Shown here: piece after piece, positions 1 to 37,018 of the stretch
Numbering within the stretch: the first letter of the stretch is position 1
Layout of the letters: each line of letters opens with the position of its first letter
DNA from: a virus
Direction: 5' to 3' (one strand)
IMG/VR virus record: IMGVR_UViG_3300020213_000007
Location: 1 to 37,018 of that record
DNA length: 37,018 bases
Program-made: the position numbers and the translations under genes
Notes under the pieces: generated by a model
The model's input: only the letters and a program-made list of their open reading frames with translations
Database searches by the model: none
What the model was told of the DNA's origin: nothing

Positions 1-127
1 TCTGGTGCTCGACGGGCCGCGCCAGGAGCACGGCCGCGGACCCACAGAACGGCTCGACGTAGCTGTCGACGTCGCCGAGCGCATCCCACACGAGCGACGC
101 GACCCGGGACTTGCCGCCCATGTACGG
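1..127. repeat. Terminal direct repeat, left copy
   Basis: These 127 bases are identical to the last 127 bases of the window (36892-37018). An exact overlap of 127, an odd number commonly used as an assembly k-mer, is the usual signature of a closed circular contig rather than a biological terminal repeat. The unique genome is then about 36,891 bases. Inside the methylase gene the sequence reads straight through the join. Confidence 0.95.
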
Positions 128-154
128 ATACGGGGCGGCGAGCTGGTCGCTCAC
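1..154 (-). CDS. DNA adenine methylase, N-terminal part crossing the contig join
   Basis: This is the start of the methylase whose remainder lies at 35947-36891. The GTG at 154-152 overlaps the TGA of the upstream gene (GTGA) and gives VSDQLAAPYPYMGGKSRVA. The stretch PYPYMGGKSR matches the N-terminal SAM-binding segment typical of Dam/D12-class adenine methylases (usually PFxxxGGK). An ATG further in would cut off this motif, so the GTG start is preferred. The rest is described in the entry at 35947-37018, where the gene also carries a frameshift. Confidence 0.85.
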   Translation of the reverse strand, partial: MSDQLAAPYPYMGGKSRVASLVWDALGDVDSYVEPFCGSAAVLLARPVEHQ

Positions 155-603
155 GACGTGTCGCTCCGGTCCGGGTCAGTCTCGGCAAGGACGCGCAGCC
201 ACTGTGCTACCTGCTCATTCGCGGGGCCGTACGTCGCCGAGCACATCGTCACCGCGTCGGCGAACTCGGCCCGCAACTGTCGCAACGACGCATCACAACG
301 CCGCAACTGGCGGTACTGGTCAATGTGTCCTTTGAGCTGATCGGGCACGGAGGCCCAGAGGACGTCGGTCGTCTGCGCGAACACTTTGCGATACTCAGCG
401 GCGCGCTCAGGGGCGAGCGGGTCGAAGGTGCCGTCCCCGATTGGGACGTACACGTGGAGCCATCCGCAACTGTCGCAACGCCACACCTTGTCTGGCGTGT
501 CGTCCGTTTGGTCGATGCCCGTAGATGAGTCGTGGGCGCAAAACGGATCACGCGCGATTCGCGCGCTGCGATGGTCGATGCCAGACGTGTTCGTGTCGCT
601 CAT
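151..603 (-). CDS. Small protein with CxxC motif, unknown function
   Basis: 150 residues, unrecognised. The start is the ATG at 603, which follows an AAGGAGAG ribosome site and overlaps the stop of the upstream gene as ATGA; an in-frame extension further upstream is Arg-rich antisense of the array. A CDSC near residue 43, with C22 and C118, may bind metal. The second half is predicted to be helical and charged (DQLKGHIDQYRQLRR region). The stop overlaps the GTG of the methylase, so the two are probably translationally coupled. No function can be assigned from the sequence. Confidence 0.8.
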   Translation of the reverse strand: MSDTNTSGIDHRSARIARDPFCAHDSSTGIDQTDDTPDKVWRCDSCGWLHVYVPIGDGTFDPLAPERAAEYRKVFAQTTDVLWASVPDQLKGHIDQYRQLRRCDASLRQLRAEFADAVTMCSATYGPANEQVAQWLRVLAETDPDRSDTS

Positions 604-854
604 GTGTTCTCTCCTTCGGCGAGGTGGACTTCGAGGTTGCCGCCGGCCCATTCGACCTTTGCCGCGACCTCGACGCGGACCTCGCCATGCACGATGTCGG
701 AAAAGTCGGAGTTGTTGATCCAGTCGGCGTAGTTGCAGATCCACTTCCGCGGCCCGCATATCCGGACCGTGTGGGCCAGGTTGTACGGGCAGCGGACCTC
801 GAGGGTTGGGCCGTCCGCCGAGATGGACACGAAGAACTCGTGGCGGTCACTCAT
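600..854 (-). CDS. Small hypothetical protein (MSDR family)
   Basis: 84 residues, starting MSDRHEFFVSISADG, with three cysteines and several tryptophans and an acidic C-terminus. The ATG at 854 overlaps the end of the last Ser-rich array ORF (ATGAGTGA), and its stop overlaps the next ATG as ATGA. The first four codons and the upstream junction are duplicated at 2276-2305, where only a nine-codon remnant survives. Its role is unknown. Its position immediately after both array blocks suggests it belongs to the duplicated module. Confidence 0.78.
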   Translation of the reverse strand: MSDRHEFFVSISADGPTLEVRCPYNLAHTVRICGPRKWICNYADWINNSDFSDIVHGEVRVEVAAKVEWAGGNLEVHLAEGENT

Positions 855-1074
855 CGTCTGCCGACCCCGACCGCGACGACGACGACCACGAGGACCTCGA
901 CCCCGACCACGACGACGACCCCGACCCCGACGACCACGACGACGACCCCGACGCCGACGACCACCACGCCGACGACGACCCCGACCACGACGACCACGAC
1001 GACACCGACGAGGACGACGACCCCGACCCCGACCACGACCCCGACGACGACCGGGCCAACAGCGCGGCAATCAC
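847..1074 (-). CDS. Ser/Trp-rich array ORF 10
   Basis: 75 residues beginning VIAALLARSSSGS. GTG start overlaps the TGA of ORF 9 (GTGA). The body is a Ser-X-Ser-X pattern with W and G inserts, ending SGSADDE. It overlaps the start of the 84-residue MSDRHEFF gene by eight bases. The same SADDE ending and following MSDR start occur after ORF 5, indicating that the ends of both blocks are copies of one another. The core has the substitution T to I and a synonymous GCA to GCG change. Confidence 0.6.
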   Translation of the reverse strand: MIAALLARSSSGSWSGSGSSSSSVSSWSSWSGSSSAWWSSASGSSSWSSGSGSSSWSGSRSSWSSSSRSGSADDE

Positions 1075-1289
1075 GGGCACCCCGACGCCGACCACGACGA
1101 CCCCGACCGCGACCACGACGGCGCCGAGGACGACTCCGACCACGACCACGGCGACGACGCCGACGCCGACCCCGACCACGACCACGACGGCCACGCCAAC
1201 GCCGACCCCGACCACGACGACCACGACGACACCGACGAGGACGACCCCGACCTCGACGACCGCGATCGGGCCAACAGTGCGGCAGTCAC
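1071..1289 (-). CDS. Ser/Trp-rich array ORF 9
   Basis: 72 residues, VTAALLARSRS start followed by Ser alternating with G, W, A and V, ending SASGCP. GTGA overlaps at both ends couple it to ORFs 8 and 10. It has no recognised domain, signal peptide or transmembrane run in this frame. Confidence 0.58.
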   Translation of the reverse strand: MTAALLARSRSSRSGSSSSVSSWSSWSGSALAWPSWSWSGSASASSPWSWSESSSAPSWSRSGSSWSASGCP

Positions 1290-1510
1290 TGGTACCTCGC
1301 CCACCACGACGACCCCGACCGCGACAACGGCCCCGACCACGCCGACGACACCGACGAATCCGACCACGACGAATCCGACTCCGGTAACGCCGACCGCTGC
1401 GACGCCGACGACGCCGACGAGGCCGACCCGAACAACGCCGACGCCGACGACGCCGACGACGACGACGACCACGACAACCACCGCGATCGGGCCAGGAATG
1501 CGGCGGTCAC
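1286..1510 (-). CDS. Ser/Trp-rich array ORF 8 (most divergent)
   Basis: 74 residues, starting VTAAFLARSRWLSW. This is the most diverged core: ACT to ACC, TTG to CTG and CGG to CGA are synonymous, and CTG to TTC gives L to F. It is also richer in Ala, Asp and Leu than its neighbours and ends SWWARYQ. The excess of silent or conservative changes is mild support for selection on this frame, though the antisense frame shares the same wobble positions. Confidence 0.6.
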   Translation of the reverse strand: MTAAFLARSRWLSWSSSSSASSASALFGSASSASSASQRSALPESDSSWSDSSVSSAWSGPLSRSGSSWWARYQ

Positions 1511-1728
1511 GACCACGCCGACACCGACCCCGACGACGACGACCCAGACCACGACCACGACGACCACGACGACGACGACGAGGACAACGACGACCTCGCC
1601 GACAACGACAACGACGACCACTGCGACGACCACTGCGACGACGCCGCCAACGACCTCGACCACGACGACGACAACGCCGACAACGACGACGACGACGACC
1701 GCGACCGGGCCAACAGTGCGGCAGTCAC
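1507..1728 (-). CDS. Ser/Trp-rich array ORF 7
   Basis: 73 residues, start VTAALLARSRSSSSSL, then Ser with W, L, A, Q and R inserts, ending SGSVSAWS. Start and stop are shared as GTGA with ORFs 6 and 8. Confidence 0.58.
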   Translation of the reverse strand: MTAALLARSRSSSSSLSALSSSWSRSLAASSQWSSQWSSLSLSARSSLSSSSSSWSSWSWSGSSSSGSVSAWS

Positions 1729-1970
1729 GACGACCCCGACGACAACGACGACCGCGAGGGCAACGACCACGACGACGACGACGCCGAGGACGACGACGCC
1801 GACGCCGACGCCGACCACGACCCCGACCACGACGCCGCCGCCGACCTCGACCCCGACCCCGACGACCACGACCACGCCGAGGACGACGCCGACCACGCCG
1901 ACACCGACCCCGACGGCCACGACGACGACGACCACGCCGACCGCGACCGGGCCAACAGTGCGGCAGTCAT
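1725..1970 (-). CDS. Ser/Trp-rich array ORF 6, first of the second block
   Basis: 81 residues. It is the only array member starting with ATG rather than GTG, and this ATG overlaps the TAA of the 91-residue gene as TAATG. This precise junction with an ordinary gene is the best evidence for the minus-strand reading. The product begins MTAALLARSRSAWSSS and continues as Ser with W, G and A. Confidence 0.65.
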   Translation of the reverse strand: MTAALLARSRSAWSSSSWPSGSVSAWSASSSAWSWSSGSGSRSAAASWSGSWSASASASSSSASSSSWSLPSRSSLSSGSS

Positions 1971-2245
1971 TAGACGACCGTGCGCGGCAACGGGTGCAGC
2001 CACGGCGACACATCCACGATCGCGCCGACCGCCAGCACGACCTCACCGGGGTACGGCTCGACGCTGGTCAGCTTGCCGTTCGTCAGCGCGTTGGTCCACC
2101 GGCCCGAGTGTGCCACCCACGCGGCGTCGTCGAGGACGAGCCACTTGTCGCCGATGGCGCGGACGCGGCCGGTGTAGTGGTAGGTGACGGACCGGACAAT
2201 GACGTTATCGCCGACGTTGATCGGGCTTGGTTCGATGTTGTTCAT
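1970..2245 (-). CDS. 91-residue hypothetical protein between array blocks
   Basis: Starts MNNIEPSPINVGDNVIVRS at an ATG preceded by GAAGGGAAC. Beta-rich, with a VGDNVIVRSVTYHYTGRVRAI segment that looks like a small SH3-like or KOW-like barrel (weak inference from pattern only). Ordinary mixed composition, in sharp contrast to the array genes on both sides. Its TAA overlaps the ATG of array ORF 6. It probably marks an insertion into, or the boundary of, a duplicated array module. Function unknown. Confidence 0.8.
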   Translation of the reverse strand: MNNIEPSPINVGDNVIVRSVTYHYTGRVRAIGDKWLVLDDAAWVAHSGRWTNALTNGKLTSVEPYPGEVVLAVGAIVDVSPWLHPLPRTVV

Positions 2246-2275
2246 GTTGTTCCCTTCGGTTGGTTCTTACGGTTC

Positions 2276-2305
2276 TTACGGATTAGAGAATGCGCGGTCA
2301 CTCAT
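2276..2305 (-). pseudogene. Nine-codon remnant of the MSDR gene start
   Basis: ATG AGT GAC CGC opens exactly as in the gene at 854, and the ATGAGTGA overlap with the stop of array ORF 5 is the same as that with ORF 10. The reading frame here then gives only MSDRAFSNP before TAA. It is best read as a leftover of a duplicated array plus MSDR module, or possibly a leader peptide for the downstream 91-residue gene. A tandem 9-base repeat (GGTTCTTAC on the plus strand, about 2262-2280) follows it. Confidence 0.55.
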
Positions 2306-2588
2306 CGTCTGCCGACCCTGACGACCGCGACGACGACGACCACGAGGACCACGACGACGACGACGACGACGACCGCGACAACGACGACGCCCTCGACCGC
2401 GACGCCGACCACGACCCCGACAACGACGACCATGATCGCGACCACGACGCCGACCCCGAGGACGCCGCCGACGACGACCCCGACCCCGGCCACGACGGCC
2501 ACGACGACGACGACCACGACGGCGACCACGACGGCCACGACGACGAGGACCACGACGACCGCGACCGGGCCAACAGTGCGGCAGTCAC
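2298..2588 (-). CDS. Ser/Trp-rich array ORF 5, last of the first block
   Basis: 96 residues, VTAALLARSRSSW start, with many W, P and G inserts in the Ser run, ending SSGSADDE. The C-terminal SADDE and the following MSDR start match the end of ORF 10, which shows that the two blocks share a copied end. GTGA overlap with ORF 4. Confidence 0.6.
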   Translation of the reverse strand: MTAALLARSRSSWSSSSWPSWSPSWSSSSWPSWPGSGSSSAASSGSASWSRSWSSLSGSWSASRSRASSLSRSSSSSSSWSSWSSSSRSSGSADDE

Positions 2589-2797
2589 GAGGACCACGAC
2601 CCCGACGACGCCGACGACCGCGACAACGACGAATCCGACACCGACGACGCCGACACCGACGAATCCGACTCCAACAACGCCGACCACTGCGACGACAACG
2701 ACAACGACGACGACGACCCCGACCTCGACCTCGACCACGACGAGGACCACGACGGCGACCTCGACCACACCGGCCGGGCCAACAGTGCGGCAGTCAC
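2585..2797 (-). CDS. Ser/Trp-rich array ORF 4
   Basis: 70 residues, VTAALLARPVWSRSPS start (Pro-Val in place of Ser-Arg after the core), then Ser with W, R, L, V and D inserts. GTGA overlaps at both ends. Confidence 0.58.
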   Translation of the reverse strand: MTAALLARPVWSRSPSWSSSWSRSRSGSSSSLSLSSQWSALLESDSSVSASSVSDSSLSRSSASSGSWSS

Positions 2798-3135
2798 GAG
2801 GACCACGACCGCGACGCCCTCGTCCGCGTCATCGACGACAACGACCACGACGACGACCACGACGACCGCGACCCCGACGACGCCGAGGACGACTCCGACG
2901 ACGCCGAGGACGACTCCGACGACGCCGAGGACGACTCCGACTGCGACGCCGACTGCGACCCCGACTGCGACGCCGACTGCGACCCCGACCACGACGACCT
3001 CGACGACGCCGAGGACGACTCCGACCACGACCACGACCACGACCACGACGGCGACGACTCCGAGGACGACGCCGACGACGACGAGGACGACGCCGACCAC
3101 GACAACGACGACCGGGCCAACAGTGCGGCAGTCAC
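2794..3135 (-). CDS. Ser/Trp-rich array ORF 3 (longest)
   Basis: 113 residues. The first 45 or so match ORF 2 almost exactly. The middle holds three tandem copies of a 21-base unit (about 2878-2940, SESSSAS-type heptads), and the end departs into SMTRTRASRSWSS. It looks expanded by replication slippage. GTGA coupled at both ends. Confidence 0.58.
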   Translation of the reverse strand: MTAALLARSSLSWSASSSSSSASSSESSPSWSWSWSWSESSSASSRSSWSGSQSASQSGSQSASQSESSSASSESSSASSESSSASSGSRSSWSSSWSLSSMTRTRASRSWSS

Positions 3136-3320
3136 GAGGACCCCGACGCCGACTGCGACGCCGACTGCGACCCCGACCGCGACCCCGACGACGCCGAGGA
3201 CGACTCCGACCACGACCACGACCACGACCACGACGGCGACGACTCCGAGGACGACGCCGACGACGACGAGGACGACGCCGACCACGACAACGACGACCGG
3301 GCCAACAGTGCGGCAGTCAC
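3132..3320 (-). CDS. Ser/Trp-rich array ORF 2 (near-identical tandem copy)
   Basis: 62 residues. Its DNA repeats almost exactly with a period of 185 bases into ORF 1 (cores at about 3129 and 3314), including an SWSWSWSW stretch and the ending SQSASQSASGSS. A very recent tandem duplication is the simplest explanation. Confidence 0.6.
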   Translation of the reverse strand: MTAALLARSSLSWSASSSSSSASSSESSPSWSWSWSWSESSSASSGSRSGSQSASQSASGSS

Positions 3321-3550
3321 GAGGACCCCGACGCCGACTGCGACGCCGACTGCGACCCCGACCGCGACCCCGACGACGCCGAGGACGACTCCGACCACGA
3401 CCACGACCACGACCACGACGGCGACGACTCCGAGTACGACGCCGACGACGACGACGCCGACCCCGACACCGACCACGACGACGACGACCACGACCTCGAC
3501 GACGACCCCGACCTCGACGACCGCGACCGGGCCAACAGTGCGGCAGTCAC
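3317..3550 (-). CDS. Ser/Trp-rich array ORF 1 (first of array)
   Basis: 77 residues, VTAALLARSRSSRSG start. Its GTG overlaps the TGA of the Cys-rich 81-residue gene upstream, so translation of the whole array can be fed from that gene. The C-terminal half is the partner copy of ORF 2. Confidence 0.62.
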   Translation of the reverse strand: MTAALLARSRSSRSGSSSRSWSSSSWSVSGSASSSSASYSESSPSWSWSWSWSESSSASSGSRSGSQSASQSASGSS

Positions 3551-3792
3551 GAGGCTCCCTCGCCGAAAGGTAAGACGCCCTGGCGCGAGCGCTCCGCCAG
3601 CTCCGTCGCCGACATCACGCGCCGACCCGACGGCCGGCAGTCGATCCCGCATTCGTTGCGACACGTCCGGCATCGCAGACCGGGAGTGTGCGCGGCGACA
3701 GGATGCCAACATCGGGGGCAACAATGGACGACGACATCGGCGAACGTGTCGCGACACACCACACATGACCGGTCGGGGGCGGCCGCGGTCAT
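3547..3792 (-). CDS. Small Cys-rich zinc-ribbon-like protein
   Basis: 81 residues. CVVC (about 10-13), CCPRC (29-33), CRTC (41-44) and further C48 and C52 give several pairs of metal-ligand cysteines, so it is probably a zinc-binding fold. The start ATG overlaps the previous TGA (ATGA), and the stop overlaps the first array GTG. It also begins MTAA, like the array proteins, which may be chance. Function unknown; a nucleic-acid or protein-interaction role would be typical for such phage proteins. Confidence 0.72.
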   Translation of the reverse strand: MTAAAPDRSCVVCRDTFADVVVHCCPRCWHPVAAHTPGLRCRTCRNECGIDCRPSGRRVMSATELAERSRQGVLPFGEGAS

Positions 3793-3944
3793 GGGAGCGG
3801 CTCAACGGGCGCGGGTGACGCACTCACCGGCGCGGTGCCGTCGACACAACACGATCGCGGGCAATGCTCGGCACCGTCACGGACCCACTGCGCGCGCGGG
3901 CCGAACCAGCCGCCACACTGCGGGCACCGTCGAAAAGTCGTCAT
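3789..3944 (-). CDS. 51-residue Cys-rich protein
   Basis: MTTFRRCPQCGGWFGP start after a GGAGAG site. CPQC followed by CPRSCC suggests one small zinc-binding knuckle, with a Pro/Ala-rich tail. Its ATG overlaps the stop of the gene before it and its stop overlaps the gene after it (both ATGA), so it is one link in a coupled chain of tiny Cys-rich genes. Confidence 0.7.
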   Translation of the reverse strand: MTTFRRCPQCGGWFGPRAQWVRDGAEHCPRSCCVDGTAPVSASPAPVEPLP

Positions 3945-4192
3945 GGCGTCTCTCCGTTCAGGTCGTCTGGCGGCGCGGAGCGTCCGCGCCAACGCGACGA
4001 GATCCGTGGCACGTGTTGTCGGCACCACAACTGACCCGGCGGCGCCGAACGCGGGCAATGCACACTCGGATCGACAGGCGCACCCATCGGACACCGATCG
4101 CGGGCGGGAGCGGGAGCGACGAACCGGGCTCGCACCCAGTAGTAGACGACGGCGCAACGACCGGACCAGGTGAGGTGACGGAACATGGTCAT
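3941..4192 (-). CDS. 82-residue protein with paired cysteines
   Basis: Starts MTMFRHLTWSGRC at 4192, with GGGAG about nine bases upstream; an ATG at 4200 is out of frame. Cysteines occur as C13, DRC, HC and LWC, with an RSAPPGQLWCRQH segment resembling the end of small treble-clef or HNH-like folds, but no catalytic set is complete. Function unknown. Coupled to the next gene by ATGA. Confidence 0.65.
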   Translation of the reverse strand: MTMFRHLTWSGRCAVVYYWVRARFVAPAPARDRCPMGAPVDPSVHCPRSAPPGQLWCRQHVPRISSRWRGRSAPPDDLNGETP

Positions 4193-4265
4193 GGTGTCAT
4201 CTCCCAACTCTCTTTTTGCGCCGGGCACGTCCGGCACTTCGAGCGGGGCGCCCCACCGAGATTGC

Positions 4266-4478
4266 TCACGTCGTCCTCGGCTGTACGTCCGCCAGACGGT
4301 ACGGACTCTGCCCATCCCCCATATCGACCGCTGCCAGCGTCCCGGACATGGTGCATTGGCAACGCTCAATCGTGGCCGTGGCCGTGTACACCGCGGAAAG
4401 GTCGTCGACATTCACGACCATCTTGTGACACCCGTCCGGGCCGTGCATCTCCGCCGGGTGACCACACCGGCAGGTCAT
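4266..4478 (-). CDS. 70-residue Cys/His protein
   Basis: MTCRCGHPAEMHGPDGCHKM start with an AGAGGTGG ribosome site. The pattern CxCGHxxxxHxxxGC, followed by CQC, is common in small actinobacterial and actinophage zinc-binding proteins. The start lies inside the tail of the frameshifted gene upstream. Function unknown. Confidence 0.75.
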   Translation of the reverse strand: MTCRCGHPAEMHGPDGCHKMVVNVDDLSAVYTATATIERCQCTMSGTLAAVDMGDGQSPYRLADVQPRTT

Positions 4479-4603
4479 GCCGACGCCACCTCTGGTAATG
4501 CGGCGAGCAGAAGTCGCCCGTATGACGCAACCGCCCGCAACCTTCCACAACCTTCCACAACACACGGCGCTGGTGGACGAGGCTTGGGTCCACGCTTACC
4601 CAC
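4366..4603 (-). pseudogene. Frameshifted zinc-finger gene (CxxxxC...CxxHYxRWRR family)
   Basis: A GTG at 4603, overlapping the TAA of the lipoprotein gene, begins GKRGPKPRPPAPCVVEGCGRL and then runs into a nonsense frame. The other frame carries CGRLRHTGDFCSPHYQRWRR, the expected continuation of this small phage zinc-finger type. The two frames are separated by a perfect 10-base tandem duplication (plus strand 4541-4550 and 4551-4560). Deleting one copy restores a continuous CVVEGCGRLRHTGDFCSPHY. The restored gene could run to 4366, overlapping the next gene. It is either a recent inactivating slippage event, a reversible one, or an assembly error. Confidence 0.7.
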
Positions 4604-5141
4604 AAGCGTTCCAGTTTGAGCAGCCGGCCCCACCAGCCCATAGCGTGCGCGCCGCCGCGTCTTGCTGTTCCGGCGTCGCGGTCGCAAGGTCGCAAGGGAG
4701 GCCGATCTTGCACGCCCACTCCCCCGAGAACTGCCACTTGCCGTAGCACCCGCGACCGTCGCAACCGGTCGCGTTGAACGCCGTGTACGACCCGCCCGAT
4801 TCATCATGCGCAACCGAACACGGCGGGAGATCGCCACCGCAGGGCGCTAGCGGGTCGAGTGTCGCCGACGCGGCAGGCCCGTGAGACCGGGGGTCCACAT
4901 GGCCCTCGACCTCAGGGTGGACATCGCGCGCGTCGGCGAACGTCGCGACCGCAGTCGCGAACTCCAAGCCCGCCATGAGGTGTCGTTGTTCGATCACCGG
5001 GCCGACTGTCGTTGTGGTCATTGGCACCTCACTTGCCGTTGTCGTTGTCGCGTCGGTGGCGACGATGTCGGGGCCGTTGCCGCAGCCCGTCAGGACGGCG
5101 ACGACAAACAGGCCAACCAGGCACTTGCGGAGGAAAGACAA
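4596..5141 (-). CDS. Rpf-like lysozyme-fold lipoprotein
   Basis: 181 residues, TTG start nine bases after AAGGAG. Residues 1-20 are a lipoprotein signal with a hydrophobic core and an LTGC lipobox (C20), followed by a Thr-rich linker. Residues 108-181 match the resuscitation-promoting-factor / transglycosylase-like fold: ESGG with probable catalytic E114, GCYGKWQFS, PEQQDAAARTLW, and a GxxxWxxCG end. Such domains cleave peptidoglycan glycan strands. A membrane-anchored copy is expected outside the host membrane, so it may act in wall remodelling, host resuscitation or entry exclusion rather than final lysis. Six or more cysteines in the domain suggest disulfides. Confidence 0.85.
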   Translation of the reverse strand: MSFLRKCLVGLFVVAVLTGCGNGPDIVATDATTTTASEVPMTTTTVGPVIEQRHLMAGLEFATAVATFADARDVHPEVEGHVDPRSHGPAASATLDPLAPCGGDLPPCSVAHDESGGSYTAFNATGCDGRGCYGKWQFSGEWACKIGLPCDLATATPEQQDAAARTLWAGGAGCSNWNACG

Positions 5142-5177
5142 ATCACGGCTTCTCCTTTTCGGGGATATGGCGCGAGG

Positions 5178-5498
5178 TCATGCGACCCCGATATTTGCTC
5201 TATGCAACCGCGCGAACGCGGCGGTCTCGTCCGAGGGACGCCACACGACGGCCTCCAAGCCGCAAGCCCGCAATGCGTCGAGGACCTCGGCTTGTGTGCC
5301 GGACACCTTCGAGCGTGGGCTGTCCGTTTTCAGCTCGGCGAACAGCACTTCCGGCGGTCGCAATAGCACAAGGTCGGGCCAGCCCGGGGCACTCTTGCGG
5401 CTGTCGAATGGGTGGAATGTCCACCAGCCTTGGAGGCGCGCATATGCGACGACGAGCGACTGCCATTCCTTCTCGGTCAGTGTCGGCCGGGCGGTCAT
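5178..5498 (-). CDS. VRR-NUC domain nuclease
   Basis: 106 residues beginning MTARPTLTEKEWQS. It shows the PD-(D/E)xK arrangement of VRR-NUC proteins: E10, GWPDLVLL with D42, E55-L-K57 and Q69. Stand-alone VRR-NUC enzymes in phages are thought to cleave branched or single-strand-containing DNA. The ATG overlaps the stop of the HNH gene (ATGA), so the two nucleases are probably co-translated. Confidence 0.88.
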   Translation of the reverse strand: MTARPTLTEKEWQSLVVAYARLQGWWTFHPFDSRKSAPGWPDLVLLRPPEVLFAELKTDSPRSKVSGTQAEVLDALRACGLEAVVWRPSDETAAFARLHRANIGVA

Positions 5499-5914
5499 CG
5501 GACCCACCCATCTCCGGGCGGCAACGCCTGGGCGTCGTCGGAGGGGGAAGGCCGGGACAGGCCGATGAGGCGGGATTCTCGCGGGTGGGCGTGGATCTCG
5601 TGGTGCGCCCGAGCGCAGAGCCACAGGCCGTTCTCCGGCTTGTGTGCGCCTCCCAGGCTGCGAGGGAGCACATGGTGGGCGTGGACGCCTGGGTGGGCTC
5701 GGGCAACGCCGCAGAAGGCGCGCCGGTGGGTGTCGGTCCACACCTCGCACAGTCCGCCGGCGCGAGCTCGGACGGCCTCGCGGAAGGCGTCGATGGCTGG
5801 GGCTTCCCGGATCGCGCGCGCGCCTCGGGCCCGCAGGCCCGCGTACGCGTGGAAGCCGGCGTGGCCGACTGGTCGGCGGCAGGGCCGGCCACGCCTCGCC
5901 GCCGGGCACATCAT
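5495..5914 (-). CDS. HNH endonuclease
   Basis: 139 residues, start MMCPAARRG at 5914 overlapping the previous stop as TGATG. The HNH motif is HAHHVLPRSLGG, then KPENGLWLC, then HHEIHAHP, with H80-H81, N95 and the last His as the likely metal and catalytic residues. C15-like and C56 cysteines upstream may bind zinc only in part. The role may be recombination, packaging or DNA modification. It is close to SSB-like and VRR-NUC genes, suggesting DNA metabolism. Confidence 0.85.
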   Translation of the reverse strand: MMCPAARRGRPCRRPVGHAGFHAYAGLRARGARAIREAPAIDAFREAVRARAGGLCEVWTDTHRRAFCGVARAHPGVHAHHVLPRSLGGAHKPENGLWLCARAHHEIHAHPRESRLIGLSRPSPSDDAQALPPGDGWVR

Positions 5915-6288
5915 CAGACCATCGCCCTGAGGTTGGCGTTGATCGAGCGCAATGCGTCGAGCTGGGAGCGGTAGGCCCTGCCGGCCTCCTGGCAGGCCAT
6001 CAGTCGAGCCTCGGCGATGCGGCGGGCCAGGTAGGCGTCGGCGGTCACGAGTGCTGCCTGGGCGTCCCGTTCGGCGACCGTGTCCGCGTCGGCCTTGAGC
6101 ACGGCCTGGGCGTGCTCCCGCTTGTACGTCGCGTCGGCCACGGCGGCGAACTCGGCACGCTCGGCGAGGACGTGGAGATTCTCCTCGCCGAGTCGAGCGA
6201 GGCGCATGATCTCGCGCTCGACGTCGGTCTGCACGACCATCGTCGAGTGCGCGCGCTTGTCGTCGGCGGCGAAGTCGGGCCAAGCCAC
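5914..6288 (-). CDS. Helical protein, possible recombination mediator
   Basis: 124 residues, GTG start directly after the previous TAG. The sequence is almost entirely charged helix, with VERE, YKREHAQAVLKADADTVAERDA and a closing AYRSQLDALRSINANLRAM. This layout resembles a widespread actinophage family sometimes compared with UvsY-like mediators that load recombinases on single-stranded DNA. The match is from memory of the pattern, so the function is tentative. The neighbouring SSB-like gene supports it. Confidence 0.72.
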   Translation of the reverse strand: MAWPDFAADDKRAHSTMVVQTDVEREIMRLARLGEENLHVLAERAEFAAVADATYKREHAQAVLKADADTVAERDAQAALVTADAYLARRIAEARLMACQEAGRAYRSQLDALRSINANLRAMV

Positions 6289-6289
6289 G

Positions 6290-6709
6290 CTAGAACGGTT
6301 CGCCGCTGAAGTCGTCGGGCTCGGGCTCGGGTGCCGGCGGCGTCGGTGCGACGGCCGGGGCCGTGGCGGCGAACGGGTCGACCTCGCCGCACTTGTGGCG
6401 CACCGCGAACATCTTTTTTGTGCCGTTCGGCGTCTTCTCTGTGCCGGTGAACTTCGCCGCGATCATGTCTCCGACCTGGGGCTGTAGCGCTCCAACCTGC
6501 ATACGTAGATCCACCTTGTCGACCGCGAGCGTCACCGTGTCACCGCCGCCGCGCGGCTCGAGGTCGAGCAACGGTACCGGGCCCTTGTCCGGGTCGAACG
6601 TGTGGACGCGGATGGCGACGATCTTGCCGACCACCTCATCCCCGATCGCCTCGAACTTTACGAAGTCGCCGCCGCCGGCAAACGGCGACCAGTCGAATGC
6701 GTCACTCAT
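6290..6709 (-). CDS. SSB-like OB-fold protein
   Basis: 139 residues starting MSDAFDWSPFAGGGDFVKF, after GGAG with nine-base spacing; an ATG at 6736 would add nine residues. The core (about 15-100) is beta-rich with GDEVVGKIVAIR and VGDMIAAKFTG, consistent with an OB fold. A disordered Pro/Glu linker leads to an acidic end, DDFSGEPF, like the protein-interaction tip of bacterial SSB. It probably binds single-stranded DNA in phage replication. Confidence 0.72.
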   Translation of the reverse strand: MSDAFDWSPFAGGGDFVKFEAIGDEVVGKIVAIRVHTFDPDKGPVPLLDLEPRGGGDTVTLAVDKVDLRMQVGALQPQVGDMIAAKFTGTEKTPNGTKKMFAVRHKCGEVDPFAATAPAVAPTPPAPEPEPDDFSGEPF

Positions 6710-6713
6710 GGCA

Positions 6714-6923
6714 TCATCTCCATCTCGGGTGATCATCGTCCCACCACGACTCGTTGCCGTAGGGCGGTTGGTTCGGGTCATGGTCGTCGTACACCGCCGC
6801 CCGCGACGTAGCGGGCGGTAGCGGACGGCCGGTGCCGGGGTCGAGCCCGGCCGCGATGCGCTCATCTTCGAGGCGGTCGCGGGCGATGAACTGTCGGCGC
6901 TGCGATCGCGCGTTTTCGCTCAT
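6714..6923 (-). CDS. 69-residue hypothetical protein
   Basis: MSENARSQRRQFIARDRLED start; the N-terminal half is a basic amphipathic helix, the C-terminal half is rich in Pro, Asp and Trp. The ATG overlaps the stop of the WhiB-like gene (ATGA). Function unknown. Confidence 0.7.
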   Translation of the reverse strand: MSENARSQRRQFIARDRLEDERIAAGLDPGTGRPLPPATSRAAVYDDHDPNQPPYGNESWWDDDHPRWR

Positions 6924-7327
6924 CGCATCGCCGCTTGGCGATACGAGCGAGACGAGCGAGACTGCATGTCGCGTCGATGGTGGACGGCGCAGACCGGCCC
7001 GCAACATGTCGGGACCTGGCCCGGCGACACGCGCCACCGAAAGACGCGATGACAGCCGGCGCAGCGCAGCGAGCGGTAACGCGCCACGCCGGTCGCGACC
7101 TCGACTGCCCGGAGCTTCTGGCGCTGCTTCGGCGCCAACCCGGCTCTGAGTCCCCAGCGGTCGTGAGTGGCGAACGCGTCGTCGAGGCACTCGGTCGCGA
7201 CGGGACAACGCGCGCAGGCGGCGCGCGTCGTCGGCGGATACGCCGCGCCGTCGCGCCCGTTCGGGCCCGCGGAGAAGAACAGGTTTGTGTCCATGTCTTT
7301 GCACGCCGCGTCGTCCCGCCAGGTCAT
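6920..7327 (-). CDS. WhiB-like transcription regulator with extra Cys cluster
   Basis: 135 residues. The WhiB iron-sulfur set is present: C9, then CARC (C38, C41) and C47, with TNLFF before and DRWGLRAGL after, in place of the usual G(V/I)WGG turn. WhiB-like proteins carry a 4Fe-4S cluster and bind the primary sigma factor; phage members can repress host whiB genes or cause exclusion. Unusually, a second cysteine group (C89, C92, C108, C109, C113) follows, suggesting an added zinc ribbon. The family is confined to actinobacteria and their phages, which points to the host. Confidence 0.9.
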   Translation of the reverse strand: MTWRDDAACKDMDTNLFFSAGPNGRDGAAYPPTTRAACARCPVATECLDDAFATHDRWGLRAGLAPKQRQKLRAVEVATGVARYRSLRCAGCHRVFRWRVSPGQVPTCCGPVCAVHHRRDMQSRSSRSYRQAAMR

Positions 7328-7482
7328 TCGTACGCGCCGGCGTCGGCGTCACTGTCGGCTTGGACGTTTGCCTCGTGCGCTTCACTGTCCTCGGGGGTCG
7401 TTGGGTCGTCCGGGTCGCCCCAGTCGTACGGGCGGTGGCGGACGATCCGCACGTCATTCCGCCACACGGTCAGTACCTCCAT
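7324..7482 (-). CDS. 52-residue acidic protein
   Basis: MEVLTVWRNDVRIVRHRPYDW start and an Asp/Glu-rich tail ending ADAGAYE. Start TGATG and stop ATGA overlaps join it to the genes on both sides. Its first 26 bases (antisense of 7459-7484) recur exactly at 7774-7799, where another MEVLTVWR reading begins. Function unknown; it may interact with nucleic acid through the basic N-terminal half. Confidence 0.75.
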   Translation of the reverse strand: MEVLTVWRNDVRIVRHRPYDWGDPDDPTTPEDSEAHEANVQADSDADAGAYE

Positions 7483-7685
7483 CACGACAGGGCCGCGTCA
7501 AAGGCGGCGTGGAGGGACCGCAGCGCGTCGCCCGCGGCGACACAAGCGGCCGTGCGTCGTCGCCCGGCGGCGGCGTGTTCGGCCGTGAGGTCGTCGTGTG
7601 CCCACGTCGAGTAGATCATCTCGCGGCGCGCCTCGCGGTAGGCGGTGAGCGCCGCCAGGATGACCGGGTCGAGCTGGTCGCTCAT
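7482..7685 (-). CDS. 67-residue helical protein
   Basis: MSDQLDPVILAALTAYREARREM start at 7685, overlapping the preceding TGA (ATGA). Ala-rich helices throughout; no recognisable motif. Ends LHAAFDAALS, with its stop overlapping the next ATG (TGATG). Confidence 0.72.
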   Translation of the reverse strand: MSDQLDPVILAALTAYREARREMIYSTWAHDDLTAEHAAAGRRRTAACVAAGDALRSLHAAFDAALS

Positions 7686-7912
7686 CGCAGTCTCCTGTCG
7701 CGGCCGACGGTGTTGGGGCGCCCGGCGTCGCCGCCGGGAAGAACGGACGACGCACGATGACGGCCTGGCGCTGCCGCCACACGGTCAGTACCTCCATCAT
7801 CGTTGGGCGTCCCCAACTCTTGGGTCACCGTCCAGATCGCGTAGATCGCGGACGTGACCACGAGCAGCATCGCCGCGCAGATCGCGACGAAGGTGAGGTC
7901 ATAGGCGCTCAT
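7682..7912 (-). CDS. Small single-pass membrane protein
   Basis: 76 residues. Residues 5-30 (YDLTFVAICAAMLLVVTSA and on) form one transmembrane helix, then a polar Arg-rich tail. The last 35 residues overlap, in another frame, the second copy of the MEVLTVWR start, and their composition is unconvincing, so the gene may have run on after a frameshift. Function unknown. Confidence 0.65.
   Translation of the reverse strand: MSAYDLTFVAICAAMLLVVTSAIYAIWTVTQELGTPNDDGGTDRVAAAPGRHRASSVLPGGDAGRPNTVGRDRRLR
7774..7799. repeat. 26-base direct repeat, copy of 7459-7484
   Basis: Identical to 7459-7484, with a period of 315 bases. On the minus strand both copies contain ATGGAGGTACTGACCGTGTGG, i.e. a gene start encoding MEVLTVWR. 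Here the frame stays open to 7498 (about 100 codons) but overlaps two other genes, so it is probably a vestigial duplicate start. Confidence 0.7.
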
Positions 7913-8223
7913 ATGGTGGCTGCTCCCACAATGTCGTCACAGTCGTGGAGCGCGACGGCGAAGTCGATGAGTGCGTCGGTGTCGAGTGGCGGGCCGTTCG
8001 GGTGGGGCTCGTCGGGCCAACAGCAATAGGTGACTCGACATCCGGCCTCGACGAGCTGGTGAGCGACGCGGGACGCGCAACGTTTCGCGTTGGCCCCGGC
8101 GCACGTGGGGCACCGGAACGAGTAGGAGCAGACATCGGCGGGCCAGAGCAGCACGTCCACGTCGTCGACCGTGACGACGACGTCGCCGCAGTCGGGGCAG
8201 ACGGCCCGGATCTGGGCGATCAC
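7909..8223 (-). CDS. Zinc-ribbon protein of an actinobacterial/actinophage family
   Basis: 104 residues from a GTG that overlaps the HTH gene stop (GTGA). CPDCG (about 10-14) and CPTC (about 38-41) form a zinc ribbon, followed by helices and the closing TDALIDFAVALHD. I recognise the layout (two CPxC pairs, then a (D)DLLDFxxxL end) from many actinobacterial and actinophage hypothetical proteins. Function unknown. Confidence 0.78.
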   Translation of the reverse strand: MIAQIRAVCPDCGDVVVTVDDVDVLLWPADVCSYSFRCPTCAGANAKRCASRVAHQLVEAGCRVTYCCWPDEPHPNGPPLDTDALIDFAVALHDCDDIVGAATI

Positions 8224-8414
8224 GAGGGGTCGTCGCCTGACATCAGGCGCTCCAGGTCGGCGCGAGAGATGCGCTGCCAGGCCCCGGCCCCGCCCCAGCG
8301 GTGCGCGGTCAGCCGTCCCTCGCGGACCCACCGGGTGATCGTGTCGCGATGCACGCCGACCAGCTCCGCGGCCTCGCCGGTGGTGAGCCAGGGGCGTTCG
8401 GGTGCGATCGGCAT
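8220..8414 (-). CDS. HTH DNA-binding protein (excisionase/MerR-type)
   Basis: 64 residues from ATG 8414; a GTG at 8450 would add 12. WLTTGEAAELVGVHRDTITRWVREGRL is a clear helix-turn-helix of the excisionase/HTH_17 type, with a WQRISRADLERLM wing and end helix. It is the first gene of the leftward operon and lies opposite the rightward operon, so it is well placed to regulate the shared control region. It could also be a recombination directionality factor, but no integrase is seen. Confidence 0.82.
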   Translation of the reverse strand: MPIAPERPWLTTGEAAELVGVHRDTITRWVREGRLTAHRWGGAGAWQRISRADLERLMSGDDPS

Positions 8415-8479
8415 GGCGACATCATGCCTGACTTTTCGGCACTCGTCCACACTTTGCCGATGTTTCTAGCGTTTTCCCC

Positions 8480-8509
8480 TTGACATCCTCCGCCGACCTG
8501 TCATCATTA
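8480..8509 (+). promoter_or_regulatory. Candidate promoter for rightward operon (possibly leaderless)
   Basis: TTGACA at 8480-8485 is a perfect -35. At 17-18 bases spacing lies ATCATT/TCATTA (8503-8509), a fair -10. Transcription would begin about at 8514-8516, essentially at the ATG at 8515, and no ribosome site precedes that ATG. Leaderless messages are common in actinobacteria. An imperfect inverted repeat CGGCA...TGCCG at about 8438-8460 could be an operator for the divergent HTH gene. Confidence 0.6.
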
Positions 8510-8514
8510 CATGC

Positions 8515-8850
8515 ATGACCACCACCACATACGCCAAGACCAAAGCCGGAGAATGGGTCGCCAAAGGCCCCGTCGCCATCATCATCGAGGGTCAGGTGAC
8601 CGTCACCAAGCGGGACGGCAGCAGCAAGACCGAGACCATCGTGCGCGTCGGCAAGGCCTGGACCCAGGACGGCGAGCAGATCCGCTACGGATACCTCGCC
8701 CCGACCAGCACGGCCCCCACATCGGCCCCCCGCACGAACGCCGACGACGGCACCCACACATGCCGGATGTGCCGGTGCCACACCGACCGCCCCAACCGGA
8801 GCATCCTCTTCGACGGCTGCGCCGGCTGCGGGTGCGACCAGGACTGGTAA
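8515..8850 (+). CDS. Actinophage conserved small protein with C-terminal Cys motifs
   Basis: 111 residues. The first 60 (TYAKTKAGEWVAKGPV, VTVTKRDGSSKTETIVRVGKAW, IRYGYLA) form a small beta domain seen in many actinophage proteins of unknown function. After a Thr/Ala linker come CRMCRC and CAGCGC, probably metal-binding. First gene of the rightward operon, with its ATG next to the promoter. Possibly an early regulator; function not known. Confidence 0.82.
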   Translation: MTTTTYAKTKAGEWVAKGPVAIIIEGQVTVTKRDGSSKTETIVRVGKAWTQDGEQIRYGYLAPTSTAPTSAPRTNADDGTHTCRMCRCHTDRPNRSILFDGCAGCGCDQDW

Positions 8851-8920
8851 CGGCGCCTCATCGGGCCTCTGCCACGACTGCTACTGACCACCACCACCAC
8901 CACCCGACGGAAGGAATGCC

Positions 8921-9247
8921 ATGACCCACAGCCCCCGCCACCACTATTACGCCGTCCTGCCTCGCGGTTTTGCCAATGAATACGACCTCTACGCGGTGCC
9001 CGAAGCCGACTCGGCCGACTTCGCGGCTTACCTCGACGCCCGATATGGCGGCGTCGGCCCCGCGATCGCCCGGCGCGTCTCGCGGGACCGGGCGCTGGAC
9101 TTGTCCGTCGCGAGGTCCACCAACCGTCACGCCGGCTGGGCAGTGGACAGTCAAGCGGCCGCTATGTGTGAGCCCGGCACGCTGGCGTCTTCTCGGCGCG
9201 AGGTGGCGGAACTGCTCGCCGAGTGGCGCTCTGCCACCGACGCGTAG
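8921..9247 (+). CDS. Hypothetical protein, 108 residues
   Basis: MTHSPRHHYYAVLPRGFANEY start after GGAAGGAATGCC. Mixed alpha/beta composition, one cysteine, ending in a helix (EVAELLAEWRSATDA). Preceded by a CCACCACCACCAC run also seen before the next gene. Function unknown. Confidence 0.8.
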   Translation: MTHSPRHHYYAVLPRGFANEYDLYAVPEADSADFAAYLDARYGGVGPAIARRVSRDRALDLSVARSTNRHAGWAVDSQAAAMCEPGTLASSRREVAELLAEWRSATDA

Positions 9248-9322
9248 GCAGCGTCTCACCCTCGGGCCTGCGCTTGAGGGCGGGGCGGTACCTATCCACC
9301 ACCACCACGAAAGGACATGCGA

Positions 9323-9871
9323 ATGACGAAATACCGAATCATCGAGGGCGGCTACGACGGCCCCGAGGTTGAGGTAGCCGAGTCGGACGGCGTCGCGGAG
9401 GCGCTGCGCTTGGCGGTCGAGGACGTCGACCCCGACACATACACGTGCGACGAGACAATGTGGGTCGACGTGACCGTGATCGAGGTCGCGCCGCCCTGCC
9501 CGGCGCACGGACCGGAGCGCATCGACGAGGGCGGGCTCGGGGACAACTACCGCGGGACCGAGGCGTGGTGCTGGGCCGTCGACTGCGACTGGACCGCCGA
9601 CCTCGCGAGCGCGTCGGACACGGTGACGATCGACCCGCCCGAGCCGCCGTGCACGACCCCCGGCCGTGCGGGGCACGACTGGCAGGCCCCGCACGCACTC
9701 GTCGGCGGGCTCGAGGAGAACCCTGGAGTGTGGGGCAACGGTGGCGGTGTCATCGTCCACGAAATCTGTGACTGCGGTGTGCTCCGGATACGCGACACGT
9801 GGGCGACGCGGAACGACACGGGCGAGCAGGGCCTCGACTCGGTGCGGTACGAGACGGCGGTGTCCGAATGA
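9323..9871 (+). CDS. Hypothetical protein with Cys/Trp-rich middle
   Basis: 182 residues. The start is taken as ATG 9323 (MTKYRIIEGGYDG), because AAAGGA then lies at normal spacing; the ATG at 9317 is too close. An acidic alpha/beta N-terminus is followed by CPAHG, WCWAVDCDW, CTTPG, GHDW and CDCGVLRIRDTW segments that resemble small zinc-binding or DNA-binding sensor proteins. Stop overlaps the next ATG (ATGA). Function unknown. Confidence 0.8.
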   Translation: MTKYRIIEGGYDGPEVEVAESDGVAEALRLAVEDVDPDTYTCDETMWVDVTVIEVAPPCPAHGPERIDEGGLGDNYRGTEAWCWAVDCDWTADLASASDTVTIDPPEPPCTTPGRAGHDWQAPHALVGGLEENPGVWGNGGGVIVHEICDCGVLRIRDTWATRNDTGEQGLDSVRYETAVSE

Positions 9872-10245
9872 TCGCGCGGAAAGGCGACTTGTGCGCGATC
9901 GAGTTGACTACCAGCTACACGATGGCAGCGACCTACAAGGTGGAGCGCGAGACGGCGTGGCGGCTCGGCATCGTGACGAGCGCCACCAGGCCCGGCGTCG
10001 TCCGTACCGCCTCGTACGAGTGGCAATGGCAGCGCGGAGCGGACGTGGCTCGCGAGGTGTACGCCGGCGGCCCCCGACGGACTGTGGGCCTCGGCCAGAT
10101 CGTCACGCATCCTGCGATCGGCTGTCCGCGAGACGAGATTCTCGACGCGGCCAAGGGCCTGACGTTCGCCGACTTCGACGAGGTTCGGGAGTTCCTGGCG
10201 CGCTGGAAGCCGCGCGCCGGCGCACAGGCGAGGTGTCAGGCATGA
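9868..10245 (+). CDS. Hypothetical protein, 125 residues
   Basis: Start MIARKGDLCAIELTTSYTMAATYKVERE. Beta-rich first part (YKVERETAWRLGIVTSATRPGVVRTA), a helix-rich end (ILDAAKGLTFADFDEVREFLARWK). Coupled by ATGA to both neighbours. Such small proteins recur in actinobacterial accessory regions; no function is assigned. Confidence 0.78.
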   Translation: MIARKGDLCAIELTTSYTMAATYKVERETAWRLGIVTSATRPGVVRTASYEWQWQRGADVAREVYAGGPRRTVGLGQIVTHPAIGCPRDEILDAAKGLTFADFDEVREFLARWKPRAGAQARCQA

Positions 10246-10697
10246 CCCGGCGGCAAGGTCCCACCACACCCCGGAGCATCGAGGACACGGCCGACCAGCT
10301 CGCGGCGGAGCTGCAAGCCGCCGCGCGCCCGATCGTCGGACTCGCCGGCGCCGACGTCGCATCGACCTCGGCGGTCCTCGCCGGCCAGCTCGACGACTCC
10401 GTCGTTGGCGCCGGCCTATCCGGGCGCACAAGCGCCCGGATCATGTGCGCGCTCTGGCCGCACGCCAGCCCGGAGGATGTGGGACGGGCCGACTGGTGGC
10501 GGACGCCGCTCGGTCGGGCGTGCGCCCGCTCACTCGCGGCTGACGACGTGACGGTGTCGCAATCGGTCGCCGCCGCGATGTTGGGTGTCACCCGCGGGAC
10601 TATCGCGCAGCTCGTGCATCGCGGGTCGTTGGCTCGCCCCTCGCCTGGTGGCGGCGTGTCGCGGTCGTCGGTGTTGTCGCGCCTCGCTCGCGGCTGA
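10242..10697 (+). CDS. HTH protein closing the rightward operon
   Basis: 151 residues, MTRRQGPTTPRSIEDTADQLA start. The C-terminal region VTVSQSVAAAMLGVTRGTIAQLVHRGSL is a helix-turn-helix of the excisionase/MerR-like type, followed by GGGVSRSSVLSRLARG. The N-terminal helical domain resembles accessory regions of phage regulators. Likely a DNA-binding regulator acting with, or against, the HTH protein at 8220. The shared terminator follows 55 bases later. Confidence 0.75.
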   Translation: MTRRQGPTTPRSIEDTADQLAAELQAAARPIVGLAGADVASTSAVLAGQLDDSVVGAGLSGRTSARIMCALWPHASPEDVGRADWWRTPLGRACARSLAADDVTVSQSVAAAMLGVTRGTIAQLVHRGSLARPSPGGGVSRSSVLSRLARG

Positions 10698-10751
10698 CAG
10701 CGAGGGGATTCAATCGGCGGATTTCATGCCACCACACATGCCATGACGCGA

Positions 10752-10781
10752 AAAGGCCCCCGGCCGAAGCCGGGGGCCTTT
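10752..10781. terminator. Bidirectional rho-independent terminator
   Basis: A perfect 13-base-pair stem (10752-10764 with 10769-10781) AAAGGCCCCCGGC / GCCGGGGGCCTTT closes a CGAA tetraloop. The A and T runs on the two sides supply the U tract in either direction. It lies between two converging operons, the rightward one ending at 10697 and the late one ending at 10804, and would stop both. A CG dinucleotide run (about 10791-10802) follows. Confidence 0.92.
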
Positions 10782-10803
10782 GTCGTCTACGCGCGCGCGC
10801 GCG

Positions 10804-11157
10804 CTACGCCGAATCCATGTCGAGGTAGAACTGCCAGATGCGCGGCTTCGAGTCGCTCGTGCGCGTCGCCGTGAGCGTCGCCTTGTATCGCCCGGCGACG
10901 AGGAGGTCGAGTTCGCCGGTCAAGTCGAACGCGATCGTGAGATTTGGCGTGCCGCTGTCAATCGTCCCAGAGCCAGCGGCGCCGGTGAAGTCATCAGCCT
11001 TCGAGAATCGTTGCTGCCCGCCGAGAGTGCGGACGACGAGCGTGTAGGTGTGCGCCACCGACAGGTTGACGAGGTCGTCATCCTCGGTGAGCCACAGCGC
11101 GATGTCGGGTAGCACGGCACCGACGACGCGGCGAAGGGCTGGTAGGTCGTGGCTCAT
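10804..11157 (-). CDS. Last late-operon structural protein, 117 residues
   Basis: MSHDLPALRRVVGAVLPDIALW start, ATGA-coupled to the repeat-rich gene upstream. Beta-strand pattern throughout (LTIAFDLTGELDLLVAGRYKATLTATRTSD) suggests a small beta-sandwich, as in tail fibre or decoration parts. It ends just before the terminator. Probably virion-associated; exact role unknown. Confidence 0.75.
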   Translation of the reverse strand: MSHDLPALRRVVGAVLPDIALWLTEDDDLVNLSVAHTYTLVVRTLGGQQRFSKADDFTGAAGSGTIDSGTPNLTIAFDLTGELDLLVAGRYKATLTATRTSDSKPRIWQFYLDMDSA

Positions 11158-11894
11158 CGGGCCCCCTCGAGGACTTGTTGGCTGACGGTGCGGAGCGCGA
11201 GTGCGCCAGTGGCATCAATCGTGATCGCGGCGACGGTGCGGAGCGCGAGTGCGCCAGTGGCATCAATCGTGATCGCGGCGACGGTGCGGAGCGCGACTTT
11301 CCGTGGGCGTGGGTCGGCGACCGCGACTACGGCGACAAGCGCGAACCCGGAGCCGATCGCGACGACCCCAAGAACGGTGCGCGTTCCCGTGACGGCAAGG
11401 GTCGAACCTGACGAGATCGCCGCGGTTCCGTTGACGGTCCGCGCGCCGACTGCGGCGACAAGCGCGAACCCGGAGCCGATCGCGACGACTCCGAAGACGG
11501 TGCGCGTGCCGACAACGACAAGAGTCGAGCCTGACGAAATCGCGACGACTCCGAAGACGGTACGCGTGCCGACAACGGCAAGGGTTGCGCCTGACGAAAT
11601 CGCGACGGTTCCGTTGACGGTGCGCGTTCCGACTACGACAATGGTTGCGCCGGAACTGATCGCGACAGTTCCGAGAACGGTACGCGTTCCGACAACGGCA
11701 ATGGTCGAGCCTGACGAGATCGCAGCGGTTCCGAAGACGGTACGGGTGCCCGTCGCGGTGAGGGTTGCGCCTGAGCTGATCGCGACGGTACCGAAGACGG
11801 TGGTACCCGCGGCGACCTTGGTCGCCGTGTAGAACGGCTGACGCCGGCGCGCGCGGGCCGTGATCGGCCGTCGCGTTCTCGCCGTGAACCTCAC
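11154..11894 (-). CDS. Repeat-rich tail/adhesin protein (20-residue repeats)
   Basis: 246 residues, GTG start after GAGGAG. A basic N-terminus is followed by eight repeats of about 20 residues (residues 30-188) of form GTRTVFGTVAISSGATLxVV, then two copies of a 16-residue unit (ALRTVAAITIDATGAL; DNA period 48 at 11185-11280). The regular short hydrophobic strands separated by Gly/Ser/Thr turns suggest a beta-solenoid or beta-roll shaft. Position at the end of the tail fibre genes supports a host-contact fibre. Repeat number could change by recombination. Confidence 0.8.
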   Translation of the reverse strand: MRFTARTRRPITARARRRQPFYTATKVAAGTTVFGTVAISSGATLTATGTRTVFGTAAISSGSTIAVVGTRTVLGTVAISSGATIVVVGTRTVNGTVAISSGATLAVVGTRTVFGVVAISSGSTLVVVGTRTVFGVVAIGSGFALVAAVGARTVNGTAAISSGSTLAVTGTRTVLGVVAIGSGFALVAVVAVADPRPRKVALRTVAAITIDATGALALRTVAAITIDATGALALRTVSQQVLEGAR

Positions 11895-11895
11895 G

Positions 11896-12387
11896 TCAGT
11901 TCTCCTCGCCGACCCAGGCCGTGCCGCTCATCACGATGTCATCTGTCACGGTGCCGTCGAGGCGGATCACCATCCGCGTCTTCGCCGCGGTGCAGCGCAA
12001 CCATTGTTGCTCCGTCAATGGCTTGTCGATCCCAGGACGCGTCGGCAGACAGCCGGCGTACAGGATCTCAGTTGTACCCGCGCCGACGACCGCGATTGTG
12101 GTGTCGTTGACGCGGGCGGTGAATGATGCGGCTGTGTCGTTCTCGCAGATCGCCTGGGGGGTTGGGGCCGTTCCGCCCGACCCGACCGTCGCGAGCCCGC
12201 GAATGATCGTGATGGGAAGGAACTCCTCCTGAGCATCACCCGCGTCGGCGGCAATGCCGGCGTTGTAGATTTCGGCCGCGAGCAACACAATCGGCTTGTT
12301 CGCCACCGGCGCGAACATGAACAGGTCCTGGTCGGTACCCGCGGTCGTGATGGTGACCTTGTTGAAAATGACGGTGTAGACGCGCAT
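11896..12387 (-). CDS. Tail-associated protein, 163 residues
   Basis: MRVYTVIFNKVTITTAGTDQD start. Beta-rich, with a segment on chemical environment-like strands (LFMFAPVANKPIVLLAAEIYNAG) and an FTARVNDTTI core. Typical size and composition of small phage tail or fibre-accessory proteins following the large fibre gene. No catalytic motif seen. Confidence 0.75.
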   Translation of the reverse strand: MRVYTVIFNKVTITTAGTDQDLFMFAPVANKPIVLLAAEIYNAGIAADAGDAQEEFLPITIIRGLATVGSGGTAPTPQAICENDTAASFTARVNDTTIAVVGAGTTEILYAGCLPTRPGIDKPLTEQQWLRCTAAKTRMVIRLDGTVTDDIVMSGTAWVGEEN

Positions 12388-12388
12388 G

Positions 12389-13768
12389 TCAGCCTCTCAT
12401 CAGTGCTCGACGCCGTCGCAGCGTCAACGAGTGCGCCATATCCGAAATCGGAAACGCGCCGTAATGGGTGTGCGGGTTGTTGCGCCGCACTTCGGCTGCA
12501 GCGCCACACGGGCGGGATGAAGTCGTCCATGATGCGCCCGGCGCCGTCGAGTTGCCCGTCGCCCAATAGGTCCCCATCCCCGTCGCGGGTGAGCCGTACG
12601 AACCGTCGACGAGTTCCGCCCAAGGCGAATCTTCGAGGGTGGCCTCATTCGCGACATGCGCGAACGACGACGCCGCACCGGACGTCTTGTACGCGTTGGT
12701 GAACGCGAGCGTGAACGGCTGGTACGACGTCGCTCCCGTGTCCGACGCGTCGATCTGGCCGTTCGGGAACGCATCGGACCCGTCACTGTCGAGGGCATAA
12801 GCACCGTCGAACTGTGCCATCTGGATGATGCAGCCCGTCTGGCTGACACCACCGAACCCGACCGTCAACGTCGTGGCGGACGCAATGTCTGCGGACGCCA
12901 TCGCGGTAAAGACCGTCGTCCGATACAGAGACGTCCCCAGCGAGTTCCACGGCTGCGTCAGGTGTGCGGCACTGACAACCGTGAGGCCCGTCATGGTCGG
13001 CACGTCCGGCGCGGTCGCGGTCGCCGCAGCTTTCGTGTTCGTGATCGCGATCCAGACCGGGCGGTTCTTCCGGAGGATCGCGGTCGTCGAATGGGTGTAC
13101 GAGTCGGCGGCCGTCGTACTTGCCGTCCCACCGAGCGACGTTCCGACGACGCCATCCCACTGGATCGTTTCGGCGTTGTCGAACCGGAAGTCGTCGAGGC
13201 TGACGCCGTTCATGGCGACCATGCCCGCACGCCCCGCGGCGGTGACGTGGGACGAACGGGCGTACATACAGTTCGCGTTCGCGCCCCAGCCAGGATCACC
13301 GTCGACCGTCTCGTAGACCTTGGCGCGAAACTCGGTCCCGACCGCCACGAGATGGGCGGTGACGGTCGCGGTCGCGGTCGCGACGTTCGCGGGCGTGAAC
13401 GTCGACAACACGACGTACGTCTCGGGCGCGTCGTCCGTGCACACAACAAGTTCCCACGGCCCGTTATGGGTGTGCGCGGTGACGGGCCGAAGCGTGTAGC
13501 CGACACCCTTGGTCGTCATCCGCACGCACACGCCGGCGCGGGCGTTCGTGCCGACCGGGTCGACTATGTCGGCACGGGACTCCACATCGACGTAGGTCTG
13601 GACGGGCGCAAGGAACGCGTTGTTCACCAGACCGAGGCCGTCGAACCCGAGGAGGAGTTGTGCCCGGCCGCCCGTCACACCCGCCGTTACGAAGTTGCTC
13701 ACGGCGTACCCGACATAGTCGCCGAGCGACGACGCGAACGTTTCCTCATACCGCAACGACGCGGTCAC
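12389..13768 (-). CDS. Tail fibre / minor tail protein
   Basis: 459 residues, GTG start overlapping the previous TGA (GTGA). Long beta-rich protein with laminin-G/jelly-roll-like segments in the first half (YEETFASSLGDYVGY, FRAKVYETVDGDPGW, VSLDDFRFDNAE) and a second beta domain (about 220-400). This arrangement is common in siphovirus receptor-contact proteins. The final 40 residues (SSRPCGAAAEVRRNN and on) look less ordered, and a late frameshift there is possible but not shown. Confidence 0.78.
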   Translation of the reverse strand: MTASLRYEETFASSLGDYVGYAVSNFVTAGVTGGRAQLLLGFDGLGLVNNAFLAPVQTYVDVESRADIVDPVGTNARAGVCVRMTTKGVGYTLRPVTAHTHNGPWELVVCTDDAPETYVVLSTFTPANVATATATVTAHLVAVGTEFRAKVYETVDGDPGWGANANCMYARSSHVTAAGRAGMVAMNGVSLDDFRFDNAETIQWDGVVGTSLGGTASTTAADSYTHSTTAILRKNRPVWIAITNTKAAATATAPDVPTMTGLTVVSAAHLTQPWNSLGTSLYRTTVFTAMASADIASATTLTVGFGGVSQTGCIIQMAQFDGAYALDSDGSDAFPNGQIDASDTGATSYQPFTLAFTNAYKTSGAASSFAHVANEATLEDSPWAELVDGSYGSPATGMGTYWATGNSTAPGASWTTSSRPCGAAAEVRRNNPHTHYGAFPISDMAHSLTLRRRRALMRG

Positions 13769-14007
13769 GGAACCGCACCACCGACGTACCCGACCTGGAA
13801 GAAGATCGTTTCGAGCGTCTCACCTTTCGCGTCGGGCGCCCAGCCGAACCCGATCGCCTCGGCCGCGAGCAACGACCTACGACCCCCGTACACGTCTGAC
13901 GCCTTCGCTCCGATGACCACCGCCTCGGCCGCGGACGCGTCGACCGTGGAGCCGACCCCGTACGTGGCGTCTTTCACGAGGTCGAGGTCGAGGCCGAAAC
14001 GGATCAT
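13765..14007 (-). CDS. Small tail-region protein, 80 residues
   Basis: MIRFGLDLDLVKDATYGVGST start at 14007, overlapping the previous stop (ATGA); its own stop overlaps the fibre GTG. Mixed strands and Ala-rich helix. Probably a structural accessory because of its position; unknown family. Confidence 0.7.
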   Translation of the reverse strand: MIRFGLDLDLVKDATYGVGSTVDASAAEAVVIGAKASDVYGGRRSLLAAEAIGFGWAPDAKGETLETIFFQVGYVGGAVP

Positions 14008-14393
14008 GACGCGATGTTGGTCAAATCCACGTCGACGTCAGCGACGGCCAGAGTGAACGTGTCGCCCGCCGTCACCGCGCTCGCGGTGACGGTGCCGGAG
14101 CCCTGGAACGTCCCGGCGGCCGCCGCGGTCCAAAGCGACACGTGCGTGTAGTCCTCGGTCCCCGCGACGTTGGTCCACGAGGGCGCGTTGTCGCTCGTGA
14201 TCGCGCCACCCGACGCGACACCGAATGTCACTTCCTTCCGGGTCGTCTCCACTGCCGCGTTCGACGCGCCGGCCGCGCCGGGATCGCCGACATGGAGCTT
14301 GAGGAAGAGTTGCGCGGGGCCGGTGTACGAGGTCGCGTTCAGGAACGCGTTGAGCATTGACGCCGCGACGGCCGATGCGAGTCCTACAGCCAT
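14004..14393 (-). CDS. Tail fibre-family protein, 129 residues
   Basis: Starts MAVGLASAVAASMLNAFLNATSY after AAGGAG. The pattern AxxxLNAxxxxTxYTGPAxLFLKLHVGDPG, then ETTRKEVTFGVASGG and YTHVSLWTAAAAGTFQGSG, is a recurrent actinophage virion protein often annotated as tail fibre. It is expected on the virion surface. Confidence 0.82.
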   Translation of the reverse strand: MAVGLASAVAASMLNAFLNATSYTGPAQLFLKLHVGDPGAAGASNAAVETTRKEVTFGVASGGAITSDNAPSWTNVAGTEDYTHVSLWTAAAAGTFQGSGTVTASAVTAGDTFTLAVADVDVDLTNIAS

Positions 14394-14394
14394 A

Positions 14395-14565
14395 TCATTG
14401 CTCCTTGTTCGGGACGCCGAACACGCCGACAGCAACCGCCATCACCGTGGCCAGGCCGATCCATTCCGATGCTGTGATCGCGCTCGGCGCGGACGTAACG
14501 ACGGTCGTCGCCCAGCCGATCAGGCCAGTCACCGCCGCCGTGATGGACTTGCGAAACGGGGCCAT
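14395..14565 (-). CDS. Small two-helix membrane protein, candidate holin
   Basis: 56 residues. MAPFRKSITAAVTGLIGWATT begins at an ATG overlapping the previous stop (TGATG). Two hydrophobic helices (about 8-25 and 33-50) with a basic N-terminus and a charged GVPNKEQ end match small phage holins. It lies just downstream of another membrane protein and the endolysin, forming a lysis cassette. Confidence 0.75.
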   Translation of the reverse strand: MAPFRKSITAAVTGLIGWATTVVTSAPSAITASEWIGLATVMAVAVGVFGVPNKEQ

Positions 14566-14876
14566 CAGGTGCCTCCATCGTCTGCCCGGCCGTTGTGGGG
14601 CCGGTGTTCGATCGCTTCGAGGCGCTCGTCGAGCCGGTCGAAGCGGTCGTCGTCGCGTCGGTCGTGATGTTGCTGCCACGACAACGACTCCGCCCCAATA
14701 CCGAGGAGCTTCGCGAGCATCTCATTCGTCGAGCCGTTGCCGTTCTTCTCCCCGACGGCGTCGTGCAGTGCGTTGAGCCGACGCCGCTGCAACGACGCCC
14801 ACGCGACAAGGAGACCGAGGAGGGCAACTGCCGCTCCGCCGAGAGCCTCGTCGACAACCGATGACACCACCAGCAC
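14565..14876 (-). CDS. Membrane protein with coiled coil, candidate holin/lysis partner
   Basis: 103 residues, GTG start after GAGAGGGG. One N-terminal transmembrane helix (about 5-28), then a charged helical region with DRRDDDRFDRLDERLEAIEHR likely to form a coiled coil. This layout is common in one of two membrane proteins beside actinophage endolysins. It could be a holin or an antiholin/spanin-like partner. Confidence 0.75.
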   Translation of the reverse strand: MLVVSSVVDEALGGAAVALLGLLVAWASLQRRRLNALHDAVGEKNGNGSTNEMLAKLLGIGAESLSWQQHHDRRDDDRFDRLDERLEAIEHRPHNGRADDGGT

Positions 14877-14888
14877 GCGAAACCCCTC

Positions 14889-15677
14889 TCAGTATTTGAT
14901 GTCGGGACCGAAGTCGTAGCGGGTACCGTCATGCCCCCAGATTGTGTAGCCGTCGACGCCGCGTCGAGTGATCGCGACGAAGTGACGGACGCCGAGCCGA
15001 GAGCCCGCAGGGATCGAGAAGTACGACCCCCAGAACGGGCCGGACACCGTCACAACCGCCCCATCCGCCTTCAACTTCGCCGTGCCCGCAGCGTCGGACA
15101 GGACCGCGATCACATCACCAGGTTGGGCCACGTCGAGACTCCATTCGTCAGGCCACGGCCCCGCAGGTGGACCGAGCCGGGCTTGTACGTCGGCGACAAA
15201 CTCACCCCACGGGAATGCCGGACCAGGATCGGTATGCCCGCCCTGCACCGACCACGCGCGAGACACGTCGCCATGACCACAGATGCCGGTACGGCCCCGC
15301 GCCTGGATTGCCTCACCCACAATCCGGACAGCGTCCAGGTTGTGCGCCACGCAATCCTTCGCGACCGCGACGGCGCACCGTTCCACTGCCGCAGCCGAGA
15401 ACCGGTCGGCCCACTGTGCGGCGCTCTGATCGGCCCGGCCAATGATGCAATGATGGATCGCGACCTCGTTGCAGTCGCCGCCGCGCGCGCCGGCCACACA
15501 CTGATCGTCGCGGGCGAGGGTGACCGTGCTGTCGTCGTCGTGGACGTGGTGGTATCCGCCCGTGATCGAGTCGAGGTACCGGCCGAGCGACTCGCCGCTC
15601 GTGCCCGGCGTCTCGGGGCCGACGTTGACATGGACCACGATCTGTCGGATCGGTCGGGTGCGCGCCCAGCGTTTCAT
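14889..15677 (-). CDS. Endolysin, N-acetylmuramoyl-L-alanine amidase
   Basis: 263 residues, ATG 15677 preceded by GGAGGG. Residues about 8-168 match zinc amidases of the Amidase_2 fold: IVVHVN (H16), HHVHDD, and near the end GHGDVSRA (H135) and HTDPGPAFPW (H148, D150). These cut the bond between muramic acid and the stem peptide. The last 90 residues carry a separate beta-rich domain (VIAVLSDAAGTAKLK, GYTIWGHDG), probably for cell-wall binding. The cysteines in the first domain are many for this fold. Confidence 0.9.
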   Translation of the reverse strand: MKRWARTRPIRQIVVHVNVGPETPGTSGESLGRYLDSITGGYHHVHDDDSTVTLARDDQCVAGARGGDCNEVAIHHCIIGRADQSAAQWADRFSAAAVERCAVAVAKDCVAHNLDAVRIVGEAIQARGRTGICGHGDVSRAWSVQGGHTDPGPAFPWGEFVADVQARLGPPAGPWPDEWSLDVAQPGDVIAVLSDAAGTAKLKADGAVVTVSGPFWGSYFSIPAGSRLGVRHFVAITRRGVDGYTIWGHDGTRYDFGPDIKY

Positions 15678-15694
15678 TCGGAAAGCCCTCCAGA

Positions 15695-15904
15695 TCAGGG
15701 GAGGCGGGTCGTCACACCCGCGACACGGAAACTGAGCTTCCCGAGGTCGGAGCGAATCCACACCATCCCGTCCCGCATCGGCGACGGGTCCGCCGACATG
15801 TGGGGCACCATGCCAAACCGACCGTTCGCCGATGCTTGCAGCTCTTCGAGCTCGCGCTCGAGGCGGCGGATCGCAGCAAGAAAGTCGACGTCGCGCCCCG
15901 CCAT
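15695..15904 (-). CDS. 69-residue tail/lysis-border protein
   Basis: MAGRDVDFLAAIRRLERELEEL start; the first 25 residues form an amphipathic or coiled-coil helix, followed by a small beta part (GMVWIRSDLGKLSFRVAGV). The ATG overlaps the stop of the tail hub gene (TGATG). Similar small proteins after the tail genes in actinophages are of unknown function. Confidence 0.75.
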   Translation of the reverse strand: MAGRDVDFLAAIRRLERELEELQASANGRFGMVPHMSADPSPMRDGMVWIRSDLGKLSFRVAGVTTRLP

Positions 15905-16968
15905 CAGACGAACTCGACAGAGAGCGTCTCGCGGCCGTCGTCGCCTACCGACACTCGTTTCGTCCGGATGCGCGGCGTGAACGCGACGAGCCCAAGCCCG
16001 GCGTCGTAGGCGTAGCTCACGACGTCACCGGCCTCGATGTCGCCAACGTCGGCGCCGGTGACGGGAATCAGGTTCTGCGATGTCGTCTGTTTCGCGGTCG
16101 ACGAGTCCGCCAGGAGCCGCGTGGCGTGGTCTGTCATCGTTGCTGCGTTCACGACGTCGGTGCGGCGTGTCGCCACATGCGCGACGCCGAACGCGGCGGC
16201 TTTCGCGGTGTCGGTCGCGGTGGCGGACAGTTCCCCCGCCGCGCCCGACGACGATGCATAGGCGACGGTGCCGAACGTCCCCGCCGCTACAGACTGCGAG
16301 ATGGTCGCGTTTTCGAGTACGCGACGGTCGAGGAATACGGAGCTGGAGCGGTCGGCGCCGCGACGTGGTGCGACCAGCTCCAGTCGGCGGGTCGGCGGGT
16401 CGACGTACCACTCGAAGCCGTTGTCGCGGTCACCCAGCGTCGAGATGATCTCGTCGAGGGTTTTCAGCTCGACGCCGCGAATGGTGTGGGTCGCAAACGA
16501 CCCGGACCCGGCGAGAAGATGAGCGAACGCGATCCCATAGTTTCCGTAGCTCGCCGCATTAATCGCCGAGACCTGAAGTAAGAACCAGATCAGTTGGCCG
16601 TAGTCGGTAGTCACGGCGATGTCGAACGGGTATCGCGTGTAGGTCAAGTAGTAGCGGAGCCCGGCCCCGTGCAAGGTGATCGTCCTCGCCTGGATCGTGT
16701 GGGAGATGAGCGGGCCCGCGGCGACGAGGACGCCATCGCGGTAGATCCACAGTTCACACGGCGTCGCCGCCAAATCGCGCAGGCGTGCGATGCACGCGAC
16801 AGAGAGGCCATCGACCTGGGCACTCACGTCCATCGTGGGTGCGCCGTCGATGCTGTCCGAATAGGAAAGACCGGCCCAGCGGATGCGATCAACTTCCGCG
16901 AGGGTCGGCCATCCGCCGGCAGTCACGGTCGGCGTCCGAGCGACAAGCGACACCGTGTAGTACGCCAC
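15904..16968 (-). CDS. Baseplate hub-like minor tail protein
   Basis: 354 residues, MAYYTVSLVARTPTVTAGGW start. The region YSDSIDGAPTMDVSAQVDGL through ELWIYRDGVLVAAGPLISHT, then ITLHGAGLRYYLTYTRYPFD and YVDPPTRRLELV, follows the pattern of Gp37-like / hub proteins in actinophages. It would sit at the tail tip between distal tail protein and fibres. Confidence 0.82.
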   Translation of the reverse strand: MAYYTVSLVARTPTVTAGGWPTLAEVDRIRWAGLSYSDSIDGAPTMDVSAQVDGLSVACIARLRDLAATPCELWIYRDGVLVAAGPLISHTIQARTITLHGAGLRYYLTYTRYPFDIAVTTDYGQLIWFLLQVSAINAASYGNYGIAFAHLLAGSGSFATHTIRGVELKTLDEIISTLGDRDNGFEWYVDPPTRRLELVAPRRGADRSSSVFLDRRVLENATISQSVAAGTFGTVAYASSSGAAGELSATATDTAKAAAFGVAHVATRRTDVVNAATMTDHATRLLADSSTAKQTTSQNLIPVTGADVGDIEAGDVVSYAYDAGLGLVAFTPRIRTKRVSVGDDGRETLSVEFV

Positions 16969-16971
16969 CGG

Positions 16972-17517
16972 TCAGATCCCGAGGAGCATCAGCGCCGACC
17001 CCGACGCCCACGAGTTCGCGCCCGCGTTACGATCCCAGAAGTCGATCTGCGTAACCGCGGCAGTGTTCCGCCACATCCCCGTAGATACGGTGGCGACCGC
17101 CGCAACGCCCGACTCCGCATGGCCGGACTGCGTCAAGAGCGCCTTATGGATCGCGGCGCGATAGTTCGGCAGGTCGAGGCGAAACGCCGAGAACTTCCCG
17201 GCCGTCGCGGATGCAGCCACGATCTTCGCCGAGAACCCGGCATTCGATTCGCCGTTAGCGTTCGACGCGAGCGGCGTTGACGAATCCGAATAGTTGTACG
17301 ACCAGTCGTAGTTATTGCCGGTATCGGCGTTGAGTCTCAGCCCGGCCGCGGTGAAGCTCCCGAGCGCGGACGACCGGATGCAGCCGACGATCTGCAAATG
17401 CGTGAACGACTGCGGGATCGCCGAGAACGTGATCGCGCCGGTGCCGGTGAGCGCGACCTCGGAAATGACCCGCCACGACCGGTCACTGATCCGACCCGAC
17501 ACACGCGACCGGCTCAT
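16972..17517 (-). CDS. Tail tip beta-sandwich protein
   Basis: 181 residues, ATG 17517 overlapping the preceding stop (ATGA). ITFSAIPQSFTHLQIVGCIRS and GNNYDWSYNYSDSS are typical of a receptor-binding beta-sandwich seen in many phage tail proteins; the C-terminus TQIDFWDRNAGANSWASGSALMLLG closes the sheet. Probable host-contact or tail-tip component. Confidence 0.8.
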   Translation of the reverse strand: MSRSRVSGRISDRSWRVISEVALTGTGAITFSAIPQSFTHLQIVGCIRSSALGSFTAAGLRLNADTGNNYDWSYNYSDSSTPLASNANGESNAGFSAKIVAASATAGKFSAFRLDLPNYRAAIHKALLTQSGHAESGVAAVATVSTGMWRNTAAVTQIDFWDRNAGANSWASGSALMLLGI

Positions 17518-17873
17518 ACGGCGATCGCGTTCACGAACCCGTGCACCACAACCACGTTCGCGGTCGCGGCGAAAGCGCGGACGACCACGCCGTTCTGCAA
17601 GATCAGGCCCGGCACCAACAGATGCAAGCCGTCCTCGGCGGGCACCGTGTACTCGATCAGATCGTTTGGTGATGTCACCCCGCCGAACTCGACAGTCACC
17701 TTGACCGACACGCCCGACGAGTTCACAGCGTAGAGCCACACCTCGTCGTACGTGCCGGGCGTCGTGCCCGTCACCGCAGTATGGACCGTCGTGCCGGCAG
17801 TCGCGGTCGCGACGACGAGGACCCCGCGCCCGTCCGTAGACCCCGACAGTTTACGTTTCGCTACCGCGGCCAT
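17514..17873 (-). CDS. Minor virion protein, 119 residues
   Basis: MAAVAKRKLSGSTDGRGVLVV start after GGAGGCAAG. Beta-rich with GTYDEVWLYAVNSSGVSVKVTVEFGG, like small tail or capsid decoration proteins. Location among the tail genes makes a tail role likely. Confidence 0.75.
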   Translation of the reverse strand: MAAVAKRKLSGSTDGRGVLVVATATAGTTVHTAVTGTTPGTYDEVWLYAVNSSGVSVKVTVEFGGVTSPNDLIEYTVPAEDGLHLLVPGLILQNGVVVRAFAATANVVVVHGFVNAIAV

Positions 17874-17883
17874 CTTGCCTCCA

Positions 17884-18492
17884 TTACGAGAACACCTGTA
17901 GTTCGAGCGGATTTACGCCGACGGTGTGGGACGCGACGCGCGAATCGAGCCCGGCGTCGAGTTCGGCATCGGTGACTGTCGTGTCCGCTGCGACGAGCGT
18001 CCAACGCCACAGCTCCATATACGCGCTCCACGTCGCCGTTGGGCTCGGGTACGCGCCGGTTGCCTTGAGGACCTCGAACTGCGCGTACGCACGCGACGCG
18101 GTCCCCGAGTACGCGGCGTCATTGATGAACAGATTCGCGGTGTAGTAGGTGGTGACCGCGCCGTCAGTCGCCGGTACCGCGACCGTGACCGTCGCGGCGT
18201 CGAGGCGGACAAGGTAGAGGCCTTGCCCGGCGGCGGTGCCGCGCACTACCGCGATGTCGCGCTTGGTTGTCCCCGACCCGATCTTGACATTCATATTCGC
18301 GCCGGTGTCTTGACGGACCCGGAACGCGTTCGGGTTCGGCGTCAGATCCGATGCGTTCGGGCCGATGCCCTGGCGGAGCAACATCGCGCCGAGGAGGCGC
18401 ATCTCTTCCTGATCGGTGTCCGGTTGCGCGGCACCCGCCGAATCGGTCCGGCCCGCGATCGTGAACACCTTGAGCGAATGGACAGCAGCCAC
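17884..18492 (-). CDS. Tail/baseplate protein, 202 residues
   Basis: GTG start, MAAVHSLKVFTIAGRTDSAGAAQPD. The region of NMNVKIGSGTTKRDIAVVRG and GLYLVRLDAATVTVAVPATDG resembles upper-baseplate or fibre-attachment proteins of actinophages, which begin with a conserved strand-rich domain. It directly follows the distal tail gene. Confidence 0.78.
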   Translation of the reverse strand: MAAVHSLKVFTIAGRTDSAGAAQPDTDQEEMRLLGAMLLRQGIGPNASDLTPNPNAFRVRQDTGANMNVKIGSGTTKRDIAVVRGTAAGQGLYLVRLDAATVTVAVPATDGAVTTYYTANLFINDAAYSGTASRAYAQFEVLKATGAYPSPTATWSAYMELWRWTLVAADTTVTDAELDAGLDSRVASHTVGVNPLELQVFS

Positions 18493-18506
18493 GACTCACC
18501 CGCCTC

Positions 18507-19445
18507 TCATGTCAGGTACGCGTTGCGATAGGTGACGAGCGCGAGTACCGACGTCGCGTCGCCCTCGAGGATCTCGAGGCGCAGTTCGTTCGCGCCGGGC
18601 TGGAGGTAGAACGGTTCGCGTGGCTGCGCCCAGAACGCGTAGCGCGACGCGGCATCGTCGGCCCATGCGGGAGACGAGCCGAGCACGACCGGCGAACCCG
18701 ACAAGTACCCGACCGCGCGATACATGTCGGCGACGAGCCACTGACCGGTTCCGGGTCCGCCACCCGTGATCTCGAATGTCTGGCCGGTCGTGACATTCGT
18801 GAGCAACGCACGCGACCATCCATTCGTCCCGCCGTAAATCGCGAGCGTCGGAAACGTGCGAACATTCCCAGCGTTCGTCGCGGGGAACGAGCCGAAGCCG
18901 GAAGCTCCGGCGTAGTCGAACGCGAGGTCCGCGCCCGAACCGGTCGCGTAGTCGAACGCGAGGTCCGCGCCCGAACCGGTCGCGTAGTCGAGGGCTTCGG
19001 TGCCGGTCGAGGTCGGCGACATCGCTACCGCCGACGAAGACGACGCGTACGCGCGCGGGTCCGGGAGGCGTAACTGCACGACGTAGCCGGCGATTGACAT
19101 GCCCGCCTGGTCGCGTTTGCGGGAGCAGCGCGCCACACGACCATACGCCTGGAGTTCTTCCACGTGCGGGAACTTCCACCCGACGATGTTCGCGTCGTCG
19201 ATCGTTTCGGATGGCACGAACGCGGAAGCAAAAGCGGGAGCGTCCTCCGGGAACATCTCAACTTCAATCGTGACGGTCCGCGATGCGGGGAGGTCCCGGC
19301 CGGGGATCTCGCCCCACCCGTCAGGGAGAGCCCGATCTGACGACCGCACCGCGAAGCCGTCGAGGCCCTCGACGTCGACAATGTCGTAAACGGTGCCTTC
19401 GCCGATCGGGAAACCGCCCACGGTGATCTGGTAGTCGGCGGCCAT
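18507..19445 (-). CDS. Distal tail protein (Dit-like)
   Basis: 312 residues, MAADYQITVGGFPIGEGTVYD start immediately after the tape measure stop. Size, position and the layout (N-terminal beta domain; LPASRTVTIEVEMF; Gly-rich C-terminal galectin-like domain with TNVTTGQTFEITGGG and EPFYLQPGANELRLE) match siphovirus distal tail proteins. A 36-base tandem duplication (18911-18946 and 18947-18982) doubles the 12 residues ALDYATGSGADL in the linker. Confidence 0.84.
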   Translation of the reverse strand: MAADYQITVGGFPIGEGTVYDIVDVEGLDGFAVRSSDRALPDGWGEIPGRDLPASRTVTIEVEMFPEDAPAFASAFVPSETIDDANIVGWKFPHVEELQAYGRVARCSRKRDQAGMSIAGYVVQLRLPDPRAYASSSSAVAMSPTSTGTEALDYATGSGADLAFDYATGSGADLAFDYAGASGFGSFPATNAGNVRTFPTLAIYGGTNGWSRALLTNVTTGQTFEITGGGPGTGQWLVADMYRAVGYLSGSPVVLGSSPAWADDAASRYAFWAQPREPFYLQPGANELRLEILEGDATSVLALVTYRNAYLT

Positions 19446-21215
19446 TCAGCGCGTCCTCAGCATCCAGCCGAGTTCCGCGACGATCGCGGCGGCGTCATTC
19501 GTCGGCGCGTAAATGTTGACGGTCCCGACACCGGCCCCGGCCCCGAAGCGGTCGAGTGGGACAACAGCCTCGGGTCCGGCTTCGCCAATGAGTGCGAGTG
19601 TCGGACGTGTCACGATCCCGCCCGCCGCCAGGTGCGGCAAGCCGGGGATGCGCGGGAATTCCGGGGTAAAGTCGTCCCACCCGAACCCATCATCACCGAT
19701 CAGCGACGATTCCAACGCGTCGACGATCGCTCCCGCCGAAGCCTTGATCCCCTCGACGATTGCATCGACGAGCGCCTCGCCGAACTTCTTGAACTCGCGG
19801 CCGGCCCACGGGATCGCGTCGTCCTTGAGCCACGCGCCGATCGCCATGAGCAGATTCCATAGTTGCGTCGGAAGTTTTGGGAGCACGTCTTTGTTGATCC
19901 ACACAAGGAACGCGAGCGCCCACGCCGCGAGCGCCCCAATGATTTTCGGCAACGCCTCGGTAACGATCCACTGCTCCATCCGGACGTACAGCTTGAACAA
20001 TTCTCCGAGCAGCGGCCCGACCAGTGGGAGCACCCACCCCACGAACGCCTGCCCCCACCGGACCAACAGTTCGCCAAGTTTCGGAAGGCCCGTGTCAATC
20101 AGCCAGGCGCCCAGAGCGGAGAGCAAGTGTCCAAGCTCCACGAGCAGCGGCGGGATCTGTGGGAGCACCCACTCAACGAACGCCTTACCCCATGCGACGA
20201 GCTGTGCCGCGATCTCCGGGACCGTCTCGGCGATCCAGGCCCAGAGCTTCGTCGCCATGTCAACGAGTGCCGCCTCGATCGACGGCCATACCTCCCCGAA
20301 CCGCTCGCCGAGGTAGGAAAGCGCGCCGCCCAAGCCGTCCTCACGGAACGTCGCGACCAGATCCTGAAAGACCGCGAAAAGACCGCGGTAGTAGTCGCCG
20401 AGCTTCCCGAGCCACGGTGCCGCCGCCTCGATTGCGCCAGGTAGGCGCTCACTTAGCCACGTCGCGACCGTGTCCACGACGGGGATCAGGCCCGCGCCGA
20501 TCCGTTCCTTGAGGTTTCCGATCGTGACCCCGAGCTTGTCCATCGGGGTCGCCGCAGCCTCCGCCGCACCGCCGAACTGTGTCCCGACCTCATCGAGGAT
20601 GACCTTCTGCGCGGAGAGGAGATCGCCCGCCTCCACGAAGCCCTTGATTTGTTCCTTCTGGTCCGCCGTGAACTGCACGCCCGCGCGGCCGAGCGCGGCG
20701 ATGCCCTTGAGCGGATCGTTCAGCGCCTTGCCGAGCTGCATCGCCGCGCCCGTCGCGTCAGTGCCCATCACGGCCGCCATGTCCTGCGACAGTGCGGTCG
20801 CCCGCGCGAACACGTCGTTACCGGCGCCGACCTCGTTGCGCACATTCGTAAACGTCAACAACAGGTTCGCCGATTGCTGGATCAGGTCGTCGTCGACGCC
20901 GATCTTCTCCGAGATCGCAGCGGTGAGCTTCCCGACCTGGTCGGCGGTGAGGTTCGCGGCGCCACCAGTCGACTTGATGACCGACTCGGTGATCTTCCCA
21001 ATCTTTTCAGCTTCGCGCGCCTCACCCAACGCGTCACCCAACGCGGCTCCGACCCCGACGGTCACGACGGCCACGGCGGCGAACGCTAAGCCGACACCCT
21101 TCGCTACGCTGCCAAGCTTCCGGCCGAACCCGTCCGCAGAGTTGCCGGCCCTGTCGAACGACCGGTTCAGGCCGCGTTCGTCGCCCGAGATGATGACCTC
21201 GATCTTCCGGGCCAT
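19446..21215 (-). CDS. Tape measure protein
   Basis: 589 residues, MARKIEVIISGDERGLNRSF start. An N-terminal hydrophobic helix pair (about 42-62), long helical middle, Trp-rich quasi-repeats of about 40 residues (WVLPQIPPLLVELG type, 330-470), and the typical C-terminal AAGGIVTRPTLALIGEAGPE (about 545-565). Tape measure length sets tail length; at roughly 0.15 nm per residue this predicts a tail of about 90 nm, short for a siphovirus. Confidence 0.93.
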   Translation of the reverse strand: MARKIEVIISGDERGLNRSFDRAGNSADGFGRKLGSVAKGVGLAFAAVAVVTVGVGAALGDALGEAREAEKIGKITESVIKSTGGAANLTADQVGKLTAAISEKIGVDDDLIQQSANLLLTFTNVRNEVGAGNDVFARATALSQDMAAVMGTDATGAAMQLGKALNDPLKGIAALGRAGVQFTADQKEQIKGFVEAGDLLSAQKVILDEVGTQFGGAAEAAATPMDKLGVTIGNLKERIGAGLIPVVDTVATWLSERLPGAIEAAAPWLGKLGDYYRGLFAVFQDLVATFREDGLGGALSYLGERFGEVWPSIEAALVDMATKLWAWIAETVPEIAAQLVAWGKAFVEWVLPQIPPLLVELGHLLSALGAWLIDTGLPKLGELLVRWGQAFVGWVLPLVGPLLGELFKLYVRMEQWIVTEALPKIIGALAAWALAFLVWINKDVLPKLPTQLWNLLMAIGAWLKDDAIPWAGREFKKFGEALVDAIVEGIKASAGAIVDALESSLIGDDGFGWDDFTPEFPRIPGLPHLAAGGIVTRPTLALIGEAGPEAVVPLDRFGAGAGVGTVNIYAPTNDAAAIVAELGWMLRTR

Positions 21216-21219
21216 CGTC

Positions 21220-21707
21220 TCACCTCCGCTGCTCGGCTTGCCACGCGTTGTAGAACCGGACGTACTCCGCGATTTCCGCCGGCCACATCTCGTCGAGGTC
21301 CCACGGGCGCAAGCCGTAGAACTTCATTAACGCGGGCAACGCCGCCCTCAAGGCGCGGCGGGATCGTCCAAAGGGTCCGGTGCGACCTCCTCGTCGACGA
21401 GGTCGATGTCCGAGTCGTACGTGATCGCTTCCGCGACCCGATTGAATGTCAGGTCACGTTCGCCGCCCTGTCGGCGCGCCAGCCACACGAACGCAGCGAT
21501 GACAGCGATACCGCGGCGGTCGTCGTCCCGGGCCATCTCGAGGAGCCCGGGCACGCTCAGGTTCGTCGAGCGAAGCAACGCCATCTCATCGACGGCATTC
21601 ACCTCGTTCGGGCGCAACGTGTAGGCGACATCGTCGATCTGCATCGTGACCGTCGCGGTCGTCTTCTTCGCGGTCGGCCGCTTGCGTGGCACTGGCTTTG
21701 GAGACAT
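21220..21707 (-). CDS. Tail assembly chaperone, -1 frameshift product
   Basis: A -1 slip at 21369-21375 joins the first 113 residues of the upstream chaperone to 49 residues in the -1 frame, containing LPALMKFYGLRPWDLDEMWP and AEYVRFYNAWQAEQRR, and ending just before the tape measure ATG. This is the gpG/gpGT arrangement of lambda, common in siphoviruses. The -1 frame part has no good start of its own (only TTG), and its sequence is typical of chaperone C-terminal extensions. Confidence 0.85.
21348..21707 (-). CDS. Tail assembly chaperone, unshifted product
   Basis: 119 residues, MSPKPVPRKRPTAKKTTATVT start. A basic N-terminus, ATVTMQIDDVAYTLRPNEVN strand region, then a helical domain (LLEMARDDDRRGIAVIAAFV) and acidic tail VDEEVAPDPLDDPAAP. 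Binds the tape measure protein during tail assembly. The stop TGA is bypassed in part by the -1 slip described separately. Confidence 0.88.
   Translation of the reverse strand: MSPKPVPRKRPTAKKTTATVTMQIDDVAYTLRPNEVNAVDEMALLRSTNLSVPGLLEMARDDDRRGIAVIAAFVWLARRQGGERDLTFNRVAEAITYDSDIDLVDEEVAPDPLDDPAAP
21369..21375 (-). promoter_or_regulatory. -1 ribosomal frameshift slippery site CCCTTTG
   Basis: On the minus strand the bases read C CCT TTG in the zero frame, an exact X XXY YYZ heptamer (CCC TTT after slipping). It lies 19 bases before the zero-frame stop and in the right phase to enter the downstream -1 frame. A GC-rich stretch follows, which could fold as a stimulator. Confidence 0.85.
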
Positions 21708-21721
21708 CTGACCCCCACCCT

Positions 21722-22222
21722 TCAGATCCGGTCGATGAGCTGGTCGAGTTCACGTTCATAAGCGCGCATGAACTCGGCCCGTTTCGCGCGGATCGCCCAA
21801 TAGAGAAACATGTCGTTGGCGCCGCCGGTGGCCTGGTTTCCGCCCCACGCGGGGAACTGATTCCAGCCGAGCACCGGGCCGCGGGATGTGCTGCGCGGCT
21901 TGTTGTGCCCGGCGCCGAAGTTCGCGCCGAGCGCGAACGGATACCGTGCCCCACCGAGCGACACTTTCGCATGTCGCGCCTCGGCCGCAGCCTTGACCGA
22001 CGGCGCGGTCTTCGCCTGGACGCCGCCCTGACTCTCTGCCCGGCTACGCGCGGCGGACGCCACGACCTCCGCCGCGTTTTTGTTCGCCTTCCGCAACTCG
22101 CGGGGGAGCTGCTTATCCATCGTCCGCAGCGCCTTCCGGAACTCTTCGAGGCCGACGACGCCGACGTAGTCGCCGTCGCTGACCGTGCGGCGCGTTGTGG
22201 CCGTGCGGGTGCGTGTAGCCAC
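21722..22222 (-). CDS. Head-tail connector/tail completion protein (HK97 gp10-like)
   Basis: 166 residues, GTG start at 22222. GVVGLEEFRKALRTMDKQLPRELRKANKNAAEVVASAARSRA is the characteristic opening of gp10-like completion proteins; the rest has beta elements (HAKVSLGGARYPFALGANFG) and a final helix (FMRAYERELDQLIDRI). In siphoviruses these usually lie before the tail tube gene. Here the protein follows it, just before the chaperone, which is a slight reordering. Confidence 0.78.
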   Translation of the reverse strand: MATRTRTATTRRTVSDGDYVGVVGLEEFRKALRTMDKQLPRELRKANKNAAEVVASAARSRAESQGGVQAKTAPSVKAAAEARHAKVSLGGARYPFALGANFGAGHNKPRSTSRGPVLGWNQFPAWGGNQATGGANDMFLYWAIRAKRAEFMRAYERELDQLIDRI

Positions 22223-22227
22223 CCGTC

Positions 22228-23205
22228 TTAGGCCGTGGCGTCGAGGGACACGTACGCGACAGTGATCGGGCTCAACGACCCGTCGAACAGGCCGCGACCC
22301 GAGAGTGTCTGCATCAGCGGATCTTCGCCGCCGATGGTGGGGAGCGTCCCGTCGAACCGGGCGGCGGGGATCGTGATCGTCAACGACGGGTACGTCGACG
22401 AGCCAATCAACGTCGGGCCGGTGAATGTCGCGATGATCTGTGCGAGGGCACCGGCCGCGGTCGTTGACTTGACCCGGTTGTATTGGGTGAGCGCGTCGAA
22501 ATCGGCGACGACCTCCCATGTGATGTTGCGCCGTTTCGCCTCGCTCGGTTGCTTTTTCCGCGTGCTCGACCGCAGGTGATATCGCTCGGTCTTGAAGCCG
22601 TTGTCACACCCGACCTTGAAGTCGGTGATCGGGACCGAGGTCCCGCCGATGGTGAGCGCACCACCCGCGTATGACAAGTGATCCATCGCGGTCGGATACG
22701 ACGCGGTGGCAAGCCCCGTCGCGGTGAGCTCGTCCTCGAAGTCGAGGTTCAGCATTGCGGTGAGGAGCCCGTCAACGGCGCACGCAATCTCCCACGAGGT
22801 CACCTTCCCGCCCTCGTAAGTGAACGCCTGATCGGTTTCCGCGTCATTGAACTTCCGGTTCACCTGCCACGTGAACATGTCGCCGAGGAGCGAACCGACC
22901 GTCCCGGTGTGGGTGTACGCGGAGTCTGTCGGGCCCACAGTCGCGGAGGTGCCGAGCATGTGCTTCAGCCACCAGCCGAAGCCCTTGGTCATCACGTCGA
23001 GGCTGAACGCGCCGGCCGCGCCCTTGAAGTTCGGTACGAACCTGTCGCTGCGTTGCACGCGCGTGTCAGAACGCAACCCCGCCGATTCGATACGCGCGTG
23101 GTTCGGTGTGACCGACTCCGAATTGAATTCGTAGAACCGGTCGACGACGACAGGCGTCCCGTACGTGACCTCGTCCTTGACGCCGACCTGAGTGAGTATG
23201 GGCAC
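22228..23205 (-). CDS. Major tail tube protein
   Basis: 325 residues, GTG start (MPILTQVGVKDEVTYGTPV). The opening GVKDEVTYGTPVVVDRFYEFNSESV is a hallmark of tail tube proteins of actinophages and related siphoviruses; later segments GCDNGFKTERYHLRSSTRKK and TWEVVADFDALTQYNR fit the same family. It polymerises around the tape measure to form the tail tube. Confidence 0.87.
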   Translation of the reverse strand: MPILTQVGVKDEVTYGTPVVVDRFYEFNSESVTPNHARIESAGLRSDTRVQRSDRFVPNFKGAAGAFSLDVMTKGFGWWLKHMLGTSATVGPTDSAYTHTGTVGSLLGDMFTWQVNRKFNDAETDQAFTYEGGKVTSWEIACAVDGLLTAMLNLDFEDELTATGLATASYPTAMDHLSYAGGALTIGGTSVPITDFKVGCDNGFKTERYHLRSSTRKKQPSEAKRRNITWEVVADFDALTQYNRVKSTTAAGALAQIIATFTGPTLIGSSTYPSLTITIPAARFDGTLPTIGGEDPLMQTLSGRGLFDGSLSPITVAYVSLDATA

Positions 23206-23208
23206 GGG

Positions 23209-23493
23209 TCAGTCCTCCGGGGTGTCAGCGACGGGTTGCTTGGCGCCGGGCTTGGCCCTCGCGGCGGGGACCTCGCGCCAGTTGTCGGTCTGGGCAAGTA
23301 GGCCGCCGCGCGCGGAGACGATCACGTACTCGTCGCCGGCCTCGTCGCCGGCCGCGACCACCTGGTCGGTGCCGTCGGCGACGTCGTCGTCGACGACGAC
23401 GGGCACGCCACGCGCCACGACGATCGCGAGGTCGGTGTCGGGGATCGGGACCTCGACCTCGTCGAACGGCCCGATGTACTCGATGGTCTTCAC
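23209..23493 (-). CDS. Small acidic connector-region protein
   Basis: 94 residues, GTG start (VKTIEYIGPFDEVEVPIPD) after TGAGGAGC. Beta-rich (DLAIVVARGVPVVVDDDVADG) and acidic with a Pro/Ala/Lys tail. Position between connector and tail tube genes suggests a neck or tail-terminator accessory. Function unknown. Confidence 0.75.
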   Translation of the reverse strand: MKTIEYIGPFDEVEVPIPDTDLAIVVARGVPVVVDDDVADGTDQVVAAGDEAGDEYVIVSARGGLLAQTDNWREVPAARAKPGAKQPVADTPED

Positions 23494-23506
23494 GGTGTGT
23501 TGCTCC

Positions 23507-23944
23507 TCAGGTGAGGCGGGAGAGGATCTCGACGGTGGCGTCAGCGAACCCGCCGTAGCCCTCATCGGTCGCGACCGCGTCGGGTCCGTTGATGGATGTC
23601 AGCGCCGCGTGGGTCACTCCGGGCAACGACCCGAGTGTCGGTTTCGCTGCGAGGACATTGTCGAGCGCGCCGATCAGCACAAGCGCACGCGCGCGCGCGG
23701 CCCGGTTCGTATGTCCGGGTTTCCCCGCGATCGCGTGGACATCGACGGCGAACTCGTCCTTGCGGGTCTTGCGCCCGCTCTGCATGTACCGCTCGATCGA
23801 AAGGCCGCGGATGTCGCCGATGAACACCTGCTCGTCCATATCGGCCCACCCGTCGGAGACATGCACGCCCTGGAGTGTCGGCTCGGCTCGCAGCAGCTCA
23901 ATGAGGCGCGCGACGACATCGAGGCGGATCGACGCGGCGGGCAT
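23507..23944 (-). CDS. Tail terminator/connector-type protein
   Basis: 145 residues, MPAASIRLDVVARLIELLRAEPTL start at TGATG. The helix LDVVARLIELLRA, followed by VHVSDGWADMDEQVFIGD, and the RKDEFAVDVHAIAGKPG strands resemble phage tail-completion (minor tail U-like) proteins. Likely caps the tail or joins it to the head. Confidence 0.75.
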   Translation of the reverse strand: MPAASIRLDVVARLIELLRAEPTLQGVHVSDGWADMDEQVFIGDIRGLSIERYMQSGRKTRKDEFAVDVHAIAGKPGHTNRAARARALVLIGALDNVLAAKPTLGSLPGVTHAALTSINGPDAVATDEGYGGFADATVEILSRLT

Positions 23945-24834
23945 CAGAGGACAGTGGAATGGTCGTAGCGGGCGAGGACCGCGTCGACCTCCGGGTCGCC
24001 TGTCCGCTTCTCCCCGGGGGTCGAGAGCCGATAGGTGGCGCCGTTCTCGGCCGTGAAGCTGATCGCCCGGTCCGGGATGCCCTTCGTGGACATGTTGCGT
24101 CGGGTCCGTGCCCGACGCAACGCGGCACGGCGAAGGTCGGGGGCCGGCGCGTCGTAGCCATGCTCGTAGTCGATCACGATGTTTCCGTGACCGGCGGCGA
24201 ATACGCCACCGTCGCGGCGGTGGATCTCGCGAACCCCGACCACCCACAGCGATGCGAGTTCCGTCGCGGTGAACGACGTGTACGTCGTGACGGACGAGTA
24301 GACGCGCACGGAGCGAACCGCGGCGGAACCGTCAGCGTTGGATCGTGGGCGCGCGTCGGGGAGTCCCAGCCGTGTCGTACCGGTGCCGTCGAGGCGGACA
24401 CGCTGATAGCGCGGCACCCATGCGACCTCGGTGATCGACTCGAACTCGACCTCGACATCATCGCGGAGTGCGACCAGGTCGAGGGTCGGGTCACCCACCA
24501 TCGTCGGCTCAGCGGCGCGGAGCTGCTCGACGGAAAAGTAGACGCCGCCGACGACCTCGTGATAGGTCATCGCCCGGACTACCGACGCGACGGACCAGGT
24601 CGCGACGAGGAGGTCGAGGGTGGCCTGCGCTGCGGTGAGAGCGACCTTGTAGACACCGGTTGTGCCGGTCTCGGTGGTCGCGGTCCCTGCCGCCTTGAGG
24701 ACTGTTCCGTCTGCGCGGAGCACCTCGACTGTGACCGTTTCCCCCGTGTCGGGTTCGCCGGCCGCGTCGGGCAACGTCACGGCCACGTCGAAGGCGTTGC
24801 CGCGCATCGTGCGTTGCACGGGCGTCGCGAGCAT
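23944..24834 (-). CDS. Head-tail connector region protein, 296 residues
   Basis: MLATPVQRTMRGNAFDVAVTL start. The N-terminal 85 residues form a beta-sandwich-like domain (ETVTVEVLRADGTVLKAAGTA), and the remainder is the usual connector-like part with FSVEQLRAAEPTMVGDPTLDLVALRDDVEVEFESITEVAWVPR, typical of adaptor proteins beneath the portal. A fusion of the two modules is a likely reading. Confidence 0.76.
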   Translation of the reverse strand: MLATPVQRTMRGNAFDVAVTLPDAAGEPDTGETVTVEVLRADGTVLKAAGTATTETGTTGVYKVALTAAQATLDLLVATWSVASVVRAMTYHEVVGGVYFSVEQLRAAEPTMVGDPTLDLVALRDDVEVEFESITEVAWVPRYQRVRLDGTGTTRLGLPDARPRSNADGSAAVRSVRVYSSVTTYTSFTATELASLWVVGVREIHRRDGGVFAAGHGNIVIDYEHGYDAPAPDLRRAALRRARTRRNMSTKGIPDRAISFTAENGATYRLSTPGEKRTGDPEVDAVLARYDHSTVL

Positions 24835-24840
24835 CCGAGA

Positions 24841-25128
24841 TCAGTTCTTGTGCCGCGGGGCCTTGCGCGGGGCCTTGGGCTCGGGCTCCGGCGTGGGGCT
24901 CTCGTCGTCGGGCTCCGGCGTGGGGCTCTCGTCGTCGGGCTCCGGCGTGGGGCTCTCGTCGTCGGGCCCGTCGATCGCCTCAAGTGTGCCCGGCGAATCG
25001 GCCTCGATCCATGCGGCCGTGTCGGCGTCGAACTCGACCGTGTCGCCGGCGGTGAGGCCGATCGTGTCGACACCGCCGCCGATCTGGCGGGACGCCCGGT
25101 AGCTCTGGGTGGCGCGGTAGTGGCCCAT
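24841..25128 (-). CDS. Small protein with DDESPTPEP repeats
   Basis: 95 residues, MGHYRATQSYRASRQIGGGVD start. A small beta domain (DTIGLTAGDTVEFDADTAAWIEADSPG) precedes three perfect 27-base repeats (24884-24964) coding DDESPTPEP, and a basic end (KAPRKAPRHKN). The acidic Pro-rich repeats are probably disordered. Such small proteins follow the capsid genes in many actinophages; function unknown. Confidence 0.78.
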   Translation of the reverse strand: MGHYRATQSYRASRQIGGGVDTIGLTAGDTVEFDADTAAWIEADSPGTLEAIDGPDDESPTPEPDDESPTPEPDDESPTPEPEPKAPRKAPRHKN

Positions 25129-25129
25129 G

Positions 25130-25555
25130 TCAGATTCCCTCGATGTAGAGGAGGACGTACACCTGTACGCCGAGGTCGGCGGTGGTGCCGTCCCAGCTTC
25201 CGTCGGTGGTGATCTCCGCGCCGACCTGGTCGCCAGCCGCGAACGTCGCTTTGCCGCGTGCGACCTTGGCCCTGCCCTCGACGCCGGTGCCGACCGTCTG
25301 GGTGAGCGCGGCGACCTCGGTCCCGCCGATCGTCGGGCCGATGGTGAATACGCCGGCGGTCCCGGCCGCGGTGAGTGTCCACCCGATGCCGATGATCTCA
25401 CCCGCCCACGGCGCAACGAACCCGACCACGCCGGTCACGGCGGCCGTGACCTCAGCCGCGAACAACTGCACGTCGGTCTGTGACGCGGCCACGGCGTCCT
25501 GGAGGAAGTCGTAGTGGACGAGTTGCCCCGCCGAGATGATTCGCTCGATCTGCAT
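25130..25555 (-). CDS. Head-associated protein, 141 residues
   Basis: MQIERIISAGQLVHYDFLQDA start after AAAGGTAA. Beta-rich sequence GVVGFVAPWAGEIIGIGWTLTAAGTAGVFTIG with mostly Val, Gly, Thr and Ala fits phage capsid decoration or head-fibre-like proteins. Placed two genes after the capsid protein. Confidence 0.76.
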   Translation of the reverse strand: MQIERIISAGQLVHYDFLQDAVAASQTDVQLFAAEVTAAVTGVVGFVAPWAGEIIGIGWTLTAAGTAGVFTIGPTIGGTEVAALTQTVGTGVEGRAKVARGKATFAAGDQVGAEITTDGSWDGTTADLGVQVYVLLYIEGI

Positions 25556-25605
25556 TGAGTTACCTTTCGACTACGGACGCGCGCGACGGCGCGCCGGATG
25601 GCGGT

Positions 25606-25971
25606 TTAGACGATCAGGGACGCGCCGACGGAGTACGTGAGCGAGTCGGCGTCGCCGTGGGTAGCGATGATCCGCCACTCGTTCGCGAGGACATCATTCG
25701 CGGCGGTGTTCGCCGCCGCAACGATGCCCGGATAGACACGCAGCGTCGTGGTGCCGATCCCGGTCACCGCCGCCGAGTCGAGGATGGTGCGGTACTTCCC
25801 GCTGACCGGGTCCTTGCCTTCGATGGTGAACACAACCGACGGCGTCGCCGAAGCGGCGGTCGCGTCGATCGTGACGACAACGCCACGGTGTCGACGATTG
25901 ATCTGGTCGGCGCCGTTCGTCGTCACGGTACGAGCCGCGGAGACGAACAGGGTAACGGTCTCGTTTGACAC
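25606..25971 (-). CDS. Head-associated small protein, 121 residues
   Basis: GTG start (VSNETVTLFVSAARTVTTNG). A strand pattern VVVTIDATAASATPSVVFTIEGKDPVSGKYRTIL is typical of small beta-sandwich phage head proteins that follow the major capsid gene. It is preceded by a long hairpin and a run of ten G (plus strand). Confidence 0.75.
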   Translation of the reverse strand: MSNETVTLFVSAARTVTTNGADQINRRHRGVVVTIDATAASATPSVVFTIEGKDPVSGKYRTILDSAAVTGIGTTTLRVYPGIVAAANTAANDVLANEWRIIATHGDADSLTYSVGASLIV

Positions 25972-26000
25972 GCGACACCTTCTCTCGGGGGGGGGGAAGC

Positions 26001-26054
26001 CGACGCGCCGTGAGTCCCACCGTGGGTGAGGGTGTGGGACTCGACGGCGCGTCG
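26001..26054 (-). terminator. Long hairpin downstream of the capsid gene (attenuator or processing site)
   Basis: The arms 26001-26020 and 26034-26054 are nearly perfectly complementary (20 pairs with one bulged base). The hairpin starts 12 bases after the capsid stop and is followed on the minus strand by ten C (G10 on plus, 25987-25996), not by U. It may partially terminate, pause or protect the 3' end of the abundant capsid message before the downstream genes. Confidence 0.7.
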
Positions 26055-26066
26055 AACGTGTGCCGG

Positions 26067-27548
26067 CTACGGCAACGTGATATTCCGGTGCGCGGCCGTC
26101 CACTTGATGCCGCTGGCGGCGCCGGTCGGCGTGAACCGACCGAACCCGTTTCGCAACGAGTAGACGATGCGCGTCTGATCCGTCGCCGGGAGCCGCTCGG
26201 TCTCGAGCTGCACCATCCGCCGCCAGCCGAGCACGCAACCGCGCCGGTTGAACGCGACGACCTGCCCCTTCGTGTTGTTCGAGCCGGTGTTCGACACCTT
26301 GCCGTCCGCTTCGGCCTTCGCCAGTGCGATGGTCGAGATGAGCGGGTGTCGCCCGACCTTGGCCAGCTCACCGTTGAAGATCGTCGCGGCCGCGCCGTAC
26401 TTGTCGGCCGTCAACACCTCGTCGATGTTGGCGATGTCGTCGCCGGTGAACGGGTCGCACAAGTAGACGAGGTCGTCCGGGCTGACCGGGTGGCCCCAAT
26501 CCATCAGGTACGTCGAGTCAATCATCAGCGTCCGCATCGCGAGCAACGCCTTGAGGGTCTCCGGCCCGGCCTGGTTGACGTGTTGGCCGGTCGCGTCGAC
26601 GATCGACGCGTGACGAATCCCGTCGTACGCCAGGTAGTGCTTGGTGTCGGCCGGGTCGGCGTCGTCGAGGTTGATGTTGCCCGTCCCAGCGTTCGTGGTG
26701 TCGCCGTTCACGACGAGCGAGTCCAGGTAGTGCGCGATCGACGAGCCCGCCTGACGACGAAGGAACGGAACGAACGCGATGATGGAGTCTTCCTCCATCT
26801 CGCCCGACCACATCTGGTGGATGACGAACTTCTTCGCGTCGACCTGCACGCGGTTCGATCCGGTCTTCACCGTGTCGTAGTTCGAGCTGTTGTTCGCCGT
26901 CGATTCGGCGACGAACAGCATCTCGGGCAACGCCGCCTCGACCGGCAGGTACGCCGTCGGTGCCGTCATCTCGAACGACTCGATCAGCGGTGCGACACGA
27001 CCGAGACGACGAGGCGCGTCCCACAGCTCCGCGACGTACTGCGCGCCGACGAGCTGCTGGCCGAACCCAGACTCGGCGGTGTCCATCGCCGCACGAATCG
27101 TGCGAGCGTGGCCCGACGGGTCGTTGCGAAACAGCCGGTCGATGTCCGCGAGGTCCTGCGCTTGCGCGACCGACGAGTCAATCCGCTTCGCTTCCGACAC
27201 GCCGCGAAACACCTTGTCGAGATCCTCGGACGGACCGGCGTAGACGCCCGCGCCGTCCACCTTGCGCTGGCCCTTGAGGCCCGACTGGAGGTCATGCAGA
27301 TACTCGATGTCGGCGACGGACATCCCCGCGCGCCCGTACTTCGTGCCGCCCAGCTTCGGGTCGCTCTCGCCTGCGGCGAACGTGAGCTTGCGCTTCAGTT
27401 CGTCGTCGTCGAGGATGTCGGGGAGAGCATCCTTGATCTTGGTGACGAGCGCGTCGTCACCGATCGCGTCGTTGATCTTGCTGTCGGTCGCGTCCATACG
27501 CTGCCGGATCTCAGCCGCCAGCGCGTCCAATGTGATGTGGTCGGCCAT
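26067..27548 (-). CDS. Major capsid protein (HK97 fold)
   Basis: 493 residues, MADHITLDALAAEIRQRMD start; the ATG overlaps the protease stop (TAATG). The first 100-130 residues are a charged helical delta-domain likely removed by the protease. The core has the HK97-like sequence pattern (AAMDTAESGFGQQLVGAQYVAELWDA, IIAFVPFLRRQAGSSIAHYLD, and the C-terminal QLETERLPATDQTRIVYSLR). It follows portal and protease in the standard order. Confidence 0.9.
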   Translation of the reverse strand: MADHITLDALAAEIRQRMDATDSKINDAIGDDALVTKIKDALPDILDDDELKRKLTFAAGESDPKLGGTKYGRAGMSVADIEYLHDLQSGLKGQRKVDGAGVYAGPSEDLDKVFRGVSEAKRIDSSVAQAQDLADIDRLFRNDPSGHARTIRAAMDTAESGFGQQLVGAQYVAELWDAPRRLGRVAPLIESFEMTAPTAYLPVEAALPEMLFVAESTANNSSNYDTVKTGSNRVQVDAKKFVIHQMWSGEMEEDSIIAFVPFLRRQAGSSIAHYLDSLVVNGDTTNAGTGNINLDDADPADTKHYLAYDGIRHASIVDATGQHVNQAGPETLKALLAMRTLMIDSTYLMDWGHPVSPDDLVYLCDPFTGDDIANIDEVLTADKYGAAATIFNGELAKVGRHPLISTIALAKAEADGKVSNTGSNNTKGQVVAFNRRGCVLGWRRMVQLETERLPATDQTRIVYSLRNGFGRFTPTGAASGIKWTAAHRNITLP

Positions 27549-28339
27549 TAGCCGGGCTCCTCTGTGCGTGTGAAGGCCGCGAGCAGCGATGCCGCCGCGT
27601 CTTCGGGAATGGAAAGTGCGGACTCTTCTTTCGTCGCGGGGGCGGTCCGCACGATTCCCGCCTCCACGAGCCTGTCCACGAGGGACCGGAACTCTGCCTC
27701 GTCGAACGCTTGCGACGCTTCCGCCTCAGCGGGCGCGTCCTGACGTTCGGGCGTGAACACCACGTCCGCCAGGCCGGCGTCAACTGCGGCCTGATCGGTC
27801 AGCCACGTTTCGGCCCGCATCATCGCCCGCAGCTCGTCGCGGTCGCGACCGGAGCGGAGCGCGTAGATTCCGGCGAGGACGTCGTTTTGCTGATCGAGGA
27901 CGTCGGCGAATGCACGGATCTCATCGGCCGGGCCGATCGCGACGCCCCACGCTTCATGGACCATCATCTGCCCGGCGGAGACCATCACGCGATGGTCTCC
28001 GGCTTGGACGATCACCGACGCCGCCGAAGCTGCGATGCCATCGACTCGGGTAGTGACCCGTGCCGGGTGCGAGCGCAACGCGTTGAAGATCGCGATCCCG
28101 TCGAACACGTCACCGCCGGGCGAGTTGATCTGCACCTCGATCTCAGTCGCGGTGACGTGTTCCAACTCGGCGGCGAAGTCCGCCGCCGTGACACCCCAGT
28201 AGCCGATCTCCTCGTACAGGCGGATCGTCGCTCGCTCGCCCGTCGCGTTCTTGATCTCGTACCAAGTCGCGTCGCCACGCGCGTGGAGCTTGTCGACGCG
28301 CGCACGCATTCGCGCGCGTAGATCCGATGCGGTGGTCAT
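27548..28339 (-). CDS. ClpP-like prohead protease
   Basis: 263 residues, MTTASDLRARMRARV start after GGAGGAC. ClpP/S14 fold residues are visible: INSPGGDVFDGIAIFNAL oxyanion region, GIAASAASVI with catalytic S105, GQMMVHEAWG with H128, and the later Asp region. It would cut the capsid delta-domain and mature the prohead. The C-terminal 70 residues are a low-complexity tail. Confidence 0.92.
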   Translation of the reverse strand: MTTASDLRARMRARVDKLHARGDATWYEIKNATGERATIRLYEEIGYWGVTAADFAAELEHVTATEIEVQINSPGGDVFDGIAIFNALRSHPARVTTRVDGIAASAASVIVQAGDHRVMVSAGQMMVHEAWGVAIGPADEIRAFADVLDQQNDVLAGIYALRSGRDRDELRAMMRAETWLTDQAAVDAGLADVVFTPERQDAPAEAEASQAFDEAEFRSLVDRLVEAGIVRTAPATKEESALSIPEDAAASLLAAFTRTEEPG

Positions 28340-28353
28340 GTGTCCTCCACGAG

Positions 28354-29724
28354 TTAGTGGTGGCCGTTGCTGGAGATCGCGGCGAGGAACTCGTCGCGCG
28401 CGGTGGCCGGTATGAAGTCGGCCGGCTTGGTGAAGTTGGCGGGCATCGCGGCAGGCTTCGGCACGGCGGGCTGCACGTCGCCTTGTGCGCCGTCGGCGTT
28501 CTCGACCGGCGCCTTGTTGACCGGCACCCAATACACGTCGCCCCACTCGACCGGCGGGAGCCCCTTGGACTTGCGCCATTCGTTGATCGTCAACGCGCCG
28601 ACCTCGATTGCCTGACGTTCCCGCGACCAGATTTCCGACGCGGCGTCCTGAAGCGGCGCGATCTTGCCGTAGTCGAACTCGGCCCAGCCCGCCTTGCGTT
28701 TCCGGCCGAACATCGGCAGGAACTGCTCGACGATCTCCTCGGACTTCAACGCCGAGTCGGGCTGCAAAGCATTCGTCCACAGCAACCGCTCGTGCTCGCG
28801 GGCGTTCGTCAACGTCGCGTTCGCCATGTCGTTCAGCAACGTCACGGGAATCCCGTAGGCGTTGCCGACCTGGCGGAGCGTCAGGTTCAGCCCGTTGACA
28901 AACTCGGCATCCTTTGGCGAGACGTTCAACGGCTGGAACTTTGCCTCGTACCGCAGCACCGCCCAGCGGTGCGCCTTGTCGGACCCGACGAACCGGCGGG
29001 CCAGGGTCTCCTCGAGGTCCTCGGCCTGCGGCTTGGTGAATGACACCTTGTCCGTCGCGGGCACGACGAGCCCGCCGAGCTGGAGGCCCTGAGTGAACAG
29101 GTTCCGGTTCGAGATCATCATCGCGCTCGCCGTGTCGGCTGCGAGCCGCGCGGCACCGAGCGGCGACAACGGCGAGAACTCGTCGAGCGGATTGGGATAA
29201 CGGAACCACACGACCTCATCGGCGCGGAACGGGATCGACTTCCCGCCGTTCGCCGGGGCGTACAGATACCCGGCGAGGTAGTCAACCGGGTGTGGGACCG
29301 GCCGCACTCGTGACGGCTTCAGCCACCAGATTTCGCGCGGGGTTCCGGCCGCGTCGCGTTCGATGGCCCAGAACGATTCGCCCCACAGGCACATGGACAG
29401 CTCGTCCATCACGTTCAGACGTCGCCGATTCCAAAACGGGTTGACATGACGGAGGAGCGCATGTTCGGGGCCATCGAGGATCTCGACGCGTTCCGGTCCG
29501 TCGCGATCGTAGAGCCGGAGGTCGAGGCCACCCATCAGCCGCGCGCGAAGCATCGCGGCGGAGAACACCTCATTCGAGGTGGCGAGATAGTTGCCGTATT
29601 CCTCCGGCGCAAACGCGCTCTGATCGTGGCCGTCGCGCCGATCCCACGACTCGACGGCGCCAGCACCGACCGAGAAAGCGTTACGGGGTCGGCGTTGCTC
29701 CGCTATCCGTTCGACGAGCCCCAC
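28354..29724 (-). CDS. Portal protein (HK97 family)
   Basis: 456 residues from GTG 29724, which begins directly after the stop of the small membrane gene; a longer in-frame start is possible. The family patterns are present: VFSAAMLRARLMGGLDLRLYDR, ELSMCLWGESFWAIERD, VWFRYPNPLDEFSPLSPLGAAR, LTLRQVGNAYGIPVTLLNDM and EFLPMFGRKRKAGWAEFDYG. It forms the dodecameric DNA gate with the terminase. The tail end contains Pro/Ala-rich residues. Confidence 0.92.
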   Translation of the reverse strand: MGLVERIAEQRRPRNAFSVGAGAVESWDRRDGHDQSAFAPEEYGNYLATSNEVFSAAMLRARLMGGLDLRLYDRDGPERVEILDGPEHALLRHVNPFWNRRRLNVMDELSMCLWGESFWAIERDAAGTPREIWWLKPSRVRPVPHPVDYLAGYLYAPANGGKSIPFRADEVVWFRYPNPLDEFSPLSPLGAARLAADTASAMMISNRNLFTQGLQLGGLVVPATDKVSFTKPQAEDLEETLARRFVGSDKAHRWAVLRYEAKFQPLNVSPKDAEFVNGLNLTLRQVGNAYGIPVTLLNDMANATLTNAREHERLLWTNALQPDSALKSEEIVEQFLPMFGRKRKAGWAEFDYGKIAPLQDAASEIWSRERQAIEVGALTINEWRKSKGLPPVEWGDVYWVPVNKAPVENADGAQGDVQPAVPKPAAMPANFTKPADFIPATARDEFLAAISSNGHH

Positions 29725-29725
29725 G

Positions 29726-29938
29726 TCAGGTGGTCCCGTCGTCCCCGCGCGCGACGCGGTAGCCAACAACGGCAGCAGCCCACGCCCACGCGAACGCGAC
29801 CCATGCAACCTTCACGACCGCGCCGAGGACAACACCGGCCAGGAAAAACGGCAACGCGACCAGCGTGAGGAGCACCTTCAACGGGCGGAGTTCGCGGGCC
29901 TCGGCATGTACCGAGTCGAGGAGCACGGTCGTATTCAT
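29726..29938 (-). CDS. Small membrane protein between terminase and portal
   Basis: 70 residues, MNTTVLLDSVHAEARELRP start after AAGGGGGG. One or two transmembrane helices (about 20-60) in VLLTLVALPFFLAGVVLGAV and VAWVAFAWAWAAAVVGY. A membrane protein here is unusual. It may be a lysis, exclusion or scaffold protein. Confidence 0.74.
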   Translation of the reverse strand: MNTTVLLDSVHAEARELRPLKVLLTLVALPFFLAGVVLGAVVKVAWVAFAWAWAAAVVGYRVARGDDGTT

Positions 29939-29948
29939 CGGCCCCCCT

Positions 29949-31463
29949 TCACGCCATCAGATCGCCGTCGAGGATGACCACCGCGTCGACACTGTCGAGG
30001 AGATCGACACCCATCGCACAGACGATCGCGCCGTCGATCGGGCCCTTGGACTTGCCCTTGCTCAAGGTGAACCCGCGGTCCGTCTCACGTTTCCGGGCGG
30101 CCACCACGTGAGCGGTCAGCAACACGTCGCCGTCGTGGGCGAACACGCCGCCGACGATCACTTCGCGGAGATGCCCACACGCCGGGGTCATCCGTTCCGG
30201 CGACTGCGGAAACTCCACCATCGGGAGGCCCTCGTCGTCGAGCTGTTGCGCCTCGAACTCCAGGTACCGAGGGTCGTACCCGATTGCCGTCACGTTGTGC
30301 GCGACGGCCATGTCGCGGATGTGTTGGCGGACGTCGAGGAAGTCGATCTTTCCGTTCGGCGCCGGCGTGAAAATCCGGACACGAGCAACGAGCCGATCAT
30401 CGACGCGGCCGAACACTCCGACGGCGGTCGAGTCATGGCGCAGGCTCATATCCCATGCCATCACGCAACCATCGGCCGGCAAGGCGAGCTCCGCAGTGCA
30501 TGCCGCCCACGCCTCCGGCACATCTGCAAGCCAGCCCTCGGACACGTCGTCCGCGTCGACCGGCTGATTCAGATAGAAGCGTTTCGCATCGTTGGGGGTC
30601 GTGTCAGGGTCATGTATCTCGGCGATCAGGCGGTCGAGATCGACCCACGGGGCGTCGCCATACGCGACCGCGAGCGCCGCCCGCAACGCCGCCACGTCTG
30701 CGAAGTCGGCGACAACCGGGGCCTCAACCGCGTCGTACAGCAGGCCCGAAGCGCCTCGCTCCCAGCCCTTGTGTGTCGCCTCCGCGACCGCGCCCACACC
30801 ACGCACGAAAGCGTTCGTCGTCTCCACCGACCGGCCGCCAAGCTTCGCCAAGTTGCGCCGCAGCGTCGCCGCCAACCGCACCCCACCGTTACCCGGCACC
30901 CAAAGATGCGTCTCGTCGAGCACCGCGCATGTGATCGGCTGGCCCTCACGAGACCCCGCCGACGCCGTCACCGGCTCGATCCTGCCCGGCCGACCCGTGA
31001 GAAAGATTCGCGTCAGCCCGGCATCGATGCCGAACTCGTCGACCGCACCCGAGTCGCGCAACATCTCAAGCAACGCCACGTACGTGTTGTCCGTCTGGTC
31101 TTCCGAACAGGCCGCGATCTGCACCCAAGGCGCATCGCGCGGACGGCCAACCGGCTCACCCGACGCGTCCCAACCGGCGAACACGACGTCGCCGACGAGT
31201 TCGCCGAACGCGTGCGCCGCCATGTGCGGGCTCTTCCCCGACCCCTTCGAGCGCCGGCGCGCTCCTCGACGGTAGATGAACCGGCCCGTATCCGCGTCGA
31301 CCGCGTAGAACCGGACCGTGAACGCCGCCTGATCGTCCGTCAGGCGAAGCGGCTGCCCGAACAGCGGGCCACCCGGCACCCGCAGGTACGCCTCGAACAA
31401 GTCGATCAGCGACCAGCCGAGCGACGGAAAGTCACCCTCGAACTCGGGGCCCTTCCATCCCAT
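29949..31463 (-). CDS. Terminase large subunit
   Basis: 504 residues. The ATPase domain has a Walker A-like RRRSKGSGKSPH (about 70-80) and a Walker B VLDETH (181-186). The C-terminal nuclease domain has CVMAWDMSLRHDSTAVGVFG with D338 and the later SKGPIDGAIVCAMGVDLLD acidic residues. It packages DNA into the prohead. The ATG overlaps the small subunit stop (TGATG). Confidence 0.95.
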   Translation of the reverse strand: MGWKGPEFEGDFPSLGWSLIDLFEAYLRVPGGPLFGQPLRLTDDQAAFTVRFYAVDADTGRFIYRRGARRRSKGSGKSPHMAAHAFGELVGDVVFAGWDASGEPVGRPRDAPWVQIAACSEDQTDNTYVALLEMLRDSGAVDEFGIDAGLTRIFLTGRPGRIEPVTASAGSREGQPITCAVLDETHLWVPGNGGVRLAATLRRNLAKLGGRSVETTNAFVRGVGAVAEATHKGWERGASGLLYDAVEAPVVADFADVAALRAALAVAYGDAPWVDLDRLIAEIHDPDTTPNDAKRFYLNQPVDADDVSEGWLADVPEAWAACTAELALPADGCVMAWDMSLRHDSTAVGVFGRVDDRLVARVRIFTPAPNGKIDFLDVRQHIRDMAVAHNVTAIGYDPRYLEFEAQQLDDEGLPMVEFPQSPERMTPACGHLREVIVGGVFAHDGDVLLTAHVVAARKRETDRGFTLSKGKSKGPIDGAIVCAMGVDLLDSVDAVVILDGDLMA

Positions 31464-31891
31464 CAGGCGCCGACGACCCGCAGATGCTCACGACGTGGCG
31501 ACTTCGGCGCGGCAGGCTCCGCGGCCACCTCATCCGCCGCGATCTTCCAGCGGAAGTCGCGCTTGCCCTTCTGGCTCAAACCGAGCGCATCTAGTCGCAA
31601 CCGAACCTCGCTCGCAACCGACACCTTCCCACGCTCCTGGTCGTGGAGCAGATACGCGAGCTGGCGGACCGCCTCCCGATCCGCCGGCGACCACTGCGTA
31701 GACGCGCCATCCGACCACCAGGCTTTCCACGCCAACTTCGCGCCGGCGCTCCATCCGCCGCGCGGAGCTGTCGGCATCGCCGGAGCCCGCCGCAGATTCA
31801 CCGTCGGGATCTCAACCCAATCGCCACGCAACGGGGCCGTACGCCCCCGACGCACAGCCGGGTCCTTCGGCACGCGACCGCGTCCAGCCAT
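31463..31891 (-). CDS. Terminase small subunit-like protein
   Basis: 142 residues, MAGRGRVPKDPAVRRGRTA start after GGAGG. The GRGRxPK opening, the helical middle (AGAKLAWKAWWSDG, ADREAVRQLAYLLHDQERG) and the C-terminal helix RLRLDALGLSQKGKRDFRWK are typical of actinophage small terminase or terminase-adjacent proteins. It directly precedes and overlaps the large subunit gene. It likely recognises the packaging site. Confidence 0.84.
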   Translation of the reverse strand: MAGRGRVPKDPAVRRGRTAPLRGDWVEIPTVNLRRAPAMPTAPRGGWSAGAKLAWKAWWSDGASTQWSPADREAVRQLAYLLHDQERGKVSVASEVRLRLDALGLSQKGKRDFRWKIAADEVAAEPAAPKSPRREHLRVVGA

Positions 31892-31995
31892 AATCCGCGA
31901 CCTCCAGAATCTGACACACTGCGAAAGCGGGGCGAGGGTCTGGGGGTGCCGTGCCGAGGTTGTGATTTTTGCGGGGGTATGCCCCGTTGGTCGGT

Positions 31996-32289
31996 TTAGG
32001 CCTCGGCGTTGCGGCGTTTGCGCGTGTTGCAGGCCCTGCACAGCACCTGGGTGGGGGTGGTGGTGGCGTCGTCGTCTCTCACGTGGTCGAGGGTGAGATC
32101 GGTGCTGGGGTGCCCTGGTGTGTTGACTCCTGGGCATGTCCAGCCGTGGGCGGCGACGTGGGCGGCGATGGCGTCGCGGGAGCGTTGGGGCCAGTCGCCG
32201 CTGTATTTGGCGCGTTGTGCTCGACGGCAGGTGGGGCATCGGGGCCCGGTGGTGGGGGCCTGGCAGATGAGGCACCGGCGGTGTGGCAT
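31996..32289 (-). CDS. HNH endonuclease beside the terminase
   Basis: 97 residues. Cys pairs (C6-C9, C18-C21) and the HNH signature LTLDHVRDD (H69), then VLCRACNTRKR (N88) are clear. Small HNH proteins next to terL in actinophages assist cos or pac cutting with the terminase. The region between this gene and the terminase small subunit (31892-31995) holds only a weak GGGG/CCCC hairpin. Confidence 0.9.
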   Translation of the reverse strand: MPHRRCLICQAPTTGPRCPTCRRAQRAKYSGDWPQRSRDAIAAHVAAHGWTCPGVNTPGHPSTDLTLDHVRDDDATTTPTQVLCRACNTRKRRNAEA

Positions 32290-32358
32290 CAGTGTTCTGG
32301 GTGTGGTCGGGCCAACCTGAGGGAAATCGTACCACTTGGAGTGGGGATGGTGGGTCAG

Positions 32359-32688
32359 CTATGCGGTGTCTCCTTGCCTTGCCGCATTGGGCCATCGCGC
32401 GCGGCGGATCTGCTTCCGGTCCACCGACCATGCGTATTGGCCGGTCCCCACCGCGGCCGACATCCCCTCTCGGGCGACGCTCCGCGCTCCAACAGCCACC
32501 ACATCGGCCGGCCGCCGCCGCGGGCCCGGCGACGACAAACAGTGGACCCGGTTGTACTCGGCCTTCCTTGCCGCCTGGCCGGGCGGAACCATCAACATCA
32601 TCAGCTGGAGGGCTTCCTCTTTGTCGTGCCATTCGCCATCCGCGCAGAAGCCGTCTAACGCCAGGCGGCAAGGAAGGGCCTGAGTCAC
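32359..32688 (-). CDS. Hypothetical protein, 109 residues
   Basis: GTG start overlapping the ParB stop (GTGA). The N-terminal part CRLALDGFCADGEWHDKEEALQLMML is plausible, the later part (PGPRRRPADVVAVGARSV) is Arg/Ala-rich. Its DNA has mixed composition. No motif is recognised; it may be a real small gene only in part. The 69 bases after it (32290-32358) show nothing clear. Confidence 0.6.
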   Translation of the reverse strand: MTQALPCRLALDGFCADGEWHDKEEALQLMMLMVPPGQAARKAEYNRVHCLSSPGPRRRPADVVAVGARSVAREGMSAAVGTGQYAWSVDRKQIRRARWPNAARQGDTA

Positions 32689-33620
32689 GACGCTGCAGCC
32701 GATGTCAGCTCATCGGCGACTTTCAGCAACAACGCTGCCACCTCGAACAGCCGGTCCGCGATCTCGGCGTACGCATCACGGGGGATCTGGTCCACGAGCG
32801 TCGGGTCGAGTAACCCAACCTCGACCTTGACGAGCCCCCTGGCCACCGCGTTCCACGACCTCGCGGTGTCGTTGCCCGGCCTCAGTGCTCTGGTCGCACG
32901 CGTCCACTGTTCGACGCACGCCAACGCCTCCGACTCCGACGATGCCTTGTTGACCGCAGACGCCAGCTCTCGGCACTGTTTCAGCGTCGCGTTCTTGCGC
33001 ACGCGGGCGGCGACGCAACAGGCAACAAACGCCGCATCAAGTTTGATGGCGGCGAACGAATGAACGTAGGGCGGGAGAGACCCCGGCGCGGTCGCGCCCA
33101 GGTGTCGCGCGCGTTCGACGACCTTGCGGTACCTGGTCGTCGTGCGGATAAGTTCCAGAGTGACACCGTAGTCGCGAGCGGCGGCAACTAACGTCGACCC
33201 CACCGCCGTTGCCGCGACCGCGTGGTCGACACGTTCCTCGATCGTCAGCGGTTCCCCGTTGAGCATGTTCGCCAAGGTGGTGAGCCTGGCGACCAGCTCG
33301 ACTTCGGCGTCCACGATGTAGATCGCGAACCTGTCGACAGCTGCGAGTTTGGCGCCCTCATGCCGATGGTTGCCGTCGATGAGGACAACGCCGGACCGCG
33401 ACTCATAGCCGATCAACGGTGGAAACGACGCACCATCACGCATGTCGGCCGCGTACCGCTCAGCGAGGTCCGTCATTATCTCGTTGCGCCGGGCGTTGTT
33501 GCTCCTTGACCGGCGCTCATTGATGAGGTCGAGAGCGACGTTCTCGCGCAGGTGGAAGTCATGCGCTCCATGGGCGTGCAGCCACGATTCGACTCGTAGG
33601 TCTCGGGTAGATTCGTTCAT
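32685..33620 (-). CDS. ParB-like nuclease/partition-type protein
   Basis: 311 residues, MNESTRDLRVESWLHAHGAH start after AAGGAG. A ParB/sulfiredoxin-fold N-terminus contains NNARRNEIM and IDGNHRHEGAKLAA (82-94), the diagnostic DGxHRxxA box. A helical region follows (TIEERVDHAVAATAVGSTLVAAARDYGVTLELIR) that could be an HTH for specific DNA binding. It could segregate, pack or nick DNA. The adjacent symmetric iterons (33691-33772) are the obvious binding site candidates. Confidence 0.85.
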   Translation of the reverse strand: MNESTRDLRVESWLHAHGAHDFHLRENVALDLINERRSRSNNARRNEIMTDLAERYAADMRDGASFPPLIGYESRSGVVLIDGNHRHEGAKLAAVDRFAIYIVDAEVELVARLTTLANMLNGEPLTIEERVDHAVAATAVGSTLVAAARDYGVTLELIRTTTRYRKVVERARHLGATAPGSLPPYVHSFAAIKLDAAFVACCVAARVRKNATLKQCRELASAVNKASSESEALACVEQWTRATRALRPGNDTARSWNAVARGLVKVEVGLLDPTLVDQIPRDAYAEIADRLFEVAALLLKVADELTSAAAS

Positions 33621-33652
33621 GACGGATTGTCTCCTTGCTAGATGGTCTGTCT

Positions 33653-33684
33653 GTTCCCAGGGCCACGGATTTGGCCCTGGGAAC
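33653..33684. other. Perfect 12-bp hairpin upstream of the ParB-like gene
   Basis: GTTCCCAGGGCC (33653-33664) pairs with GGCCCTGGGAAC (33673-33684) around an 8-base loop. There is no U tract on either side, so it could be an operator, transcript leader structure or pausing site rather than a terminator. Confidence 0.7.
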
Positions 33685-33690
33685 TCATTA

Positions 33691-33772
33691 CCCCTGTCGC
33701 GAGTGTCGCGTGTGTCGCGTTCGGTTGAGTCGCCCTCCCCCGTCGCGACACTCGCGACACTCGCGACAGGGG
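33691..33772. repeat. Symmetric 3+3 iteron cluster (TGTCGCG)
   Basis: Three TGTCGCG motifs at 33695, 33704 and 33713 are spaced exactly nine bases. Three inverted copies (CGCGACA) at 33744, 33753 and 33762 have the same spacing. Each pair sums to 67463, so the palindrome is perfect about 33731.5. The outer 20 bases (33691-33710 and 33753-33772) are perfect inverse complements. It sits in the only sizeable gap of the right half, just upstream of the ParB-like gene and its hairpin, suggesting a ParB binding site, replication origin or operator. Eight G follow (33769-33776). Confidence 0.85.
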
Positions 33773-33829
33773 GGGGTACTGATCGGTGTGTATCGGCCGC
33801 GGCTCGTCTTTGTCACCCGCACACTTCAG

Positions 33830-34414
33830 TCATTCGGTTCCATCCTTTTCTATCGCTTGACGTGCCCGCTTGGCTCGCACCCACTCGGGCAACACTGACG
33901 CTGCGGGGCGTCCCGCACTCGTCCACCAGTCGTAACAGGCCCGACATTTGCCGCCCCGCGGCCGTTGCGTCCGTGACTTGCGGAACGTCTCGTCGCAACA
34001 CAGGCATTGGAAGTGGCGCTCGGGGTCGTACGTAGCGCCGAGGATCTCTTCGTTCGCCTTGAATCGGGCGTCTCGCATCGCTTTCGCCTGGTCGTCCACG
34101 TCGCCGCCGTGGATGTCCTGGCCCATGACGAGCAGCAAAGCGTTCTGTGCTGCCAGCACCTCACGCATCGCCGCTTGGGCTTTGGCGAGACCTTGCCGGT
34201 ACGTGCGATGTTGCGCGTCGAGCCATTGGTCGGTGCGGTCCAGGGTCGGCATCGGCCGGTCGGCACCTCGCGACCCGGACGGGATCGACGTCGACGGCAG
34301 GCCGCCTCGACGGAGTTCGGCGAGACGGGTCGTGAACGTGTAAGGGTCGATGAGCGTTGTCGTTGCCCGGATCTGGGCGAGCATCTCGAGGAGGTCGCCG
34401 ACGCCGACGGTCAA
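33830..34414 (-). CDS. Zinc-finger protein of unknown function, 194 residues
   Basis: TTG start overlapping the preceding TGA (TTGA). The N-terminal 130 residues are helical (DLLEMLAQIRATTTLIDPYTF, GLAKAQAAMREVLAAQNALLL). The C-terminus has CLCCDETFRKSR, then CRACYDWWTSAGRP, a two-CxxC zinc finger probably binding DNA, and a basic WVRAKRARQ. Function unknown; the position favours replication or control. Confidence 0.78.
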   Translation of the reverse strand: MTVGVGDLLEMLAQIRATTTLIDPYTFTTRLAELRRGGLPSTSIPSGSRGADRPMPTLDRTDQWLDAQHRTYRQGLAKAQAAMREVLAAQNALLLVMGQDIHGGDVDDQAKAMRDARFKANEEILGATYDPERHFQCLCCDETFRKSRTQRPRGGKCRACYDWWTSAGRPAASVLPEWVRAKRARQAIEKDGTE

Positions 34415-34872
34415 AACGTCACTGGCTCGTCGAAGGACTCGGCCCGGATCTGGGCCCACGCCAGGTCGAACGCCACGTCGCCTCGACGATGCGCGACGTC
34501 GAGACGTTTTGCCCAGTCGACGACGCCGGCCTTGTCGAGCGCCGTCGAGCAGATCGGCTCCGACCCTTTGCGGGCCGCTTTTGCTTCGGCGACAAGGGCC
34601 CGGACCGCTTCCGCAGATCGTGGCGGTCCTGTCGGTCGGTCGTGGTCGCGTGTGCCGAGTCGTTCATCGGTGCGGGCCCCGCGGCTGACCGTCGACTGGA
34701 ACCCTTCGCCGTACGCTCCCGGATTCGCCGTCAGCTTCGCGTCTACCCATGCCCACAAGTCGTGGACGGAGCCGAACGTTCGTTGTGTCACCGCGTCGCC
34801 AACTAGCACCCGTGCCCAGTATGTCACCTGACTGGCCGGGGCCGTCGCGCCTGCCGGGCGGTCGTAGCTCAT
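34411..34872 (-). CDS. Hypothetical protein, 153 residues
   Basis: MSYDRPAGATAPASQVTYWAR start, ATG overlapping the rep-like stop (ATGA). A small alpha/beta start (TYWARVLVGDAVTQRTFGSVHDLWAWVDA), a linker, then helices (SAEAVRALVAEAKAARKGS). Position next to the replication-type gene suggests an accessory role; no family recognised. Confidence 0.76.
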   Translation of the reverse strand: MSYDRPAGATAPASQVTYWARVLVGDAVTQRTFGSVHDLWAWVDAKLTANPGAYGEGFQSTVSRGARTDERLGTRDHDRPTGPPRSAEAVRALVAEAKAARKGSEPICSTALDKAGVVDWAKRLDVAHRRGDVAFDLAWAQIRAESFDEPVTF

Positions 34873-35585
34873 CGGTGCTGCCACCGCGGCTTTCCGGCGA
34901 AGTAGTCGTCGACGACGTTCGCGACGGCGCCGGGGTGCTTTCCCTCGGTCGCGCACACCCCGAGACAGCGGGCGAGGACATCGGGTTCGATGCCTTCGCC
35001 GAGGAGCCGTTTCGCTTGTTGTCCCGCGGCCTTCGTCCACGCGCTGATCGGCGCTCGGCCTCTGTGGGTGATCCGGTAGTCCTCGACGTACCCGTCAACG
35101 AGGGCCGCGACGGAGGAGGAATCGGGTGGTTGGGGTTGGTCGTTGGGGGTGTCGATGAGGGTTGAGTTATCCACAGGGCCCTTCGCACGGGTGCGGAGGG
35201 AAAGCCCTAAGTTCTCTCGTTCATCGTGGCTCTCATTCCGTGCCGCACCCGTGCCCAGGGGGCCCTCCGCACCCGTGCCCAGGGGGGGCCGCGTGGGTGC
35301 GGACACCTTGATCCAATACAGGTTGGATGTTTGGCCGCGATCGTCGGCCCGCGGCTGTCGCCGTATCGCTCCGAGGTCGTCAAGTTCCGCGAGTGCTCGG
35401 TCGATTGAATCGGCCGAGCAAGTGAGTCGATCGGCGAGAGCGGCTCTCGATGGCCAGCACTTGCCGACGTCGTCGGCGTAGCGACGGAGAACCCCGTACA
35501 GCCGAACTGCCCGATCGGATATCGGCGCGTCGAGCACCCACTCGGGAATGATCGTGAACGGCCCGGATTCGCTACGATGTGTCAC
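34869..35585 (-). CDS. Winged-helix replication initiator-type protein
   Basis: 238 residues from GTG 35585, chosen because GAGAGG lies seven bases upstream; an ATG at 35600 adds five. FTIIPEWVLDAPISDRAVRLYGVLRRYADD through SRAALADRLTCSADSIDRALAELDDLGAIRR is a clear winged helix of the phage replication HTH_36 type. A linker and C-terminal helical domain (SSVAALVDGYVEDYR, GVCATEGKHPGAVANVVDDYF) follow, like DnaD-type or loader-binding regions. It probably binds the origin or recruits the host helicase; no DNA polymerase is encoded. Confidence 0.82.
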   Translation of the reverse strand: MTHRSESGPFTIIPEWVLDAPISDRAVRLYGVLRRYADDVGKCWPSRAALADRLTCSADSIDRALAELDDLGAIRRQPRADDRGQTSNLYWIKVSAPTRPPLGTGAEGPLGTGAARNESHDERENLGLSLRTRAKGPVDNSTLIDTPNDQPQPPDSSSVAALVDGYVEDYRITHRGRAPISAWTKAAGQQAKRLLGEGIEPDVLARCLGVCATEGKHPGAVANVVDDYFAGKPRWQHR

Positions 35586-35615
35586 GTCGATGCCTCTCAT
35601 TCAGGTGTCGGCCAC

Positions 35616-35646
35616 GGGGCCGGACAGCGGGCTGTTGTCCGGCCCC
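35616..35646 (-). terminator. Perfect 11-bp hairpin between membrane and rep genes
   Basis: GGGGCCGGACA (35616-35626) pairs exactly with TGTCCGGCCCC (35636-35646), loop nine bases. It begins just after the membrane gene stop (35648). With no U tract it could be an attenuator, RNA-processing site or a block to ribosome run-through before the rep gene. Confidence 0.6.
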
Positions 35647-35647
35647 A

Positions 35648-35950
35648 TCATCGTAGCCCCGCCCTGTCGAGCGCGGCGAGTGTCTCCCGGTGTCGTAGCT
35701 CATCCCGTTTCCGTTTCCGTGCCCCACGCCGGACCAGCCGGAACGGGACGAGGAACAGGCCGAACGCCAGGTACCACCCGGCAATCGCCGTCCACGCGGC
35801 CGCGACGAGCGTGGCAGCGACCCACACCCACGCCACCCACTTGAGCCACCGCGGGCCGACCTCGGTGAGTCGCCAGATCCGGCGGGCCGAACCGGCGAAA
35901 CTCATCGGTGCGCTGACGATGACCCGTTCACTTCCGAGCTTCGTGGTCAT
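35648..35950 (-). CDS. Membrane protein, 100 residues
   Basis: MTTKLGSERVIVSAPMSFAGS start after GGAGGAGC. One long or two short transmembrane helices (about 37-72: WVAWVWVAATLVAAAWTAIAGWYLAFGLFL) with a strongly basic C-terminal tail (RLVRRGARKRKRDELRHR). The ATG overlaps the methylase stop (ATGA). Possibly a superinfection or membrane-associated replication factor; unknown. Confidence 0.78.
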   Translation of the reverse strand: MTTKLGSERVIVSAPMSFAGSARRIWRLTEVGPRWLKWVAWVWVAATLVAAAWTAIAGWYLAFGLFLVPFRLVRRGARKRKRDELRHRETLAALDRAGLR

Positions 35951-37018
35951 TGTGCTCCTCCTGCCGACTCGTCAAATAGTGATGGGGTCCGGGCGCCGAG
36001 ACACGCCGGCGAATACCACAGCGTTTCCGTGTGGCGTGCGGCCTGTACTCCGTCCGGTTTGCTGTTCCGGCCGTACCCGCCCGTCGCGGACCATGACGCC
36101 CGACGCCAACCGTGGTCGAGCAGGGCGTCGTGCTCGGTGCCGTAGCCGGCGAGCACGATCCGGTTGGTGGTGTCGGCCCCGGCGACGACGCACCATTCCC
36201 GGACGGCTCCCGCGACATCCCCGTTGTCGTGGGCGTAGATTCCGCTTGTGCGGCGGTCGTTGTCGTAAGGGCGGGTCAAAGAACACTCCCGCGATCCCGG
36301 TCTCTGACCCGTAGTGCAATGGTGCCGGACCGGTGACACGAGCCCAGTCGCCTACGCAAACCGAGACGTGTTCGAGGCGCGCGGCGATGGCGCGGAACCA
36401 TTGTCGGAGGTGCTCCCCATCGCCCCAGGGGACATCCCCGAGCCCGTCGCCCCGCCCGTCGTCGGCGAGGTCGACGCGCTTACGGTTCACGCCCTGTCCG
36501 TCGTTGCCGAGGTGGACGAGCTGACGTTTCACGCCCCGTACGGGGCCGAGGTGGACGCGCTGACGTTTCACGCCCCGCCCGTCGTCGCGGCGGAGAAGCT
36601 GACCGTCGACGACGTGCCACGGCCCCTTACCCGAGCACCAGCCGCCCCCGATCCAGCAACACGCCCCCCACATCCACCACCCCGCCGCCCGCGGATCGCA
36701 CCATTCGGGGTCGCCCTCCAGCCGCGCCGTCAACGAATCGCGTTCGCCGACCAGCCACGCATGACGCGCATGTAAGTCGTTTTCCGACGTCGGCCAGTCG
36801 GCGGCGGCGGCGGTCTCGTCCGGGTGCCACGCGAGGGACCGCCACACGTTGGCGATGAACCCGTCACTATCGTTCACTATCTCGCGGCGGTTCTGGTGCT
36901 CGACGGGCCGCGCCAGGAGCACGGCCGCGGACCCACAGAACGGCTCGACGTAGCTGTCGACGTCGCCGAGCGCATCCCACACGAGCGACGCGACCCGGGA
37001 CTTGCCGCCCATGTACGG
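35947..37018 (-). CDS. Dam-like DNA adenine methylase, main part, frameshifted at DPPY
   Basis: Continues from the N-terminal part at 1-154. Motif I region YVEPFCGSAAVLLARP (SAM binding) and a central loop with three copies of a GVKRQRVHL-type repeat are intact. At the catalytic motif the frame reads GVFFDPPLRQRPP, while the other frame reads PYDNDRRTSGIYAHDN and goes on to a normal end (VLAGYGTEHDALLDHGWRR). Removing one base of the CCC/GGG run (plus strand about 36269-36271) gives DPPYDND and one continuous protein of about 365 residues. The gene is thus either a pseudogene, a case of recoding, or a one-base assembly error. If active, it would methylate adenine. Confidence 0.85.
36892..37018. 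repeat. Terminal direct repeat, right copy
   Basis: Identical to 1-127; see the left copy. The methylase reading frame is preserved when the two copies are superimposed. Confidence 0.95.

Follow-up and report, generated by a model that had tools for sequence, protein, structure and literature searches.

The genome and the genes around the array

The window analysed here, the whole stretch of 37,018 nucleotides, begins and ends with an exact 127-bp repeat (positions 1-127 and 36892-37018), and the record is therefore taken to be a complete genome, circular and 36,891 bp long. The repeat is probably an assembly overlap of a circular genome and not a physical repeat. A WhiB-like protein, a GC content of about 67%, and relatives of the large terminase in actinobacterial phages together mark the virus as an actinophage. 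Nearly all genes lie on the minus strand, where the order runs from a methyltransferase through the O-like initiator and two ORFs to the array, a hairpin, and the ParB-like gene; the 109-aa ORF, HNH endonuclease, small and large terminase, portal (assigned by gene position only), protease, and capsid follow (Table 1). The array occupies a 209-bp noncoding gap between the upstream operon and the start codon of the ParB-like gene. No sigma-70-like promoter was seen beside it; phage promoters in these hosts may differ.

Table 1. Features of the window and of two comparison loci.
Feature	Position	Strand	Basis or remark
WhiB-like regulator gene	6920-7327		phrog_1333, phrog_14459
Terminase large subunit	29949..31463	-	phrog_9, E 2.8e-64
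Terminase small subunit	31463..31891	-	Terminase_7, E 1.4e-10
Putative cos region between HNH and small terminase	31892..31995	.	analogy with the physical ends of Emotion and Tweety19
HNH endonuclease	31996..32289	-	phrog_333, E 2.8e-5
109-aa ORF overlapping the end of the ParB-like gene	32359..32688	-	possibly winged helix (by eye only)
Diverged ParB-like HTH protein, 311 aa	32685..33620	-	phrog_1033, E 1.6e-8
Hairpin between array and ParB-like start codon	33653..33684	-	no U-tract
Array, left arm	33691..33719	+	CCCC flank, then TGTCGCG x3 at 33695, 33704, 33713
Array, spacer between arms (24 bp)	33720..33743	.	spans dyad axis 33731.5
Array, right arm (inverted copy)	33744..33772	-	sites at 33744, 33753, 33762, then GGGG flank
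209-aa ORF upstream of array	33830..34459	-	CxxC...CxxC motif
Lambda-O-like replication initiator with HTH_36	34869..35600	-	phrog_270, E 1.1e-17
Candidate replication origin inside initiator gene	35167..35305	.	DnaA box and repeats
TGTCGC arrays in primase-helicase genes	L112 88-380; L142 13260-13450		DnaA box in L142

The gene directly downstream of the array encodes a protein whose phrog_1033 match covers residues 43-226. It gives no match to PF02195 (ParB_N) or PF17762 (HTH_ParB) at E<=10, and matches no ParB model of Pfam or NCBIfam. When it is combined with four further ParB-like proteins of phages, the mixed profile finds Spo0J, Noc, and KorB, a repressor, although these matches are carried largely by the four added sequences. 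The segment IDGNHRHEGA ... ANMLNGEPLT resembles, by eye, the ParB/StrR N-terminal motif and provides a lead; a single-sequence structure model (pLDDT 38) was of no use. ParB-fold proteins are common among phages and frequently have domains unlike those found in partition (PMC12704722).

No convincing relative of the ParB-like protein was found. Named phages gave none at E<=1e-5, the best match being a weak one (E 0.5) to a phage protein named after the streptomycin regulator; plasmids yielded none that was convincing, and genome contigs none at all. The search of viral contigs returned two T4-like contigs with only a short segment in common. Two matches in 395 genomes of the class of contig L145, described below, were false, one being a different enzyme by sequence. 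The ParB-like genes of G001, G002, and G007 were rejected as counterparts, since they belong to other phrog families and have other neighbours. In two isolate-derived phage records (L094 and L095), the gene after the ParB-like one resembles a queuine tRNA-ribosyltransferase, which is a different context.

Where are the ends of the packaged genome likely to be? In Emotion and Tweety19, Arthrobacter phages with related large terminases, the genome ends are flanked by the HNH gene on one side and the first terminase-module genes on the other, and there is conserved sequence at the end junction. Several related loci have an HNH gene like that of the window ahead of the small terminase. In the window itself the HNH gene, a 104-bp gap, and the small terminase follow one another in this order, about 1.7 kb from the array, so cos would, by analogy, most likely lie at 31.89-32.0 kb. 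A first motif search for a cos sequence across the loci gave weak similarity only.

Repeats of other kinds are present in the genome. Positions 838-4500 hold a long low-complexity tract of CGACGAC-type units in many degenerate tandem copies, where long ORFs are open on both strands, and positions 11287-11802 hold a tandem unit of about 60 bp with seven overlapping register matches. The 109-aa ORF, for which no homologue was found, contains a second inverted repeat (17 of 18 positions; 32563-32580 and 32659-32676).

Symmetry, rarity, and relatives of the array

The preliminary description reported six TGTCGCG sites with perfect dyad symmetry upstream of a ParB-like gene. All six are exact, three in each direction, with a spacing of 9 bp within each triplet and a dyad axis at 33731.5. 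The symmetry is perfect for the sites and falls short of it for the full sequence: the arms match at 28 of 29 positions because one base in a 2-bp spacer breaks it.

Such an arrangement is not expected by chance. In 100 third-order-Markov genomes of the window's length, there was no TGTCGCG triple, no triple of any 7-mer at 9-bp spacing, and no 3+3 inverted set; in 40 such genomes there was no inverted repeat of the array's quality. TGTCGCG itself is not enriched (33 copies in the genome versus 29 expected). It is the arrangement that is special, rather than the 7-mer. About 85 related phage loci, of which most have a related large terminase, contained no further symmetric 2+2 array. The interpretation as a designed protein-binding array is well supported, and the array is almost certainly the docking site of a DNA-binding protein that controls either the next genes or replication.

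A single near copy was found, in an Acidimicrobiia-binned phage contig of 4.9 kb that carries a head protein and a small terminase (L145; JAOSJM010000002.1, 1289-1358). The two arrays are 77.5% identical over 80 alignment columns, with an E-value that is inflated because L145 was selected by motif search. L145 has the CCCC flank, the TGTCGCGAG unit, and inward-facing triplets, one right-hand site being degenerate. It reads CCCCTGTCGCGAGTGTCGCG-GTGTCGCGTTC, against CCCCTGTCGCGAGTGTCGCGTGTGTCGCGTTC in the window, and its right arm faces inward. It differs in its 8-bp step between sites 2 and 3 and in its setting within a 137-aa ORF that encodes a zinc-like motif and, by sub-threshold Pfam matches, a winged-helix-like segment. 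No protein is convincingly common to L145 and the window. The pair TGTCGCG-NN-TGTCGCG occurs in the genome of L145 at the array locus only and is therefore a property of the element and not of the host, which rules out a host-wide regulon.

The DNA pattern of two inward pairs matched no viral contig. Among genome contigs it matched at three places, in L145, in L147, and between chromosomal genes in L146. The triple pattern occurs in 34 viral contigs, mostly as long coding repeats of the collagen-like kind. Matches in Vibrio phages consist of a single copy and are attributed to chance.

Operator, replication site, or another function

Which function does the array serve? Of the three functions suggested in the preliminary description (partition centromere, replication origin, and autorepression operator), the last remains the best. 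The array is tentatively read as a compound operator through which the HTH protein of the neighbouring gene would probably regulate its own expression, with a probability of roughly 40%. Its symmetric sites lie upstream of the proposed regulator's own gene, and the array ends 71 bp from the start codon. ParB-fold HTH proteins serve as transcription regulators elsewhere, as KorB and the StrR-like regulators illustrate; StrR belongs to the ParB fold. The comparison locus L013, in which a weak relative of the 209-aa ORF's zinc motif is found in the upstream position, before the terminase, lacks both the array and the ParB-like gene. This double absence, a single case, is consistent with the array and the gene travelling together.

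An operator of this type might work as follows. An HTH protein, most likely the adjacent ParB-like protein as the most economical binder, would fill the two mirror-image triplets. Along a triplet, each site would fall about 50 degrees short of completing a helical turn relative to the one before, and the oppositely facing triplets would bracket the 24-bp spacer. Binding may be cooperative along each triplet, with or without bridging over the spacer, and the bound complex would block or divert transcription that leaves the replication genes and enters the ParB-like gene, the 109-aa ORF, the HNH gene, and the terminase. The outcome would be autoregulation, possibly reinforced by the double hairpin of the leader RNA. 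Several points count against the operator. HTH-ParB and StrR-like proteins bind single inverted repeats instead of tandem 9-bp arrays, and the ParB-like protein fails both Pfam models. The closest copy found, that of L145, is embedded in a winged-helix gene on a contig where no protein convincingly matches one of the window, and the surroundings of the window's array show no sigma-70-like promoter.

The main rival, somewhat unlikely but deserving serious attention, is that the array is a replication iteron. An initiator-type winged-helix protein, either the O-like initiator or another that has escaped recognition, would bind the array as an origin, a second origin, or a replication-control site. 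Inverted half-sites of a similar kind are found inside the initiator genes of several phages with related terminases or initiators: TGTCGC-N5-GCGACA in G007, TGTCACG/CGTGACA in G003, GTCACG/CGTGAC in G015, and TGTCCC/GCGACA in L100, whose initiator is among the closest relatives. L112 and L142 also have TGTCGCG arrays, at the 3' end of their Prim-Pol/DUF3987 primase(-helicase) genes; in L147 such an array adjoins a primase gene, and the near copy in L145 comes after a winged-helix coding segment. These four loci (L112, L142, L145, and L147) were found by motif search, and their number is conditioned on the motif. L112 and L142 show that such arrays occur with replication genes, at a frequency that motif-selected loci do not give.

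The geometry argues against this reading. Half-sites in O-like genes are alternating or paired, as opposed to the +++--- order of the array, and among all these half-site loci only L145 shares that order. Dense internal TGTCNC half-sites, alternating or paired and just past the HTH-coding part, were observed in the initiator genes of L022 (3895-4060), L090 (2617-2810), L096 (7505-7690), and L100 (6300-6390).

A further argument against a replication role comes from the window's own initiator gene, which has different iterons. Repeats of CCGCACCCGTGC lie at 35185, 35243, and 35267, with a partial copy at 35295, and the only exact DnaA box of the window lies at 35167. The 10-mer repeat cluster was reached by none of 500 synonymous-codon shuffles and is not explained by the encoded protein. 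Together, the repeats and the DnaA box form a candidate lambda-O arrangement, and the array therefore needs no origin role, though it could still have one. Located 1.1 kb from the initiator gene, lacking a DnaA box, and set in a gap of 63% GC with no adjoining AT-rich stretch, the array is probably not the main origin. A GC-skew minimum, proposed earlier as a check, was not clearly present; skew is uninformative here because nearly all genes lie on one strand.

It is rather improbable that the array acts at the RNA level. Here, the array and the adjacent hairpin, confirmed as perfect with a 13-bp stem and a 6-nt loop, would form a double hairpin that terminates, attenuates, or marks the transcript for processing between the early and the packaging genes. 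RNA folding predicted in the direction of transcription is strong for both the array (-72 kcal/mol, z about -11) and the second hairpin (-28 kcal/mol, z -6.4). However, a hairpin does not need a repeated 9-bp unit, the double hairpin has no U-tract and received no terminator call, and no Rfam family exceeded its gathering score. Moreover, in L145 the near copy is less complementary and lies within coding sequence.

Another proposal, which we consider improbable, is that mirror-image TGTCGCG triplets constitute a mobile phage nucleoprotein module, in which the sequence and the 9-bp step are kept and the partner gene changes. The partners would be the ParB-like gene in the window, the winged helix in L145, and the primase-helicases in L112 and L142.

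That the array is a partition centromere at which the ParB-like protein maintains a plasmid-like prophage appears quite improbable. The ParB-like gene adjoins the array, and the absence of an integrase noted in the preliminary description was borne out by a profile search of the genome, which found neither a tyrosine integrase nor a serine recombinase. RedRock, a cluster A mycobacteriophage that has no integrase either, carries parS loci in which an 8-bp unit is directly repeated eight times (PMC7157519). However, systems of the RedRock type carry parA, and a PF13614 search of the whole record found no ParA-type ATPase at E<=1. The site type is also unsuitable: HTH-ParB proteins load at single inverted repeats of 13-19 bp, and centromere repeat arrays belong to other partition types (PMC13245405, PMC12260392). 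Lysogeny is unsupported because no repressor was recognised, and plasmid-style partition is likewise not supported.

A packaging site (cosB or pac) recognised by the terminase is very unlikely. In its favour, the array belongs to the packaging side of the genome and precedes the start of the small terminase by about 1.8 kb; against it, the ends of Emotion and Tweety19 and the recurrent HNH-then-small-terminase order would, by analogy, put packaging away from the array.

Comparison with known systems

The consequences depend on the protein that reads the array. If it is the ParB-like protein, as the operator reading proposes, this would be an HTH-ParB relative without ParA, in which tandem 9-bp half-sites replace the single inverted repeat, and it would show a route from the ParB fold to a phage switch. 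If it is an initiator, the array would place a replication site of unusual geometry outside the initiator gene.

Of the known systems, lambda-O-like origins resemble the array in that several relatives' initiator genes contain TGTCNC-type half-sites. They differ in being located inside the initiator gene and in their alternating or paired order, and the initiator of the window has other iterons. The RedRock-type parABS systems of actinophages share an iteron array and the lack of an integrase, but they include ParA, and their eight direct 8-bp repeats lie at two loci without mirror-image triplets (PMC7157519). The comparison with KorB, Spo0J, and Noc is based on distant similarity to the ParB-like family in the mixed profile; the sites of these proteins are short single inverted repeats, and the window protein fails the Pfam models.

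The StrR-like regulators Bbr, Dbv4, and AoStrR1 offer a comparison for the operator; the window protein resembles this family only in a motif seen by eye and in the weak match (E 0.5) given above. StrR-like regulators bind spaced inverted half-sites of the form GTCCA-N17/18-TTGGAC, two of them, Bbr and AoStrR1, doing so in front of their own genes (PMC7852140, PMC6022936). The likeness consists of spaced inverted half-sites that start with GTC; the difference is that the StrR-like sites have one half-site per side, 17-18 bp apart, whereas the array has triplets.
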